Source of the DNA: Candidatus Persebacteraceae bacterium Df01 | GTDB taxonomy: Bacteria; Pseudomonadota; Gammaproteobacteria; Tethybacterales; Persebacteraceae | Reading direction: 5' to 3' | Length of the DNA: 64,000 nt | Assembly (NCBI GenBank): GCA_030386295.1 | Contig: JANQAO010000003.1 | Coordinates: 236,114-300,113 of the forward strand | Part shown: positions 1 through 64,000 of the stretch, piece after piece | How positions within the stretch are numbered: the stretch's first letter is position 1 | Layout: each line of letters opens with the position of its first letter | Position numbers and translations under genes: made by a program | The notes under the pieces: generated by a model | Database searches by the model: none | Told to the model about the DNA's origin: nothing | Seen by the model: the letters and a program-made list of their open reading frames with translations, nothing else

Positions 1-1
1 G

Positions 2-610
2 TTTACCCAGCTGGCAGTACGCCATCTTGTAGTAGGTGAGGATTTTCGCTTCGGTCAAGGTCGGCAAGGCGATGTGACAATGCTAAAAAAAGCAGCAGCA
101 GCACACGGAGCAACGGTGTTAGGCGCAGAATTATTGTGGTCAGGCGACGCACCGATCAGTAGTGGACGTATTCGGGAATACTTACGAGCCGGCAATTTTA
201 TTGCAGCAGCGCAATTGTTGGGACGCGAATGGGTACTGGACGGACGAGTGGTGCGCGGTGAAGGCATTGGCCGCCGGTTAGGTTTTCCTACTGCTAATTT
301 GCGGCTGAATTTTGTACCGGTATGCTCCGGTATTTTTGCTGGTGATACGGTTATTGACGGCGTCCGCTATCCGGCGGCGGTTAGCATCGGCAACAATCCG
401 ACAGTGCAAAATAGCTCACTGGTTCGCGCCGAAGCACATGTGCTTGATTTTGATGGTAATCTTTATCGTCGTCGACTCACCGTGCAACTGTTTGAAAAAC
501 TGCGTGATGAGGAAAAATATAATAATCTAGAGCAATTGCGCGCAGCGATTGCCGATGATGTAAAAACCGTGCGGCAGCGGTTTGACCACCGCACAAAAGC
601 AGGCTATTAG
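2..610 (+). CDS. ribF: Bifunctional riboflavin kinase / FAD synthetase, 3' part
   Basis: The reading frame is open from base 2, so the start lies before the window; about 202 C-terminal residues are visible. RibF phosphorylates riboflavin to FMN and adenylates FMN to FAD in the cytoplasm. The end of the FAD synthetase domain shows as VVGEDFRFGQGRQGD. The riboflavin kinase domain follows, with GRRLGFPTANL (the PTAN nucleotide and metal site), SGIFAG, AAVSIGNNPTV and the acidic EAHVLDFDGNLY region. It ends 5 nt from the stop of the next gene, which is on the other strand, so the two are convergent with no visible terminator. The assignment is firm; only the N-terminus is missing. Confidence 0.95.
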   Translation, partial: FTQLAVRHLVVGEDFRFGQGRQGDVTMLKKAAAAHGATVLGAELLWSGDAPISSGRIREYLRAGNFIAAAQLLGREWVLDGRVVRGEGIGRRLGFPTANLRLNFVPVCSGIFAGDTVIDGVRYPAAVSIGNNPTVQNSSLVRAEAHVLDFDGNLYRRRLTVQLFEKLRDEEKYNNLEQLRAAIADDVKTVRQRFDHRTKAGY

Positions 611-615
611 ATTGA

Positions 616-990
616 TTAAATAATGAGAATGGCCGCCGCAGCTCTGCCGTCGCCGTGCAACACTTGATAAGTACGACAGGCGGCAGATAGCGACATAACT
701 TCCAGTGCCATACCCTGTTTGGCAAATGGAATTAGCCATTCACGTCGCATAGACGTTGATTGAGTGCATCCACCAAGCAAAAATAACTCCACTGCACCGC
801 TCAAGCAGATAGCGTTTTGCAAATGACTTTCGCTAAGCAATTCAATATTGTTTGGTAAATCGGCATTAACAATACCGTTTGGCGTAAGCAGTAAACTATT
901 TTTATAAGATACACCATCAATAACTACAAAATTATCTCCGCAAGCGTTGATAGCATGCGTAAGTGGCGTTTCATTAGGCTGTATTTTCAT
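616..990 (-). CDS. Mth938-like domain (DUF498) protein
   Basis: A small soluble protein of 124 residues from the chosen start. It matches the Mth938/NDUFAF3-like family in VIDGVSYKNSLLLTPNGIV in the middle and in the C-terminal GMALEVMSLSAACRTYQVL followed by GDGRAAAAIL. Bacterial members have no settled biochemical role; eukaryotic relatives assist respiratory complex I assembly. The frame stays open for 20 codons upstream to an ATG at 1050, but the ATG at 990 gives the usual family length and leaves about 70 nt for divergent control with hom. Neither start has a good Shine-Dalgarno sequence. Confidence 0.75.
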   Translation of the reverse strand: MKIQPNETPLTHAINACGDNFVVIDGVSYKNSLLLTPNGIVNADLPNNIELLSESHLQNAICLSGAVELFLLGGCTQSTSMRREWLIPFAKQGMALEVMSLSAACRTYQVLHGDGRAAAAILII

Positions 991-1060
991 ATGATAAAAG
1001 GCTTTGGAGCAATATTGATATTCTAGTCGGATATAATAACAAGCTTTCATTAAATTTGTA

Positions 1061-2380
1061 ATGCTTACTTCTTTCTTCGCACCAGCTTCCCAACCACCAC
1101 TTGGAATCGTTATTGTCGGCGCCGGAACGGTTGGCGGCAGCGTACTTGACGTATTGCGTGAAAACGCTCAAACCATTAGCGCGCGCAGCGGGCGAAATAT
1201 TGTGGTGCGTGCCGTCGTTGTACGTAACATAGAAAAAGCTCGAACCCGCCTACACCCTGATATGGCAGGATTACTAACCGATGATTGGCAGGCGGCAGTG
1301 CAACGACCAGACGCCGAAGTGCTTTTAGAATTGATGGGAGGAGAAAGTACTGCAAAAGAATGTATTCAAGCGGCACTGACCGCTGGCAAGTCGGTGGTAA
1401 CCGCTAACAAAGCGCTTTTGGCAACGTGCGGGGATGTCATTTTTGACGCTGCTCACGCTGCTGGCAAACCAGTGGCATACGAAGCAGCCGTCGCCGGTTG
1501 TATTCCAATTATTAAAACGCTGAGGGAGGCACTAGCCGGCGATACGGTACACGAAGTGGCCGGCATTATCAATGGCACTTCTAATTACATTCTCACCGCC
1601 ATGGAAAAAGACGGTGTAACCTTTGCCGATGCGCTGGAAGCAACGCAAAAAATGGGTTATGCCGAGTCTGACCCTTCTTTAGATATTGACGGCGGGGATG
1701 CAGCGCACAAAATTTTACTTATCGCACGACTGGCATTTGGGGCTCATGCGACTATGAATGATGTTCCCGTTGTTGGTGTGCGAGACTTTAAATTACGAGA
1801 CATTCGTTATGCAGCACAATTTGGTTTTTGTGTGAAATTGTTGGCACAGGCCGTGCGCCGTGACAACGGTATTGAATTATCAGTACAGCCAACTTTAGTG
1901 CCATGTACTCATCCTATCGCTTCTGTAGATGGAGCAATGAATGCCATTTTAGTACGCTCTGCCTATGCTGGCGAAACCCTATATTACGGTGCTGGCGCTG
2001 GTGCGTTTCCGACCGCCGCCGCCGTAGTAGCCGATGTGATTGATATCGCGCGCGGCAATGGTGCCTTGGCGCAACATGGTAATGGCACACCATTACCGTC
2101 GCTCATTCCGGCGGATGATTGTAGTGCACCGCACTTTTTGCGTTTGCGAGTATTAGATATGCCCGGTGTGCTAGCGAATATTGCCAGCGCGTTGGCACAA
2201 CAAAATATCTCCATTGAAGCTATTCATCAAAATGAATCTGCGCCCGGACAAGAAGTAGATATTATTATGCTAGTACATGAAGCATCGCGCGGAAAAATAT
2301 TTTCCGGTATAAAACAAATTGAAAATCAATCCACCACTGTCGGCGCTGTAGTGACTATGCCAATCAAACGTTTTTTATGA
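1061..2380 (+). CDS. hom: Homoserine dehydrogenase
   Basis: Reduces aspartate semialdehyde to homoserine with NAD(P)H, the branch step to threonine and methionine. The 439-residue protein has the expected order: an N-terminal Rossmann loop GIVIVGAGTVGGSVL, then the signatures TANKALLA and AYEAAVAGCIPII, the substrate region GIINGTSNYILTAM, and GYAESDPSLDIDGGDAAHK. A C-terminal ACT domain from about residue 365 starts LRLRVLDMPGVLANIASALA, and such domains commonly bind threonine for feedback inhibition. The stop overlaps thrC by 4 nt (ATGA), so the two are probably translated together. There is no Shine-Dalgarno sequence; a TATAAT at 1032-1037 could be its -10 element. Confidence 0.96.
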   Translation: MLTSFFAPASQPPLGIVIVGAGTVGGSVLDVLRENAQTISARSGRNIVVRAVVVRNIEKARTRLHPDMAGLLTDDWQAAVQRPDAEVLLELMGGESTAKECIQAALTAGKSVVTANKALLATCGDVIFDAAHAAGKPVAYEAAVAGCIPIIKTLREALAGDTVHEVAGIINGTSNYILTAMEKDGVTFADALEATQKMGYAESDPSLDIDGGDAAHKILLIARLAFGAHATMNDVPVVGVRDFKLRDIRYAAQFGFCVKLLAQAVRRDNGIELSVQPTLVPCTHPIASVDGAMNAILVRSAYAGETLYYGAGAGAFPTAAAVVADVIDIARGNGALAQHGNGTPLPSLIPADDCSAPHFLRLRVLDMPGVLANIASALAQQNISIEAIHQNESAPGQEVDIIMLVHEASRGKIFSGIKQIENQSTTVGAVVTMPIKRFL

Positions 2381-3483
2381 GTGGTCTTATTGCCACCTAT
2401 CGCAACCGTTTGCCACTAGCCGCTGATGCACCGCCACTTTCGCTTGGAGAGGGAAACACGCCGTTGGTGGAATTAGTCAATATCTTATTGCCCGAAAGCG
2501 TGCGTCTTTGGGTAAAAATAGAAGGCGCGAATCCTACTGCCTCATTCAAAGACCGCGGTATGGCAGTTGCCATCGCCGCTGCGGTGGAACAAGGAGCGCG
2601 CTGCGTGATTTGCGCCTCTACCGGTAATACATCGGCTTCCGCTGCTGCTTATGCCGCGCGCGCTAAATTACCCTGCATTGTATTAATTCCAGCGGGCAAA
2701 GTAGCTGCCGGAAAAATCTCCCAAGCGGTGGCACATGGCGCAGAAATTGTACAAATCAGCGGCAATTTTGATGATGCGATGACGGTGGTTAAAAACTTTT
2801 CTGATAGCGGCGAAGTGGCAGTAGTTAATTCCATTAACCCCATGCGTTTGCAAGGACAAAAAACTGCTGCTTTTGAAATTATCACTGATTTACCGGGTGT
2901 TCCTGATTATCATGCATTGCCAGTTGGTAATGCGGGCAACATCACTGCGCACTGGCTTGGTTACAGTGAAGCGGCAGGAAAAGGTACGGCTGCTTGCACA
3001 TTTTGTCGCGGTGAGTGTCGTTTTACCGACATGCCAGTGGCAAAACAACGCCCAACGATGTTAGGCTACCAGGCAGAAAATGCTGCACCCTTTTTGAATG
3101 GTAATCCGGTGCTCAACCCGGAAACCGTTGCCACTGCGATTCGTATTGGTAATCCTCAATCTTATGAAGTCGCCAAATTGGTACTGACCGAATCTGGCGG
3201 TTGGGTTGGCGCTGTGAGTGATGCTCAAATTTTACAAACGCAAAAATTATTGGCGTCACAAGAAGGCGTGTTTTGCGAACCGGCATCAGCAGCCAGCGTT
3301 GCTGGCGTGTTGGCGGATTTAAAATCTGAAAAGTTACGCGGACCCGCACGCATCGTTTGCACCCTAACCGGCCACGGACTAAAAAACCCAGAAATTTTTG
3401 GCGCGCCAGATACACGCGTTGTCGCTGCTGAAGTAGACGCCATACGAAAGTTAATTTACTCAACCATTCAGCAACGCCAGTGA
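2377..3483 (+). CDS. thrC: Threonine synthase
   Basis: Pyridoxal-phosphate enzyme that converts O-phosphohomoserine to threonine. The 368-residue protein belongs to the fold type II family: LSLGEGNTPLVEL near the N-terminus, the PLP lysine K58 in PTASFKDRGMAVA, and the phosphate-binding loop ASTGNTSASAAAYAA. HALPVGNAGNITAHWLGY and the C-terminal CTLTGHGLKNP also fit. It follows hom with an ATGA overlap and overlaps the next gene by a GTGA junction, so it lies in the middle of a translationally coupled run. Length and motif order are normal. Confidence 0.95.
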   Translation: MSGLIATYRNRLPLAADAPPLSLGEGNTPLVELVNILLPESVRLWVKIEGANPTASFKDRGMAVAIAAAVEQGARCVICASTGNTSASAAAYAARAKLPCIVLIPAGKVAAGKISQAVAHGAEIVQISGNFDDAMTVVKNFSDSGEVAVVNSINPMRLQGQKTAAFEIITDLPGVPDYHALPVGNAGNITAHWLGYSEAAGKGTAACTFCRGECRFTDMPVAKQRPTMLGYQAENAAPFLNGNPVLNPETVATAIRIGNPQSYEVAKLVLTESGGWVGAVSDAQILQTQKLLASQEGVFCEPASAASVAGVLADLKSEKLRGPARIVCTLTGHGLKNPEIFGAPDTRVVAAEVDAIRKLIYSTIQQRQ

Positions 3484-4808
3484 ACCATAATTGGATTGTT
3501 TTAGTGCGAGCTGCGCAAAGCCCGTTTTTTTCATTTGCTATTGCGTTGTTATTTTTAGCTGTCGTTGTGATTTTCAATTCACAACCGGCATCAATTGATG
3601 TAGAAGAAAAAGCGGAAACGAAGTTAACACAAAATGATGACATTACTGTCACGCCGCCAACCACTACCGCACTGGTAGAGCCGAGTGTTATTGCGCCTGC
3701 ACCCACACCAGAAATCGTTGTACCGTGGCAGGAATACAAAATTCGCCGCGGTGACACGATGGGTGAAATTTTGCAAAAAATCGGCATCGATGACGAATCG
3801 CGCGTTTTTTTTCTATCGCAAAAATTAAAAAGTTATCAGCGTTTGCGTGTCGGTCGGTCACTTAAATATAAAAGCGATACGACAGGACGTTTGTTAGCAC
3901 TGCTATACAAAACATCTCCTGATTATTATTTAATTGCGGAACGCGGCGACGACGGAGTCTGGCAAGTAGAAGAAAAGCCGCCGCAAATAACAATCAACAA
4001 GAAACTAAAAGGTGGACGTATTGAATCCTCTTTGTTTGCTGCAGCTGATCGTGCCGGAGTCGCCGATGCTGCCATTGATTTGCTTATCGAAGGGCTGGAA
4101 TCACAGGTGGATTTTTATCGTGATGCACGGGGCGGCGATACTTTTCGCGTCATTTATGAAGAAAAACATGACGAGGATGGTGATTTTGTTGGCGTGAGTA
4201 ATCTGCTGGCTTTTGAATATGTGAACTTGCGTAATCCCAACAAACCGCGAGTAGTTCGTGGCGCTTGGAATGCTGATGAGCGTGGCTATTTTTCCCCTGA
4301 CGGCGAGAGCTTGCGCGGAGCATTTTTACGCGCGCCGTTAAAATTTCGCCGCATTAGCTCAAAATTTACCAATCGACGCTACCATCCGGTACTCAAACGC
4401 TGGCGTGCTCATCGTGGTGTAGATTACGCTGCACGCACCGGCACACCGATACGCAGCACTGCAGACGGCACAATTGTCAAAGTGGCAACCGAGCGCGGTT
4501 ATGGCAAAGTGATAATGATTAAACATTTCAATATTTATACAACGGTGTACGGACACATGAGCCGTTTTGCCAAAGGTATGCGCAAAGGTCGAAAAGTAGC
4601 GCAAGGAGAGATTATTGGTTACGTTGGTCAGACTGGGCTTTCCACTGGACCGCATTTACATTATGAATTTCGAGTGCACGGCAAACACAAAGACCCACTG
4701 TCTACGGCTATTCCTCGTCGGCGTCCACCTCTTGAAGGAAAGGCACTCACTCATTTTCAAAATGCCTCCGCACAACTATTTGCTGAACTAAAAACAATTA
4801 CTCCGTGA
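3480..4808 (+). CDS. M23 family murein endopeptidase (MepM/OapA type)
   Basis: Likely a periplasmic, membrane-anchored peptidoglycan endopeptidase. One N-terminal membrane segment (about residues 15-33) is followed by a Pro/Thr-rich linker and a LysM/OapA-like region around YKIRRGDTMGEILQKIGI (86-103). The C-terminal M23 domain has H311 and D315 in HRGVDYA, YGHM near 357, and HLH at 392-394, the usual zinc and catalytic residues, so it should be active. It resembles E. coli MepM (YebA). The start is GTG, overlapping the thrC stop (GTGA). The next gene, anmK, also concerns the cell wall, so the threonine genes appear fused to a small wall-recycling set. The exact bond cleaved is inferred. Confidence 0.88.
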   Translation: MNHNWIVLVRAAQSPFFSFAIALLFLAVVVIFNSQPASIDVEEKAETKLTQNDDITVTPPTTTALVEPSVIAPAPTPEIVVPWQEYKIRRGDTMGEILQKIGIDDESRVFFLSQKLKSYQRLRVGRSLKYKSDTTGRLLALLYKTSPDYYLIAERGDDGVWQVEEKPPQITINKKLKGGRIESSLFAAADRAGVADAAIDLLIEGLESQVDFYRDARGGDTFRVIYEEKHDEDGDFVGVSNLLAFEYVNLRNPNKPRVVRGAWNADERGYFSPDGESLRGAFLRAPLKFRRISSKFTNRRYHPVLKRWRAHRGVDYAARTGTPIRSTADGTIVKVATERGYGKVIMIKHFNIYTTVYGHMSRFAKGMRKGRKVAQGEIIGYVGQTGLSTGPHLHYEFRVHGKHKDPLSTAIPRRRPPLEGKALTHFQNASAQLFAELKTITP

Positions 4809-5872
4809 AGAATGCTTATTATGTCGGTGTAATGACCGGTACTAGCTTGGATGCTGCCGATGCCGTCTTAGTAGATTTTGATAACGGTAGTTGCCGCATT
4901 ATCGCTGATGCTCAAGTTCTTATTCCGCTCAAACAGGCCGATGAATGGCGGCAATTGGCAACCGATGACGCTACGTTGGCACAAGCACTTACTGCTGCTA
5001 ACGCCGTAGCAAAATTATGTGCCAAAGCGGTGGCGGCGTTGGGCGCGCCGCCGGACAATATCGTTGCCATTGGTTGTCACGGTCAGACGGTACTGCATCG
5101 TCCGGCACACGGATGGAGTGCACAACTACTTAACGGTGCCTTGTTGGCAGAATTGTGTGGTGCAGATGTGGTGTGTGATTTTCGTTCTCGCGACATTGCT
5201 GCTGGCGGGCAAGGTGCACCTTTAGCGCCGCTGTTTCACCGCGCTGCCTTTGCTACTTATAAACCTTGCGCCATTATCAATCTGGGTGGCATTGCCAACA
5301 TTAGCGTGCTGGATACAGACGGCGGCGTGCGAGGCTGGGATACGGGACCAGCTAATATGCTCATGGATGCTTGGTATCGGCGGCATCAAAGTGGGCAATT
5401 TGATTTTGATGGTAGCTGGGCGACAAGTGGTACTATCGTGCCATCACTGCTACAAACGCTACTGGAGCATCCTTTTTTAGCCCTTTCTTCACCAAAGAGT
5501 TGCGGGCGAGAAGAATTTGATTTGCGCCATTTTGAAAATGAATTGGCGCATCATCGCCCAGAAGACGCGCAAGCAACATTACTAGAATGGAGTGCCCAAA
5601 CAGTTACCATCGCTGTGCGCGATAGCAATGTGCCAGTGGTATTTTTATGTGGCGGTGGCGCACACAACACAGCATTGACAAACCGATTAAAAACGCTGCT
5701 GCCTGATTGCAATGTGCAATTAAGCAATGCAGCTGGACTACCGGCAGAACGAGTTGAGGCGACAGCATTTGCGTGGTTTGCTAAACAATTTATTGAAGGC
5801 AAAGCGTTGGATATTTCGTCCATTACCGGCGCACGCGGGGCGCGAATATTGGGCGCGCATTATCCGCGGTAA
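4805..5872 (+). CDS. anmK: Anhydro-N-acetylmuramic acid kinase
   Basis: Phosphorylates and opens 1,6-anhydro-MurNAc released from peptidoglycan, giving MurNAc-6-phosphate for recycling. The 355-residue protein shows the ASKHA-fold ATPase hallmarks: GVMTGTSLDAADAVLVDF at the start, VAIGCHGQTVLHRP, NLGGIANISVL, and the late glycine-rich VVFLCGGGAHNTALTNRL. The start is GTG and overlaps the preceding stop in a GTGA junction, continuing the coupled run begun by hom. Placement after an M23 peptidase fits a shared wall-turnover role. No terminator is obvious after it. Confidence 0.95.
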   Translation: MKNAYYVGVMTGTSLDAADAVLVDFDNGSCRIIADAQVLIPLKQADEWRQLATDDATLAQALTAANAVAKLCAKAVAALGAPPDNIVAIGCHGQTVLHRPAHGWSAQLLNGALLAELCGADVVCDFRSRDIAAGGQGAPLAPLFHRAAFATYKPCAIINLGGIANISVLDTDGGVRGWDTGPANMLMDAWYRRHQSGQFDFDGSWATSGTIVPSLLQTLLEHPFLALSSPKSCGREEFDLRHFENELAHHRPEDAQATLLEWSAQTVTIAVRDSNVPVVFLCGGGAHNTALTNRLKTLLPDCNVQLSNAAGLPAERVEATAFAWFAKQFIEGKALDISSITGARGARILGAHYPR

Positions 5873-6104
5873 TTATTGATTAGACCGTTTCTATTTGATT
5901 TGCAACAGCAATAAACCTAGCAAGGTGAAATTGTTTTTTAACTTTTTCTGACGAACGTTATAAACGTCATAATTTTTTTGCGCTCTTGTCATGTGCCGCC
6001 TAAATTTATTAGTCATGAAAAATCATAATACGCGAGATTCTACGATTTCGTTTTTTTAAATCTGTGCGCACTTTTGCAGTTTATGCTTTGTTCCTCATTT
6101 GGCG

Positions 6105-6110
6105 TAAAAT
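6105..6110 (+). promoter_or_regulatory. Putative -10 element of the PP0621/ferredoxin pair
   Basis: TAAAAT ends 6 nt before the ATG at 6117, and no Shine-Dalgarno sequence is present. If this hexamer is used, transcription would begin at or next to the A of the ATG, giving a leaderless mRNA. No convincing -35 element is seen at normal spacing. Confidence 0.35.
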
Positions 6111-6116
6111 TTTTTT

Positions 6117-6278
6117 ATGGCTGTAAAAATTCTTCTTCTTGTCGCTTGTGCAATTGCGGTGTGGATGTTTACGCGTCCGCGCTTACGTCAACGCGCTAAG
6201 GAAACGCCTTTAGTACGCTGCACTTATTGTGGTGTCTACCATCCTCGCGATGATTCTTGTAGTTGTAAAAAATCATGA
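6117..6278 (+). CDS. PP0621-family small membrane-anchored Cys protein
   Basis: A 53-residue protein too short for most gene callers. It has one N-terminal hydrophobic segment (VKILLLVACAIAVWMF), a basic stretch RPRLRQRAK, then a compact zinc-ribbon-like half: VRCTYCGVYHPRDDSCSC, with cysteines 35, 38, 48 and 50. This layout matches the PP0621 family of Gammaproteobacteria, whose function is unknown. It overlaps the downstream ferredoxin gene by an ATGA junction, so the two are coupled. The overlap, the membrane segment and the paired cysteines support it as a real gene. The 244-nt gap before it holds only a weak inverted repeat (ACGTT-ATA-AACGT) near a T run. Confidence 0.75.
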   Translation: MAVKILLLVACAIAVWMFTRPRLRQRAKETPLVRCTYCGVYHPRDDSCSCKKS

Positions 6279-6589
6279 CGTATTACCAACGACATATTTT
6301 TGTTTGCGAGAATCGGCGCGACAGTGGAGCTGCCTGTTGTGCACTCCAGCCGCAAGCGCCGGCAGCATTAAAACTATTGCGCAAAATTCTTAAAGAACGA
6401 GGCGCTTTAGGCTCTGGAAAAATTCGCATTAACCGTGCCGGCTGTATGAATCGTTGTGAGTACGGACCAGTGCTCGTAGTGTATCCGGAAAGCGTATGGT
6501 ATCGTTATGACACCGAAGCGGATTTGCAAGAAATTGCCATTTCCCATTTGCTTGGTGACGTTCCCGTAGAACGACTGCGATTGAAGTAA
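6275..6589 (+). CDS. Thioredoxin-like [2Fe-2S] ferredoxin
   Basis: A 104-residue protein of the thioredoxin-like [2Fe-2S] ferredoxin group, related to the NuoE 24 kDa subunit. Likely cluster ligands are the early cysteines in HIFVCENRRDSGAACC and the later pair in RINRAGCMNRCEYGPVLVV. The C-terminal WYRYDTEADLQEI segment is typical of the family. It presumably carries electrons in the cytoplasm, but its partner is not shown by the sequence. It is coupled to the PP0621-family gene by an ATGA overlap and converges on mrp, whose product also handles Fe-S clusters. The family call is secure, the role is not. Confidence 0.85.
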   Translation: MTYYQRHIFVCENRRDSGAACCALQPQAPAALKLLRKILKERGALGSGKIRINRAGCMNRCEYGPVLVVYPESVWYRYDTEADLQEIAISHLLGDVPVERLRLK

Positions 6590-6616
6590 TTACTTGCCTT
6601 CGTTGCTAAAGATACG

Positions 6617-7690
6617 TTAATCACCTTTCACGATTTTTGGAAACGCCAAAGATCGATCCCGCGCTTTTTGTGCAACTCGCGCCCCAATGCGAGCTGCAAT
6701 GTTGCGATAACGGCGGCTGATGTCACTATCGGGCTCGTTCACTACGCTAGGGCATCCTGAGTCGGCAGCAATGCGAATAGACGGATCAAGCGGAAGTCCT
6801 CCCAAAAAATCCACATCGTATTTTTCACATAATTTTGCTGCGCCGCCGGTGCCAAAAATAGATGCTTCGTGGCCGCATTGTGGACAACAGTACATACTCA
6901 TGTTTTCCACCACGCCTAGTACAGGAATGCTAACTTTGTTAAACATCACTAATCCTTTTTGTGCATCTGAAACGGCAATTTCCTGTGGTGTAGTTACTAC
7001 TACCGCACCGGTTACGGGAGCCTTTTGTGCTGTGGTCAGCTGAATATCGCCAGTACCCGGCGGCATATCCAACACTAAATAATCCAAATCATTCCAATGT
7101 GTTTCTCGTAACAGCTGCGTAAGCGCTCGCGTGGCGATAGGACCACGCCACACCATAGGCTGATCTTCATCCACCATAAAACCAATGGACATCACATCCA
7201 TGCCATAGGCGTGCAGTGGCTCAATACCTCCTTTTTCGCCACCCTGCGGACGTTTATTCAGACCCAACATCAAAGGTAGCGAAGGACCGTAAATATCAGC
7301 GTCTAATACGCCTATGCGCGCGCCTTCATGAGCCAGTGCTAACGCCAAATTAACAGCAGTAGCAGACTTTCCAACACCGCCCTTTGCCGAACTTACAACA
7401 ATAATATTTTTTACTCCGGACACTCGTTCCACACCGCCTTGCACTACATGCGGATGGATATTGATGGTCATTTTTACTTCCACCTTGGACAAACCTGCAC
7501 CACGCAACTGAGATTTGATTTCTGTTGCTGTTTCTTCAAAAGCACTGTTAGCCGGATATGGGTAGTGCAAGCTAACATGTGCGCCACCGTCTACAAGACT
7601 CGCTTCGTGAACTAAGCCGGCGTCAATCAGATTTTTGTTTAAATGCGGGTCAATAATTTTCCCGAGAGAATCTTTAAATATGCGTTCCAT
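6617..7690 (-). CDS. apbC: Mrp/ApbC/NBP35 family Fe-S cluster carrier ATPase
   Basis: A cytoplasmic P-loop ATPase that binds and delivers [4Fe-4S] clusters. The 357 residues comprise an N-terminal MIP18 (DUF59-like) domain of about 90 residues and a ParA/MinD-like ATPase domain. The latter has the deviant Walker A SSAKGGVGKSA (K108), DADIYGPSLPLMLGL, and DYLVLDMPPGTGDIQLT. Cysteines in MYCCPQCGHEASIFG supply the conserved CxxC cluster site. It diverges from rpsO. No Shine-Dalgarno sequence precedes the ATG, but TACAAT lies 6 nt upstream, so its mRNA may be leaderless. Confidence 0.93.
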   Translation of the reverse strand: MERIFKDSLGKIIDPHLNKNLIDAGLVHEASLVDGGAHVSLHYPYPANSAFEETATEIKSQLRGAGLSKVEVKMTINIHPHVVQGGVERVSGVKNIIVVSSAKGGVGKSATAVNLALALAHEGARIGVLDADIYGPSLPLMLGLNKRPQGGEKGGIEPLHAYGMDVMSIGFMVDEDQPMVWRGPIATRALTQLLRETHWNDLDYLVLDMPPGTGDIQLTTAQKAPVTGAVVVTTPQEIAVSDAQKGLVMFNKVSIPVLGVVENMSMYCCPQCGHEASIFGTGGAAKLCEKYDVDFLGGLPLDPSIRIAADSGCPSVVNEPDSDISRRYRNIAARIGARVAQKARDRSLAFPKIVKGD

Positions 7691-7696
7691 TTCCGT

Positions 7697-7702
7697 ATTG
7701 TA
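7697..7702 (-). promoter_or_regulatory. Putative -10 element of apbC
   Basis: On the minus strand the hexamer is TACAAT, and its downstream end is 6 nt from the ATG at 7690. There is no Shine-Dalgarno sequence between them. This geometry predicts a leaderless transcript. No good -35 match is seen at 16-18 nt. Confidence 0.35.
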
Positions 7703-7763
7703 ATATGCGAAACGACGTGTTGTTTTTACTTATTCGTTATGGCGTTGAATAGCGAATATGCGG

Positions 7764-7769
7764 TATAAT
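7764..7769 (+). promoter_or_regulatory. Putative -10 element of rpsO-pnp
   Basis: A perfect TATAAT lies 29 nt before the rpsO ATG. No -35 hexamer is evident at standard spacing; TTGAAT at 7745-7750 is only 13 nt away. An AAAGG at 7780-7784 could act as a distant ribosome-binding site. Confidence 0.4.
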
Positions 7770-7798
7770 TGCGCTTTTCAAAAGGCTTAAACTATCAC

Positions 7799-8071
7799 AT
7801 GAATGCAGAAGATATCGCTTCAACATCTGGAAAAATCAACGATTTGCGTTTGCATGACAAAGATGTCGGTTCGTCCCAAGTGCAAATCGCTCGCCTTACT
7901 GCTCGCATAATGCACTTAACCGGTCACTTAGCAAATCACAAAAAAGACAACCACACTCGTCGCGGCTTAATGGCAATGATTTCTCGCCGCCGCCGCTTAA
8001 CCGCTTACCTCAAGCGTAACGCTCCCGACGTTCATAGTAAGACACTGGCAGCCCTTGGTCTGCGTAAATAA
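7799..8071 (+). CDS. rpsO: 30S ribosomal protein S15
   Basis: A 90-residue S15 protein that binds the central domain of 16S rRNA early in 30S assembly. Recognisable parts are the [16 protein letters not shown] helix, [19 protein letters not shown] and the basic [16 protein letters not shown]. The frame is open upstream of the chosen start, but the ATG at 7799 gives the usual S15 length. It is followed by pnp after 94 nt, the arrangement seen across Proteobacteria. The gap contains a TGCAAC (8081-8086) / GTTGCA (8105-8110) inverted pair that could be part of the processing hairpin known from this locus in E. coli. Confidence 0.95.
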
Positions 8072-8165
8072 ACTTTCTACTGCAACACTTCACGCATCAG
8101 CACGGTTGCAATTCTTCTGATACGCGCTTTTAAATTAATATTAATCTAGCAAAGGAATTTCGAAC

Positions 8166-10283
8166 ATGACTCTTTATAAAAAAACCTTTATGCTGGGCGA
8201 CACGGAAGCCACAATGGAATTTGGCGAAATTGGTCGTCAAGCGGGAGCCACCGTTATCGTTAGCATGAATGACACAGTTGTTATGGTTGCCGCTACTGGT
8301 AGCCGAGAAGCTATGCCCAATGCTGGATTTTTACCGCTAACAGTTGATTATCAAGAGAAATATTATGCCGCAGGTCGTATTCCTGGCGGTTTTTTGCGCC
8401 GTGAGGGGCGTCCATCAGAAAAAGAAGTCCTCACCAGTCGCCTGATAGACCGTTCCATCCGACCATTGTTTCCAGATTTTTTCTATCACGAAACACAAGT
8501 AATAGCCAACGTATTGTCTTACAATCCTGAAGTCAATTCCGATATTCTCGCCATGATTGGTACTTCTGCAGCGTTGCGATTGTCTGGAATCCCTTTTAAC
8601 GGTCCCATCGGAGCCGTCCGCGTTGGTTTTTCCAATAACGCTCCCATAATTAATCCGACACAAAGCCAAATAGAAAATTCAGAATTAGATTTGGTAGTCG
8701 CCGGCAGCCGTCAAGGTGTGTTAATGGTGGAATCCGAAGCCAAACAATTATCTGAAGCCGTCATGTTAAATGCGATCATGCAGGGACACAGCGCCATACA
8801 AGCCTCCATTGACGCTATTGAACATTTGGCTCAAGAAGCCGGAAAACCCGCGTGGGATTGGCAAGCTCCCGCACTCAATGATGAACAAAAAAACTCGTTG
8901 CGAACGGCTACCAATCAAGCTTTTGATGATGCTTATAACATTACCGAAAAGCAAGCGCGCAGCAATCGATTGGCGGAAATTCGTAAAAGCGGCACTGAGG
9001 CAGTATTGACCGAAAGTTCCACTCCGCTGGAAGGGAATTTGGTTAATTCAGAGTTAAAGAAAATTGAAGCTAGCATAGTGCGCGAACGCATTTTGTCTGG
9101 TCAGCCGCGCATTGACGGTCGTGGCACTCGCACAGTACGCCCTATTGCTATTCGCTTAGGTGTATTGCCGCGCACACACGGCTCAGCGCTGTTTACCCGT
9201 GGCGAAACGCAAGCATTGGTCGTCACTACCTTGGGTTCTACTCGTGATGAGCAAAAAATAGATGCACTGCAAGGCGAGCAGTTTGATTCCTTTATGATGC
9301 ACTACAACATGCCTCCTTATGCCACTGGAGAAACCGGCCGCAATATCGGTCCCAAGCGTCGCGAAGTCGGTCATGGACGCCTTGCCAAACGCGGATTAGC
9401 AGCGGTTATGCCGTCAAAGGAAGATTTTGAATTTCCCCTGCGTGTGGTGTCAGAAATTACTGAATCCAACGGCTCCAGTTCTATGGCGTCGGTATGCGGC
9501 GGCTCATTGTCGATGATGGACGCAAGTGTGCCACTATCAGCACATGTTTCCGGTATTGCCATGGGATTAATCAAAGAAAATGATCGTTTTGCTGTACTTA
9601 CCGACATTCTCGGTGACGAAGATCACTTGGGTGATATGGATTTCAAAGTTGCAGGTACTCGCAAGGGTGTGACGGCGCTACAGATGGATATAAAAATTGA
9701 CAGCATCAATGAGCAAATCATGCAGGCAGCTTTAGAGCAGGCCAATGAAGGACGGTTGCATATTTTAGGATTGATGGAAGAAGCGCTGCCAGGTCCACGC
9801 GAAGACGCTTCGCCATATGCGCCGCGCATGCTCAAAGTCAAAATACCAAAAAATAAAATTCGCGATGTTATCGGCAAAGGTGGCTCGGTTATTCGTAATT
9901 TGACAGAAACCACAGAAACGCGCATTGATGTTAATGATGACGGTATGGTGACGATTTCCGGACGCAATTTAGAAGTGTGCGAAAACGCCAAAGAGCAGAT
10001 TGAAAACCTTACCAAAGACGTAGAAATTGGTGCTATTTACGACGGGAAAGTAGAAAACATTCTGGAAAACGTAGGTGCTGTAGTTAGCATCCTGCCTGGT
10101 CGTGATGGTCTGTTGCACATTTCGCAAATTTCCAATGATCGCATTAATAAAGTGTCTGATGTGCTTAGTCTCAACCAAAGTGTCCGTGTTAAAGTTCTAC
10201 GTGCCGATGACGGCCGAGTGCGCTTTACCATGCTTAACTTGGATGAGGCACCGCCGGTCTCAAAAGAACAAGACGCCGAATAA
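8166..10283 (+). CDS. pnp: Polynucleotide phosphorylase
   Basis: Phosphorolytic 3'-5' exoribonuclease of the RNA degradosome. The 705 residues carry two RNase PH domains (early [16 protein letters not shown], then the core from [16 protein letters not shown]), a KH domain with [20 protein letters not shown] near residue 560, and a C-terminal S1 domain ending in [31 protein letters not shown] and the [11 protein letters not shown] loop mark the active core. The start ATG is preceded by AAAGGAA at good spacing. A strong intrinsic terminator follows. In E. coli this gene is autoregulated through its leader; here only the position after rpsO suggests the same. Confidence 0.97.
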
Positions 10284-10300
10284 TTTTTTGCAGGTTAAAG

Positions 10301-10330
10301 AAGGGCGGCTATAAGTAGTCGCCCTTTTTA
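10301..10330 (+). terminator. Intrinsic terminator after rpsO-pnp
   Basis: A 9-bp stem, GGGCGGCTA (10303-10311) with TAGTCGCCC (10316-10324), encloses a TAAG tetraloop. It contains one G-T wobble and is extended by flanking A-T pairs. A run of T follows at once. This is a textbook Rho-independent terminator on the plus strand, separating pnp from the leucine genes. Confidence 0.9.
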
Positions 10331-10385
10331 CGTTAATTATTCTAACCAGCGTTAGGAACCCTCGCCTACTACAATTTACCGATGA

Positions 10386-10391
10386 TATAAT
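10386..10391 (+). promoter_or_regulatory. Putative -10 element of leuD-leuB-asd
   Basis: TATAAT lies 20 nt upstream of the leuD ATG, directly after the pnp terminator region. The predicted leader would be only about 13 nt and contains no Shine-Dalgarno sequence. No -35 hexamer is recognisable, and there is no room for a leucine leader peptide. Confidence 0.35.
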
Positions 10392-10411
10392 TTTTAGTTT
10401 GATTAAATACT

Positions 10412-11053
10412 ATGCAACGCTTTAATACGATTACTTCGGTGACAGTGCCTTTGGACTATCCTAATGTAGACACTGACCAAATTATTCCCAAACAATTTCT
10501 ACGCTCTATCAAGCGTAGCGGTTTTGGACCGTATTTATTTGACGAATGGCGCTATCTAGACCGTGGTGAGCTCGGTATGGACTGCTCTAGTCGTCCCAAA
10601 AATCCCGATTTCATTCTCAACGACTCGCGCTACGTCGGTGCGAAAATTTTGCTGACGCGCGATAATTTTGGCTGTGGTTCATCACGTGAGCATGCAGTGT
10701 GGGCACTTATGGACGCAGGCTTTTGTGCCGTTATAGGACCGAGTTTTGGCGATATTTTTTCTGGTAACGCCGTAAAGAATGGATTATTAACGGTAGTTTT
10801 ACCTGATGATGATATGGAACTGCTATTCGCTAGTGCCGGAGAATCAGTCACTATTGATTTAGCAACACAAACTGTTACCGCTAACAATAACGTTTATCGT
10901 TTTAATATCACAAATGACGACAAAAAACGCTTGCTCAATGGCTTAGATGACATTGCTATCACGTTGCAGCATGCTGATGCCATCCGTGATTATGAAAGTC
11001 AGCGTTATACCGAAGAACCTTGGCTTACTCTGGGTAGCAAACAATTACCATGA
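10412..11053 (+). CDS. leuD: 3-isopropylmalate dehydratase small subunit
   Basis: Small (swivel-domain) subunit of isopropylmalate isomerase, which interconverts 2- and 3-isopropylmalate in leucine synthesis. The 213-residue protein begins with [18 protein letters not shown] and has [16 protein letters not shown], the anion-binding signature of aconitase swivel domains, then [19 protein letters not shown]. It needs the LeuC large subunit, normally encoded just upstream. Here pnp and its terminator occupy that place, so leuC must be elsewhere. leuB follows with an ATGA overlap. Confidence 0.95.
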
Positions 11054-12126
11054 ATAAGCGTCTTCTTTTATTGCCCGGTGATGGTATTGGTCCCGAAGTT
11101 ATTGCGCAAGCGGAAAAAGTATTGCGCACATTGGTCACTGCCGGCGATTTGCCGTGCATTGATATCACCACAGGACTCATCGGTGGTTGTGCTATTGACA
11201 TGCATGGCACTCCCCTACCCGATGACACCTTGGCGATGGCACAACATGCCGATGCGGTGCTGCTTGGTGCAGTAGGTGCACCGCAATATGACAATCTCCC
11301 CAATGACAAAAAACCAGAATTGGGTCTGCTCAGTTTACGCCAAGCTATGGGTGTTTTCGCCAATTTGCGCCCCGCTATCTGCCATTCGGCATTAGTGCAT
11401 TCATCCTCTCTCAAACCCGACCTAGTGGCAGGACTTGACATTCTTATTGTCCGCGAGCTTATCGGCGGCATTTATTTTGGACAGCCACGCGGCATTATCG
11501 AAGAAAACGGCGAACGTGTCGGTATTAATACCATGCGCTATGCTGAACACGAAATCATCCGCTTGGGTCGCGCAGCTTTTGCAGCAGCACGGCGGCGGCA
11601 AGGGCGTCTATGCTCAGTAGAAAAAGCTAATGTGTTAGAAGTCGGCATGTTATGGCGCGATGTGATGACAGTACTAGGGCGTGATGAATTTCCCGATATA
11701 GAACTGTCCCACATGTACGCCGACAACGCCGCTATGCAACTGGTGCGTGCACCCAAACAATTTGACGTTATCGCCACCGGCAATCTTTTCGGTGATGTGC
11801 TCTCAGATGCAGCAGCAATGTTAACTGGTTCTATTGGCATGCTACCATCAGCTTCTTTAGATGACAAAGGGCGCGGCCTGTACGAGCCGGTACACGGCTC
11901 TGCTCCAGATATTGCCGGACAAGACAAAGCCAATCCACTAGCTGCGATATTATCTGTGGAAATGATGCTACGCTATTCGCTCAACGCATCAGTCGCTGCC
12001 GACAAAGTTTCCGCAGCAGTACGACAAACACTCAACGACAACTACCGTACGGCAGATATTGCTGGCGACGGTGACAGCATTATCGGCTGCGCCGCCATGG
12101 GACAGAAAGTGCTAGATTATTTATGA
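11050..12126 (+). CDS. leuB: 3-isopropylmalate dehydrogenase
   Basis: NAD-dependent oxidative decarboxylase of 3-isopropylmalate in leucine synthesis. The 358 residues show [15 protein letters not shown] at the N-terminus, then [13 protein letters not shown], the [16 protein letters not shown] helix, and the Mg and substrate loop [39 protein letters not shown] and [20 protein letters not shown] complete the family signature. It is coupled to leuD upstream and asd downstream by ATGA overlaps, so the three are one transcription and translation unit. Confidence 0.96.
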
Positions 12127-13181
12127 GCGCTATGACAACAACTGACACTCCTACTTTTGACATTGCCGTTGTCGGTGCTACCGGCACGGTGGGCGAACAA
12201 ATGCTTGCCATTTTAGAAGAACGAAATTTTCCAGTGCGCACACTATATGCATTGGCCTCCGAACGCTCTGTCGCTAAAACAGTATCTTTTGGCAATAAAA
12301 CGTTAACAGTTCAAGATTTGGCAAAATTTGATTTTTCACAAGTGCAAATTGCGCTGTTTTCTGCCGGCGGCAGTGTTAGTGCCGAACATGCTCCCCGTGC
12401 AGCTGCTTGCGACTGCGTGGTGATAGACAATTCATCCCACTTTCGCCGCGATGAAGGCATACCGTTGGTGGTTGCTGAAGTTAATCCAGAACAGGTAGAT
12501 GATTATTGCTCCCGCAACATTATTGCTAACCCCAACTGTTCCACCATGCAAATGTTGGTAGCGTTAAAACCTTTGTATGATGCCGTCGGTATCACACGTA
12601 TTAATGTTGCAACTTATCAAGCGGTATCAGGCGCTGGTGCTCGAGCTATAGATGAACTTGCGCAGCAGACAGCTGCACGGCTGGCAGGCAATAATATAGA
12701 ACCTTCAATTTTTACCGCTCCCATTGCTTTCAACGTTATTCCCCACATAGATTCTTTTCAAGAAAACGGTTACACTCGTGAAGAAATGAAAATGGTGTGG
12801 GAGACAAAAAAAATTTTAGCAGATGACACCATACAGGTTAATCCGACAGCAGTGCGTGTGCCGGTGTTTTATGGTCACGCCGAAGCGGTACACATTGAAA
12901 CGCTTGAAAAACTTGATGCCCAACAGGCACGAATGCTTTTGGCGGATGCGCCCGGAGTATGCGTGATTGATGAACATATAGCAGGCGGTTATCCAACGCC
13001 ACAGCAACACGCTGCCGGCAATAATGAAGTTTTTGTTGGCCGTATTCGCGAAGACATTTCACATCCAAAAGGATTGAACCTGTGGGTTGTCAGCGATAAT
13101 GTCCGCAAAGGCGCGGCACTTAATGCGGTGCAAATAGCGGAAATATTGGCTTTAAAACTTCTTGCTAATACAACATTTTAA
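12123..13181 (+). CDS. asd: Aspartate-semialdehyde dehydrogenase
   Basis: Reduces aspartyl phosphate to aspartate semialdehyde, the shared precursor of lysine, diaminopimelate, threonine and methionine; it feeds the hom gene near the start of the window. The 352-residue protein begins with the NADP loop [14 protein letters not shown], followed by [16 protein letters not shown] and IDNSSHFRR. The catalytic C139 is in [12 protein letters not shown], and the active-site histidine region is [12 protein letters not shown] start at 12123 overlaps the leuB stop (ATGA); an in-frame ATG three codons later is an alternative. leuB-asd adjacency is usual in Beta- and Gammaproteobacteria. Confidence 0.95.
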
Positions 13182-13195
13182 TAATATCGCTGGGA

Positions 13196-13621
13196 TTACA
13201 ATTCCCAACGCAAGACAAATGAGCTGGCAGTATTTTTGTTAACACCCGCCTGCGTATGCTCAATTCCCAACCCCATGAATAAATTTTTGCGCAACGAAAA
13301 AGCATAACCCAAAGCATATGTCATTGCTCGTAGTGCTGACAAGTCCACCTGCACTTCTTCAATTTCGTAGTCTGTATTTAACTCGCATTATAAATTTTCT
13401 ACCAGCACAGCATCTGTGGCATAAGAATGCTATGCTTGCACCGTTCCTTCTATTTGAACCATGATAGCTGCCGAGACATTCACTAACCCATGGCCATACA
13501 CATCCACGACGGCTACCGTTATTCCTTGTCCATAGTAGCCGTACTCATAAGCCGTTTCTGCGTGGATGTTATCCAATTGACTGGCATGTTTTTCATTTAA
13601 CTCTGCAAGTTATTCTCGCAT
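13196..13621 (-). pseudogene. Remnant of a subtilisin-like (S8) autotransporter protease
   Basis: No long open frame is present, but one minus-strand frame reads as an eroded gene of 142 codons. Near its start are HAETAYEYGYYGQG and ITVAVVDV, like the first strand of a subtilase domain up to the catalytic Asp. This is joined directly to YGHGLVNVSAAI, which resembles the end of such domains, so most of the protease, including the His and Ser regions, has been deleted in frame. After internal stops come ALGYAFSLRKNLFMGLGI and a final ASSFVLRWEL, like the last strands of an autotransporter barrel. At least three in-frame stops (one TAG, two TAA) interrupt it. The phase is kept throughout, which argues against chance. 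The remaining 13622-13773 holds nothing I can identify besides a C7T7 run. Confidence 0.7.
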
Positions 13622-13773
13622 CTAACTCTTTATGGTTGTATTGGTAAAGTAAAGAGGCTATTAGTGACTGAAAAATTACCCTAAAACCGCGTTTTAAAAG
13701 TTTTTGCTAATTTTTTAGCCCTACTTTATAGCGACAAGCGACATAATTTACCCCCCCTTTTTTTCCATAAAGG

Positions 13774-14514
13774 TCAATACATGTGCTGACCACCGTTGGC
13801 GGCAATGTTTGCTCCAGTAATAAAAGCAGCATTTTCTGACGCCAAAAAGCTCACCACGCTAGCAATTTCTTCCGGTGTGCCAAATCGCCCTACCGGTATT
13901 TGTGCGCGAATTTTCTCACGCACTTCTTCAGCAATATTGTTGACCATGTCGGTGCCGATATAACCCGGCGAAATCGTGTTAATCGTTACTCCTTTGCTCA
14001 CTACTTCCTGCGCCAATGCCTTAGTAAAACCGTGCATTCCGGCTTTTGCCGCTGAATAATTGGTTTGTCCAAATTGTCCTTTTTGCGCGTTCACTGATGA
14101 AATATTGACAACCCGCCCAAAACCACGATTAGCCATGTCTGGAACAAATTGTCGGCTAACATAAAAAACACTGCTCAAGTTAGTCACAATAACTTCGTCC
14201 CACATTTCCGCCGTCATCTTGCGAAATGTCGCATCGCGAGTAATGCCTCCGTTGTTAACTAAAATGTCTACACCACCCAAGTCCGCTTCCACCGCCTCTT
14301 TCAGTTTTGCACACGACTCCCATTGGCTGATATCGCAAAAGTAACCGTGAAAGCTATCAAACCCGTCAGCTTTTTGTTTTTCAAGCCATGACTGCAGCCG
14401 CACCCCGTTGTGAATATACGTTGCCGCTACCGTATAGCCATCGCAATGTAATTGCCGGCAAATCGCCGTGCCAATGCCTCCCAAACCACCGGTAACTAAT
14501 GCTGTTTTTGCCAT
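13774..14514 (-). CDS. phaB: Acetoacetyl-CoA reductase
   Basis: NADPH-dependent reductase making (R)-3-hydroxybutyryl-CoA for PHB synthesis. It is a 246-residue short-chain dehydrogenase: ALVTGGLGGIGTAIC cofactor loop, DILVNNGGITRDATF, catalytic Ser in VVNISSVNAQKGQFGQ, the YSAAKAG (YxxxK) pair, and ISPGYIGTDM. The C-terminal SENAAFITGANIAANGGQHM is characteristic of PhaB. The frame extends upstream, but the ATG at 14514 has a good AGGAG at proper distance. It closes a phaC-phaA-phaB run with short gaps. FabG is the main alternative, and context favours PhaB. Confidence 0.93.
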   Translation of the reverse strand: MAKTALVTGGLGGIGTAICRQLHCDGYTVAATYIHNGVRLQSWLEKQKADGFDSFHGYFCDISQWESCAKLKEAVEADLGGVDILVNNGGITRDATFRKMTAEMWDEVIVTNLSSVFYVSRQFVPDMANRGFGRVVNISSVNAQKGQFGQTNYSAAKAGMHGFTKALAQEVVSKGVTINTISPGYIGTDMVNNIAEEVREKIRAQIPVGRFGTPEEIASVVSFLASENAAFITGANIAANGGQHMY

Positions 14515-14528
14515 TGTGTAACTCCTTT

Positions 14529-15710
14529 TTAGTTGCGTCCAACGGTCAAGGCAATGCCCATGCCGCCACCAATACATAATGACGCCAAGCCTTTTTTGGC
14601 ATCGCGCCGAATCATTTCGTGTAATAAACTTACCAACACTCGCGCACCCGAGGCACCAATGGGATGCCCCAGCGCTATAGCCCCACCATTCACATTAATT
14701 TTGCTTTCGTCCCATCCCATTTCACGATTAACAGCGATAGCTTGAGCAGCAAACGCTTCATTGACTTCAAGCAAATCTAAATCATCAGTACTCCAGCCTG
14801 ATTTTTTCAGACATTTATTTGATGCCGGCGCCGGCCCCATTCCCATAACGGATGGATCCACCCCGCAACTCGCTGCCGAGTGAAATACTGCCAATGGCTG
14901 AATACCGCGCGCTGCCGCCGTCTCGGCATCCATCAGCACCACCGCTGCCGCACCATCATTAATACCAGAAGCATTGCCTGCCGTTACTGTTCCGTCTTTA
15001 CGAAACGCTGGACGTAGCCCAGCCAACATTTCTGCCGAAGCGTCATAACGAATATATTCATCTTGATTAACTGTCAAGGGCGGTTTTTTGCGCTGAGGTA
15101 CTTCTACAGTAGCAATTTCACTTTCAAAGCGCCCTGCCTGTTGCGCCGCCGCCGCTTTTTGTTGAGATGCCAGAGCAAAAGCATCCTGCTCTTCGCGGCT
15201 GATATCATATTTTTCTGCAACATTTTCGGCAGTAATGCCCATGTGATAATTGTTAAAAACGTCTGTTAAACCATCATTAACCATACTATCTATGAGGGCA
15301 CCGTTACCAAGCCGCAAACCCAACCGCGAACCATTGAGTATATGCGGGCTGGCACTCATATTTTCTTGTCCTCCGGCAACGACCGTAGTCGCATCACCAG
15401 CGATAATCGCTTGCGCAGCCAAGTGCACGGCACGCAAACCGCTACCGCAAACATGATTAATTGTCATCGCCGGCGTTTCCTTTGGAATGCCTGCTAACAT
15501 GGCCGCCTGTCGTGCCGGATTTTGACCAACGCCAGCAGTTAGCACTTGCCCCATAATGACATCATCTACTTCTGCCATTTCCACGCCGGCGCGCTGCAAT
15601 GCCTCGGCAATAACTACGCTCCCAAGTTGTGCTGCCGAAGTAGATGCTAAACCGCCACCAAATTTACCTATAGCCGTGCGGCAAGCTGCAATAATTACAA
15701 CATCTTTCAT
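14529..15710 (-). CDS. phaA: Acetyl-CoA C-acetyltransferase (beta-ketothiolase)
   Basis: Condenses two acetyl-CoA to acetoacetyl-CoA, the first PHB step. The 393 residues show the acylated Cys in [17 protein letters not shown], the middle motif [20 protein letters not shown] with its catalytic His, and the second Cys near the C-terminus in [14 protein letters not shown]. An AAAGGAGC stands before the ATG. It lies between phaC and phaB on the same strand with gaps of 11 and 14 nt, which favours a PHB role over fatty-acid breakdown. Confidence 0.95.
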
Positions 15711-15721
15711 GATTTGCTCCT

Positions 15722-17449
15722 TTATTCTTTCGCTTCAACTTGTGATGTGACAATATCAGGACGTGGTACTGACACATAAGTGCCGGGGGCATCTTCAATG
15801 GGCGAATAACGCACATTGCCGACTCGTTTCGGTGCCGCCTTCTTTTTACCACTTTGTCGTGCCAGCCATCCGATCCAATCGTTCCACCAACCGCCCTCTT
15901 GCTGTTTGGCCGTCGCCTGCCATTGAGCAACGTTTTTAGGCAACACTCCGGCGGCGCTTGTTTGGTGCCATCCTTTATTCTTGTCTGGTGGATTAATAAT
16001 GCCAGCAATATGGCCGCTAGCCGCAAGTACAAAACGCGCTTTACTACCTTTGCCTCCTAATAGTCGAGCACTTTCATAAGCAGTGCGCCACGGTACAATA
16101 TGGTCTTTTTCACAGGAAACTGCATACAACGGCAAATGAGACAACGTCAATAGTCGCACTGGAACATTACACATTGTTGCTTTATCTTTAGCAATGCGGT
16201 TTTCTAGATAAGTATCACGCAAATAGCTGGAAAACATTGGTCCTGGAAGATTAGTTGAATCAGCATTCCAAAATAGCAAATCAAATGCTTGTGGTTTTTT
16301 GCCTAGATAATAATTGTCAATAAAATAAGGCCAAATCAAGTCGTTTGGGCGTAGTGCGGCAAAACCACGCGCTAAATTGCGTCCATCCAGCACTCCGCCA
16401 TCAGCAAAACGCTGTTCATAATCGCCTACCATTTCCTTATCTACAAACAACCCGATTTCGCCAGCATCGGAAAAATCCAGCATCGTTGCCAATAAAGTAA
16501 GAGATTGCGCTGGGGACTCGTCTGATTTTGCCAGCACGGCCAAAGCACAAGCTAATAACGTTCCGCCAATACAAAAACCTAACGTATTAATTTTCTCTCC
16601 CTTACACACAGCACTCACAATGTCCAACGCCGCCATGACCCCTTCGCGCAAGTAAAAATCCCAATCAAAATTACGCTGCTTTTGGCCAGCGTTTACCCAA
16701 GACACTAAAAATACTCGATGCCCAGCAGCAATGGCGTGGCGCACAAAAGAGTTTTTCTGCTGTAAATCTAAAATGTAATATTTGTTAATACACGGCGGCA
16801 CGATAAGCAACGGTCGGCAGTACACCTGCGCTGTTTGTGGAGCGTATTCAATCAACTGCATAACATCGTTTTGAGCGATTACTTTACCGGGCGTACAAGC
16901 AATGTTGCCACCGATAACGAACGATTCACGATCAGTGTTGCTTATCGTCCCATTTTGCGCGTCACTCATCAAATTTTGCATGCCTGTGACAAAATTTTCG
17001 CCGCCCGTTTGCATCGCCTCTTCCATCACCGTAGGATTAGTTGCCGGAAAATTAGACGGCGACATGGCGTCCACATACTGACCGATAGAAAAGCGTAATA
17101 ACTTTTTGTCGCTTTCAGGCAAATTTACTTTTTCCACTACTTCGCGTACAGCCTCGCTGTTAAGTAAGTAATTTTGCATTAACATGGAAAAAAACGGATT
17201 TTCTCGCCACTGCTTATCGCTAAAACGCCGATCGCCCTTAGATGGCGACACAATCTCTTCTTTTTCTTCGTTTTTTGCACCTAGACTGGAAGTAACTTCT
17301 AGTTGCTTGCGCTGCACTTCAGTACAAATATTAATCCACAAATCAGGTTGTTGCGTCAACGCTTGCAAAAATCGCTGCCACGTAGCCGCCATTTTCTTGC
17401 CTCCCGGTATGACCGAGGATTCGGATAAAATATTTTTATGTTCCGTCAT
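15722..17449 (-). CDS. phaC: Class I poly(3-hydroxyalkanoate) synthase
   Basis: Polymerises (R)-3-hydroxyacyl-CoA at the granule surface. The 575-residue length and a single-subunit layout fit class I. The lipase-like box is GFCIGG (291-296) with nucleophile C293. The catalytic Asp lies in AVSCEKDHIVPW and the His in LAASGHIAGIINPP. It also has the typical NFDWDFYLREG and LNTYYL-like regions (here FIDNYYLGKK). It leads phaC-phaA-phaB and lies 97 nt downstream of xsc on the same strand. That gap has a long hairpin and a TATAAT, so it may have its own promoter as well as read-through from xsc. Confidence 0.95.
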   Translation of the reverse strand: MTEHKNILSESSVIPGGKKMAATWQRFLQALTQQPDLWINICTEVQRKQLEVTSSLGAKNEEKEEIVSPSKGDRRFSDKQWRENPFFSMLMQNYLLNSEAVREVVEKVNLPESDKKLLRFSIGQYVDAMSPSNFPATNPTVMEEAMQTGGENFVTGMQNLMSDAQNGTISNTDRESFVIGGNIACTPGKVIAQNDVMQLIEYAPQTAQVYCRPLLIVPPCINKYYILDLQQKNSFVRHAIAAGHRVFLVSWVNAGQKQRNFDWDFYLREGVMAALDIVSAVCKGEKINTLGFCIGGTLLACALAVLAKSDESPAQSLTLLATMLDFSDAGEIGLFVDKEMVGDYEQRFADGGVLDGRNLARGFAALRPNDLIWPYFIDNYYLGKKPQAFDLLFWNADSTNLPGPMFSSYLRDTYLENRIAKDKATMCNVPVRLLTLSHLPLYAVSCEKDHIVPWRTAYESARLLGGKGSKARFVLAASGHIAGIINPPDKNKGWHQTSAAGVLPKNVAQWQATAKQQEGGWWNDWIGWLARQSGKKKAAPKRVGNVRYSPIEDAPGTYVSVPRPDIVTSQVEAKE

Positions 17450-17465
17450 CTCTACGATGACTATG

Positions 17466-17471
17466 ATTATA
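17466..17471 (-). promoter_or_regulatory. Putative -10 element of phaCAB
   Basis: TATAAT on the minus strand, 16 nt before the phaC ATG. Upstream -35 matches are poor (TTGTGC at only 15 nt spacing). It would give a very short leader. Confidence 0.3.
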
Positions 17472-17476
17472 CATTA

Positions 17477-17532
17477 TTTTTGCGGCGCACAATTGATGCT
17501 TTTTTCAGCGCATTGTCACTGCACCGCAAAAA
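17477..17532. repeat. Long hairpin between xsc and phaC
   Basis: Plus-strand TTTTTGCGG-C-GCA (17477-17489) pairs with TGC-A-CCGCAAAAA (17520-17532): 12 pairs around one mismatch. ACAAT and ATTGT inside can extend the stem. The T and A runs are part of the stem on both strands, so it is not a normal terminator. It may be an mRNA stability or processing element between xsc and phaC. Confidence 0.5.
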
Positions 17533-17546
17533 ATCAGTATTTTAGA

Positions 17547-19310
17547 TCAAACAAATTTCTTATATTTATCCAAGTGACGCACTGGATGCTTGAGAGCGTC
17601 ACGCCGAAATGGATCACCCAATTCACGTGAACACATCATTTCCAATATCGTGGTTTTGCCTTGTTTTTGTGCATCGCAAGCTTTTTCCAGCGCTTCTCCC
17701 ACTTGATCAACATTATCAACACGCACAGCTTCCGCACCCATCGCCTTGGCAATTGCCGAAAAATCAGTTGTATTTGGTGTATCTAAATTGACTCCCAAGA
17801 AACGATTGCCGTAAAAGTCCACTTGATTTTTCTTTTCAGCTCCCCATTGGCGATTATTGAATACCACCGCAGTAACTGGAATATTTTCGCGCACGCAAGT
17901 TAAAATTTCACCAAAGCTCATACCCCAAGCACCATCTCCCACATAGGCTACTGCAGGACGGTCCGGAGCAGCTAATTTAGCACCAATAATGGTTGGAAAT
18001 GCATAGCCGCAGTTACCGAAACTCATAGCGGCAAAAAAGCTATTCGGTTGACGGAAACGCAGATAACTGTTGGAAACTGAGCAAATATTGCCAATATCAG
18101 TTGATACCATGGCGTTATCCGGCAATGCTTTTTCCAGCTCTCGCAGCATTTGGCGCGGGTGCATGCCACCACCGTCTTCGGTGTTCATCACTTGCACGCT
18201 CCAATCGTCTTTTTCGTGAGCCCAATCATCCAGTTCAGATTCCCATGTAGCTTTTTCTGATTTGATAGTTGCCAAACGCGAATCGCGGTTTTGGTCCACG
18301 GGCAAATTTTCCATACCCTGCAAGCGGGACAATATAGCCAACGCAGCTGCTTTGGCATCGCCACAAACGCCAACAGAAATCGGACGCGTCAAACCAATCA
18401 TGCGGTGGTCAGCATCAATCTGAATAATCTTGGCATCTTTTGGCCAATAATCAATGCCATACTGTGGCAATGTGCCAAATGGTCCTAAGCGAGACCCCAA
18501 AGCTAAAACTACATCAGCTTGCGCCAGTAATTTCATTCCTGCCTTGGATCCTTGATAACCTAATGATCCAGCCCACAGCGGATGGTCACAAGGAAATGAA
18601 TCGTTGTGTAAGTAGCTGTTAACAACGGCACAATTGAGTTGCTCCGCCAACGCTTTGCAAGCCTCTACGCCATTTGAGAAAATTACACCACCACCGGAAA
18701 CAATAACCGGAAACCGCGCACCTGCTAATAATGCTGCTGCTTCATCTAAACTTTTTTTACTCCCTGCCCCTAGTGTGACATCACGCGGCGTAGGAATGGT
18801 GTAATCGGCCTCTCCGTAAAAGTGGTCGCGTGGAATATTGAGTTGTGTTGGGCCTCGCTCAGCTGTAGCGTATTCAAAACAACGCCCAGTGATTTCAGCC
18901 ATGCGTTCCAAGCGAGCAACGTGTCCTTGAAATTTAGTAATTTTGGAAAATATTGGCAATTGCTCGGTTTCCTGAAAACCACCCAATCCCAAGCCCATAC
19001 TACCGGTTTCCGGGGTAATGGCAACAACTGGAGTGTGTGCCCAATAGGCTGCGGCGATAGCGGTAACAAAATTGGTAATACCAGGACCGTTTTGTGCGAT
19101 GCAAACACCATGCTTGCCGCTGGCGCGGGCATAGCCGTCCGCCATGTGTGCTGAACCTTGTTCGTGTATGGTGGGAACGAAACGAATGCCGGCGGCTGGA
19201 AAAATATCTAATGCGTCCATATATGCGGAGCCAACAATACCGAACACATCTTTTACGCCATAAGCAACGAGTGTTTCTACAAGTGCCTCACTGGGAGTCA
19301 TTTTAGCCAT
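17547..19310 (-). CDS. xsc: Sulfoacetaldehyde acetyltransferase
   Basis: Thiamine-diphosphate enzyme converting sulfoacetaldehyde and phosphate to acetyl phosphate and sulfite, the desulfonating step of taurine, isethionate and related C2-sulfonate breakdown. The 587-residue protein has the three-domain acetolactate-synthase fold. Xsc-like sequence appears at the start (MTPSEALVETLVAYGVKDVF, GSAYMDALDIFPAAGIRF) and in TPETGSMGLGLGGFQETEQL. The TPP site is GDGAWGMSFGEI followed by FNNRQWG. GAAGGAAG precedes the ATG. Acetyl phosphate would need phosphotransacetylase to become acetyl-CoA, and no pta or taurine aminotransferase gene is in the window. phaCAB follows on the same strand. Acetolactate synthase is the alternative, but these motifs fit Xsc better. 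Confidence 0.9.
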   Translation of the reverse strand: MAKMTPSEALVETLVAYGVKDVFGIVGSAYMDALDIFPAAGIRFVPTIHEQGSAHMADGYARASGKHGVCIAQNGPGITNFVTAIAAAYWAHTPVVAITPETGSMGLGLGGFQETEQLPIFSKITKFQGHVARLERMAEITGRCFEYATAERGPTQLNIPRDHFYGEADYTIPTPRDVTLGAGSKKSLDEAAALLAGARFPVIVSGGGVIFSNGVEACKALAEQLNCAVVNSYLHNDSFPCDHPLWAGSLGYQGSKAGMKLLAQADVVLALGSRLGPFGTLPQYGIDYWPKDAKIIQIDADHRMIGLTRPISVGVCGDAKAAALAILSRLQGMENLPVDQNRDSRLATIKSEKATWESELDDWAHEKDDWSVQVMNTEDGGGMHPRQMLRELEKALPDNAMVSTDIGNICSVSNSYLRFRQPNSFFAAMSFGNCGYAFPTIIGAKLAAPDRPAVAYVGDGAWGMSFGEILTCVRENIPVTAVVFNNRQWGAEKKNQVDFYGNRFLGVNLDTPNTTDFSAIAKAMGAEAVRVDNVDQVGEALEKACDAQKQGKTTILEMMCSRELGDPFRRDALKHPVRHLDKYKKFV

Positions 19311-19345
19311 TGGATTCTCTCTTCCTTCGTTGAATAAAAACTTTG

Positions 19346-19374
19346 ATTATAATGATTAATTCACCTTACATAAA
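19346..19374 (-). promoter_or_regulatory. Putative promoter of xsc
   Basis: On the minus strand TTTATG (19369-19374), a 17-nt spacer and TATAAT (19346-19351) precede xsc, giving a leader of about 28 nt that contains the GAAGGAAG ribosome site. The -35 match is weak (3 of 6). The rest of the 238-nt gap to fdhD shows nothing else I can name. Confidence 0.4.
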
Positions 19375-19548
19375 AAATAGTTGGCCCATAATTATTGCAG
19401 CGCGCACTTCGCTTCCGCCAAGATACTATTTTGTTTTAGGGTTCACGGCAACACGCTAAAAAACCTTCCTATTGCGCATTCAATTATTTTTCCAATAAAC
19501 ATTAAAATGAGTTGTCGTAGCCACAAAAAATATACTGAATCTCTTCTT

Positions 19549-20379
19549 TCATCTTTCAGGAACAAAATGCTTACCGCCGGTAAAAAGCAAATAACGGCGA
19601 TTAACAGCGCGTCCAAACATCGTTAATCCGGTAGCGACAGCGATTTCATACCCCATGCGGGTAAGCCCCGAACGCGAGACCAAATACGGAATTTTCATCT
19701 GTGCACACTTAACAACCATTTCTGATGTCAGCCGTCCGGTAGTGTAAAACACGCAATCGGCACCTTCTACATCATTAATCCACATCCAGCCAGCAATGGC
19801 ATCCACCGCATTGTGTCGTCCCACATCTTCAACAAAAATTTGTATCGCACAGCCAATGCCGTCAAAAAATGCCAACGCGCAAGCATGTACTGCACCGGCG
19901 GACTTGTACACGGTGTCACGGTTGCGAATATCCTCCAATAACTGTGCCAATGCTGTGGCGGTGAGTGAATGGCTACGAACAAAATTTACCTCTTGCACTT
20001 CTTCTAACAAATCACCAAACATAGTTCCCTGTCCGCAGCCAGAAGTTATCGTGCGCTTAGATGCTAATGGCACTAAGCCGCTTCTGGTGTATACGGCGGC
20101 AGAATTAACTTCCCAATCTACCATCACTTCTTCAATATCAGAGATAGACGACACCAACCGTTGATTGCGTAACCAGCCGACCGATAAAGCTTCTGGCATC
20201 TGTCCCAAGGTCATCAGAGTAACAATTTCACGCCCATCCACATACAGCGTGAGCGGATATTCACCGGTAATTTCAACAGTGCGAACACCACCGCTTTCAT
20301 CCGCAGCGGTAACTTGTATGACCGCTGGTATTTGTGCGGAACTTAGGCTGGGCTTTGACGAAATAGAGTTAATGTTCAA
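19549..20379 (-). CDS. fdhD: Formate dehydrogenase accessory sulfurtransferase
   Basis: FdhD moves sulfur from a cysteine desulfurase to the bis-MGD cofactor of formate dehydrogenase, which activates that enzyme. The 276 residues contain EYPLTLYVDGREIVTLMTLG early, the conserved cysteine region ITSGCGQGTMFG, then YKSAGAVHACAL, the FVEDVGRHNAVDAIAGW signature and YTTGRLTSEMVVK. It overlaps moaA by 4 nt (ATGA), so cofactor synthesis and insertion genes are cotranscribed. No formate dehydrogenase structural gene is in the window, but this gene strongly implies one. Confidence 0.94.
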   Translation of the reverse strand: MNINSISSKPSLSSAQIPAVIQVTAADESGGVRTVEITGEYPLTLYVDGREIVTLMTLGQMPEALSVGWLRNQRLVSSISDIEEVMVDWEVNSAAVYTRSGLVPLASKRTITSGCGQGTMFGDLLEEVQEVNFVRSHSLTATALAQLLEDIRNRDTVYKSAGAVHACALAFFDGIGCAIQIFVEDVGRHNAVDAIAGWMWINDVEGADCVFYTTGRLTSEMVVKCAQMKIPYLVSRSGLTRMGYEIAVATGLTMFGRAVNRRYLLFTGGKHFVPER

Positions 20380-21434
20380 CCGCCCGTAGCGGACATAAAA
20401 CGTACTACTTTGGCACCGTCAGCGTACACATCAAACTCGTGTCCTTTGGGTTTGATAGCCATTGTCTGCAAAATTTTATGGCGCAATACATCATCACTGC
20501 TCTCTCCCCGCAGTGCTGGTCTTAAGTCCACCATATCATTTTGTCCTAAACATGGATACAGTCCACCAGTAGCAGTTACTCGCACTCGGTTACAGGAAGC
20601 GCAAAAATTATGGCTGTGGGGCGTAATAAATCCGATTTTTTGCTCGGTACCGTCCACTTTCCAATAGCGCGCCGGACCACCACTGTCAAAATCGCTGGCA
20701 CTCAAAGTGAATATTCTACGCAAATCGGTAAGCGCCTCATCCGCACTGTAATAGGTATCACCACGGCTGTGACCAATATCCCCCAGCGGCATTTCTTCAA
20801 TAAAAGAAATATCCATCCCCCGCTCAATGGCAAATGTCGCTAGTTGCGGCAGTTCAAGGTGATTTACGCCACGCATCATTACAACATTTATTTTTACTCC
20901 GCCAACAAAACCAGCAGCTCGTGCCGCCTCTATACCCTCCAACACAACAGACAAACTGCCAGTACGTGTTAAGCGGCGAAAGTTGTTTGCGTCCAACGTA
21001 TCTAAGGAAATATTAATCCGCCGAATGCCGGCACTGCGTAATTTACAAGCCAGCCGCGGCAATTGAGAGCCATTTGTAGTTATTGCCACCTCTCGCACTC
21101 CCTGCAGCTTCGCAATTTGCGCACACAACCATTCTACGTTAGTGCGAACCAGTGGCTCACCACCGGTAATGCGCACTTTAGTTACCCCTAGTTCGGCAAA
21201 AACGCGTGCTACACGCAAACACTCTTCTAATGACAAAATTTCCCGCTTGGGCAGGAATTTCATTTTCATCGGCATACAATATTGACAACGAAAATCACAT
21301 CGGTCAGTTACCGATAAGCGAATATAACTAATGTGTCGCCCCCAGCGATCAATGAGCGTGCCGTCAGCATGTTGCGAGTCCGCTCGCGTAGTCGTTGGCG
21401 CGAAAGTAGCAGGTGGAATAGCGTTATCAGTCAT
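20376..21434 (-). CDS. moaA: GTP 3',8-cyclase
   Basis: Radical SAM enzyme for the first step of molybdenum cofactor synthesis, rearranging GTP to 3',8-cyclo-GTP. Of its 352 residues, the N-terminal cluster ligands are C46, C50 and C53 in TDRCDFRCQYCMP. RITGGEPLVR and ISLDTLDANNFRRLT follow, and the second cluster is formed by FCASCNRVRV plus the Cys in LYPCLG. The protein ends in Gly-Gly (SATGG), the conserved tail needed for activity. It is the first gene of moaA-fdhD and diverges from the glycosyltransferase pair. Confidence 0.95.
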   Translation of the reverse strand: MTDNAIPPATFAPTTTRADSQHADGTLIDRWGRHISYIRLSVTDRCDFRCQYCMPMKMKFLPKREILSLEECLRVARVFAELGVTKVRITGGEPLVRTNVEWLCAQIAKLQGVREVAITTNGSQLPRLACKLRSAGIRRINISLDTLDANNFRRLTRTGSLSVVLEGIEAARAAGFVGGVKINVVMMRGVNHLELPQLATFAIERGMDISFIEEMPLGDIGHSRGDTYYSADEALTDLRRIFTLSASDFDSGGPARYWKVDGTEQKIGFITPHSHNFCASCNRVRVTATGGLYPCLGQNDMVDLRPALRGESSDDVLRHKILQTMAIKPKGHEFDVYADGAKVVRFMSATGG

Positions 21435-21490
21435 ATTTATTACAAATCAAGTTTTTAAGCTACATAACATTAACACAACTCTTGGCGTGG

Positions 21491-21510
21491 AAACAAATGA
21501 TTGCTCTATA
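21491..21510 (+). repeat. Direct repeat copy 1 in the moaA/glycosyltransferase gap
   Basis: AAACAAATGATTGCTCTAT here nearly repeats the sequence at 21612-21629 (one base inserted, one changed). The core resembles the small palindrome CAATGATTG, so both could be operator half-sites in a 228-nt divergent control region. Confidence 0.35.
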
Positions 21511-21611
21511 AAAACTCCTCCCGCAAAATAATATGACTTTTCTCTTTCCAATCTCCAGAATAACAAGCGCACTAAAAAAGTTTTTTTATTTTTATCAAGT
21601 AAAGAAAATCC

Positions 21612-21629
21612 AAACAATGATTGCCCTAT
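21612..21629 (+). repeat. Direct repeat copy 2 in the moaA/glycosyltransferase gap
   Basis: AAACAATGATTGCCCTAT, second copy of the element at 21491. It contains the palindrome CAAT-G-ATTG and lies about 20 nt before the -10-like TATACT of the downstream gene, a position suited to a regulator. Confidence 0.35.
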
Positions 21630-21649
21630 TTTGAGCCAATACGTGATGC

Positions 21650-21655
21650 TATACT
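21650..21655 (+). promoter_or_regulatory. Putative -10 element of the glycosyltransferase pair
   Basis: TATACT ends 7 nt before the ATG at 21663, and there is no Shine-Dalgarno sequence. This predicts a leaderless message. No standard -35 element is visible. Confidence 0.35.
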
Positions 21656-21662
21656 TTGCTAC

Positions 21663-22310
21663 ATGAGCGCACAAATGACCACTGTACGGGTGATTGTGCC
21701 ACTGGCTGCCAATGAGGATACTTGGCGCACACTATTGCCATTACTACCTGAATCACTAGAAACATGGCTTGCTGCTGCTACGCCACCGCCAAACGATTGG
21801 CAAGAGTTACCAAACCGTCGCTGGTTACACTGCCCACAATCAGGACGTGGTGCACAGATGAACGCGGCGGCGGCGGTTTGTGGTGGAAATTTTTTATGGT
21901 TTGTGCACGCCGACACCCAGCTGTCAACAACAACAATAAGCGCACTACAGCATTCATTGACAACACAACCAGCTGCGTTACATTATTTTAGCTTACGCTT
22001 TTACGATGGAGGTTGGCGTATGCGCATTAATGAATGGGGAGTACTTTTGCGCTGCAGGTTATTTAAAAACCCTTTTGGCGATCAAGCCCTGTGTGTACCT
22101 CGATCGCTATTTGAACGACTAGGCGGCTTTCCTACTGAAGCGGTTGGAGAAGACCATTTGTTTGTGTTGCGCAGCGGTCGAGCCGGAACACATATAGCGC
22201 GTGTAAACGCCACAGTAGGAACTAGTGCCCGAACCTATATGCGCCACGGCTGGTGGTATACGGTAATTTCATATCAGCGAATTTGGTGGAAACAATGGCA
22301 ACAAAAATAA
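21663..22310 (+). CDS. TIGR04283-type family 2 glycosyltransferase
   Basis: A 215-residue, GT-A fold glycosyltransferase. It opens with VRVIVPLAANEDTW and has SGRGAQMNAAAAVCGGNFLW leading into the metal-binding FVHADTQL (a DxD-like motif), then KNPFGDQALCVPRSLFERLGGFP and the acidic GEDHLF. These match the TIGR04283 group, often annotated as arsenosugar-related although that role is not general. The natural partner (TIGR04282/DUF2064) follows with a 16-nt overlap, as in many genomes. The sugar and acceptor are not known. The frame is open a little upstream; the ATG at 21663 fits family length and a nearby -10 hexamer. Confidence 0.82.
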   Translation: MSAQMTTVRVIVPLAANEDTWRTLLPLLPESLETWLAAATPPPNDWQELPNRRWLHCPQSGRGAQMNAAAAVCGGNFLWFVHADTQLSTTTISALQHSLTTQPAALHYFSLRFYDGGWRMRINEWGVLLRCRLFKNPFGDQALCVPRSLFERLGGFPTEAVGEDHLFVLRSGRAGTHIARVNATVGTSARTYMRHGWWYTVISYQRIWWKQWQQK

Positions 22311-22960
22311 TCAACGGTGCACTGGCAGTGTTTGTCAAAACTCCAGAATATTCACCGATAAAAACACGGCTAGCAGCACAAATTGGTAAAACAAAAGCGT
22401 TGGCTATTTATAACGCTATGTTACACGTGGCGGCTGCAGTTATGCGAACAGTACAAGCACACGGTATCGCTGTGTGGTGGGCGGTGGCAGAAGAAAAAGC
22501 ATTGGCACATCCACGTTGGAAAGAATTTCCTACTATGCACAGTGGTCAGGGCGGGCTTGGTAGCCGCTTGCATCATGTGTATTCCACTCTGCAGGCACAA
22601 TATGGACGAGTTGCGCTTATCGGCTCGGACTGTCCGCAAATGTCAGCAACAGCAGTGGCAGAAGCATTGAATTTAGCGCGCAAAAATACCGTTATCGGAC
22701 CATCACAAGATGGTGGATTTTATTTATTTGCCGCCGCCCGCGACATTCCCGCCAACGTATGGCTTGATGTCGCATACAGCCGCGACGACACGCTAACACA
22801 ACTATTGCGAGCTTTAGATGATACAACTACGCGACTGCCAATATTAACGGATATAGATGATACTGATTCGTTACATGTTGCCACAAAAAAATTACGCCAT
22901 GCTGATTTGCTTGAGCAACGAAAATTAGCTGAGGTATTAACCAATATTAAACAAGTCTGA
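22295..22960 (+). CDS. TIGR04282 / DUF2064 nucleotidyl- or glycosyl-transferase
   Basis: A 221-residue protein of the DUF2064 family with a nucleotide-sugar transferase fold. Landmarks are AVFVKTPEYSPIKTRLAAQIG (cofactor loop near the start), GSRLHHVY, the acidic LIGSDCPQMSATAVAEAL, IGPSQDGGFYLFA and the late DIDDTDSLH. It overlaps the TIGR04283 gene by 16 nt; a GGTGG just before the ATG supports this start over an earlier one at 22253. The two enzymes are commonly encoded together, so they probably act in one pathway, whose product I cannot infer. Confidence 0.82.
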   Translation: MATKIINGALAVFVKTPEYSPIKTRLAAQIGKTKALAIYNAMLHVAAAVMRTVQAHGIAVWWAVAEEKALAHPRWKEFPTMHSGQGGLGSRLHHVYSTLQAQYGRVALIGSDCPQMSATAVAEALNLARKNTVIGPSQDGGFYLFAAARDIPANVWLDVAYSRDDTLTQLLRALDDTTTRLPILTDIDDTDSLHVATKKLRHADLLEQRKLAEVLTNIKQV

Positions 22961-23023
22961 CTATGCGTAGAGTATAAACATTTCCCGTTGGCACTAACAT
23001 TATGATAACTCATTAACATCAGC

Positions 23024-23875
23024 ATGAAAATCATGAATAATCCAACCCATCGAAAAAAATACCGCGGACCAGTCAAAGCAGCGATTATGGACTGGAGCGG
23101 CACACTGGTGGATGCTTATGTTGTTGCACCTAGCGTTGTTTTTGTTGAAATTTTTAAAAAATACGGTGTATCCGTTACTATGTCAGAAGTGCGCGGACCA
23201 ATGGGGCTGCGCAAAGACGCACATATTCAAAAATTACTTGAAGATCCGGAAATACGTGCGCGCTGGATGACATCTCATGGAAAACCACCTAATGCCGATG
23301 ACGTAGCGGCAATGTATATTGATTTTATTCCACTGCAATTAAAATGTCTTGCTCAATATGGCACGCTATTACCCGGCGTTGCCGGTGCGGCGAATGTCTT
23401 GCGGCATAATTACAGCATGAAGCTGGGCGCAACAACTGGTTTTACTCGCGCTATGATTGACGTGCTACTAGTGGAAACAGAAAAGCAAGGATTGCATTTA
23501 GACGCCACTGTTGGTGGTGATGAAGTCATCAACGGCTCACGCCCACAACCATTTATGCTATATCGCAATTTAGATTTGATGAATATCTCGCCGATACAGG
23601 CTGTTATGAAAGTGGATGACTCAATTGCTGGGATTGACGAAGGGTTAGCAGCCGGTTGCTGGACAGTCGGGGTATCACGCTACAGCAATTACATGAACAT
23701 TGATTCCGTCGCCGATGCTGAAAAAGTGTCAGCAAAAGAATTAGACTCTCAACACTCACATGCCAAAAAATTGTTACTACAAGCCGGCGCGCACTATGTT
23801 GTGGATAGTGTTGCCGAGCTGCCACAAGTAGTAGAAGATATTAATGTTCGTCTAAAACGCGGCGAACAAGCATAA
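23024..23875 (+). CDS. phnX: Phosphonoacetaldehyde hydrolase
   Basis: HAD-superfamily phosphonatase that cleaves the C-P bond of phosphonoacetaldehyde to acetaldehyde and phosphate. In the 283-residue frame the nucleophile is D23 in MDWSGTLVD, and the Schiff-base lysine is K64 in GPMGLRKDAHIQ, which distinguishes phosphonatases from other HAD enzymes. TTGFTRAMIDVLL, MKVDDSIAGIDEGLAAGCWTVG and AGAHYVVDSVAELP fit family blocks. The usual DWAGT is DWSGT here. The partner aminotransferase phnW is not in the window, so the gene stands alone. No Shine-Dalgarno sequence is visible; an ATG three codons later is possible. Confidence 0.9.
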   Translation: MKIMNNPTHRKKYRGPVKAAIMDWSGTLVDAYVVAPSVVFVEIFKKYGVSVTMSEVRGPMGLRKDAHIQKLLEDPEIRARWMTSHGKPPNADDVAAMYIDFIPLQLKCLAQYGTLLPGVAGAANVLRHNYSMKLGATTGFTRAMIDVLLVETEKQGLHLDATVGGDEVINGSRPQPFMLYRNLDLMNISPIQAVMKVDDSIAGIDEGLAAGCWTVGVSRYSNYMNIDSVADAEKVSAKELDSQHSHAKKLLLQAGAHYVVDSVAELPQVVEDINVRLKRGEQA

Positions 23876-23962
23876 ATTTATATTTAAAGCATTATGTTTA
23901 TTACCCTCTAGAATCTCTAAAATACCGCAAAAAAGCAGTGGAACAATTCCTGCAGCTAAATT

Positions 23963-25804
23963 TTACTCACCAATTTCCATCAATATTTCGTCGGGTGTAA
24001 CGGCATCACCTTTTTGCACCAAAATCGCAGTTACTTGACCACTGACAGCCGCCTGAATTTCGTTTTCCATCTTCATCGCTTCCATAATCAGCAAAGGTGT
24101 GCCAACTTTCACGGCATCCCCTAATTTAACCAGCAATTCCAGTACTGTTCCCGGCATAGCCGTTGCCACATGCCCTGGCGCACTGGGACGAGGCCGACCG
24201 CCGGCACGCGTCACTGGAGTTACTGACTCATTAGCAGTAGCGTGAATTTCTTCCAACGTTTCTAACATGATTTCTGTCGGCACACCATCCAAAGTCATAT
24301 AAAATGGACGCTCGCGAGAACCCTTATGGCCGGCACCAGTAACGCGAATGTGGTAGGTTTCACCGTGTACGGTTAAATTAAATTCGCTGGGCGCATTCGC
24401 AGGTTCAGGTTCCTTTTTTGTTTCCGGGTGCGGCAATAATGCTTCTGGTACAAGTGCATTCGCCGCGCGCTCTTGCAAAAACGTTTTGGCCAATTCGGGA
24501 AACATCGCATAAGTCAACACGTCTTCATCGCTTTTAGCCACTTGACCAATATCGCTGCGTAGTCGCTCCAGCTCGCCGTTCTCAAGCAAATCAGCCGGAC
24601 GGCAAGTAATCGCCGTATCATCATCGCCCACCGCTTTAGCATATAGTTCGGCATTCACTTCGCCCGGAATGCGCCCGTACTGCCCCAGTAAATAATTCTT
24701 AACTTCATTGGAAACCATTTTGTAGCGCTCGCCCAACACCACATTAAGCACTGCTTGTGCGCCAACAATTTGCGATGATGGAGTGACCAGTGGCGGGTAC
24801 CCTAAATCATGTCGTACTCGCGGAATTTCTTCTAATACCTCGTCTATTTTATCTAACGCGTTTTGTTCTCTCAGTTGATTTGTCAAATTGGAAATCATAC
24901 CGCCTGGCACGTGATGTTTTAGCACCCGCGAATCCACTCCGGTAAAGGGACTTTCAAATTGCCAGTATTTTCCGCGCACACGGCGAAAATACAAGGCAAT
25001 ATCATCCAATAAGTTTGCGTCTACTCCGTGCGTAAAATTAGCATCCTCAAGAGCAGTGGCAATGGACTCGGTTGCAGGATGGCTGGCACCTTCGGCAAAT
25101 GAGGAAATAACGGTGTCCACGATACTAGCACCAGCGTTGACAGCGGCAAGCAGACTGGCGGCTGCCAATCCAGACGTAGCGTGTGCATGCACGTGTACTG
25201 GCAACGCAGTGCGAGCCTTGATGGCGGTGACCAGCGCAGCGGCTGCGGTAGGTGTCATAATACCCGCCATGTCTTTAATCGCAATGCTGTCACAGCCAGC
25301 ATTAGTAAAATCATCGGCAAGCTTAGCCAATACATCAATAGAATGCAGCGGACTAGTCGTATAAGAAATTGTTCCCTGCGCGTGTTTTTCTACCTTTTTT
25401 ACCGCATCAATGGCAGCACGCATATTGCGAAAATCATTAAGCGCGTCAAATACGCGAAATACGTCCATACCGTTGGCAGCGGCACGCTCAACAAAGCCAG
25501 CGACGACATCATCAGCATAGTGCCGGTATCCTAGCAAATTTTGTCCGCGCAATAACATTTGCAATTGCGTATTAGGTAACGCCCGACGTAACTTGCGCAA
25601 TCGCACCCACGGATCTTCACGTAAAAAGCGGATACAGGCATCAAAAGTGGCACCACCCCACACTTCCAATGACCAAAACCCGGACTTGTCCAAGCGATTG
25701 CATATTGGCAACATGTCTTCGGTGCGCATGCGTGTGGCGAGCAACGATTGATGACCATCACGAAGCACTAATTCTGTAATACCAATCTTTCTTTTTTGTT
25801 TCAT
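23963..25804 (-). CDS. pycB: Pyruvate carboxylase subunit B (oxaloacetate decarboxylase alpha-type)
   Basis: A 613-residue carboxyltransferase and biotin carrier. The TIM-barrel part opens with ELVLRDGHQSLLATRM and has LRGQNLLGYRHYADDVV and the region of the carbamylated lysine, SIAIKDMAGIMTP. A conserved carboxylase domain follows, then a C-terminal biotinyl domain with the acceptor lysine in EAMKMENE at about residue 578. Oxaloacetate decarboxylase would need oadB and oadG, which are absent. The biotin carboxylase gene lies 12 nt upstream on the same strand, so a two-subunit pyruvate carboxylase making oxaloacetate is the better reading. AGAGGGG precedes the ATG. Confidence 0.88.
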   Translation of the reverse strand: MKQKRKIGITELVLRDGHQSLLATRMRTEDMLPICNRLDKSGFWSLEVWGGATFDACIRFLREDPWVRLRKLRRALPNTQLQMLLRGQNLLGYRHYADDVVAGFVERAAANGMDVFRVFDALNDFRNMRAAIDAVKKVEKHAQGTISYTTSPLHSIDVLAKLADDFTNAGCDSIAIKDMAGIMTPTAAAALVTAIKARTALPVHVHAHATSGLAAASLLAAVNAGASIVDTVISSFAEGASHPATESIATALEDANFTHGVDANLLDDIALYFRRVRGKYWQFESPFTGVDSRVLKHHVPGGMISNLTNQLREQNALDKIDEVLEEIPRVRHDLGYPPLVTPSSQIVGAQAVLNVVLGERYKMVSNEVKNYLLGQYGRIPGEVNAELYAKAVGDDDTAITCRPADLLENGELERLRSDIGQVAKSDEDVLTYAMFPELAKTFLQERAANALVPEALLPHPETKKEPEPANAPSEFNLTVHGETYHIRVTGAGHKGSRERPFYMTLDGVPTEIMLETLEEIHATANESVTPVTRAGGRPRPSAPGHVATAMPGTVLELLVKLGDAVKVGTPLLIMEAMKMENEIQAAVSGQVTAILVQKGDAVTPDEILMEIGE

Positions 25805-25816
25805 AAGCCCCTCTCT

Positions 25817-27235
25817 TCACATACCAGCGTGACAAACCAGTGCTGCCGCTATCGCCAGCGCCTCGTCTTCAGTGCGCCGCAACGGAGCAACATTGGCCAA
25901 TTCTGGATGCGCTGCAACAAATCCAGTATCAAAATCACCGCGGCGAAAATCATTGTGTTTAAGTATTTGCTGATAATATGGAATCGTCGTTTTGATACCA
26001 GTCATCACGATGTCAGCAAGCGCCCGCTGACCACGAGCAACAAGTGCTTCCCACGACAATGCCCAAACGGTAAGCTTAGCGCACATGGAATCGTAATAGG
26101 GAGGAATTACGTACCCGGTATATATAGCACCGTCGGTACGCACACCCGGGCCGCCTGGTGCATAATAGCGAGTAATGCGGCCAAAACTGGGGATGAAATC
26201 GTTACGTGGATCTTCGGCGTTAATGCGAAATTGCATGGCATAGCCGCGGTGATGAATGTCTTTCTGCCGCACCGATAACGGTTCACCAGCAGCAACGCGA
26301 ATTTGTTCTTGTACGATATCTAAACCGGTAATTTGTTCAGTAACCGTGTGTTCCACCTGCAAGCGAGTATTCATTTCCATAAAATAAAAACGCCTGTCTT
26401 CGTCCAGTAAAAACTCTACAGTACCGGCGTTTTGATAATCGGCAGAAAGTGCAAGTTGAATTGCATAAGAACAAACTTCCTCTCGCTCCTTTTCGGTAAG
26501 CTGAGGCGATGGCGCAATTTCTATCAATTTTTGATTGCGCCGTTGAATGGAACAGTCACGCTCAAACAAGTGAACAATGTTACCGCTACCGTCGGCAATA
26601 ATTTGCACTTCAATATGACGCGGATTGACAACACATTTTTCCATAAACACGTCAGCACGACCAAACGCTTTTCTAGCTTCAGATGAAGCACGATCAAATG
26701 AATGTCGGACTTCATCACTATTATCACAACGGCGAATCCCTCTCCCACCACCACCGCCGACTGCTTTGAGCATGACTGGATAGCCAATCCGCTCGGCTAG
26801 CTTGACGGCTTCATTTACGTTGACCAATGCGCCTTTGCTGCCAGGAACAACTGGTACTCCGGCTGTCTCAGCCAAAGCTCGAGCAGCAACCTTATCACCC
26901 ATACGTTCAATAGACTGCGCTGAGGGACCAACAAATTTTATGCCGTGACGTGCACAATAACGCGGCAACAACGGACTCTCAGATAAAAAACCGTATCCCG
27001 GATGCACAGCATCGCAACCCAATGCGGCAGCAAGAGAAGTGATTTTGTCAGCGTTCAAATAGCCGTTAAGTGGGTGCGCACTGATACGATACGCTTCATC
27101 CGCTTTTTTAACGTGCAAAGCATTTTTGTCTGCATCGGAATAAATCGCCATGGAACGAATACCCATTTCAGCACACGCACGCACTACTCGTACAGCAATT
27201 TCCCCTCGGTTAGCGATGAGCATTTTTCTAAACAT
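25817..27235 (-). CDS. pycA: Pyruvate carboxylase subunit A (biotin carboxylase)
   Basis: ATP-grasp biotin carboxylase of 472 residues that carboxylates the biotin on PycB. It begins MFRKMLIANRGEIAVRVVRA and contains HPGYGFLSES, the glycine-rich ATP lid MLKAVGGGGGRGIRR, FMEKCVVNPRHIEVQI and the active-site FYFMEMNTRLQVEHTVTE. FRINAEDP is also present. It resembles AccC, but there is no accB next to it and pycB follows directly, so a pyruvate carboxylase role is favoured. The C-terminus is somewhat longer than that of AccC, as in PycA proteins. Confidence 0.88.
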   Translation of the reverse strand: MFRKMLIANRGEIAVRVVRACAEMGIRSMAIYSDADKNALHVKKADEAYRISAHPLNGYLNADKITSLAAALGCDAVHPGYGFLSESPLLPRYCARHGIKFVGPSAQSIERMGDKVAARALAETAGVPVVPGSKGALVNVNEAVKLAERIGYPVMLKAVGGGGGRGIRRCDNSDEVRHSFDRASSEARKAFGRADVFMEKCVVNPRHIEVQIIADGSGNIVHLFERDCSIQRRNQKLIEIAPSPQLTEKEREEVCSYAIQLALSADYQNAGTVEFLLDEDRRFYFMEMNTRLQVEHTVTEQITGLDIVQEQIRVAAGEPLSVRQKDIHHRGYAMQFRINAEDPRNDFIPSFGRITRYYAPGGPGVRTDGAIYTGYVIPPYYDSMCAKLTVWALSWEALVARGQRALADIVMTGIKTTIPYYQQILKHNDFRRGDFDTGFVAAHPELANVAPLRRTEDEALAIAAALVCHAGM

Positions 27236-27247
27236 GACTATGATAAT

Positions 27248-27276
27248 AACATACAGATTCGTAACGTATTTTTCAA
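27248..27276 (-). promoter_or_regulatory. Putative promoter of pycA-pycB
   Basis: On the minus strand TTGAAA (27271-27276), a 17-nt spacer and TATGTT (27248-27253) lie just before pycA. The -35 matches 5 of 6 and the -10 matches 4 of 6 consensus bases. Confidence 0.4.
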
Positions 27277-27422
27277 TTTCTCATTTTCAAATAAAAACAT
27301 CAGCTTGTAATGATGCAAATTCTTATTTCCCAATACTGCTTTTGCGTTATAACCGTAATCTATTTAACCGATAAAAACATGCTTGAGATTTCAGCATTTT
27401 GCGGATAACCCGCATCAACTAC

Positions 27423-28037
27423 TTATTCTCCTGCGCCTCGGCGAGACTCATTGCTGGCGGGAACATAACAATTAGCGGCTAATGATTCTAGTGCGCACCA
27501 TTCTTTTTCATCTTGCTCACAGCCATAATTCGCAACGGACACTGGCACACCGGTTGGCTTTTCTTTGGAAAATGTCACATCTGCGACGGCAGCACTAATT
27601 TGATCTTGTTCAGACAAATACAGTTGTCCACGCCCAACAACCAAGGTTGTACCTGACCAGCGCAATGCTGTCCAATTTCTACTGGTAGAGAAAAAAAACG
27701 CTAGCCATAATGGCTGCGCGAGATTATTAATAATCAGTCCGTCACATACCGGTTGCCTATCACAAAGAAAAATGCCAGCCATAAGCGGACATAAAGGACT
27801 TGCACAAAATTCGGATTCATTAATGGCTCTTTCCATTTCCGTCGTTGATGCAAACATGTCACGATTTTGCAGCACTGTCATCAGCGATACCGGTAGCTGC
27901 CGTGCTGCTAGCCAGCGGGCGGCAACGCCAGTTTCTTCAGCTATTCCCCACGGTAGCCCAGCACCACGTGCTGCCTTACGCGCTAGTGTTTCAATTTCAT
28001 TAAGCGAATAAATCACTATGCCGCTGACCACACCCAA
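27423..28037 (-). CDS. DUF3726 family protein of unknown function
   Basis: A roughly 200-residue soluble protein. The N-terminal YSLNEIETLARKAARGAG, then LPWGIAEETGVAARWLAARQ, is the hallmark of DUF3726, for which I know no activity. The rest has an LPVSL-type strand region and SPLCPLMAGIFLCD with paired cysteines. It is the last gene of a coupled four-gene unit. The ATG at 28037 overlaps the preceding gene by 22 nt; a GTG at 28016, which shares one base with that gene's TAG stop, is an equally good start and puts the DUF3726 motif right at the N-terminus. No transmembrane segment is seen. Confidence 0.75.
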   Translation of the reverse strand: MGVVSGIVIYSLNEIETLARKAARGAGLPWGIAEETGVAARWLAARQLPVSLMTVLQNRDMFASTTEMERAINESEFCASPLCPLMAGIFLCDRQPVCDGLIINNLAQPLWLAFFFSTSRNWTALRWSGTTLVVGRGQLYLSEQDQISAAVADVTFSKEKPTGVPVSVANYGCEQDEKEWCALESLAANCYVPASNESRRGAGE

Positions 28038-29674
28038 CCATCAGACGGCAGTGAGTTTATTTCGTGCGGATATGGCGCGCCCGCGTACATATTTACGCGC
28101 AACCAGCGGTCTGAACGCGGGCTAAAGCACGTCGCACCAAAAAACGACAACTTACAGCGCAATAAATCCAACGGCCGCATAGTCGCACTAATTAAATTGT
28201 CTTGAATTTCACCGTAAGGAAAGCGTGCGACAATTTGTTCTCTCCGCGCTACATGACGATGCTGCGGATACGCAAGTAAAAAACTTGCTAATGTTGAACT
28301 ACCATCCGTTACTTTCAAATCGCACCAAAATGACTGCATGTCACGCATGATTGCCAGCGGTAGTTCTTGTCCCGCACCCGGTTCAGAAAATCGCTCACCC
28401 AGCCGAGGTTCCATTTTTTCTTCTGACGTGTACCAAAAACGAGCACTTTCATCTTTGTCGGAAAAATCACATCGCCATATCCAATCGTACTGCAGCTGCA
28501 GTCGCGCCAGCGTTTCTGTCACCGTCGTTTTTCCGTTAATAACAAACGTCTGTGCCTCATCATAGGCCATATCACCGGTCAAATCATCCACCAGCTCGCC
28601 ATGCGGCTCCAATATCAATGACACTAGCATTTCGCGCCCTTCCGTTTGCATATGATCATCCGCCCAACGATACAGTAAATCCCACGGTCGTTGGCAATGC
28701 AGCAGACCTTTCATTAATGGCTGATCAATACGATGTAAATCCGCCGCCAAAGGAGTAATTTTGTGCTGCCCATCATCTACTGTCCATAACGCAACATCAC
28801 GACGAGCTCGTTTTAATACATCAACAAAACACGCACGCGTTTGTGGCGTTGCCACCGATATCGCACGCACGCGTGCCAGCGCCGTTTCTCTGGCGAGAAT
28901 CCAGTGATGCAACAATACCGGATGTGAAATTAAAAATGGCGCCATGCCCAACCCAGTTGAATTTCCAATTCCAAGCTGTCGCCGAGCTGCTATTGACAAA
29001 CGCACAGCCTGCGGTGAACGCGCCAGCGCCATATGCTCCACCAAATCAACGGGGAAAGCACGAAACAGCCACACGGCCAACATTTCGACACGAAACGGCG
29101 CCGCAAATTCAATACGCTCCGCAACTCGCGCACGGTCAGCAATACCGAATTTACCATTACCATAAACAGCAGTTGTGCGCATTAAATAGCCCACTGCTTG
29201 CAGGTGTTTTTCGTCCGGTTGTTGCCCAGCAGCAAGTGCATCCACCACGCTCTCAAACAACCGTACGCTACGATTGGCACGCGATAGCACAAATTGTCGA
29301 CAATCGTTGCGCCCCGCTTCTTGCAGTGGCACTTGCGTCCTCAATCGTTGCAAGTCATCCTTTGTTGGCACGCCGTCAAAAAGCGTAAAGGTAGCGTCCC
29401 ATGCTTCGGCGATAACGCGATCGGATCGTTGCTGCGCAGATAAATTATGGCTGAATACCACCAGCGAATATACATGCTGCAGTCCTCTCGCTTCATAAAC
29501 CGCATGACCAACTCCAGCGGCATTAATTTCCCACACAGGACGCGAAAAATGCCAGTTATTAATATCCCGCAATAAAGCACGCATAAAACTCAGTCGCGTC
29601 TGACTAAGTGCCCCCAGCACCTGAAGACACATAATCTCTTGCGGTGGTCGCAGACTTAATGTGTTCTCTGTCAC
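28016..29674 (-). CDS. Conserved-looking protein of unknown function, 552 residues
   Basis: I do not recognise this family. It is a long, soluble, Trp- and Arg-rich protein with no signal peptide, membrane segment or standard nucleotide-binding motif. Notable stretches are WEINAAGVGHAVYEA near the N-terminus, YLMRTTAVYGNGKFGIADRA in the second quarter, GNSTGLGMAPFLISHP mid-protein and RFPYGEIQDNLISATMRPLD near the end. The glycine-rich TGLGM and GNGKFG segments look conserved and may form a ligand site. It starts with GTG overlapping the dipeptidase stop (GTGA) and overlaps the DUF3726 gene at its end. That packing implies the products work together, perhaps in uptake or breakdown of an amino-acid derivative. 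Confidence 0.7.
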   Translation of the reverse strand: MTENTLSLRPPQEIMCLQVLGALSQTRLSFMRALLRDINNWHFSRPVWEINAAGVGHAVYEARGLQHVYSLVVFSHNLSAQQRSDRVIAEAWDATFTLFDGVPTKDDLQRLRTQVPLQEAGRNDCRQFVLSRANRSVRLFESVVDALAAGQQPDEKHLQAVGYLMRTTAVYGNGKFGIADRARVAERIEFAAPFRVEMLAVWLFRAFPVDLVEHMALARSPQAVRLSIAARRQLGIGNSTGLGMAPFLISHPVLLHHWILARETALARVRAISVATPQTRACFVDVLKRARRDVALWTVDDGQHKITPLAADLHRIDQPLMKGLLHCQRPWDLLYRWADDHMQTEGREMLVSLILEPHGELVDDLTGDMAYDEAQTFVINGKTTVTETLARLQLQYDWIWRCDFSDKDESARFWYTSEEKMEPRLGERFSEPGAGQELPLAIMRDMQSFWCDLKVTDGSSTLASFLLAYPQHRHVARREQIVARFPYGEIQDNLISATMRPLDLLRCKLSFFGATCFSPRSDRWLRVNMYAGAPYPHEINSLPSDGWVWSAA

Positions 29675-30648
29675 ACGTTATTTGCCGCAACAAAACTACG
29701 CACAAAAAATCGCTGCCAGTTCTCGCCTAACACGTTATCTACTTCTTGTTGATTAAATCCAACTTGCCGCAATCCGTCGTCCAAATTACCAAAGTCGGCG
29801 GCAGATTCAAACCACGGTGGCTGTGGTGGAAAAACGCCACCGCTTACATCCATGTCCTTGCTCCAACGCCCCGTACGCATCCACGCCACCACTAAATCAG
29901 GCTGACCACGACACAAATCAGAGCCAATTCCAATATTGTCGGCACCCATAATTTCGGCAGTACGAGCTACCATTTCACAAAAACTCTTCAATGTACATTG
30001 GCTGCCGTCTTTAAGGTGGTGTGGATACAAACTCAAGCCCAACATACCGCCTGATTTTGCCAATTCCAGCAATATCGTATCTGATTTGCTACGTGCCGCC
30101 AAACGCCAAAAGGAAGGATTGGCGTGAGTCACAGCAATCGGACGGGAAGATAATTCAATTGCTTCCAAAGTGGAGCGTTCACCTGAATGCGACATATCTA
30201 TCACCATGCCTAACCGATTCATTTCGGAAATAACCTGCCGCCCCATGCGCGTAATTCCGCTGTCGTGTGGTTCATAACAGCCACCGGCAAGCAATGATTG
30301 ATTGTTATATGTTAATTGCATAAAACATGCGCCCAAACTATGGCATATTTCCACTAGACGAATATCGTCTTCAATGGGTGCGCAATTTTGAAAACCGAAA
30401 AAAATCGCCGTGCGACCGCTCTCCTGTGCCGCACGCACATCGTCGGCACAGCGGCCATGAAAAATCAAATCTCTATGATGCGCAAACCAATCATTCCAGT
30501 GCGTAATATTAGCAACGGTTTCACGAAAATTTTCGTGATAACAAATAGTTACATGCACTGCGTCTAAACCGCCGGCACGCATTTCTTCAAAACGCGCGCG
30601 GCTCCAATTGCAATATTGCAGGCAATCTATACGTGTTGGCTTGTTCAC
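29671..30648 (-). CDS. Peptidase M19-like (membrane dipeptidase) family protein
   Basis: About 325 residues of the renal-dipeptidase-like amidohydrolase fold. Visible family blocks are MRAGGLDAVHVTICYHENFR, IFFGFQNCAPIEDDIRLV, FMQLTYNNQSLLAGGCYE, the histidine regions VIDMSHSGERSTLEAIE and PIAVTHANP, and the GADNIGIGSDL strand. The usual N-terminal metal motif HxD is replaced by RIDCLQYCNWS, so metal binding may differ and the substrate may not be a dipeptide. I place the start at GTG 30648, 4 nt after the aldehyde dehydrogenase stop; the frame is open farther upstream but only inside that gene. It overlaps the next gene by GTGA. Confidence 0.8.
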   Translation of the reverse strand: MNKPTRIDCLQYCNWSRARFEEMRAGGLDAVHVTICYHENFRETVANITHWNDWFAHHRDLIFHGRCADDVRAAQESGRTAIFFGFQNCAPIEDDIRLVEICHSLGACFMQLTYNNQSLLAGGCYEPHDSGITRMGRQVISEMNRLGMVIDMSHSGERSTLEAIELSSRPIAVTHANPSFWRLAARSKSDTILLELAKSGGMLGLSLYPHHLKDGSQCTLKSFCEMVARTAEIMGADNIGIGSDLCRGQPDLVVAWMRTGRWSKDMDVSGGVFPPQPPWFESAADFGNLDDGLRQVGFNQQEVDNVLGENWQRFFVRSFVAANNV

Positions 30649-30652
30649 GCCT

Positions 30653-32098
30653 TTAATCCGGCAGGCCGGCGTATGTATAAGCAGTTTTAACTGCGGTATA
30701 AAACTCGGCAGCAATGCGTCCCTGTTCACGCGCACCGTAAGATGATTTTTTCCTACCGCCAAAAGGCACATGATAGTCGGTCCCTGCCGTAGGCAAATTG
30801 ACCGTCACACAACCCGTTTTGCTGTGCTGACGAAAATGGGTAGCACGAGATAATGAACGAGTAATAATACCGGCAATTAACCCATATTCAGTATCATTCG
30901 CTGCTGCCAACGCCTCTTCATAAGAATCGACGGCAATGACGCAAGCGATAGGCGCAAACATTTCCTCGCGGTTAATGCGCATAAGGTTATTGCTACCGGT
31001 AAACAGTGCCGGCGACAGATAATACCCATCTGTTTCCAACGTCAACTGTTCACCACCGAAAATATGCTGCGCACCTTCCTTCTGCGCTAACTGCAGATAA
31101 TCCAAATTTGCCAGCAACTGTGTCTCGCTCACCGCCGGGCCAATTTGAGTGTCCTTCTCTAAAGCATGTCCAACTTTAAGATTGGTGGCGGCAATGGCCA
31201 TCTTTTCCACAAATTCATCGTGCACCTTGCTGTGAACAATCAAACGCGACGAGGCAGTGCATTTTTGTCCAGTACCTCCATAGGCACCAGCGGTAGCACA
31301 GCTAACAGCAATATTCATATCAGCATCATCCATTACTACTAGCGGATTTTTGGAGCCCATTTCCATTTGTAATTTGGTTAGATTGCGTGCTGCATCTTGA
31401 GCGATAATCTTCCCTGTTTCCAACGATCCAGTAAACGAAATAGCGTCTATATCTGGATGCTGGGCTAGCGCGCGCCCAATGACAGTGCCGCCACCCATTG
31501 TTAAATTAAAAACACCAAGCGGGATATCCTGTTTGGCAATAATCGCAGCAAACTCAACAGCGACGGCAGGCGTTAGGTTTGCTGGTTTCCACACTACGGC
31601 ATTACCAAAAGCCAGTGCTGGCGCAATTTTCCAGCAAGCCGTAGCTAGTGGAAAATTCCACGGGGAGATAACGGCAACAATTCCTACTGGCTCACGGCGC
31701 ACGTCAATTTCAATGTTGGGGCGCACCGAATTAGCGTTCTCACCTAATTGCCGCAACACTTCGGCGGCATAATAAGAAAAAAACTGTCCGGCACGAAATA
31801 CTTCGCCAACACCCTCGTTACGCGGCTTACCCTCCTCACGTGATAACAGCTCGCCCAATTCAGCGGCACGACTCATCAATTCCACACCAATGGCATTGAG
31901 TACGGCCTGTCGTTTTTCTAGCCCTGTCTCTGCCCACTGCGGCTGTGCTTTCCGGGCTGCGGCAACCGCTTGACATAATTGCTCGGTATTTGCCTGCGCA
32001 TAATGCCCAATAATATCGGAGGTGTCGGACGGATTGCGGTTTTCAATCGTCTCCGTCGAATTCAACCACTCACCAGCAATGTAATTTTGACCTTTCAT
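30653..32098 (-). CDS. NAD(P)-dependent aldehyde dehydrogenase
   Basis: A 481-residue aldehyde dehydrogenase. Active-site elements are ISPWNFP (N148), the general base E246 in LQMEMGSKNPLVV, and C280 in GGTGQKCTASSRL; FTGSLETGK is the cofactor loop. The sequence resembles 2,5-dioxovalerate (alpha-ketoglutaric semialdehyde) dehydrogenases of sugar-acid or hydroxyproline pathways, but the substrate cannot be fixed from sequence alone. The frame continues 38 codons upstream; the ATG at 32098 has a strong GAGGAG, so it is preferred. It heads a four-gene unit with the dipeptidase, the unknown protein and DUF3726, and diverges from the GT22-like gene. Confidence 0.88.
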   Translation of the reverse strand: MKGQNYIAGEWLNSTETIENRNPSDTSDIIGHYAQANTEQLCQAVAAARKAQPQWAETGLEKRQAVLNAIGVELMSRAAELGELLSREEGKPRNEGVGEVFRAGQFFSYYAAEVLRQLGENANSVRPNIEIDVRREPVGIVAVISPWNFPLATACWKIAPALAFGNAVVWKPANLTPAVAVEFAAIIAKQDIPLGVFNLTMGGGTVIGRALAQHPDIDAISFTGSLETGKIIAQDAARNLTKLQMEMGSKNPLVVMDDADMNIAVSCATAGAYGGTGQKCTASSRLIVHSKVHDEFVEKMAIAATNLKVGHALEKDTQIGPAVSETQLLANLDYLQLAQKEGAQHIFGGEQLTLETDGYYLSPALFTGSNNLMRINREEMFAPIACVIAVDSYEEALAAANDTEYGLIAGIITRSLSRATHFRQHSKTGCVTVNLPTAGTDYHVPFGGRKKSSYGAREQGRIAAEFYTAVKTAYTYAGLPD

Positions 32099-32310
32099 TC
32101 GCTCTCCTCGATTAGAAATAATAAGCCACCGTATTGTAAAGGAATACATACCGCGTATAACGATGTTTGCACGTGCTGAATTAATTTTTTGTAGATAAAT
32201 AATAGCAAACACGCCGTCAAACTAGCGGCAGAATTGGTTTAGTTCAAGTGCTCATCGTTACAAAAAAATTGCACACCAGCAATGCTTTCAGAAATAGTAG
32301 CAATAGACAG

Positions 32311-32316
32311 TATAAT
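32311..32316 (+). promoter_or_regulatory. Putative -10 element before the GT22-like gene
   Basis: TATAAT inside the 343-nt divergent gap (32099-32441), about 125 nt before the GTG start. TTCAGA lies 18 nt upstream as a weak -35. The gap also holds a 38-codon open frame (32322-32438) with no recognisable product; I see no RNA gene. Confidence 0.3.
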
Positions 32317-32441
32317 ATTTTATGAAAAGAAATAAATTGGGAGAATCAGCATTGCACGTCTTAAATTTTGACTATATTCGACACCATCTATGTAAATCTG
32401 ACCAACAAAACTATCTATTTCTCCCGCAGGAAACGTAAAAA

Positions 32442-34043
32442 GTGAAAAATATTAATTCTTGGGGTCAATCTATCGGAAATATAATGTCAGCGTTGCGCCT
32501 ACCAAACCATAATCAAGCGGCAGACGAACCCTTGTGGCGCAGTTTTTGGCTGTGTCTTATTGCCGCTTTTGGATTACGCCTGCTTTTCATTAGTAACGAC
32601 GATGTTTATCGCGCAGATGAGGTATTTCAATATTTGGAGCAAGCACATCGCCTAGTTTTTGGCTCTGGTCATGTTATGTGGGAGCAAAGGCTTGGGATGC
32701 GGACACCACTTATCTACCTTCCCGCCGCTGCTATTCTTCAATTATTAAAAGCGACAGGTTTTGAGCATCCTGACTTTTATATCCCAGTAATCAAAATTTT
32801 TAATATCTTATGCTCCCTCATATTGCCAGCAGGAATGTATATTATTTCCCGTCGTTTGTACAGCGAACAGACAGCACGGTTGGCATTGTTTACGGGCATT
32901 ATTTGGCATGAATTTTTGTACTTTTCCACACGCACTCTGCCCGAACTGTACGCCACTTATCTGCTTTTTGCAGCATTGATATTTTTCTCGAGCAATGCAA
33001 ATTGGCTGCGGGCTGCAACAACGGGACTGCTAATCGGGTTAGCGGTCGCCGTACGTGTTCCCTATGCACCACCCGCCGCCTTGTTAGCCTTTATCTTACT
33101 ACTGTCTTTTTCAACCGCCAGAGCTCAACGCAACTTTATTATCGGCGGTATCGTAGCTTTATTGCTTTGGGGAGCAGTGGATGCCATTTTTCTCGGTAGT
33201 CCATGGTTATCCATGATCAATTATTTTCGCGTTTACGTTTTAGCACCGAACGAAGTAGCACAAGTCAGATTACAGATAGACGGTGATCCGTTTCTTTATC
33301 TAAAACACTTGACAAAAAATAGTTTCTTGCTATTCCCTCTTGTTTTTGCTATTGGTTGCTTTTTTTGGCGAAGACACAAAATTTTGATAGCACTTATTAT
33401 CGCTGTAGTGTTGCCTCATGTACATCAAATTTCTCTTACAGAAAGTTACATTTTTTTAGCGTCACCTTTTTTTCTAATACTGCTAGCTGATATAGCCTCC
33501 AAAAAACGATTAAGGGTGATTGTTATCAGTAGCGTTTTTTTAATATCAGCAATTTTCATTATCGGCATGCCACATATTTCCAATGGTCTTCTGTTTAAAA
33601 AATCGCCCTTTATAGAAACAAACCGCCGCCTTTCGCGTCAGCCGGAAAATGATGTTCGCTCCGTCTATTGGACAAGATTAGGAAATTTCAACTACAACAT
33701 GTTAGCGCCGGGAGGATATTATTATTTCCACCATAAAGCTCCTGTCTTTTTTGAAATTTATTCCCAACATCAAAAATTATTCCAAGCAGCTGAAATGTCA
33801 TTACAACAAGCTTTTAGTCATGTGATTTTAGATAGTTATGCTGATATATCGGGGTTTCATCTTATCAGCTCTTATCGCGGAATATATATATATCGTAATA
33901 ATGACCCGCAACAAGTAACTCCACCTAATGACTATATTTACGATTATTTTAGCCCTCATTGGTATCCGGCTGAGAAAAAAATAATAGAACTTGGTATCAT
34001 TCCACAGCCGCCGCTTACTCCCTTCGTGGCGGAAGAAAAATAA
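32442..34043 (+). CDS. GT22-like polytopic mannosyltransferase
   Basis: A 533-residue membrane glycosyltransferase with about nine or ten hydrophobic helices and a soluble C-terminal part. After the first helix comes DDVYRADEVFQYLEQAHRLV, like the catalytic loop of the ALG9/PIG-B (GT22) family of polyprenyl-phosphate-sugar mannosyltransferases; the acidic pair DE would be catalytic. RVPYAPPAALLAF and WGAVDAIFLGSPWLSMINYF also fit that family. It would act at the membrane on a lipid-linked or protein acceptor that I cannot name. The GTG start has GCAGGAAA upstream; an in-frame ATG at 32484 is an alternative. It is monocistronic and convergent with glycerate kinase. Confidence 0.72.
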   Translation: MKNINSWGQSIGNIMSALRLPNHNQAADEPLWRSFWLCLIAAFGLRLLFISNDDVYRADEVFQYLEQAHRLVFGSGHVMWEQRLGMRTPLIYLPAAAILQLLKATGFEHPDFYIPVIKIFNILCSLILPAGMYIISRRLYSEQTARLALFTGIIWHEFLYFSTRTLPELYATYLLFAALIFFSSNANWLRAATTGLLIGLAVAVRVPYAPPAALLAFILLLSFSTARAQRNFIIGGIVALLLWGAVDAIFLGSPWLSMINYFRVYVLAPNEVAQVRLQIDGDPFLYLKHLTKNSFLLFPLVFAIGCFFWRRHKILIALIIAVVLPHVHQISLTESYIFLASPFFLILLADIASKKRLRVIVISSVFLISAIFIIGMPHISNGLLFKKSPFIETNRRLSRQPENDVRSVYWTRLGNFNYNMLAPGGYYYFHHKAPVFFEIYSQHQKLFQAAEMSLQQAFSHVILDSYADISGFHLISSYRGIYIYRNNDPQQVTPPNDYIYDYFSPHWYPAEKKIIELGIIPQPPLTPFVAEEK

Positions 34044-34080
34044 TGTTGACTTATATAAGACTCGCTGCTCTTACGGCTTG

Positions 34081-35322
34081 CTAAATTAATAAGCATACTC
34101 GATAATCATTGACGTTAACACCGGTTGGACCAGTATTAATTAGTGTGTCCAACCGAGCAAAAAAATCACCTGAATTATTATCAGCCAAATAACCTTCTGC
34201 TAACAATTTCATTTCTACTGCCCTACGCTGCTCCTGCGGACCAAACATTGCCCCCGCCGCCGTTTGCTGACCATCTATACCGTCAGTATCACAGGAGAGC
34301 ACGTGGGTTGCTACATTCTCTCTCCACAACGAAAGTGCAAATTCGGTATTACGCCCACCTCTACCACCACCGATAACATTCACCGTTGCCTCACCGCCGC
34401 TGATGAGTGCTATTGGATGCGGCTCGCTTTGCACTGCAAGTAATTTTTGCTTATGTGTCATCGCTAATTCATGAGCGTCACCAGCATGTTCTCCCCAATT
34501 AATAACAGTCTGCACGCCACCGCGCCGAAGAGTTTCCGCACCTGCTGCCAGTGCTTGTTCGGCACCGGCGATAATCCGGTTTTCCACATAAATAAAATGA
34601 CCAGTGGGTGTTTCCGCCGTTCCATCAGCAAACATTGTTACCAGCGTCGGCGGGCAATCAACATTGTGAGCACTCAATACCGCAAGAGCGTCAGCACAGG
34701 TAGATATATCACCAGAAAAAGGGCCGGAAGCAATATCTGCCGGTGCATCACCGACAACGTCTGAAATAATAAGCGCCAATATCGGCGCACGACACATGGC
34801 AGCCAATCTCCCTCCCAGTGCCACCGACAAATGGCGACGAACAATATTAATATCACGCACGTCGGCGCCAGCCTGCAGTAATTGGTAAATAACGTGCCTA
34901 CTGTCTTTCAAGGATAAACCGTCCAACGGCGCCCCTAATAAGCTAGAACCACCACCACTGACAAGCGCCAACACAAAATCGTCCGCGCTCGCTTGCGTTA
35001 TTTCATGAATGAGGCGTTGTGTTGATTGAGCGCTGGCGTTATCAGGTAATGGATGAGCGCCTCTGAGAATATCAATGCGCGCAAATTGCGGCGCTGGTGT
35101 GCCATGCGGAATAATTATCGCTCCGCTAAGAGAAACGGATGGTGAATAATGCGCCTCAACTGCTTGTGCCATACCGGCAGCGGCTTTGCCAGCACCAACA
35201 ATAATTAATTTTCCTGTCGGCGGTGGCGGCAAGTGGGAGGGAATAATTATCGCCGGATTAGCTGATGAAACGGCGGCATCAAACGACCGACGCAATAACT
35301 GTAACCAATAGTCAGCAGACAC
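34081..35322 (-). CDS. gckA: Glycerate 2-kinase (DUF4147/MOFRL type)
   Basis: A 413-residue glycerate kinase of the GckA/TtuD family, giving 2-phosphoglycerate from glycerate. The N-terminal half contains KLIIVGAGKAAAGMAQAVE and LALVSGGGSSLLGAPLDGL. The C-terminal MOFRL domain has LISGGEATVNVIGGGRGGRN and SCDTDGIDGQQTAAGAM, ending with TGPTGVNVNDYRVCLL. It starts with GTG placed immediately after the protease TGA stop (TGAGTG), so it is translated together with the DegS-like gene. The pairing with a protease is unusual and no other glycerate gene is adjacent. hydroxypyruvate or tartronate metabolism elsewhere would supply its substrate. Confidence 0.9.
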   Translation of the reverse strand: MSADYWLQLLRRSFDAAVSSANPAIIIPSHLPPPPTGKLIIVGAGKAAAGMAQAVEAHYSPSVSLSGAIIIPHGTPAPQFARIDILRGAHPLPDNASAQSTQRLIHEITQASADDFVLALVSGGGSSLLGAPLDGLSLKDSRHVIYQLLQAGADVRDINIVRRHLSVALGGRLAAMCRAPILALIISDVVGDAPADIASGPFSGDISTCADALAVLSAHNVDCPPTLVTMFADGTAETPTGHFIYVENRIIAGAEQALAAGAETLRRGGVQTVINWGEHAGDAHELAMTHKQKLLAVQSEPHPIALISGGEATVNVIGGGRGGRNTEFALSLWRENVATHVLSCDTDGIDGQQTAAGAMFGPQEQRRAVEMKLLAEGYLADNNSGDFFARLDTLINTGPTGVNVNDYRVCLLI

Positions 35323-36324
35323 TCAGTATGGCGCAGGCAAGCGTAAAAAACGCTCTTCACCAGCACGCAATACCATAATATTGCGTAGCGACAACGGCAA
35401 GACGCCTGTGTCAGACACCGCCTGCGGCACGTCGCCATTAACTTCTAGTACGATATCACCGGGTAACAATCCTAATTTTTCCGCTGGCGTACCGCTCCAC
35501 ACCCGCGACACTAACATAACCGGCTGGCTAGCTGGAGTGAAATCCAAAATATCCTCTTGTAACCGCTCTGACAACGGGCGCAATTCTGCGCCCAAGGGAT
35601 TGTCTGCCGGTGTTTTTGATTGTGGCAGAAAATCTTGTAATGAACGTCGCACTACATTTGCCCGCACGGCAAAACCAATGCCTTGCGGCGTGGCTTCGGG
35701 ATGACGAGCAAAGAGAGCACTACTGATACCGATTAGCTCCCCGCTGGCATTGATTAGAGCACCACCAGAACTACCAGGGTTGATGGCGGCGTCAGTTTGA
35801 ATAAAGTCTTCCTGATTAATAAGTCCTAACTGGCTTCTTCCGACAGCGCTAATGATACCCATGGATACCGAACGGTTGAGCCCAAAAGGATTGCCAATGG
35901 CAAACACTACGTCGCCTTGCTGCAAATTGGAATCATCAGCGAATTCAATGACTGGTAATTGTTTGGCGCCCGGAGCGCGCAACAAAGCAATATCAATTTC
36001 AGGAGCTAAACCCACTACTTCTGCCATTCGTTTATCACCATTGACGTCCACTTCCACCACAGCCATGTTAGCAATGAGATGGTAATTAGTAAGTACATGC
36101 TCTGCTCCAACAATAACGCCAGCACCGACACTGGTACCGCTTGAGGGCAAATCGGCATGGTGACGACCGTAAATACCTACCACTGAAGGTAACGCTCGCG
36201 ATAATTTGTCGGCATATGAAGCTACGGGAACGCGCCAAAAAGTTTGCCACACCAGCGTAGCAGCGGTCAACACTGCCACCGTTTGAGCAAATAGTAACCA
36301 TAGAGATTTAGCGTTTCGCTCCAT
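35323..36324 (-). CDS. DegS-like periplasmic serine protease
   Basis: A 333-residue trypsin-like S1C protease with one N-terminal membrane anchor (about 8-28) and a single C-terminal PDZ domain, the DegS layout. The triad is visible: H82 in VLTNYHLIA, D111 in PEIDIALL, and S186 in NPGSSGGAL (more often NPGNSGGAL). QTDAAINPG and the PDZ block VSRVWSGTPAEKLGLLPGDI are typical. By family it would start a sigma-E type envelope stress cascade by cutting an anti-sigma factor, but the PDZ ligand and target cannot be inferred. gckA is directly coupled downstream; dctP diverges. Confidence 0.88.
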   Translation of the reverse strand: MERNAKSLWLLFAQTVAVLTAATLVWQTFWRVPVASYADKLSRALPSVVGIYGRHHADLPSSGTSVGAGVIVGAEHVLTNYHLIANMAVVEVDVNGDKRMAEVVGLAPEIDIALLRAPGAKQLPVIEFADDSNLQQGDVVFAIGNPFGLNRSVSMGIISAVGRSQLGLINQEDFIQTDAAINPGSSGGALINASGELIGISSALFARHPEATPQGIGFAVRANVVRRSLQDFLPQSKTPADNPLGAELRPLSERLQEDILDFTPASQPVMLVSRVWSGTPAEKLGLLPGDIVLEVNGDVPQAVSDTGVLPLSLRNIMVLRAGEERFLRLPAPY

Positions 36325-36362
36325 TATTCATCGCTATTGTACGCGTCAAAAAGCTTTACATG

Positions 36363-36368
36363 TATAAT
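36363..36368 (+). promoter_or_regulatory. Putative -10 element of the TRAP operon
   Basis: TATAAT about 70 nt before the dctP ATG; TTGTAC at 36337-36342 is 20 nt upstream, too far for a good -35. The leader contains AGAGGAG as ribosome site. It lies in the short gap shared with the divergent protease gene. Confidence 0.35.
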
Positions 36369-36438
36369 AAATTGCAACTTAAAAAGCGGAAAAATATCGC
36401 CTAATTTTGTTTATTCAATTTCTTACAGAGGAGAATCC

Positions 36439-37545
36439 ATGCAACGCAGAAAATTTATTACCGCCGGTTTAGTAACGGGAAGTGCCGCATTGGCAGCAGC
36501 ATGCGGCAAGAAAGAAGAAGAAAAAGAACAATCTCCTGCGCCGGCAGTACGCAAAAAATATTCATGGCGAATGGCGACAACATGGCCTAAAGATTTCCCA
36601 GGGTTAGGCATTGGTGCTAATAAATTAGCAAAATATATTACTGATATGTCAGATGGCGAGTTGGAAGTCACCGTATATGGTGCCGGCGAAATTGTGCCGG
36701 CTTTTGAGTCTTTTGATGCCGTCTCAAAAGGCACCGTCGAAATGGGACACGGAGCGGCATATTATTGGAAAGGCAAATCACCAGCAACGCAATTTTTTGC
36801 CGCTGTACCTTTTGGTCTCACCGCTCAAGAAATGAATGCTTGGATTTACTATGGTGGTGGCCAAGAATTGTGGGATGAGCTTTATGCTTCCTTTAATTTG
36901 AAACCTTTTTTGGCCGGTAATACCGGTGTACAAATGGGGGGCTGGTTCAACCGCGAAATTAATTCCTTGGATGATATGAAAGGTCTCAAAATGCGGATGC
37001 CTGGCCTCGGCGGAGAAGTCATTGGCGCTCTCGGTGCCACCCCGAAGGCATTGCCCGGAGGAGAGATATTTACCTCTCTACAATCAGGAGCAATTGATGC
37101 CACCGAATGGGTGGGACCGTACAATGATATGGCATTTGGTTTGTACAAAGCAGCCAAATATTATTATTACCCAGGTTGGCATGAGCCCGGCACAGCACTA
37201 GAAACTTTTGTTAACAAGCAAGCTTATGATGCACTACCGAAACACTTACAGCATGTGGTTGCAACAGCGGCGCAAGCAGCCAACATGGACATGCTAAGTG
37301 AATTCGTTGCCCGAAACGGATCTGCTTTAGATACCTTGATTTCAGAACATGGCGTGATACTCAAGCGATTTCCCGATGAAGTAATGAAAGCGCTCAAAAC
37401 AACGAGCGAAGAAGTCGTGAACAGTGTTGCGGAGAAAGATACCGCAAGTCAGAAAGTCTATTCTGCTTTTACCGACTTTCGTAAAAAAGTAGCGGGCTGG
37501 ACGGATTTGTCCGAAACGCCATATTCTCAAGCACGCAATTTGTAA
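36439..37545 (+). CDS. TRAP transporter substrate-binding protein (DctP/TakP type)
   Basis: A periplasmic solute receptor of 368 residues. The ATG at 36439 has a strong AGAGGAG, so an earlier in-frame ATG at 36337 is rejected. The N-terminus MQRRKFITAGLVTGSAALAA looks like a twin-arginine signal, with a Cys at 22 that could be lipidated. Mature blocks YSWRMATTWPKDFPGLG, GAGEIVPAFESFDAVSKG, YYWKGKSPATQFFAAVPFGL, IDATEWVGPYND and YYYPGWHEPG resemble TakP, which binds pyruvate and other 2-oxo acids with sodium. The ligand is inferred. dctQ and dctM follow. Confidence 0.9.
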   Translation: MQRRKFITAGLVTGSAALAAACGKKEEEKEQSPAPAVRKKYSWRMATTWPKDFPGLGIGANKLAKYITDMSDGELEVTVYGAGEIVPAFESFDAVSKGTVEMGHGAAYYWKGKSPATQFFAAVPFGLTAQEMNAWIYYGGGQELWDELYASFNLKPFLAGNTGVQMGGWFNREINSLDDMKGLKMRMPGLGGEVIGALGATPKALPGGEIFTSLQSGAIDATEWVGPYNDMAFGLYKAAKYYYYPGWHEPGTALETFVNKQAYDALPKHLQHVVATAAQAANMDMLSEFVARNGSALDTLISEHGVILKRFPDEVMKALKTTSEEVVNSVAEKDTASQKVYSAFTDFRKKVAGWTDLSETPYSQARNL

Positions 37546-37559
37546 AAAAATGCTATTTA

Positions 37560-37588
37560 CCACACGGCACTTATTTAATGCCGTGTGG
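37560..37588 (+). other. Intercistronic hairpin between dctP and dctQ
   Basis: CCACACGGCA (37560-37569) pairs perfectly with TGCCGTGTGG (37579-37588) around a 9-nt loop. Only TTA follows instead of a long T run, so it is a weak or partial terminator, or a 3' stabiliser of the dctP mRNA. It would favour more binding protein than permease. Confidence 0.75.
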
Positions 37589-37611
37589 TTATTGACAGTT
37601 ATACTTGTTTC

Positions 37612-38139
37612 ATGCGTATCTTATTAAATCGCTTTGCTGGTGCTGCAGATGCTTTTAATGAATACCTTGGTCGCGCATTATCATATTTTTTGCCTGTTAT
37701 GGTGACGATAACATTAGTCATTATTATTTGCGCCACCGTGTTTCGTATTGGCTGGGTATGGCTACAAGAAACAGTTACCTATATGCATGCTATATTGTTC
37801 ACTCTTGCTGCTGCTTATACGTTACGGCATGATGAACATGTGCGCATGGATGTTTTTTATATTGGGTTATCAAAAAAAAATAAGGCGTGGGTTAATTTAT
37901 GTGGGGTATTATTTATGTTGACACCCACTTGTATTGTCACTATCTTCTATGCAGTACCCTATGTGCGTGATTCGTGGTCGGTGTTTGAGCATTCAATGGA
38001 AGGAGATGGATTACCTGCAGTATTTTTACTCAAAACTTGCATTCCGATAATGGCCGCCCTACTGTTGCTACAAGGAGCTGCTATAGCAGCCAAAGCGTTA
38101 TTGATTATTTTTCCGCCCACAATAGCAAATACGGATTAA
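37612..38139 (+). CDS. TRAP transporter small permease (DctQ)
   Basis: A 175-residue membrane protein with four predicted helices, the DctQ pattern. The second helix ends in RIGWVWLQETVTYMHAILFT, and AYTLRHDEHVRMDVFYIGLS contains the family's conserved RxDEHVRxDxF loop. The long ORF begins earlier, but the ATG at 37612 lies past the intercistronic hairpin and fits the family's length. It pairs with the DctM subunit encoded 6 nt downstream. TRAP systems are driven by sodium or proton gradients rather than ATP. Confidence 0.88.
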   Translation: MRILLNRFAGAADAFNEYLGRALSYFLPVMVTITLVIIICATVFRIGWVWLQETVTYMHAILFTLAAAYTLRHDEHVRMDVFYIGLSKKNKAWVNLCGVLFMLTPTCIVTIFYAVPYVRDSWSVFEHSMEGDGLPAVFLLKTCIPIMAALLLLQGAAIAAKALLIIFPPTIANTD

Positions 38140-38145
38140 AAACAC

Positions 38146-39513
38146 ATGGAACTGTATATTGCACTGCTATTAGCGGTGGTAGGTGTGTGCCTGTTCAGCG
38201 GTTTTCCGGTCGCTTTTGCATTGGCCGGTGGTGCACTTATGGTTGCCGGCATAGGTCATTTGTTGGGCGATTTTGACACTTCTTATTTAGGAGCAACCCC
38301 ATCCCGACTGTACGGCATCATGACCAATGAAACGCTGATTGCCGTACCGTTATTTGTATTTATGGGATTGCTGCTAGAGCGCGGAAAAATTTCAGAGGGA
38401 CTACTAATAGCTATGGGACGGCTATTTGGCAAAATGCGTGGTGGGTTAGCAATCTCGGTCTGCCTAGTAGGCGCTATTTTGGCAGCTTCTACCGGCATTG
38501 TTGGAGCGACGGTGGTAACTATGGGGTTGATTTCTTTGCCGGTAATGTTACGTCATCATTATCATCCGGCACTGGCTTGTGGAGTTATCACCGCCTCCGG
38601 CACCTTAGGACAGATTATTCCGCCATCTATCGTGCTGGTAATTTTAGGTGACGTCATCAGTAATGCCAATCAAAAAGCACAACTGTCTATGGGTAATTTT
38701 TCTCCAGATACTGTGTCTGTTGGAGACTTGTTTTTTGGTGCTCTACTACCTGGACTGTTTTTGGTTGTTATTTATATTGCCTATATTATCGCCATATCAC
38801 TGATAAAACCAGACTGGACTCCGGCAGTGCAAAAAGAAGATCCAGCAACAACTACTACTAGCGTGTGGCAAGCACTGGTATCACCAATATTACTGATTTT
38901 TGCCGTACTCGGTTCCATCCTCGCCGGCATTGCCACGCCAACTGAGGCGGCAGCGGTCGGTGCTGGCGGTGCTATGTTACTAGCTTTTTTCAAAAAAAGC
39001 ATGACGCCCGAGTTATGGCGCGACGCGATGACACAGACAACACGCATTACTTGCATGGTATTTGTCATTCTTATTGGTGCCAGCATTTTTTCTTTGGTAT
39101 TTCGCGGTTTTGGCGGCGACGACGTCGTTACTGAAGCACTAAAATCATTGCCCGGCGGTGTGATAACGGCTTTTTTCACGGTTATGTTGTTGATGTTTGT
39201 TTTAGGTTTTTTTCTGGATTTTTTAGAAATTATTTTTGTGGTCGTGCCGATTGTCGCGCCAGTACTGATTCAATTGGGCATGGATCCAATCTGGCTAGGA
39301 GTGATGATTGCAGTCAATTTGCAAACATCATTTCTTACCCCACCATTTGGCTTTGCTCTGTTTTATTTACGCGGCGTAGTACCCGAAAGTGTTTCCACGG
39401 GAACAATTTATCGCGGCGCAATACCTTTTGTTGCACTACAAATTTTAGTATTATTAGCACTATGGTTTTTCCCCGCCGCTGCCACTTGGCTACCACACAA
39501 AATATATGGCTAA
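38146..39513 (+). CDS. TRAP transporter large permease (DctM)
   Basis: A 455-residue, about twelve-helix membrane protein carrying out transport. LFSGFPVAFALAGGALMVAGIG opens it, followed by GAILAASTGIVGATVVTMGL (first hairpin), GTLGQIIPPSIVLVILGD with the conserved IPPS, GIATPTEAAAVGAGGAMLLA and a late NLQTSFLTPPFGFALFYLRG. These are standard DctM signatures. The stretch ANQKAQ near residue 175 suggests the longer subgroup that pairs with TakP-like receptors. It ends the operon; an imperfect hairpin follows. Confidence 0.92.
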   Translation: MELYIALLLAVVGVCLFSGFPVAFALAGGALMVAGIGHLLGDFDTSYLGATPSRLYGIMTNETLIAVPLFVFMGLLLERGKISEGLLIAMGRLFGKMRGGLAISVCLVGAILAASTGIVGATVVTMGLISLPVMLRHHYHPALACGVITASGTLGQIIPPSIVLVILGDVISNANQKAQLSMGNFSPDTVSVGDLFFGALLPGLFLVVIYIAYIIAISLIKPDWTPAVQKEDPATTTTSVWQALVSPILLIFAVLGSILAGIATPTEAAAVGAGGAMLLAFFKKSMTPELWRDAMTQTTRITCMVFVILIGASIFSLVFRGFGGDDVVTEALKSLPGGVITAFFTVMLLMFVLGFFLDFLEIIFVVVPIVAPVLIQLGMDPIWLGVMIAVNLQTSFLTPPFGFALFYLRGVVPESVSTGTIYRGAIPFVALQILVLLALWFFPAAATWLPHKIYG

Positions 39514-39536
39514 CGCAATATATTATTTTGTCGCAC

Positions 39537-39561
39537 AGTTGCTACCTCATTTGCAGCAACT
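39537..39561. other. Hairpin after dctM
   Basis: AGTTGCT (39537-39543) pairs with AGCAACT (39555-39561) over an 11-nt loop. No T run follows on the plus strand. It could help end or protect the TRAP transcript, but support is limited to the symmetry. Confidence 0.4.
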
Positions 39562-39595
39562 AATAAAATAATGAATTTTCACCTCTTTATTTTTA

Positions 39596-40420
39596 ATGAA
39601 AAAAATGTTTAGACGTTGGCGCGCCCGCACAAGGCAATTGCGTAGCAACAAATCATTTGAGTGGTTTACCATCAGCGTCATCGTTTTGTCGTCAATGAGT
39701 GTTGGCGTTAAAAGTTACGATATGGCACCACTGATAGTATCCATATTAAAAATATTGGACTGGCTGGTAACCCTGTATTTTTTAGCAGAATTGGTAGTTC
39801 GCTTTTTGGCAGCAGGCAGCTGGCGCAGCTTTTTTAGTAAAGGTTGGAATATTTTTGATTTTCTCATTGTCACCGCAAGTTTGATACCAGTGGATGAAAG
39901 TGAATACGCTTTGTTAGCGCGATTATTACGGCTATTTCGTATGATGCGTCTGATTTATTTTGTCCCTCAACTACGCTTGCTGGTTAACGCACTACTACTG
40001 GCGGTACCGCGCATGGCCTATGTGGCGCTGATGATGTTTGTTATTTTTTATATTTATGGTGCTGCTGGAAATTTATTTTTTGCCGACGTTAATGAATATT
40101 TGTGGGGCAATGTTGGGCGCTCCATGCTAACCTTATTTCGGGTTTCTACATTTGAAGACTGGACGGATGTCATGTATGAAACAATGGAAATCTATCCCCT
40201 AAGCTGGACCTACTATCTAAGTTTTATCTTTCTATCCGCTTTTGTATTTCTCAACATGATGATTGGCGTGATTATCAACGTACTGCAAGAAGAGCATGAC
40301 CGTGACATCGTAAACGCCCGGGAAAAAGAGCGTTTACAATTGCTATCGCAATTGACAGAAGTAGATAAGCGCTTACAAGGAATAGAAGCAGCATTGCACA
40401 ACAAAATACCACCACCATAA
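39596..40420 (+). CDS. Voltage-gated cation channel of the bacterial NaV (NaChBac) type
   Basis: A 274-residue single-domain, six-helix ion channel subunit that should form tetramers in the inner membrane. The voltage-sensor helix S4 (about 107-127) has regularly spaced arginines: LLARLLRLFRMMRLIYF. The pore loop between S5 and S6 holds the filter TFEDWTD (185-191) after LTLFRVS. S6 ends FLNMMIGVIINVLQEEHDRD and continues into a charged coiled coil (about 235-268), as in the NaV bacterial family. The extra acidic residues in the filter suggest calcium or mixed permeability rather than pure sodium; this is inference. It stands alone before moeA. Confidence 0.85.
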   Translation: MKKMFRRWRARTRQLRSNKSFEWFTISVIVLSSMSVGVKSYDMAPLIVSILKILDWLVTLYFLAELVVRFLAAGSWRSFFSKGWNIFDFLIVTASLIPVDESEYALLARLLRLFRMMRLIYFVPQLRLLVNALLLAVPRMAYVALMMFVIFYIYGAAGNLFFADVNEYLWGNVGRSMLTLFRVSTFEDWTDVMYETMEIYPLSWTYYLSFIFLSAFVFLNMMIGVIINVLQEEHDRDIVNAREKERLQLLSQLTEVDKRLQGIEAALHNKIPPP

Positions 40421-40451
40421 AAAACCGATGAATGCCGCATAATCCCACTTT

Positions 40452-41684
40452 ATGAATCAATGGACACCAGTAGCCGAAGCGCGACGGCTCATTCTCTCGC
40501 GCATTAAACCTATTAATGGCGAATCTTGGGTGCCGTTGCGTGATGCTCTGGGGTGCGTATTATCACGCGATATTGTTGCGCCATTTAATGTTCCCGGACA
40601 CGATAATTCCGCTATGGACGGCTTTGCCTGTCGCGCTGCTGATTTGTCTGCAGAAAAAGATACGGCGTTACGCGTCGTTGGCGATTCATTTGCCGGTCAT
40701 CCGTGTACGCAATCGGTAGACAGTGGCCAGTGTGTCAAAATTATGACTGGTGCACAAATTCCCATTGGTGCCGATATTGTAATTCCACAGGAAGAAACAC
40801 ACACTGGCGATGCCGGTGAAATCATTATTGTTTCAAGCGAGCGCAAAGTCGGCACACATGTGCGCGCCGCTGGTGAAGATTTGCGCAGAGGAGATGCCGC
40901 TTTGTCTGCCGGACAACTGTGCCATCCGGCAGAAATTGGGCTAATGGCGTCGTTAGGAATAGTGGAAGTGCCGGTCAAACGTAAATTACGCGTGGCATTT
41001 TTTTCCACAGGCGATGAATTAAAATCACTCGGCGATACGCTAATTGAAGGCGAAGTATACGATTCTAATCGCCATACATTGGCGGCGATGTTACAGCAAT
41101 TAGGTATAAAAGCGACAGACTTGGGCGTGGTAGCTGATGAAGCCGCAGCATTGGCGGAAACTTTGGATGCGGCGGCGGCGCACCACGACGTTATCATTAC
41201 CAGCGGTGGCGCCTCGGTAGGAGAAGCCGATTTTATTCGTCCGGTACTCGCCGAGCGAGGTGAAGTATTGTTTTGGAAAGTAGCCATGCGACCTGGACGA
41301 CCATTGGCGTACGGCAAAGTTGGCAATGCCGATTTTTTTGGCTTACCCGGCAACCCAGTATCGGTAATGGTATGTTTTTATCAATTTGTGCGCGCCGCTT
41401 TATGGAAACGTGCTGGGCGCATCGGTGACGGAATGTTACCAACAATACCCGCTATAACACTAGCGCCACTCAAAAAAGCGCCAGGGCGAACGGAATTCCA
41501 ACGCGGCATTATGTCACCAAAACAAGACGGTAACTGGACAGTACGCTCCACTGGCGACCAAGGTTCTGGAATTTTGTCTTCCATGACTCAAGCGAATTGC
41601 TTTATTGTATTAGAAGATTCGCGCGGCGCGGTGACTACTGGTGAAACTGTGCAAATACAGCCGTTTGAAGGCCTCGTCGGCTAA
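40452..41684 (+). CDS. moeA: Molybdopterin molybdenumtransferase
   Basis: MoeA inserts molybdate or tungstate into adenylated molybdopterin. The 410 residues show PFNVPGHDNSAMDGFACRA at the N-terminus, KIMTGAQIPIGADIVIPQE, and DALGC-type domain I sequence. Domain III has FFSTGDEL, GEVYDSNRHTLAAML, ITSGGASVGEADFI, FWKVAMRPGRPLAYG and FFGLPGNPVSVMVCF, all family signatures. The last domain follows. It belongs with moaA-fdhD and tupABC elsewhere in the window. The start ATG lacks a Shine-Dalgarno sequence; CATAAT lies 8 nt upstream. Confidence 0.95.
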   Translation: MNQWTPVAEARRLILSRIKPINGESWVPLRDALGCVLSRDIVAPFNVPGHDNSAMDGFACRAADLSAEKDTALRVVGDSFAGHPCTQSVDSGQCVKIMTGAQIPIGADIVIPQEETHTGDAGEIIIVSSERKVGTHVRAAGEDLRRGDAALSAGQLCHPAEIGLMASLGIVEVPVKRKLRVAFFSTGDELKSLGDTLIEGEVYDSNRHTLAAMLQQLGIKATDLGVVADEAAALAETLDAAAAHHDVIITSGGASVGEADFIRPVLAERGEVLFWKVAMRPGRPLAYGKVGNADFFGLPGNPVSVMVCFYQFVRAALWKRAGRIGDGMLPTIPAITLAPLKKAPGRTEFQRGIMSPKQDGNWTVRSTGDQGSGILSSMTQANCFIVLEDSRGAVTTGETVQIQPFEGLVG

Positions 41685-41704
41685 ACAGCTTGGCTACCAG
41701 CGAT

Positions 41705-42976
41705 TTATATCAAGCAAACTCGGTTGCGACCGCTGTTTTTTGCTTGATACAACGCCTTATCAGCATTGTCTAAGGTCATATTAATACCCCCTTTTTCATT
41801 GCCAATCTGAGAAACGCCGATACTGATAGTTAAATTTAACGTTAAGTCACCACTAACATAAGGGGAATTTTCTATGTTAGCGCGAATCTTTTCAGCAATC
41901 GTTACCGCGCCGCTGGCTACGGTATTTTGCAATAACACAATGAATTCCTCACCACCGAAACGAGCACAAATATCTGATTCACGCACAGTGCCCGCTATTA
42001 TTGACGACACGTGCCGCAACACCTCATCGCCCACCAAGTGACCATGGATATCATTAACTGACTTAAAGTAATCCAAATCAGTCATCAGCAAACAAATTTG
42101 TTGCTTATTTCGTTTCGCAGTTTGAAGGGATTGTTCCGCTGCCTGAAAAAAATAACGGCGGTTATACAACCCAGTAAGTGCATCCTGAAAACTCATAATT
42201 TCCAAATCACGATAATTTTCATCCATATAGTCTTTCATGGAATAAAACTGACGAGCTAAAAAACCAATTTCATCTTTGTAAAACACTCGTTTTTCAAGCT
42301 TTTCTCCTCGCCACATGGTCTCAATCGTCTGTGTCAAATAAGAAATAGGTCGCAATATTTTTTTGTGCATGGTAATAAGTATGAGCACCGTAATAGTAAT
42401 AAATACGACAAGCGCTACAATAATATAAAAATTCAACTTGTCCAGCATCATTTGTAAGGAGGTGTTTTTTGATTGATATCGATTTTCTATAGAAGTTGTC
42501 AACGCACTTAATTGTCGCGCAATGCTATCCTGAGCTTGATAATAATCACCAGTAAAGAGCTGAACAACTGCCGGCGACAGCGAAGTTGGCACCATATCAA
42601 ACACTGTTGTTTCAATTTCTACTAACTGCTTAGCTAAATTAGCGCTGTTATTTAACCACGCTTGCTCACTATCGCTGAATGAAAAACTTTCAAATAGCTG
42701 GAAAAATAACTCATCAGTGACCAAAGCGCGATAATCATCCAGATACTGCTGCTTACCAGTTACCGCATACTGTCGTGCTAGACGGGTGCGAGAGATAATT
42801 TGCTGTTGAGCTTTATTTATTTTTCCTGTGACCTGCTGATACTCACGGCAATTCTCTACCCACTGATTGTAAAAGTGATTGCTCGCGTACAAAAAGCCAC
42901 CAACGACCACCAATTGAAGCAAAACAAAGAGGCCGATAATGGAAAAGAAAACACGGATATTTATATTCCACACCAT
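41705..42976 (-). CDS. Membrane-bound diguanylate cyclase
   Basis: Makes cyclic di-GMP from GTP. Of 423 residues, two membrane helices (about 9-31 and 182-203) flank an all-helical periplasmic sensor of roughly 150 residues. A HAMP-like linker leads to a GGDEF domain with active motif GGEEF at 341-345. The product-inhibition site RxxD (RESD, 332-335) sits five residues before it, and MSFQDALTGLYNRRYF marks the domain start. It should be active and feedback-inhibited. The input signal is unknown. TAGAAT ends 6 nt before its ATG with no Shine-Dalgarno sequence, suggesting a leaderless mRNA. It converges with moeA. Confidence 0.93.
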   Translation of the reverse strand: MVWNINIRVFFSIIGLFVLLQLVVVGGFLYASNHFYNQWVENCREYQQVTGKINKAQQQIISRTRLARQYAVTGKQQYLDDYRALVTDELFFQLFESFSFSDSEQAWLNNSANLAKQLVEIETTVFDMVPTSLSPAVVQLFTGDYYQAQDSIARQLSALTTSIENRYQSKNTSLQMMLDKLNFYIIVALVVFITITVLILITMHKKILRPISYLTQTIETMWRGEKLEKRVFYKDEIGFLARQFYSMKDYMDENYRDLEIMSFQDALTGLYNRRYFFQAAEQSLQTAKRNKQQICLLMTDLDYFKSVNDIHGHLVGDEVLRHVSSIIAGTVRESDICARFGGEEFIVLLQNTVASGAVTIAEKIRANIENSPYVSGDLTLNLTISIGVSQIGNEKGGINMTLDNADKALYQAKNSGRNRVCLI

Positions 42977-42982
42977 AGAAAT

Positions 42983-42988
42983 ATTCTA
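42983..42988 (-). promoter_or_regulatory. Putative -10 element of the diguanylate cyclase gene
   Basis: TAGAAT on the minus strand, 6 nt before the ATG at 42976, with TTGGGT 16 nt farther upstream as a weak -35. No Shine-Dalgarno sequence is present. Confidence 0.35.
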
Positions 42989-43166
42989 CACCAAGGCAAC
43001 AACCACCCAATAAAATGGGGACTTTCTAAGATAGCATTAAAATTCGTTATTTATGTATGACTCATCAAAAATTGTTCGTAATGCCGCGATAATCCACATT
43101 AGCTCAATGTAATATATGGTGTTGTGGCAGAATCGCTGAGTTATTTTTTAATTTATAGAATCATTT

Positions 43167-43781
43167 ATGTTCATTGCTTTTTTACAAGGAATTGCGCTTA
43201 ATGCTGGCCTTATCATCGCTATTGGTGCGCAAAATGCCTATGTCATCGCACAAGGAATGGAACGTCGCCATCCGTTTGCCGTCGCTTTCGTTTGTTCCTG
43301 CTGTGACGCACTGCTTATCGGTTGCGGATTGTTGCTCGCTGACGCTGCCGACACTGTTGGTAAAAATGTTTTGGCATCATTAACCCTAGCGGGAGTACTT
43401 TTCTTATTGTGGTTCGGTCTGCGGTCTGCATATGCGGCGCTGTCCGGTCAAATAACACAGACCAGTAGCTACAGCTCCCAGTCATTACGTCGAGCAATCG
43501 TTACCTCACTGGCTTTAAGTTTGCTCAATCCGCACGCCATATTAGATATGACAATTATTTTTGGCGGTGCTGCCGCAACACTACCAGCTGATAACCGGTT
43601 GCCTTTTGCCGTCGGTGGCATGATTCTGTCTTTTGCTTGGTTTTTTACGCTAGCCTATGGCTCAGCACGATTGTCGCCATTACTGACGCGGCCGATAGCA
43701 CAACGGGTTTTAAACGCAATTGTCGCTACCATAATGCTTACAACAGCATTGCTGTTGATAACTCGGCTTCTTAATGACTGA
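43167..43781 (+). CDS. LysE/ArgO family amino-acid exporter
   Basis: A 204-residue inner-membrane exporter with six hydrophobic helices. The start FLQGIALNAGLIIAIGAQNAYVIAQG is the LysE/ArgO hallmark, followed by SCCDALLIGCGLL and the repeat-like SLALSLLNPHAILDMTIIFGG. Basic amino acids such as arginine or lysine are the usual substrates. The amino-acid ABC uptake genes lie just downstream on the same strand, which fits control of basic amino-acid levels. No regulator gene (argP/lysG) is next to it. There is no clear ribosome site; TAGAAT lies 5 nt before the ATG. Confidence 0.9.
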   Translation: MFIAFLQGIALNAGLIIAIGAQNAYVIAQGMERRHPFAVAFVCSCCDALLIGCGLLLADAADTVGKNVLASLTLAGVLFLLWFGLRSAYAALSGQITQTSSYSSQSLRRAIVTSLALSLLNPHAILDMTIIFGGAAATLPADNRLPFAVGGMILSFAWFFTLAYGSARLSPLLTRPIAQRVLNAIVATIMLTTALLLITRLLND

Positions 43782-43867
43782 GCGTAAAGAGTACTGCTGA
43801 TTATTACCCTTATACAATTTTTGTAGACATGATTTTCTAATTGCTGAAAAAGTAGATTGCTCTCTTT

Positions 43868-43876
43868 TGTTATAAT
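43868..43876 (+). promoter_or_regulatory. Extended -10 promoter of the amino-acid ABC genes
   Basis: TGTTATAAT is a perfect extended -10 element (TGN plus TATAAT). It lies about 30 nt before the ATG of the binding protein, leaving space for TAGGAG as ribosome site. Extended -10 promoters do not need a good -35 element, and none is seen. Confidence 0.55.
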
Positions 43877-43906
43877 CAATCCTAATTTTCTAAATAGGAG
43901 AGTCCC

Positions 43907-44665
43907 ATGAAAAATCCCATTGTCGCCATATTAACGGCGTTTTTTATTTTGTTGTCACCAACGGCAACGGCAGCCGATTTGCGTATTGGTGTGGAGGGTG
44001 CCTATCCGCCCTTTTCTGCTGTAGACGAAAAAGGTGAGCTTGTGGGTTTTGATATTGACATTGCCAAGGCACTGTGCTTTGAAATGCGCATGTCTTGTGA
44101 TCTAGTACAACAAGATTGGGATGGCATTATCCCTGCTTTAGAAGCGAAAAAATATGATGCCATTATTGCATCAATGTCTGATACTGAAGAACGACGTGAA
44201 AAAGTTGATTTTACCGAGCACTATTACAAAGATGGCGCCAAATTTGTACGAAAAAAAGGTAGCAACGTTAAAGTATCGTATAAAGGATTGGCCGATAAAA
44301 CTGTAGGCGTTCAGCGTGGTACGGTGACCGACAGCTTTATCACTGAAGAGTTTGAAGGTGCCGTTATTAAGCGCTATGACACACTTGAAAACGCACATCT
44401 AGATCTCACACAAGGACGGCTAGACCTAGTTTTGGCAGACCAATTCGTCCAGCAAGACTGGGTAAACAAAAATTCTGATGAATACGAAACCACTGGCGCA
44501 ACCTACACCAACAGTGAATATTTTGGCAACATCTCCATCGCCGTACGCAAGGGAGAAGATGAATTACGTGAAAAAATCAATGCCGCCATTAAAGCAATTA
44601 GAGAGAATGGTGCTTATAAAGAAATTAACGACAAGTATTTTTCATTTGATATTTACGGACGTTAA
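43907..44665 (+). CDS. Polar amino-acid ABC transporter substrate-binding protein
   Basis: A 252-residue periplasmic receptor of the ArgT/HisJ family. The signal peptide is about 23 residues (ending TATAA). Mature sequence begins DLRIGVEGAYPPFSAVDEKG, then LVGFDIDIAKALCFEM, DWDGIIPALEAKKYDAIIA, SMSDTEERREKVDFTEHYY and GVQRGTVTDSFI. The aromatic and acidic pocket residues suit lysine, arginine, ornithine or histidine. TAGGAG precedes the ATG and an extended -10 promoter lies upstream. Two permease genes follow but no ATPase. Confidence 0.92.
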   Translation: MKNPIVAILTAFFILLSPTATAADLRIGVEGAYPPFSAVDEKGELVGFDIDIAKALCFEMRMSCDLVQQDWDGIIPALEAKKYDAIIASMSDTEERREKVDFTEHYYKDGAKFVRKKGSNVKVSYKGLADKTVGVQRGTVTDSFITEEFEGAVIKRYDTLENAHLDLTQGRLDLVLADQFVQQDWVNKNSDEYETTGATYTNSEYFGNISIAVRKGEDELREKINAAIKAIRENGAYKEINDKYFSFDIYGR

Positions 44666-44704
44666 TATCCAGTACCACCTGCGTTAAATTCGCGTTTCAT
44701 AGCC

Positions 44705-45397
44705 ATGCAACCGTTGCTGGGCTATGAAGCGCGTTTTGTTGCCGGTTTTTTTATCACCTTAGGCGTTGCCGCGATAGCGCTTTTACTTGCTGTACTCTTG
44801 GGACTAGCCGGAGCCGCAGCAAAACTATCCGCCGGAAAAGTGACACAGAGAGTAGCTGGCACATACACCACTGTCGTTCGCGGCATTCCCGAATTACTTT
44901 TTATTTTAGTGGTGTACTACGATTTGCAACGATTGATTAATTTTGCTTATGCGCAGCTGGGAAACGATGGCGGATTTATCATTCCACCATTTTGGGCTGG
45001 TGCTTTGGGTATTGGTATTTTCTATGGCGCCTACATGACTGAAACTTTTCGCGGCGCCATGCTGGCAGTGCCACGCGGTCAACGAGAAGCTGCTTTATCG
45101 TTAGGATTACCTCCCCAGCTGCTTTTTTGGCGAATCATTTTTCCGCAAATGTTGCGCCACGCCTTGCCTGGCATTCGCAACAACTGGCTGGTGCTACTCA
45201 AAGCAACAGCGTTAGTATCAGTTATCGGTCTTTCCGACGATATGATGGCAGTAGCCAACCAGGCCAAAGCCAAAACGCGAGAACCTTTTTTATTTTATTT
45301 TGCCGCTTCTATCGGTTATTTACTGCTCACCGCCGCTTCGGGTACGATATTTAATTTTTTAGAAAAACGTGCTCGGCGAGGGCTTGACGATGCTTGA
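44705..45397 (+). CDS. Amino-acid ABC transporter permease (HisQ/ArtQ-like)
   Basis: A 230-residue inner-membrane permease with about five helices. TYTTVVRGIPELLFILVVYY carries the family's RGxPxLLxLF-like segment, and the cytoplasmic EAA loop is REAALSLGLPPQLLFWRIIF. AYMTETFRGAMLAVPRGQ is also typical. It forms a heterodimer with the next gene's product. It begins 39 nt after the binding-protein gene and ends inside the next gene by 8 nt. Confidence 0.9.
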   Translation: MQPLLGYEARFVAGFFITLGVAAIALLLAVLLGLAGAAAKLSAGKVTQRVAGTYTTVVRGIPELLFILVVYYDLQRLINFAYAQLGNDGGFIIPPFWAGALGIGIFYGAYMTETFRGAMLAVPRGQREAALSLGLPPQLLFWRIIFPQMLRHALPGIRNNWLVLLKATALVSVIGLSDDMMAVANQAKAKTREPFLFYFAASIGYLLLTAASGTIFNFLEKRARRGLDDA

Positions 45398-46112
45398 TTC
45401 TTTTACTCTCATTTTACAGAAGTATGGCACACTCTATCTTACCGGACTTTCAATGACCGTGCAGTTGACGGTGCTATCGTTACTAATTGGCTTCTTCATA
45501 GCATGGCCGCTGGCATTGATGTTGATGGCACGGCAGCGTCCTCACATATACTGGCCAGCACGCAGCTTTGTTTACTATATGACCGGAACTCCAATGTTGA
45601 CACAGTTGTTTTTGGTGTACTTTGGCTTAGGGCAGTTTGAGATGGTGCGCGAAAGCGTTTTGTGGCCAGTGTTACGTGAGCCCTACTGGTGTGCCCTCAT
45701 CGCTTTTTCACTTAATACTGCAGCGTATTCCGCTGAAATTTTTCGTGGTGCAATGGCTAATACGGCAACGGGAGAAATTGATGCAGCACGTGCATTTGGC
45801 ATGGATGGATTGCGTTTATGGTGGCGCATTTTAGCGCCATCGGCATTTCGTCGCGCACTGCCAGCATATGGCAATGAATTAATTTTTCTTATGCACAGCA
45901 CGTCTTTGGCGAGCATTATCACGTTGTTAGATTTGACCGGCGCGGCGCGGGAATCCGCGCGTGGCACTTTTGCATTCAGTGAATCTTATTTCATCGCTAT
46001 CGCGCTATATATGATGTTGACCGGATCCATCGTACTCGCAGTGCGTTTTGCTGAACAGCGGCTACTTGCTCACCTTGGTGATTCTAAAAAATACAAAACA
46101 GCAACAAGGTAA
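45390..46112 (+). CDS. Amino-acid ABC transporter permease (HisM/ArtM-like)
   Basis: Second permease of the uptake system, 240 residues. LYLTGLSMTVQLTVLSLLIG starts the domain; YMTGTPMLTQLFLVYFGLGQ and the EAA loop IDAARAFGMDGLRLWWRILA confirm the HisM family. The ATG at 45390 overlaps the previous stop by 8 nt and has an AGGG nearby, so it is preferred to an earlier in-frame ATG at 45369. The usual next gene, the HisP-type ATPase, is missing; a DsbA-like gene follows instead. Confidence 0.9.
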   Translation: MLDSFTLILQKYGTLYLTGLSMTVQLTVLSLLIGFFIAWPLALMLMARQRPHIYWPARSFVYYMTGTPMLTQLFLVYFGLGQFEMVRESVLWPVLREPYWCALIAFSLNTAAYSAEIFRGAMANTATGEIDAARAFGMDGLRLWWRILAPSAFRRALPAYGNELIFLMHSTSLASIITLLDLTGAARESARGTFAFSESYFIAIALYMMLTGSIVLAVRFAEQRLLAHLGDSKKYKTATR

Positions 46113-46205
46113 AAGATAAAATATTTTTATTTGCTAAAAAAATTAACACACCAATTGCAACACCAGCTTTCTAATTTCACGTGATATAAGCCCGCACGAC
46201 GGCAG

Positions 46206-46211
46206 TATAAT
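46206..46211 (+). promoter_or_regulatory. Putative -10 element of the DsbA-like gene
   Basis: A perfect TATAAT ends 6 nt before the ATG at 46218, with no Shine-Dalgarno sequence between them. This is the clearest case in the window of a predicted leaderless mRNA. Confidence 0.4.
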
Positions 46212-46217
46212 GCTTTT

Positions 46218-46916
46218 ATGAAACACCTTATAGTTATACCTACTTTCATATTGGCAATCGCGCTGACTGCCGACACATTTGTCGCAAATGCTGATGACGA
46301 ACTATCTCTGAGGCAAGAACGGGCATTTCAAGAACTGTTTGATGCTTTTGCCGATGGCGCGGGCAGTGAATCTTTGTTGCATTTGCGCTATGCCTTTGAT
46401 GAAAAATTAATAACCACCGTTATCAATAGTTTATCCATTCACGACAATACACCAATGCTCGGCAAAACAGGACCGTTACTAGTGGAATTTTCTGACTATC
46501 AATGTGGCTATTGCAAACGCATGTACTCGACATTGCAAGAAAAAATAGAAGCAGGGCGAGCACGGGTGCTTGTACTAGAATTCCCGATATTGGGTGAGCT
46601 CTCTGACACAGCGGCACGTTACGCTTTAGCCGCACAGAAGCAACAAAAATATGTCGCTTTTCACGATGCACTCATGCGCCAACACGGAGCAATTACAACG
46701 AATAATTTGAATAAGGTAGCAACAGCGGTTGGTTTGGACTTAACACAACTGCAGGCAGATATAAGCAGTGAAGAGATAGATCAGGAATTGAAAAAAAATT
46801 ATCGCCTAGCGCTATTGCTAAACATACGAGCAACACCTTCTTTTGTAATTAATAACACCATTGTCCGCGGTGCTTTGCAACAAGAAGAATTACAACGGCT
46901 ATTAGAAGGGCAATGA
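46218..46916 (+). CDS. DsbA-family thiol-disulfide oxidoreductase
   Basis: A 232-residue exported thioredoxin-fold protein of the Com1/BdbD/ScsC group. A signal peptide (about 25 residues, ending FVANA) precedes a helical region; the catalytic CxxC is CGYC in VEFSDYQCGYCKRMY, and the cis-proline loop is RATPSFVINN. AARYALAAQKQQKYVAFHDA lies in the inserted helical domain. It probably forms or isomerises disulfides in the periplasm; the redox partner is not nearby. TATAAT ends 6 nt before the ATG. It is a single gene. Confidence 0.88.
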   Translation: MKHLIVIPTFILAIALTADTFVANADDELSLRQERAFQELFDAFADGAGSESLLHLRYAFDEKLITTVINSLSIHDNTPMLGKTGPLLVEFSDYQCGYCKRMYSTLQEKIEAGRARVLVLEFPILGELSDTAARYALAAQKQQKYVAFHDALMRQHGAITTNNLNKVATAVGLDLTQLQADISSEEIDQELKKNYRLALLLNIRATPSFVINNTIVRGALQQEELQRLLEGQ

Positions 46917-47034
46917 CAACCCAACGTTATTGCTGATAGTTAACAGCATGCCAGCCGCAAATTAGCAGGACTGTCGCCACTAACGACAAATGAACAATCG
47001 GCGGTGATTTCTAGGAAAGAATAAGGAGAAAGCA

Positions 47035-47526
47035 ATGACAAATTTCAATACCCCTGATTTGTGTGATGCAATTGAGAGCGCTGGCGATATACCGCAAGCA
47101 ACAGTGGCATTTTCAGATTTTGGCGGCGTTTCGAATTTTTATGGTGCGATTGCCACAGTACTATGCTTTGAAGACAATGGTAAAGTGCGCACGATGTTGG
47201 AAACACAAGGCAATGGACGAGTACTGGTAGTAGATGGCGGTGCATCTAGGCATTGCGCATTGGTAGGCGGTAATTTAGCAGAATTAGCAAAAAAAAATGG
47301 ATGGATGGGAATTATTGTTAATGGTTGTGTGCGCGACACGGAAGAGTTAGCGGCAACCGCTGTGGGCGTTAAAGCCTTAGCGGCCATGCCGAGGCGAAGT
47401 CAAAAACGTGGTAGTGGCGAAACCGATGTAACCGTACAATTTGACGGGTTAACATTTGTGCCTGGGCATTACGTCTATGCCGATGAGGATGGCATTGTTG
47501 TTTGTGAAAAACATCAATCTTTATAA
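47035..47526 (+). CDS. RraA-like protein / HMG aldolase family
   Basis: A 163-residue protein of the RraA fold. FNTPDLCDAIESAGDI begins it, and the substrate-site blocks are VVDGGASRHCALVGGNLAELA, WMGIIVNGCVRDTEELAA, the ALAAMPRRSQKRGSGE strand and GHYVYADEDGIVV. Members are either RraA, an RNase E inhibitor in E. coli, or class II 4-hydroxy-4-methyl-2-oxoglutarate/oxaloacetate aldolases; sequence cannot separate these with confidence. AAGGAGA before the ATG gives a strong start. It is a single gene, convergent with tupC. The gap after it has only a weak TAGGTTT/AAACCTA inverted repeat. Confidence 0.88.
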   Translation: MTNFNTPDLCDAIESAGDIPQATVAFSDFGGVSNFYGAIATVLCFEDNGKVRTMLETQGNGRVLVVDGGASRHCALVGGNLAELAKKNGWMGIIVNGCVRDTEELAATAVGVKALAAMPRRSQKRGSGETDVTVQFDGLTFVPGHYVYADEDGIVVCEKHQSL

Positions 47527-47638
47527 AAAGCGCTCGCCGTAAATTATAAAAATATGAAAAGACATTAAAAATTTTATAAGTAGGTTTCTTCGTACAAAAT
47601 AATTTTAACTTCAAAATAAACCTATTATTATAATTTAA

Positions 47639-48286
47639 TCAAGAATTATGTGACCTTGATAACACATCACTGTCTTGCAGTTCCCACGTTTCTGTAAAAG
47701 GAAAATTACCAATATCATCATGTGCCGCGACGATAACGGTAGCACCTTGTTGCAACATATTTGTAATTAAAGCTTGAGTGAACGTTACGCTATCAGAATC
47801 CATATAGGCGGTCGGTTCGTCTAATAAATATAATTTTGCCTGTGCCGCCCATATTCGCGCCATAGCCAAGCGTTGTTGCATCCCTCCTGATAATTCCTGC
47901 GCTGACGCACCAGCAACATCAACCAATTCCGATTTTTTCAGTGCTGCTTCCACGACGGTTGCCGACTCACCAGCGTAACGAGCAGCGAAACTTATGTTAT
48001 CGCGAACGCTACCAATAAACATGTACGGCGTTTGATGCAGGTATGCTACGCTGCGGATGCCATGCTGAGACGGTTTTTGAGAAAGTCCGTTAAATTTCCA
48101 TGTCATGACCGAATCTGGTCGCAATAAACCGGCAATAATTTTAAGTAACGTTGTTTTGCCACTGCCATTAGCACCGCGCAATAACACACAAGTACCACGG
48201 TGTGCTGCTATTGTTTTTACTGATAAAATTTTCCGCCCGTTATATGATTTTTTCAATCCACGGATAGACAGCAGTGCTTCGCTCAT
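47639..48286 (-). CDS. tupC: Tungstate ABC transporter ATP-binding protein
   Basis: A 215-residue ABC ATPase: Walker A GANGSGKTT, signature LSGGMQQR, Walker B LYLLDEPTAYMD, and a switch histidine in VAAHDD. It overlaps tupB by 4 nt and completes tupA-tupB-tupC. By itself the sequence only shows an importer ATPase; the tungstate assignment rests on the clear TupA. It would power uptake of tungstate, or of molybdate when that is scarce. Confidence 0.85.
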   Translation of the reverse strand: MSEALLSIRGLKKSYNGRKILSVKTIAAHRGTCVLLRGANGSGKTTLLKIIAGLLRPDSVMTWKFNGLSQKPSQHGIRSVAYLHQTPYMFIGSVRDNISFAARYAGESATVVEAALKKSELVDVAGASAQELSGGMQQRLAMARIWAAQAKLYLLDEPTAYMDSDSVTFTQALITNMLQQGATVIVAAHDDIGNFPFTETWELQDSDVLSRSHNS

Positions 48287-48972
48287 TTGCCACCACCTTG
48301 CACAACTGCCAGCAAAGCGCTTGTGCCGAGTGCCAATATTATCAATACCAACCCCAACGCAATACCTTCGGCAAAAGCACCTTTACCCGTTTCTAGTGCG
48401 ATAGCAGTGGTAATGTTACGGGTATGGTGGGCAATGTTACCGCCAACCATCAAAGCGCAACCAACTTCAGAAATTATGCGACCAAATCCTGCAAGCAATG
48501 CCGCCACTAAACCAAATCGGGCTTCACGCAAATCAATTAAAGCTGCTTGAAACCGCCCTGCTCCCAACGTAAATGCTGTTTCGCGAGCACGTGGGTCGTT
48601 TTTTTGCAACGCTGATAAGGCAAAGACAGCCAATACCGGAAAAGCGATAAGCATCTGCCCTACCGCCATCGCTTCGGGCGTGAATAACAATTGCCATGCG
48701 CCCAACGGTCCTTGACGAGAAAATAACATATACAGAAGCAAACCAATCACCACCGTTGGAAAAGATAGAAATCCCTGCAATAACGCAATGCAAAGGCGGC
48801 GTCCGATAAAATTGCTGACGGCGAGCACGTATGCTAGTAACAGCGCAAGCGGTGAGGCCGCCAAAAGCGCCAATACAGACACCCGCAACGATGTGAAAAT
48901 AATCTCCCACAAAGCATCATCGCCGATAAACAGTAACGATAGCGCGTCGGCAGTGGCGTCAGCAATACTCAA
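48283..48972 (-). CDS. tupB: Tungstate ABC transporter permease
   Basis: A 229-residue permease with about five helices. The cytoplasmic loop ARETAFTLGAGRFQAALIDLREA is a degenerate EAA motif. FLSFPTVVIGLLLYMLFSRQGPLG and AGFGRIISEVGCALMVGGNI are characteristic of TupB-type permeases. It lies 12 nt after tupA and overlaps tupC, so it forms part of one operon. It supplies the membrane channel for the oxyanion. Confidence 0.87.
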   Translation of the reverse strand: MSIADATADALSLLFIGDDALWEIIFTSLRVSVLALLAASPLALLLAYVLAVSNFIGRRLCIALLQGFLSFPTVVIGLLLYMLFSRQGPLGAWQLLFTPEAMAVGQMLIAFPVLAVFALSALQKNDPRARETAFTLGAGRFQAALIDLREARFGLVAALLAGFGRIISEVGCALMVGGNIAHHTRNITTAIALETGKGAFAEGIALGLVLIILALGTSALLAVVQGGGK

Positions 48973-48984
48973 TGCCCAAAGCCG

Positions 48985-49827
48985 TTAATTGTTAACGCTG
49001 GGGACAAACAATTGTTCTCCATGATAACGATATTTACCGATGCGCTGCTGAGTTGCAGGCGCAACCAACCAGTCAGCAAAATGCGACGCTAATTCCACTT
49101 GAGTATGCGGGTGCCGTTGTGGATTTACTCGCATAACGCTGTACGGATTGCGTAACAGCGGGAAATTTTCCACTACAATGCGCAAATCAATTTTGTCGCG
49201 AAAAGCAAGATAGGTTCCCCTGTCCGAGAGTGTGTAGGCGCGTAATTCGTTGGCTATCAGCAGCACCTGCCCCATGCCAGTACCTGCAGATACGTACCAA
49301 TCACCTGCAGGAAAAATTGCGAGGTTCTCCCACAACGTGCGTTCTTTTTTGTGAGTTCCAGATTCATCACCACGAGAGATAAAGGAACTTTCTTGTTTCT
49401 TTGAAAGCCTGAATAGTGCATCGGCAATATTCAAACCACCAATGTCAGCTGGATCGTGTGGCGGTCCCACAATGACAAAATCGTTGTACATAACGGCACG
49501 ACGGTCCACACCAAAGCCTTCGGCGATAAAACGTTCTTCATCGTCCGGCGCGTGAGTAAGTAATAAATCCACATCACCGTTTTTTCCTAGTACCAGCGCT
49601 TTGCCACTGCCAACAGCAAGCACACGCACTTCGCAATCACATTGCTTTTTAAAATCCGGCAACAAATAGCCTAGCAGCCCTGAATTTTCGGTGCTAGTGG
49701 TTACCGCTAACAGTAAAGACCTATCTGCGGCGGCAGTGCTTACTGCCGCCGCACAAAGCAAATAACAAAATAATCGCAACAACAACGAGCGCAGATAAAA
49801 AGGCATCTGACCGTTAACAATGAACAT
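48985..49827 (-). CDS. tupA: Tungstate-binding periplasmic protein
   Basis: A 280-residue exported receptor. After a signal peptide (cleavage near AAA-DRS) the mature protein reads LAVTTSTENSGLLGYLLPDF, where the TTST run matches the oxyanion site of TupA. VLAVGSGKALVLGKNGDVDLLL, FGVDRRAVMYNDFVIVGPP and FISRGDESGTHKKERTLWE are further family blocks. Family members bind tungstate very tightly and select it over molybdate. The ATG shares one base with the M48 gene stop (TAATG); a second ATG at 49806 is possible. moaA, moeA and fdhD in the window suggest where the metal goes. Confidence 0.88.
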   Translation of the reverse strand: MFIVNGQMPFYLRSLLLRLFCYLLCAAAVSTAAADRSLLLAVTTSTENSGLLGYLLPDFKKQCDCEVRVLAVGSGKALVLGKNGDVDLLLTHAPDDEERFIAEGFGVDRRAVMYNDFVIVGPPHDPADIGGLNIADALFRLSKKQESSFISRGDESGTHKKERTLWENLAIFPAGDWYVSAGTGMGQVLLIANELRAYTLSDRGTYLAFRDKIDLRIVVENFPLLRNPYSVMRVNPQRHPHTQVELASHFADWLVAPATQQRIGKYRYHGEQLFVPSVNN

Positions 49828-51776
49828 TAGCTTAAACTTGCTTCTGATACTGGAGGCAATGGACAGTCCAACAAGGCAGCATAAGCTCGCAATAATTCTC
49901 CTTCATCAGAATTAATAACGCCATCATGAGCAGCACAGTTAGCAGCACTTTGCAAAAAACGCGCTTTTTGCTGTGATGGCATCGTGTTCAGTCGTCGCAT
50001 AGATAAAGATAATTTTTCTGGTGAAAATGCTTCATCGGAAAATCGCAAGTTAAGTCCCTGCTGTGCCGTAGCAAAAGCAGTTGCCGCCGTTTGAGAGTGT
50101 CCAGCTTGTGCCAACATGGACAAAGCATAGGTCATTGCCTCTTGCGTAGTCGGCAAAGACTCCTTTTTTACCCTGCCAAAATAATCCTGTAAGTGGTGCA
50201 GTAACACCGCCTCTACGCTCCATTCAAACAAATCCACAGCAGCATCAGCAGAGATGAGCGCGAGTACATTGTTGGCAAAGCGCTCATATTGCACCGGCGA
50301 CATAAGCCGCAAAGCCGGAGGTGTACGCAATAACAAAGGTAGACAAACCGCACGCGAAAGACGTACGATTTCTGGCTCTAAACGCATAGTTAATTTATAA
50401 ACGCCAGCATCTGCAAAGTTGTGCAGATGTTCGCACTGGGTGCGACGACAGCCTTCATTATTGCGATCTAGCAACATCGCATACACCAGCGCCCGGGTGG
50501 AATATGAATCACTCAAAGCAGTTTGCAATATTGGCGAGAGGTTGTCAATCACACAACTAGCAGCAGTTAGTGCTGCAGCATGGGTTTTTCCAGCTTGGGT
50601 CGTGAGTTGCGTTGCCTTTTCATTTTTACCAAAAAGCATAGCAAATAAATCCGGCGGTGTTGCTTGTTGTGCTGTGCCTTGCTGGGTTGAGGCGAGATTA
50701 CTGGAAAAATTAGCGGCAGCAGCATGAGTAGTAATCACATCTGGTGAAGCCACAGGCAGTTTATCCAACCCTGTACCAATAGCAGAAGTGCCATCCCATT
50801 GCGGCACAATACGCTGAATACGCTCGTTGAGCGGCGGGTGAGTCGCCATCAGTCCGGAAAACGACATGCCCGCTCCTTTAGCAAAAAACATGTGTGCAAC
50901 TTCTGCCGCTTTAGGATTTTTGAGCATTCCGCTACGCACGCCAATTTTTTGGAGTGCGCCGCCGATGCCGTCAGGATTGCGGGTAAATTGCACAGCACTA
51001 GCGTCAGCTAAAAATTCACGCTGACGGCTAACAGCAGCACGAATCAAGCCACCAAAAAATGCACCGACTGCGCCGATAACAATCAACGCTAATCCTGCCG
51101 CTGGAATCGCCATTGCCGCCGCCCCACCCTCTCTGCTTGACGAACGCGACATAGATAGAAAAAACGATGACCGCAACAAAAAATAGCCTAAATATGACAG
51201 CAACATGATACCGTGAATTATGCCAATCAGACGCATACTAAGTCGCATATCGCCGTTAATAATGTGACTAAATTCGTGCGCGATAACACCTTGCATTTCA
51301 TCTCGACTAAAAGTGCTGAGCGCGCCAGCAGTAACACCAATAACCGCATTGCCAGGTTTGGTACCAGCAGCAAAAGCATTGACAGAGGTGTCGGGGATAA
51401 GATACACCTGCGGCACCGGACAACCTACTGCCAATGCCATTTCACCAACGATATTAAGTAACCGTCGTTCTTCTGGGTGATCAGTGGAAGGAAGTACTAA
51501 CCTCCCGCCCATGCTCTGTGCAACAGCTTCGCCGCCACCAGTATTGAGGGCAATAATTTTGTATATGGAACCGATACTCACCAGCGCCAAAACTCCGACG
51601 GCAACATCTACCAGTAACGGTTTATCTAACGTCGTCGGCGAAGGTGGCTGCCCTAGCATAAGCCAATGCACACCAGCGTAAAGCAACGTAACAAGCCCCA
51701 GCAAAGCGAAAACAAACATCAATACCAGCCAGCTAGTGTTACGTTTAGCTCGATCCTGTGATTCAAAGAAATTCAT
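49827..51776 (-). CDS. M48 family (HtpX-like) metallopeptidase with long C-terminal domain
   Basis: A 649-residue membrane protease. Two helices (about 16-36 and 55-74) come before the zinc site HEFSH (167-171) in MQGVIAHEFSHIINGDMR, and two more helices follow (about 183-205 and 220-245). FLADASAVQFTRNPDGI holds the third zinc ligand region. Beyond the HtpX-like part is a roughly 330-residue soluble domain ending in DGVINSDEGELLRAYAALLD, reminiscent of TerB-like acidic helices. Similar long M48 proteins occur in Gammaproteobacteria; their substrates are unknown. It is just upstream of tupA on the same strand with a one-base overlap, an odd pairing. Confidence 0.85.
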   Translation of the reverse strand: MNFFESQDRAKRNTSWLVLMFVFALLGLVTLLYAGVHWLMLGQPPSPTTLDKPLLVDVAVGVLALVSIGSIYKIIALNTGGGEAVAQSMGGRLVLPSTDHPEERRLLNIVGEMALAVGCPVPQVYLIPDTSVNAFAAGTKPGNAVIGVTAGALSTFSRDEMQGVIAHEFSHIINGDMRLSMRLIGIIHGIMLLSYLGYFLLRSSFFLSMSRSSSREGGAAAMAIPAAGLALIVIGAVGAFFGGLIRAAVSRQREFLADASAVQFTRNPDGIGGALQKIGVRSGMLKNPKAAEVAHMFFAKGAGMSFSGLMATHPPLNERIQRIVPQWDGTSAIGTGLDKLPVASPDVITTHAAAANFSSNLASTQQGTAQQATPPDLFAMLFGKNEKATQLTTQAGKTHAAALTAASCVIDNLSPILQTALSDSYSTRALVYAMLLDRNNEGCRRTQCEHLHNFADAGVYKLTMRLEPEIVRLSRAVCLPLLLRTPPALRLMSPVQYERFANNVLALISADAAVDLFEWSVEAVLLHHLQDYFGRVKKESLPTTQEAMTYALSMLAQAGHSQTAATAFATAQQGLNLRFSDEAFSPEKLSLSMRRLNTMPSQQKARFLQSAANCAAHDGVINSDEGELLRAYAALLDCPLPPVSEASLS

Positions 51777-51926
51777 GAATTTTGTTATTTTACGCCAAAT
51801 TTTATTTTGCCACCACGAGAAAGTATGGCTTGTCCTATAGCCAAAGGAAGCAAAACTTGCTAAAAACAGCCTGCTTGTTTTTAACTTAATTGTAGATATT
51901 TAATGGCATTATTACAGTTATGCGTG

Positions 51927-51935
51927 TGATACAAT
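51927..51935 (+). promoter_or_regulatory. Putative extended -10 promoter of the isc genes
   Basis: TGATACAAT (TGN plus TACAAT) about 36 nt before the iscU ATG. The leader carries TAGGAGA as ribosome site. I see no IscR-type operator palindrome here. Confidence 0.4.
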
Positions 51936-51971
51936 AGATTAGATAAAAGTTTCATAAATAGGAGAAACACT

Positions 51972-52370
51972 ATGGCATACAGTCAAAAAGTAATGGATCA
52001 TTATGAAAACCCGCGTAATGTGGGATCTTTTGGTAAAGACGATAAAAACGTGGGCACTGGTATGGTTGGAGCACCAGCTTGTGGCGATGTAATGAAATTA
52101 CAAATTAAGGTTAACGAACAAGGCTTGATTGAAGACGCTAAATTCAAAACCTATGGTTGCGGTTCGGCTATTGCTTCATCTTCACTTATCACCGAGTGGG
52201 TGCGTGGCAAATCTTTAGACGCTGCCGCCAGCATTAAAAACACCGAAATTGCACAAGAGTTAACCCTACCACCGGTCAAAATTCACTGCTCTATCCTTGC
52301 CGAAGACGCCATCAAAGCAGCTGTTGCCGATTACCGCAAAAAGCACCCCGAAACCGCATCTGCTTCATAA
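51972..52370 (+). CDS. iscU: Fe-S cluster scaffold protein
   Basis: IscU builds [2Fe-2S] clusters and hands them on with HscA/HscB. The 132-residue protein has the three ligand cysteines C37 (GAPACGDV), C63 (YGCGSAIASSS) and C106 (KIHCSILA), Asp39, and the HscA-binding motif LPPVK at 99-103. The cluster order iscU-iscA-hscB-hscA-fdx-iscX follows, but iscR and iscS, normally just upstream, are missing. The start has TAGGAGA and a putative extended -10 promoter. Confidence 0.97.
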   Translation: MAYSQKVMDHYENPRNVGSFGKDDKNVGTGMVGAPACGDVMKLQIKVNEQGLIEDAKFKTYGCGSAIASSSLITEWVRGKSLDAAASIKNTEIAQELTLPPVKIHCSILAEDAIKAAVADYRKKHPETASAS

Positions 52371-52382
52371 TTTGCCGCTTAC

Positions 52383-52709
52383 ATGGCCATTTCGCTTACC
52401 GCCAGTGCAGCTGAGCACGTTCGCCGCTGTCTTGGCGATCGCACCAAACAAGCCGTTGGTATTCGATTGGGTGTCAGATCCTCGGGTTGCTCCGGCTTAG
52501 CATACGTAGTGGAATACGCCAATAGTTTACAAGATGGTGACTTAACCTTTGATTCTCACGGCGTAACGGTAGTCACCGACCCCAAATCACTAGTGCACAT
52601 GGAAGGTATGGAAGTAGATTATGTGCGTGAGGGCTTGCAAGAGGGGTTGAAATTTAACAATCCCAATGTCAAAGACAGTTGCGGTTGCGGGGAAAGTTTT
52701 ACTACTTAA
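52383..52709 (+). CDS. iscA: A-type Fe-S cluster assembly protein
   Basis: A 108-residue carrier of Fe-S clusters. The three conserved cysteines are in SSGCSGLAYVVEY and in the C-terminal DSCGCGESF. ISLTASAAEHVRRCL at the start and VDYVREGLQEGLKFNNPN near the end are family blocks. It is 12 nt after iscU and surely in the same transcript. IscA rather than ErpA or SufA is chosen from its position. Confidence 0.94.
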   Translation: MAISLTASAAEHVRRCLGDRTKQAVGIRLGVRSSGCSGLAYVVEYANSLQDGDLTFDSHGVTVVTDPKSLVHMEGMEVDYVREGLQEGLKFNNPNVKDSCGCGESFTT

Positions 52710-52858
52710 TATCTAAAAGTTAGATTGCCTGTTACGTATCATTACCTTTGATATTTTTAGACAATAAATTTTGACGAATAAAATTAATATTTAATTCAAA
52801 TATTAAAAAATGTTGCCCGACAGTATCTAAAAAGAAATTATACTTTCTCCAAGCCTAT

Positions 52859-53368
52859 ATGATATCGTCCGACGACTTTTTCTCTTGTGATTATTTTTCG
52901 CTGTTTGCCTTATCGCAGTCTATAACAGTGGATAATAAACAATTGCAAGAGCGTTACCAATCTCTACAACGCTCCGTGCATCCCGATCGTTTCGCCGCAG
53001 CACCAACAGCAGACAAGCGTGCTGCTATGCAGATGGCCAGTCGCGTAAACGAGGCCTACCAAACACTACGCACTCCATTACGTTGTGCTGCTTATTTGCT
53101 TTCTTTGCGTGGAATATCGGCGCTGGCCGAAAACAATACTGTTATGCCACCAGATTTTTTAATGCAACAACTGGAATGGCGCGAGGCGCTAGAAGAGGCC
53201 GAAAATGATACAGCTGCATTGGCAACGCTGCGGAAAGAGATTGAAACAACAGTAACGACAGTACAATATGATACAACCACTCATTTGGCTAATAATGATA
53301 ATGAAGCTGCCGCAAACGCCGTGCGTCGCTGGCATTATTTGCAAAAAATGCTGGACGACATAGCATGA
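52859..53368 (+). CDS. hscB: Fe-S assembly J-domain co-chaperone
   Basis: HscB brings IscU to the HscA ATPase. The 169-residue protein has an N-terminal J domain with the HPD signature in SVHPDRFAA, followed by [19 protein letters not shown], and a C-terminal three-helix bundle containing the IscU-binding face ([16 protein letters not shown]). It overlaps hscA by 4 nt (ATGA). The 149-nt gap after iscA is long for the cluster; TATACT at 52839-52844 could drive a secondary promoter there. Confidence 0.93.
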
Positions 53369-55221
53369 CAATATTTCAAATTCAGGAGCCAGAAGAGCGC
53401 CAGCCCGAAACGATTGAGCGTCGTCTAGCGGTGGGCATTGATTTAGGCACTACCAATTCACTGGTGGCAGTAATCGGTGAAGGCAATATTCCTCAGGTGC
53501 TGGATGACGGCGGCGGTGCCATTGTGCCCTCAGTGGTACGCTATGCCGCTGACGGCACTGTAGCAGTGGGACAAGAAGCACTGACGACTTTTATTGATAC
53601 ACCAAAACAAGTAATTGCTTCGGTCAAACGGTTAATGGGTAGAAGCACGGCGGATGTACGCAACAGCTATCAATATGATTATGCCACTGACAAAGACGGT
53701 ATTGCGCGCATTCAAACTGCCGCTGGAGACAAAACACCGATAGAAATATCAGCGGAAATTTTACGCTGTTTGCGTCGCCGCGCCGAAACAGTATGCGGCG
53801 CCAAAGTCGCTGGCGCTGTTATTACAGTGCCGGCGTACTTTGACGACGCTCAACGACAGGCGACCAAAGATGCTGCCCGACTTGCAGGATTAACCGTATA
53901 CCGGCTGCTAAACGAGCCTACCGCCGCCGCAGTAGCATACGGGTTGGATAACGCCGAAGAAGGCGTATATGTGGTGTACGATTTAGGTGGTGGTACTTTT
54001 GATGTGTCGGTATTACGCTTGCAAAAAGGCGTCTTTGAAGTGCTCTCTACTGGGGGCAATACGGCGCTGGGCGGCGATGACTATGACCGCGCGTTGGCAG
54101 AATTGGCAGCACATAAAATGGCGCTACCAAAACTAGACGGCAACGATGAGTTACGTTTAGTCGCCGCTGCGCGAACTGCTAAGGAAGAACTATCCGCTGC
54201 ACCGAAAGTAACATTACGCGCGCAATTATCAGCAAGCGCGGTGCAATGCGAAATAACGGCAGATGAATTTACTGCCGCCACCGAGCCGCTTACCACTGCC
54301 ACGGTACGCGCATGCCAGGCGGTACTGCGCGATGCCACTCTGTCACCAAAAGAAATAAGCAACGTAGTGCTGGTAGGCGGAGCAACGCGCATGCCAATGA
54401 TAAAAGCTGCGGTTGCTAATTTTTTTGGGCGCACGCCCTATGACAAACTTAATCCCGATGAAGTCGTAAGTTTAGGCGCAGCAGCGCAGGCAGATGTGCT
54501 GGCCGGAAACCGACGTGGTGATGACTGGCTACTGTTGGACATTATTCCACTATCATTAGGGCTAGAAACGATGGGTGGTCTGACAGAAAAAATTATTCGC
54601 CGCAACACTGCCGTCCCTATAGAAAAAGCACAAGAATTCACCACCCACCAAGACGGACAAACAGCGATGAAAATTCACGTGGTACAGGGTGAGCGCGAGC
54701 TCGTCCGTGACTGTCGATCGTTAGCAACGTTTACCTTGTCGGGTATTCCCCCACTACCTGCGGGTTCGGCGCGAGTGCGAGTTTCATTTCAGGTAGATGC
54801 CGACGGATTATTATCGGTTACGGCAGAGGAGCGCGAAACCGGAAAACAATCAAAGGTCACCGTTAAGCCAACGTATGGTTTAGATGAAACCCAAATGTTA
54901 AAAATTTTGGAGGATGCATTTTCTCATGCTACCGAAGACGCTAACAGTCGCCGTTTGAGTGAAAAACGGCAGGAAGCAAAAAATTTGTTACGCGCAACGC
55001 AAAAAACTTTATCGGACTCTGCTGAATTACTATCTTCCGACGAAAATGCTGCCATCAAAAACGCCATTACCGCCTTGCAGCAAGCTTTGGCCAGCGAAGA
55101 CGTACAATCCATCTCCAACAATATTAAACGACTAGAAGAAGCGGGTGCCGATTTTGCCTTGCGTCGTATGAATGCAGATATTAAAAAAATATTAACTAAC
55201 AAAATACCGAATAATATTTGA
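53365..55221 (+). CDS. hscA: Fe-S assembly Hsp70-type chaperone
   Basis: A specialised Hsp70 that uses ATP to drive cluster transfer from IscU. The 618-residue protein shows the phosphate-1 loop [49 protein letters not shown] and [16 protein letters not shown] of the ATPase domain, then the peptide-binding domain beginning near [14 protein letters not shown]. It is coupled to hscB by an ATGA overlap. Length and gene order separate it from DnaK. Confidence 0.96.
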
Positions 55222-55225
55222 ATTT

Positions 55226-55253
55226 TTGTCGCAGTTTGGCGCAATGCTAAAAT
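55226..55253 (+). promoter_or_regulatory. Putative internal promoter of fdx-iscX
   Basis: TTGTCG (55226-55231), a 16-nt spacer and TAAAAT (55248-55253) preceded by TGC give a fair -35 and an extended -10. The hexamer ends 7 nt before the ATG at 55261, so transcription would start at the start codon. Confidence 0.45.
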
Positions 55254-55260
55254 GCGTTGT

Positions 55261-55599
55261 ATGCCCAAAATAACTGTATTACCACATGCTGAATTGTGCC
55301 CAAATGGAGCGGAGTTACTTTGCCCTGCTGGCAAGACTATTTGTGATGTGCTGCTTGAGAAGCACATTGATATTGAGCACGCTTGCGAAAAATCCTGTGC
55401 CTGCACTACCTGTCATGTAATCGTTCGTAATGGCTATAATTGTTTAAATGAAGCCAGCGAAGAAGAAGAAGATATGCTGGATAAAGCTTGGGGGTTAGAG
55501 TCTGAGTCACGATTGTCATGCCAAGCCGTTGTCACCGACATTGATTTAGTAGTGGAAATTCCGAAATATACAATTAATTTAGCTAGGGAAAATAACTAA
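55261..55599 (+). CDS. fdx: ISC-type [2Fe-2S] ferredoxin
   Basis: Adrenodoxin-like ferredoxin supplying electrons for cluster assembly. It has 112 residues from the chosen ATG. Cluster ligands are in [17 protein letters not shown] and the distal [38 protein letters not shown] is cut here into two recognisable blocks, [10 protein letters not shown] and [12 protein letters not shown]. An ATG three codons upstream (55252) is in frame, but the later one matches the usual MPKI start. iscX overlaps its stop (TAATG). Confidence 0.94.
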
Positions 55600-55793
55600 T
55601 GAAATGGACAGATACGCTGGATATTGCCATTGCGTTAATTGAAAAACATCCAGATATTGACCCGCTAACCGTGCGCTTTACTGATATGCACCGCTGGATA
55701 TGTGAACTGGAAGGCTTTGATGATAATCCGGAAGCCTCAAACGAGCGCATTCTAGAAGCCATCCAAATGACGTGGATTAACGAAGCGGACTGA
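55599..55793 (+). CDS. iscX: IscX (YfhJ) Fe-S cluster regulator
   Basis: A 64-residue acidic protein that binds iron and IscS and slows cluster synthesis. [40 protein letters not shown] and [17 protein letters not shown] match the whole family. The ATG shares one base with the fdx stop (TAATG). It is the last gene of the cluster. Confidence 0.93.
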
Positions 55794-55820
55794 GTTCCCG
55801 CATCCCACTGGTTTCCTCCC

Positions 55821-56621
55821 TTGTACAGCCTTATTATCATTGCCGCCCTATTTGGTTTACTTTGGGGCAGTTTTTTAAATGTAGTAATTTATCGTCTGCC
55901 GCGAATGCAAATTTCCGGTATTGTGCGCCGCGGTAAACCGCTCGCCTTTTTAGCATTACCGTTATCTTACTGCCCACACTGCGAAGAGGGGATTAAGCCA
56001 TATCACAATGTACCGCTCATCAGTTTTCTGTTGTTACTCGGACGCGCAAAATGTTGTGGTGCTCCCATCAGCATTCGTTATCCACTGGTTGAAGCGAGTG
56101 GCGCGCTTATAGCCGCCGGTTCTCTTGCGCATTTTGGCTGGAACCTTGACGCATTATTGGCTGGAATATTCTTATCTATACTACTGGTGGCAGCGGTAAT
56201 TGACCTACAACGCTATTATTTGTTGGATACGCTGACACTACCTTTGCTATGGCTGGGATTACTTGTCAATATTGATTCGCGTTTTACATCGCTAGAGGAA
56301 GCGGTACTGGGTGCTACCGGCGGCTATTTACTTATGTTTGGGTTGGCAGCGGCGGCATCTTTTATGCTTAAAAAAACAGCAATGGGAGGCGGTGATTTTA
56401 AGTTAATGGCAGCACTTGGCGCCTGGCTTGGTTGGGAAACTTTGTTTGTACTGTTGTTTCTAGCGGCACTTTTCGGGTTGTTGTTAGCCGGAATGCGCTA
56501 TTTAGCTCGAGGGCGAGCACATCGCATCCCCTTCGGACCAGCACTGGCCTTAGCCGGCGCTGTTATGCTATTTTGGGGCGATAAAATGATCCTTACCTAT
56601 TTGTCTTATATCGGAGGATAA
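55821..56621 (+). CDS. pilD: Prepilin peptidase / N-methyltransferase
   Basis: An inner-membrane aspartyl protease of 266 residues that cleaves and methylates type IV pilin-like leader peptides. LWGSFLNVVIYRLP opens it. The zinc-type cysteines are in SYCPHCEEGIKPYHNVPLIS and AKCCGAPISIRYPLVEASG, the catalytic aspartates in VIDLQRYYLLDTLTLP and GGGDFKLMAALGAWLGW. The only usable start is TTG at 55821; a stop lies 10 codons upstream and no ATG or GTG is in frame between. pilB and pilC, its usual neighbours, are absent, but coaE follows as in many Gammaproteobacteria. Confidence 0.92.
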   Translation: MYSLIIIAALFGLLWGSFLNVVIYRLPRMQISGIVRRGKPLAFLALPLSYCPHCEEGIKPYHNVPLISFLLLLGRAKCCGAPISIRYPLVEASGALIAAGSLAHFGWNLDALLAGIFLSILLVAAVIDLQRYYLLDTLTLPLLWLGLLVNIDSRFTSLEEAVLGATGGYLLMFGLAAAASFMLKKTAMGGGDFKLMAALGAWLGWETLFVLLFLAALFGLLLAGMRYLARGRAHRIPFGPALALAGAVMLFWGDKMILTYLSYIGG

Positions 56622-56634
56622 AGCAGTTTTTTGC

Positions 56635-57243
56635 GTGGGATTAACCGGCGGCTTAGCAAGTGGCAAAAGCGAGGCAACATCTATTTTTTCCGCACTAGGC
56701 GCGACAGTAATAGATGCCGATGAAACCGGTCGTCGCCTAACCACCAACGGCGGTTCAGCCCTGCCGGCTTTGCGCCACACCTTAGGGGCATGGGCTTTTG
56801 ATAATACCGGCAACTTACGAAGACATGAAGTAAGGCAACGAGTGTTTTCCGACCTCGCTATGCGTACGGCACTACAAAAAACTTTGCATCCACTAATTGA
56901 AAAAGATATGCGCCGACAAATGGCTGCGGTGGATAGCAGTTACTATCTAATATTGTCAGTACCCTTGCTTTTTGAAACTGATATGTTTACCGCTGATTGC
57001 CATCGTGTCGCGGTGACAGATTGTGAACCTACTACACAAATCGCCCGTGCTTGCCGGCGCGACAAGATTTCCGAATTAGAGGCAAAATCCATTATAGCGA
57101 CACAATTACCGCGTGGTGAGCGATTAGCACGCGCAGATGATATTATTCACAATGATGCAGACTTGGCTGCGTTACGGCAAGCAGTAGAAAATTGCCATCA
57201 CCAGTATATAAAAATAGCGCCCAAAGAAAGAATACCAACATGA
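56635..57243 (+). CDS. coaE: Dephospho-CoA kinase
   Basis: Last step of coenzyme A synthesis: phosphorylation of dephospho-CoA. It has about 202 residues with Walker A GGLASGKS, VIDADETGRRL, AWAFDNTGNLRRHEVRQRVF, LHPLIEKDMRRQ and YLILSVPLLFE. The start is uncertain. GTG 56635 is used, yet homologues carry three to five more residues before VGLTGG, and the strong GGAGG (56613-56617) is 17 nt away. Sequence in frame upstream reads KAVFC but offers only GCA, GTT or other non-start codons, so a rare start is conceivable. hisB overlaps its end (ATGA). Confidence 0.88.
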   Translation: MGLTGGLASGKSEATSIFSALGATVIDADETGRRLTTNGGSALPALRHTLGAWAFDNTGNLRRHEVRQRVFSDLAMRTALQKTLHPLIEKDMRRQMAAVDSSYYLILSVPLLFETDMFTADCHRVAVTDCEPTTQIARACRRDKISELEAKSIIATQLPRGERLARADDIIHNDADLAALRQAVENCHHQYIKIAPKERIPT

Positions 57244-57833
57244 CCGAATTAACTCCCCGCCGCGCTGAAATAAAGCGACACACGGCAGAAACTAAGATAG
57301 AAGCATCTTTGTTGCTAGACGGCGACGGCACGTCAGAAATTAGTACCTGTCTGCCGTTTCTGGATCACATGTTGGCACAAACGACACGACACGGGCATTT
57401 GAAATTGCAACTGTCTGCCCAAGGTGACTTGCATATTGACGCGCATCACACAGTGGAAGATTGCGGCATTGTATTTGGTGAGGCGCTGTTGCAAGCGCTT
57501 GGTAATAAAGCTGGCATCGCCCGTTTTGGTTATGCTTACGCACCACTGGATGAGTCACTAGCACGCGTAGTGGTGGATTTTTCAGGACGCTCATCATTGA
57601 CATATCAAGTTACGCTAGCTCAAACCGTCGTCGGTGGCATGGAGGCTGATTTGTTGCGTGAATTTTTTCAGGCATTAAGCAACAATGCCAAGCTTACGTT
57701 ACATGTGGATTTGTTACGCGGTATCAACGCGCACCATCAAGCGGAAAGCGTGTTTAAAGCCTTTGGATTAGCATTACGCATGGCGGTAATGCGCATTGGC
57801 AATGAACTACCCAGCACTAAAGGCGTTTTATGA
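57240..57833 (+). CDS. hisB: Imidazoleglycerol-phosphate dehydratase
   Basis: Manganese enzyme of histidine synthesis, 197 residues, without the N-terminal phosphatase domain found in enteric HisB. Metal-binding repeats are FLDHML (HGHLKLQL follows), DAHHTVEDCGIVFGEA and NAHHQAESVFKAFG. The ATG at 57240 overlaps the coaE stop (ATGA) and gives the usual MTELTPRRAEI start. hisH follows with another ATGA overlap. Confidence 0.95.
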   Translation: MTELTPRRAEIKRHTAETKIEASLLLDGDGTSEISTCLPFLDHMLAQTTRHGHLKLQLSAQGDLHIDAHHTVEDCGIVFGEALLQALGNKAGIARFGYAYAPLDESLARVVVDFSGRSSLTYQVTLAQTVVGGMEADLLREFFQALSNNAKLTLHVDLLRGINAHHQAESVFKAFGLALRMAVMRIGNELPSTKGVL

Positions 57834-58423
57834 TTGCAATTGTGGATTACGGCATGGGCAATTTGTATTCTGTTGAAGCAGGTCTGCGCCGTGCCGGCGC
57901 TAGCTCAAAAATGGTACAAACCGCTGCTGATATTGATTCTGCCGACAAAGTGGTGTTTCCCGGAGATGGCCATTTTTTAGCCTGCATGAACGCACTAAAC
58001 AAACGCGGCTTACGGGACGCAGTGTTACGAGCAGCAGCAAAAAAACCATTTTTCGGAATTTGCGTCGGCATGCAAGTGCTGTATGAAAGTAGTGAAGAGG
58101 CGCCTGATACACCTGGGCTAGCCGTATTACCGGGACACATTCGCCACTTACCGGAAGTAGCTGGAAAAATCCCTCACATGGGATGGAACACTGTACAGCA
58201 TACACGCGCCCACCCTATGCTTAATGGCGTGCCTGAAAATTCACGTTTTTATTTTATTCATTCTTACTATGCCGAACCCAACGCATGCACCATCGGCATC
58301 GCTGAATATAGCACCGCCATGACGGCTATTGCCGAACATTGCAATGTGTGGGCAACACAATTCCACCCTGAAAAAAGCGGCCGCTGGGGAGCTCAATTAC
58401 TAAAAAACTTTGTCGCCGCTTAA
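57830..58423 (+). CDS. hisH: Imidazole glycerol phosphate synthase, glutaminase subunit
   Basis: Class I glutamine amidotransferase giving ammonia to HisF. The 197 residues start IAIVDYGMGNLYSVEAGL. The catalytic Cys lies in FFGICVGMQVLYESSEE, and His and Glu in ATQFHPEKSGRWG; HMGWNTVQ and FYFIHSYYAEP are typical of HisH. It is the last gene of pilD-coaE-hisB-hisH. hisA and hisF, which normally follow, are absent here. Confidence 0.95.
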   Translation: MIAIVDYGMGNLYSVEAGLRRAGASSKMVQTAADIDSADKVVFPGDGHFLACMNALNKRGLRDAVLRAAAKKPFFGICVGMQVLYESSEEAPDTPGLAVLPGHIRHLPEVAGKIPHMGWNTVQHTRAHPMLNGVPENSRFYFIHSYYAEPNACTIGIAEYSTAMTAIAEHCNVWATQFHPEKSGRWGAQLLKNFVAA

Positions 58424-58536
58424 TCGTTGTCAGCAACTCACAAATATTTAACTCCGTGTTCGGTTAATAATGATATTACTTATGGCTAGCGGGATAATTA
58501 CCCAAAAGGATAACCACTTACAATCGTACTTTTTGA

Positions 58537-60063
58537 TTATATCTGCCAAGTATGTACTGGCGTACCGCCTTCTTGCAATTGCCAATAAGCTTCGGTCATT
58601 TTTCGCATTGTATTTTCGCCATCATTGTTATTAGCGACATAGTGACGTTGCCAAACGCTACCGTTTTGCCCCGTGAGAACTCTAGCCATAATGATTTCAT
58701 CTAGCCATTTCTTACACTCACCCTCTGACACGCCGCATGAGCGTAGACCACGCCATGCGTATTTAATAATTTCATCTAACATTAGTTGTTTTAGTTTTAC
58801 CCGCCGCCCTCCCAGCCAGACAATATCCGCATCCATTCCATCACGCGCGGCTTGATAAAAATTGTTCCGCACCATTTCGAATGGTAACTGTTCGTTAACG
58901 CTGGCAGCCCCGTCCTTAAAGGCATTTTTAAGATAATGTACCAATCCGACAAACAATGCCATATTAGCCACCATATCAACCACTGTGGGCCCCGAAGACA
59001 TAGCACGGTGTTCAATACGCAAAAATGGCTTACCTTGATAAAAGCCAGCAACAGGGCGGTTCCATCGCAAAATATCGCGGTTATGTAAAATCAAATGCTT
59101 CATTTCCTCGGGCTTATGTTCCCGTACTATTGGCAGTACCGCGCGCATCTTCTGGTGGTTATCAGCAATAAGTTCCAGTATCGTCTTATCCAAATATTGC
59201 TCGCCAAAAATATGATCACAACGGCGACCAAAACTCAGCACTTCATCGGGAGCGTCACTAATAAACCGCTCATACATAATCTGCTCGAACAGCGGCACTC
59301 GTGTCTCTGCCCACAATTGCCGTCCCATAAGAAACGGTGCATTAGCCCCTACTCCGACTGTAATTGCTGATGCCACTTGTGCGGCATTGTAAACTGCCGC
59401 CGATTCATTTTCGTTCACAGTTAAGTGCACCTGTAAAGATGTTGATGCGCCTTCAATACTAAGATTATCGGCATCAAAAACAATACCGTCGCCGTGACCA
59501 ATATTAATACGGAATGCTTTATTTTTATTCATTTTAGACAACTGTTCTGCCAGTGTACGAAAGTGTAACCGGTCAGTAATCATGTCTTCGCCAAAATGCT
59601 CCATCATGAGTGTTGGCAAAATACCAATAGTAATGACCCGCCCACCTGTCAAATCAGCACAGCGAGAAGTGTGTCGATGATTATTTTCTAGAGAATCATA
59701 AAACTGTGAGAAGACATCTTCTTCCATTTTTCTGGGATCAATTTCAAATTCGGCATTAAATTTTGCCATTTTGTAGTAACCGTTATCACCAGAAAAATAT
59801 TCCAGAAAATTCGCCGCCTCCGGAAGTGGCATCCCATTATCATCAATCAAAAAGCTTTCTATCTCACATCCTATCATCGGTGGTACCATTTTTTGATAGC
59901 GTTGTGCAGTACCCCAGTGAAGGGCTATTTCTGTTTCATATCGGAGCTTAGCGTCAAAGTCCTCATACTCTTCAGGAGTGAAGGCAGATTGTTTAGGTAT
60001 ATTGCCAGGCAATTTCCCCGATGCGCTCGTGGCGCTAAGTCCTTTTATTTTTAGCTCAGCCAT
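58537..60063 (-). CDS. Glutamate-cysteine ligase family 2 (GCS2)-type protein
   Basis: A 508-residue carboxylate-amine ligase. MIGCEIESFLIDDNGMPLPEAANF and FNAEFEIDPRK form the N-terminal ATP/glutamate site; INIGHGDGIVFDADNLSIEGA, STSLQVHLTVNENE, GANAPFLMGRQLWAETRVPL and FLRIEHRAMSSGPTVVDMV are conserved GCS2 blocks. It could perform the first step of glutathione synthesis or join other amines. It is not an E. coli GshA-type sequence, and gshB is not adjacent, so I leave the gene symbol blank. TATAAT at 60081-60086 on the minus strand may be its -10. Confidence 0.8.
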   Translation of the reverse strand: MAELKIKGLSATSASGKLPGNIPKQSAFTPEEYEDFDAKLRYETEIALHWGTAQRYQKMVPPMIGCEIESFLIDDNGMPLPEAANFLEYFSGDNGYYKMAKFNAEFEIDPRKMEEDVFSQFYDSLENNHRHTSRCADLTGGRVITIGILPTLMMEHFGEDMITDRLHFRTLAEQLSKMNKNKAFRINIGHGDGIVFDADNLSIEGASTSLQVHLTVNENESAAVYNAAQVASAITVGVGANAPFLMGRQLWAETRVPLFEQIMYERFISDAPDEVLSFGRRCDHIFGEQYLDKTILELIADNHQKMRAVLPIVREHKPEEMKHLILHNRDILRWNRPVAGFYQGKPFLRIEHRAMSSGPTVVDMVANMALFVGLVHYLKNAFKDGAASVNEQLPFEMVRNNFYQAARDGMDADIVWLGGRRVKLKQLMLDEIIKYAWRGLRSCGVSEGECKKWLDEIIMARVLTGQNGSVWQRHYVANNNDGENTMRKMTEAYWQLQEGGTPVHTWQI

Positions 60064-60166
60064 AATATTTACTGCCTGATATTATAATCCACAATCTCGC
60101 ATCTCGCTATTAGTATATCCAAAATTGCTATTTTGTGATAGTAACGATAGTCTGACTTGGCGCAAG

Positions 60167-61435
60167 CTAGATGCCACGCTTCATTAAATTGAAAAATTCT
60201 TCGTTTGTTTTGGTCTGACGCATACGGTCCAACAAAAACTCGCAAGCTTTATCATCATCCATAGTCGCCAACGCTTTGCGTAATACCCAAACATTTTTGA
60301 GAACCTCTGAATCTAATAGTAATTCTTCGCGGCGAGTACTGGAGCGAGCGATTTGCAACGCCGGGTATACCCGCTTTTCAGCAATACGGCGATCCAAATG
60401 AATTTCCATATTGCCGGTACCCTTGAACTCTTCATAGATTACCTCATCCATTTTGGATCCAGTTTCTACCAGCGCCGTGGCGATAATGGTGAGCGATCCT
60501 CCTTCTTCAATATTGCGCGCGGCGCCAAAAAATCGCTTTGGTCGTTGCAATGCTTGTGCATCCACTCCGCCTGACAGCACTCGTCCGGATGACGGCTGCA
60601 CCGAGTTATATGCCCGCGCCAGCCGCGTGATGGAATCCAGTAAGATCACCACATCTTTGCGTGCTTCTACCAAACGCTTAGCACGCTCAATTACCATTTC
60701 TGCCACCTGTACGTGACGTGTCGCCGCCTCGTCAAAAGTAGAAGAAATTACGTCGCCACGCACGGAGCGAGTCATCTCAGTGACTTCTTCAGGGCGCTCG
60801 TCTATTAACAATACAATAAGACAAACATCGGGGTAATTTTCTTCAATTGCCTTAGCAATGTGTTGCAATATCACGGTTTTTCCGCTTTTGGGCGACGCAA
60901 CCAGCAAACCGCGCTGTCCTTTACCTATAGGAGCAATGATATCAACCATACGTCCGGTAATGTTTTCTTCGGCACGCAAATCACGCTCCAAACGAAAAGG
61001 CTCATTTGGAAATAACGGTGTGAGATTTTCAAATAAAATTTTTCGCTGATTGGCGGCATCATTGACGCTAACACCGTTAACAGTATCTGGGTGCAATAAT
61101 GAAAAATAACGCTCGTTGTCGCGTGGCGTGCGCACCAAACCTGCTACCGAATCGCCACTACTAAGATTCAAACGCCGAATCTGTTGCGGGCTGACATAAA
61201 TATCTCCCAGTCCAGCAACGTAAGACTGGTCAGCATAACGCAAAAAACCATAACCGTCAGGCAAAGCTTCCAGCGTTCCCTCACCATAAATACGCACACC
61301 GTTTTTAGCGCGTAATTTAAGCATGGCAAAAAGCAATTCTTGTTTGCGTAGGCGAGCAGATTTTTCTACACCGGCCTCTTGTGCCATAGTAACTAAATCG
61401 CTAATGTGCATGGCGCGCAATTCGCTAAGATGCAC
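60167..61435 (-). CDS. rho: Transcription termination factor Rho
   Basis: Hexameric RNA helicase that ends transcription. The N-terminal RNA-binding part has [31 protein letters not shown] and [15 protein letters not shown]. The ATPase part has [19 protein letters not shown] (Walker A), [16 protein letters not shown] and [20 protein letters not shown] (R-loop), ending [15 protein letters not shown] choose GTG 61435: AGGAG (61441-61445) is 5 nt upstream, and the product (422 residues) starts exactly where Beta/Gamma Rho proteins start. The frame stays open 45 codons farther to an ATG at 61570 with no Shine-Dalgarno sequence, so a longer basic form cannot be excluded. trxA lies upstream on the same strand. 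Confidence 0.93.
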
Positions 61436-61602
61436 CAGTTCTCCTGTTGCTTGATCATTTTTTTGTGCAGCAGCTTCGGCATTACCTGCTTCCAGATGAG
61501 CAATTTCACCCGGCATTTTTTTATTAACGTATCGCCGACGCGGATAACGATTTTGATATGGAGGAGGCATAAATTAAAGACGTCAAGCGTCGAATAAAAA
61601 AA

Positions 61603-61938
61603 TTAACTAATAGACTCGTCTATAAAAGACAGCAGAACAGGTTTATCGACTACACCCACTTTGGTTCCCGCTACACCACCTTCTTTAAAGAGCAGCAGTG
61701 TGGGAATAGCGCGAACGCCAAATTTGGCTGCCATTTCGGTATTTTCATCAACATTGACTTTGACCACTCGCACATCATCGCGCATAGCAGCAATTTCTTC
61801 CAGCACCGGAGCAATGGATTTACAAGGTCCGCACCAAGGTGCCCAAAAATCTACCAGCACAGGTGTGGACGCATTGAGCACATCAGCTTCAAAGCTGTCA
61901 TCGGTCACCTGCGTGACATTAGCGGACGATTCAGTCAT
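61603..61938 (-). CDS. trxA: Thioredoxin
   Basis: A 111-residue cytoplasmic thioredoxin that reduces disulfides. The redox site is WCGPC in VDFWAPWCGPCKSIAPVLEE, and the cis-proline loop is FGVRAIPTLLLFKEGG. DDSFEADVLNAS starts the fold. GGAG precedes the ATG. trxA-rho order on one strand is common in Gammaproteobacteria. Confidence 0.95.
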   Translation of the reverse strand: MTESSANVTQVTDDSFEADVLNASTPVLVDFWAPWCGPCKSIAPVLEEIAAMRDDVRVVKVNVDENTEMAAKFGVRAIPTLLLFKEGGVAGTKVGVVDKPVLLSFIDESIS

Positions 61939-62118
61939 AAAAAATCTCCAAAATTATAGGTTTAAGGAGCGCAAAGCGCAAAGGTAGTAGAAATAAAATA
62001 GTTAGTAAAAATTCATCTAGATGCGGAAGAACGATTAGAAATCGCCTTAAAAATAAAATGCCGCATAAGTTACTTGCATATGATACTGGAAAAAAAGATT
62101 AAAATCAACATATTAACC

Positions 62119-62583
62119 ATGACAGCAAAACTATATGATTGTGATTCTTGCCCTGCTTATTGTTGTGGCTATCCGGTTATCGCCGCAACTAAAACCGACA
62201 TCCGCCGGCTAGCACGCCATTTTAAATTAAGTGAAGAAGAAGCCCGAGACCGCTTTACCGAAAAAGAAAATAATCGCGTACGCAAACTTCGGCAACGTCC
62301 GGACAAGAAGCTCGGCACACCGGCATGTGTTTTTCTCAATCAAAAAACGCGCGGTTGCTCAATATATAAAGCACGGCCACAAATCTGTCGCGACCATCCG
62401 GGCGATCGCTGTGAATGGAATGACCGGCGTTTGTTGGAAAGTATTGCAAATGGCAAAAAGGTTATTCGCTTAAAAGTTATGCCATGGCAAACTGACGGCG
62501 ATTATCCGCTGTACACCGCAAAAAAACTACCGGCATTGCTAAATGCCTATGTTTCAAATAACGGCAAAATGCCAAGTAACTAA
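62119..62583 (+). CDS. YkgJ-family cysteine-cluster protein
   Basis: A 154-residue protein with the YkgJ (UPF0153) cysteine set: YDCDSCPAYCCGYPV at the N-terminus, ACVFLNQKTRGCSIYKARPQICRDHP in two parts (ACVFLN; GCSIYKARPQICRDHP) in the middle, and a later Cys in DRCEWN. These likely bind zinc or an Fe-S cluster. The biological role is unknown. The frame is open upstream to 62074, but the ATG at 62119 begins right before the cysteine motif and fits family length. It is 41 nt upstream of ridA. Confidence 0.82.
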   Translation: MTAKLYDCDSCPAYCCGYPVIAATKTDIRRLARHFKLSEEEARDRFTEKENNRVRKLRQRPDKKLGTPACVFLNQKTRGCSIYKARPQICRDHPGDRCEWNDRRLLESIANGKKVIRLKVMPWQTDGDYPLYTAKKLPALLNAYVSNNGKMPSN

Positions 62584-62624
62584 AGTATCTGTCGCTGTGG
62601 GAAAATGCGGTAAAGGAGATTTTT

Positions 62625-63014
62625 ATGAATAACAAAACCATCATTCAAACCAACACCGCGCCACAAGCAATTGGCGCTTATTCGCAAGCCGTGAGCCATG
62701 GCGGATTGGTGTTTATTTCCGGTCAAATTCCACTTGACCCTTCTACCGGCGCGCTGGTAGAAGGCGGTGCGGAAGCGCAAGTAGAATGCGTATTTGACAA
62801 CCTTGCTGCCGTTTGTGAAGCCGCTGGCGGAAAGCTAGACGATATTATAAAACTTAATGTCTATCTTATTGATTTAACAGATTTTTCTGTTGTTAACGCC
62901 ACTATGGAATCACGCTTTAGTCGTCCATTTCCAGCACGCGCAGCGGTCGGTGTAGCGGCACTGCCCAAAGGCGCCCGCGTAGAAGCCGAAGCCATTATGG
63001 CGACGTCCATCTAG
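62625..63014 (+). CDS. ridA: Enamine/imine deaminase
   Basis: RidA hydrolyses reactive 2-aminoacrylate and other enamines formed by PLP enzymes such as threonine dehydratase. The 129-residue protein has APQAIGAYSQAVSHGGLVFISGQIP, with SGQIPLDP, and the catalytic Arg region FPARAAVGVAALPKGARVEAEAIM. It forms trimers. AAAGGAGA stands before the ATG. Gene length and motifs are normal. A heptosyltransferase-like gene follows after 10 nt. Confidence 0.95.
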   Translation: MNNKTIIQTNTAPQAIGAYSQAVSHGGLVFISGQIPLDPSTGALVEGGAEAQVECVFDNLAAVCEAAGGKLDDIIKLNVYLIDLTDFSVVNATMESRFSRPFPARAAVGVAALPKGARVEAEAIMATSI

Positions 63015-63024
63015 CTACATTCTG

Positions 63025-64000
63025 ATGACGGATTATTTGCTTATCCGCGGCGGCGACGGCGAACGGATACTAGATGCATTAGCCGTTGCTGTCGACTTAT
63101 CTACAAATGCCAACATTCAAATAGATATCGCCGTTCCGGCAGCATTAGTGCCAATCGCACAATTGAGCGAAGTGGTGCGACGAGTTATTCCCATTACCGC
63201 ACCCACGCCCCCCAAATTTTCTGAAGCGGTTAGCAAAGGAGATTGGAAAAACAAATTAATTGCTGCCACCAAAACCGTTGCCAGTGCGGCTAATCGTAAC
63301 ATGCGTGATTATCTGGCGGTTGCTGAAAAATTGAGATTAGTGCGTTATGCCGCCGTTTATGATTTTGATGCCTCCGGTTTTAGTCTTGCTGTAGCACGAG
63401 CCGCTAAAACGCAAAAAATTATTGGCTTTGCTCCCGAATGCGCACCCAACGCCGTATCGGGCGCAGCACTGATGTATCACGATACGAGGCTGGTTCCTCA
63501 AAAATTAAGTGAAGTTGAACGCTGTCGCTACTTGGTCGCACGTCATTTAAATTATCCACCTGACCTTCCCATCGGGTGGAAGCTACGCACTACCGTACCG
63601 CCAACATGGATGCCTAAAACGCCATTTATGTTGGTAGGCGGCAACATTCCAGCGCCATTTATTGATGTATTAACGGCGGCGGGAATCACTGTCGTTGGCG
63701 ATTTTGAAAAAGCTGATGTTTGCGCTCCGGAACCCTTGTCTCCAGAAATTCTAGCGGCATTATCGTCCGCCGCTACTGTCGTGGTCGGCAACGGTCTACT
63801 TACCTCCATAGCCATCGCAAAAGGCACAAAAACGCTTTATATTGGCGCTGCTAAGGCATTACCATATCGGGCAACGCTGATTGATACGCCAACTGCACTC
63901 AATGAAGCATTGAAAAAATGCGCTACTCCTAGCGCGGCATCGCGGCCGGTTGATACGCCACCCACGCCACCGGTCTCGGTTTCTGATAGTGGACTGCACT
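63025..64000 (+). CDS. Heptosyltransferase I-like GT9 protein, 5' part
   Basis: The frame is open to the window end (325 codons visible). It resembles lipopolysaccharide heptosyltransferase I (WaaC): EVVRRVIPITAP, a W-containing helix, LRLVRYAAVYDFDASGFS like the WaaC LRRxxYDLVID block, and LSEVERCRYLVARHLNYP like its AVERNR block. LVGGNIPAPFIDVL and VVGNGLLTSIAIAKGTKTL fill the nucleotide-sugar domain. The expected glycine-rich SSxGDxxHTLPA near the N-terminus is degenerate (RGGDGERILDAL), and the C-terminal GVDTGLTHLAAA is altered, so it is a divergent member. Activity and sugar are uncertain. Confidence 0.6.
   Translation, partial: MTDYLLIRGGDGERILDALAVAVDLSTNANIQIDIAVPAALVPIAQLSEVVRRVIPITAPTPPKFSEAVSKGDWKNKLIAATKTVASAANRNMRDYLAVAEKLRLVRYAAVYDFDASGFSLAVARAAKTQKIIGFAPECAPNAVSGAALMYHDTRLVPQKLSEVERCRYLVARHLNYPPDLPIGWKLRTTVPPTWMPKTPFMLVGGNIPAPFIDVLTAAGITVVGDFEKADVCAPEPLSPEILAALSSAATVVVGNGLLTSIAIAKGTKTLYIGAAKALPYRATLIDTPTALNEALKKCATPSAASRPVDTPPTPPVSVSDSGLH

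Follow-up and report, generated by a model that had tools for sequence, protein, structure and literature searches.

The window, a 64,000-nt stretch of the genome of Candidatus Persebacteraceae bacterium Df01 (G000; 1.53 Mb, 98% complete), carries on its minus strand a unit of four closely packed genes. The first encodes an aldehyde dehydrogenase of 481 aa (ALDH, 30653-32098), recognized by its Aldedh domain and active-site motifs. It is followed by an M19-like amidohydrolase of the 2i5g type with a Peptidase_M19 domain (325 aa, 29671-30648), by U552, a 552-aa protein of unrecognized fold that is rich in invariant Arg, Asn, Glu and Trp residues (28016-29674), and by a DUF3726 protein of about 197 aa (27423-28016), placed by Pfam and profile comparison. 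The ALDH gene starts at ATG 32098 behind a GAGGAG Shine-Dalgarno sequence, and its stop codon ends at 30653. The M19 gene most likely begins at GTG 30648, corresponding to the short form with which its homologues begin, and the gap to the ALDH gene is then 4 nt; the alternative ATG 30771 merely opens a mechanically longer ORF and was rejected, as the relatives use the short form. The M19 and U552 genes overlap by the GTGA at 29671-29674. For the DUF3726 gene we chose GTG 28016 as the likely start because its homologues begin with 'MxxSLNE', which gives a 1-nt overlap with U552, while the alternative TTG 28037 would give a 22-nt overlap. Thus, both the tight four-gene arrangement and the Shine-Dalgarno-led start claimed in a preliminary description of this DNA were borne out. 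A promoter and terminator scan yielded no more than it did in shuffled sequences.

The ALDH matches Pfam Aldedh (PF00171) with 508 bits, above the cut-off, and retains the catalytic Cys and Glu in the motifs GQKC and EMGSKN. Its nearest named models are the 2,5-dioxovalerate dehydrogenase (NCBIfam NF052305) and the alpha-ketoglutarate-semialdehyde dehydrogenase, but its scores lie far under both cut-offs (497.7 bits against 750, and 476 bits against 770). The proposed resemblance to 2,5-dioxovalerate dehydrogenases falls well short of membership.

Conservation and neighbors of the unit

U552 occurs in 6 of 185 nearby genomes, 15 of 369 sampled genomes of the class and 29 of 398 genomes of the phylum, as well as on 168 plasmid records, mostly from Sinorhizobium and Phaeobacter; no relatives were found in viral contigs. 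Among the 369 class genomes, 14 have a DUF3726 protein above the cut-off and all 14 also carry U552 (hypergeometric p = 2e-24, phylogeny ignored). We inspected 44 U552 loci in detail, the window among them and some of them non-independent. A DUF3726-type sequence lies next to U552 in every one: in the window, in 42 loci by ORF search, and in Mesorhizobium sp. 131-2-1 as a fusion, where U552 and DUF3726 form a single ORF. One of the 42 calls (L092) rests on a tblastn match, since the ORF search gave the wrong frame, and the calls in three divergent loci are based on profile comparison. An M19 gene is near U552 in 40 of the 44 loci (L010, L054, L087 and L095 have none in the stretch), and the ALDH type of the window is close to U552 in 24, the window included, with 58-68% identity in the 23 others. 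The preliminary idea of a shared unit is thereby sustained, as the partners are not usually found apart.

The operon is present in many marine and soil bacteria and is shared by Rhodobacterales, Hyphomicrobiales, Vibrio-like and other genomes, several of which carry two copies. Its common fuller form comprises a LysR gene (usually divergent), ALDH, M19, a BCCT transporter, U552 and DUF3726, followed by an Ldh_2 or a RidA gene. A BCCT with at least 49% identity to that of Ruegeria TM1040 occurs in 12 of the 44 loci, TM1040 itself counted, and a glycine-betaine ABC transporter comes after the operon in Aminobacter. The divergent copies in Sinorhizobium meliloti and Variovorax, with U552 about 29% identical, differ in their neighbors: their order is U552-DUF-M19, accompanied by IclR and transporters of other kinds.

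The operon has soxBDAG-like genes and a regulator of the AraC type as neighbors in Phaeobacter inhibens M619, in Aliiroseovarius crassostreae and in Ruegeria TM1040, where it bears the locus tags TM1040_RS02320-02345. In a tree of alpha subunits, these three Rhodobacterales tetramers group with N-methylglutamate dehydrogenase (Mgd) tetramers with a support of 100/99, apart from the serine-lyase-linked sarcosine oxidase. The reference Mgd tetramers were identified by synteny with mgsABC-like genes (Rhizobium) and dmmABC/GlxA (Paracoccus yeei), so that the Mgd-type tetramer adjoining the operon in the three relatives is likewise assigned by synteny. A tmaR-mgdABCD synteny is known from R. pomeroyi (PMC13390433), and the same source, citing Ferrer-Gonzalez et al. 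2026 (Nat Microbiol 11:1531), has Mgd participating in the catabolism of homarine (N-methylpicolinate). Other relatives have dmdA, Rieske or HpbD-like genes beside their copies, and for this reason other betaines are possible as well.

The genome of the window holds a reduced version of this setting. No BCCT was found in the genome and no LysR gene beside the operon; the operon may be a trimmed variant that uses a different transporter, for which the TRAP set at 36337-39513 can be put forward on positional grounds only. Its Ldh_2 gene (C2:131587-132564) is on a different contig from the operon and encodes a protein 66% identical to that of the Aminobacter operon. Two Sox-type tetramers are present, and neither groups with Mgd in the alpha-subunit tree. 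One, on contig C4, had been considered as Mgd and was rejected since the tree puts it with sarcosine oxidase; the second, divergent one falls on a long branch, together with a tetramer that lies near glnT in Acinetobacter. The genome also encodes several further GcvT-type proteins, and is rich in genes for the oxidation of N-methyl amino acids.

Relationships of the M19-like, DUF3726 and U552 proteins

The M19-like protein matches Peptidase_M19 with 241 bits, and its closest solved relative is PDB 2i5g, an annotated amidohydrolase that we take to be PA5396 (pepD). As in the membrane dipeptidases of family M19, two His and one Asp metal ligands are conserved, in all 40 homologues compared. In contrast to that family, the HxD motif and the Glu ligand are replaced: the His of HxD is Leu in 40 of 40 homologues, its Asp is Tyr in 37 and Cys or Met in 3, and the Glu is Gln in 40 of 40. 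The absence of the N-terminal HxD motif had been pointed out before, and the window protein indeed has LxY instead; the family-wide loss of three metal ligands is new in this analysis. With three ligands replaced and two His and one Asp kept, a binuclear zinc dipeptidase is unlikely, and one metal may remain in the M19-like enzyme.

The DUF3726 protein scores 53.1 bits against Pfam PF12525, above the gathering cut-off of 22.1. A profile comparison between DUF3726 (31 sequences) and the Ldh_2 proteins of the operon (8 sequences) gave a probability of 88.7% with an E-value of 2.6e-6, while control comparisons gave 0.1%. Independently of this, four DUF3726 members match Pfam Ldh_2 (PF02615) over residues 3-135, three of them above the cut-off. 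This kinship with the Ldh_2 family is new in this analysis, and the literature search found no mention of DUF3726. When set against the family representative 1wtj, DUF3726 aligns with the N-terminal half, but it lacks the SHG and GTNP motifs of Ldh_2 and instead has a conserved, new SRxxGAG tail at its C-terminus. With these motifs lost and the tail gained, DUF3726 looks like an eroded Ldh_2-family subunit. The AlphaFold model of DUF3726 (pLDDT 43) was too poor for fold comparison.

A full-length Ldh_2 gene is often a neighbor of the unit in the relatives. In the class sample, 14 of 15 genomes with U552 have an Ldh_2 match at E<1e-40, compared with 1 of 20 controls (p = 9e-8, without correction for phylogeny). 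None of the five Vibrio-like and f185 genomes examined has a close Ldh_2, and the two operons inspected there (L083 and L084) have a RidA gene in its place. The best solved relative of the full-length Ldh_2 of the operon is 1wtj, a delta1-piperideine-2-carboxylate reductase. The compound delta1-piperideine-2-carboxylate is a reduced form of the picolinate skeleton. Enzymes of this DpkA type also serve to make N-methyl amino acids, as stated in two papers (PMC6775277, PMC8070496).

U552 has no match in Pfam, its profiles gave only noise against PDB and Pfam with no usefully scoring relative, and its profile matched neither DUF3726 nor Ldh_2. In an alignment of 39 sequences, with identities as low as 28%, numerous Arg, Trp, Glu and Asn residues and a single His (H251) are conserved, and no cofactor motif was recognized. 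An AlphaFold model from four sequences (pLDDT 44) was too poor for fold comparison. Of the two members that the preliminary description had regarded as lacking a known activity, U552 keeps this status, being without recognizable relatives, but DUF3726 is recognizably derived from Ldh_2.

A candidate pathway for homarine-type betaines

The reading that we favor, and hold to be somewhat better than an even bet, is that the four genes form the core of an operon that breaks down an N-methylated ring betaine, with homarine as the likeliest candidate. In the route that we infer, which extends to the substrate, the order of the reactions, the chemistry of U552 and the identity of the ring-opening protein, the substrate would be taken up by BCCT or glycine-betaine ABC transporters in the relatives and by another carrier in the window genome. 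U552, held together with the DUF3726 pseudo-reductase subunit, would attack the ring or aid its reduction and opening. A cyclic or N-acyl intermediate would then be the substrate of the M19-like hydrolase, and a species like delta1-piperideine-2-carboxylate would be reduced by the Ldh_2 imine reductase, with a RidA protein occurring instead in some relatives. The resulting semialdehyde would be oxidized by the ALDH, and the product, an N-methylated amino dicarboxylate such as N-methylglutamate or a relative, would be demethylated by a sarcosine-oxidase-type tetramer, which would be Mgd in marine Rhodobacterales.

Ferrer-Gonzalez et al. reportedly described a conserved homarine catabolic pathway in 2026, and its operon, presumably the six genes homABCDER, is probably the one seen here. 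Like that pathway, the operon of the relatives is linked to Mgd and occurs in environmental Proteobacteria, and its five structural genes plus LysR equal the presumed homABCDER in size. Unlike that pathway, the window copy is without BCCT and LysR, and the window genome is without a close Mgd. The preliminary description had proposed a cyclic or modified amino-acid-like osmolyte as the substrate; this was right in kind, backed by the betaine-type transporters, the neighboring Mgd and the relationship to delta1-piperideine-2-carboxylate reductase, but its named examples, taken up below, were not supported.

The main rival, to which we give a minor though real share of belief, is the breakdown of a different N-methylated cyclic betaine, for example proline betaine, hydroxyproline betaine or an N-methylpipecolate, by the same logic of transport, ring attack, aldehyde oxidation and demethylation. 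HpbD-like genes of the mandelate racemase family, an FAD/2Fe-2S dehydrogenase set and Rieske oxygenases near some copies point this way, but they occur in few loci only. The five-membered proline analogue is likewise a substrate of DpkA-type Ldh_2 enzymes, the ALDH resembles alpha-ketoglutarate-semialdehyde dehydrogenases, and the presence of two copies in several genomes suggests different substrates; however, the linkage to Mgd and AraC and the co-occurrence of Ldh_2 suit a picolinate skeleton better, and the conserved core is without a demethylase.

It is rather improbable that the unit serves as a general accessory in the demethylation of glycine betaine, dimethylglycine (DMG) or sarcosine, in the way that pepD (PA5396) adjoins dgcAB. 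The presumed identity of 2i5g with PA5396 and the BCCT and glycine-betaine ABC transporters linked to the operon would agree with such a role. So would the gene order in Vibrio natriegens and P. aeruginosa, where pepD and a hypothetical gene precede dgcAB (PMC12093977). The two clusters share an M19-like hydrolase, but the described pepD_hp_dgcAB_fixAB set of Pseudomonas and Vibrio has DgcAB and fixAB, and U552, DUF3726 and the ALDH of the operon are unnamed there (PMC12093977). Moreover, only 1 of the 44 loci has a DgcA-like gene nearby, and DMG breakdown requires no semialdehyde dehydrogenase.

The preliminary description proposed an amino-acid pathway of the hydroxyproline or pyroglutamate type, which is improbable to a still greater degree. 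The similarity of the ALDH to 2,5-dioxovalerate dehydrogenases (498 bits) is in its favor, but the equivalog cut-off (750) lies far above this score, the neighborhoods inspected showed no conserved oxoprolinase, proline racemase or hydroxyproline epimerase, and thus no decisive gene, and the transporter types and the Mgd link favor N-methyl betaines, with homarine fitting better. Chance adjacency of unrelated genes, for which only the commonness of small operons speaks, we count as already refuted by the few-base overlaps, the U552-DUF3726 gene fusion and the retention of the unit across many families and two classes.

Returning to the catabolism of homarine as the favored function, we also consider a bolder and distinctly tentative proposal, which we regard as less likely to be right than wrong: U552 and the Ldh_2-derived DUF3726 pseudoenzyme might together be an enzyme complex of a new class, one that attacks an N-methylpyridinium ring, and thereby carry out the ring-opening step of homarine turnover with no recognizable oxygenase, flavin or metal motif. 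Marine plankton is rich in homarine and related betaines, and bacterial ring opening decides the fate of the carbon and nitrogen in these compounds. The operon would thus offer a testable marker for the capacity for homarine-type breakdown, here in a 1.5-Mb genome, and the Ldh_2 kinship together with the U552-DUF3726 fusion gives a concrete hypothesis for a family previously without structure or function.

Surroundings of the operon

Directly downstream of the operon, after a gap of ~190 bp, lies a two-gene pyruvate carboxylase (window 23963-27235; subunit A of the PRK07178 type and subunit B of the PRK09282 type), and the HAD-family hydrolase (Pfam HAD_2) encoded at 23024-23875 shows, as judged by eye, likeness to phosphonoacetaldehyde hydrolase. 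The position occupied in relatives by the LysR regulator is taken in the window by a divergent Alg9-like (Glyco_transf_22) membrane protein (32442-34043). The complete TRAP transporter (DctP, DctQ and DctM) at 36337-39513, ~4 kb from the operon, is a possible uptake route.

Paired and plasmid-borne loci

Some genomes carry two loci for U552, the 552-aa protein of the operon: L086/L087 in G669, L088/L089 in G440 and L093/L094 in G535. Since these paired loci have diverged and their neighbours differ, they suggest more than one substrate. The unit is also present on a conjugative plasmid of Pseudomonas sp. MPC6 (locus L117), where it is flanked by genes for a Rieske oxygenase, for two members of the mandelate racemase family and for an FAD/2Fe-2S dehydrogenase set; the whole region looks like a mobile betaine-catabolism island.

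Oxidation of N-methyl amino acids

The window's own genome (G000) encodes two heterotetrameric sarcosine-oxidase-type gene sets, one in the stretch from position 96075 of contig C4 to the contig end (L101), and the other, which is divergent and adjoined by a GMC oxidoreductase, on contig C2 (L102:8252-13130). With these tetramers and several further GcvT-type proteins, this genome of 1.53 Mb invests heavily in oxidising N-methyl amino acids.
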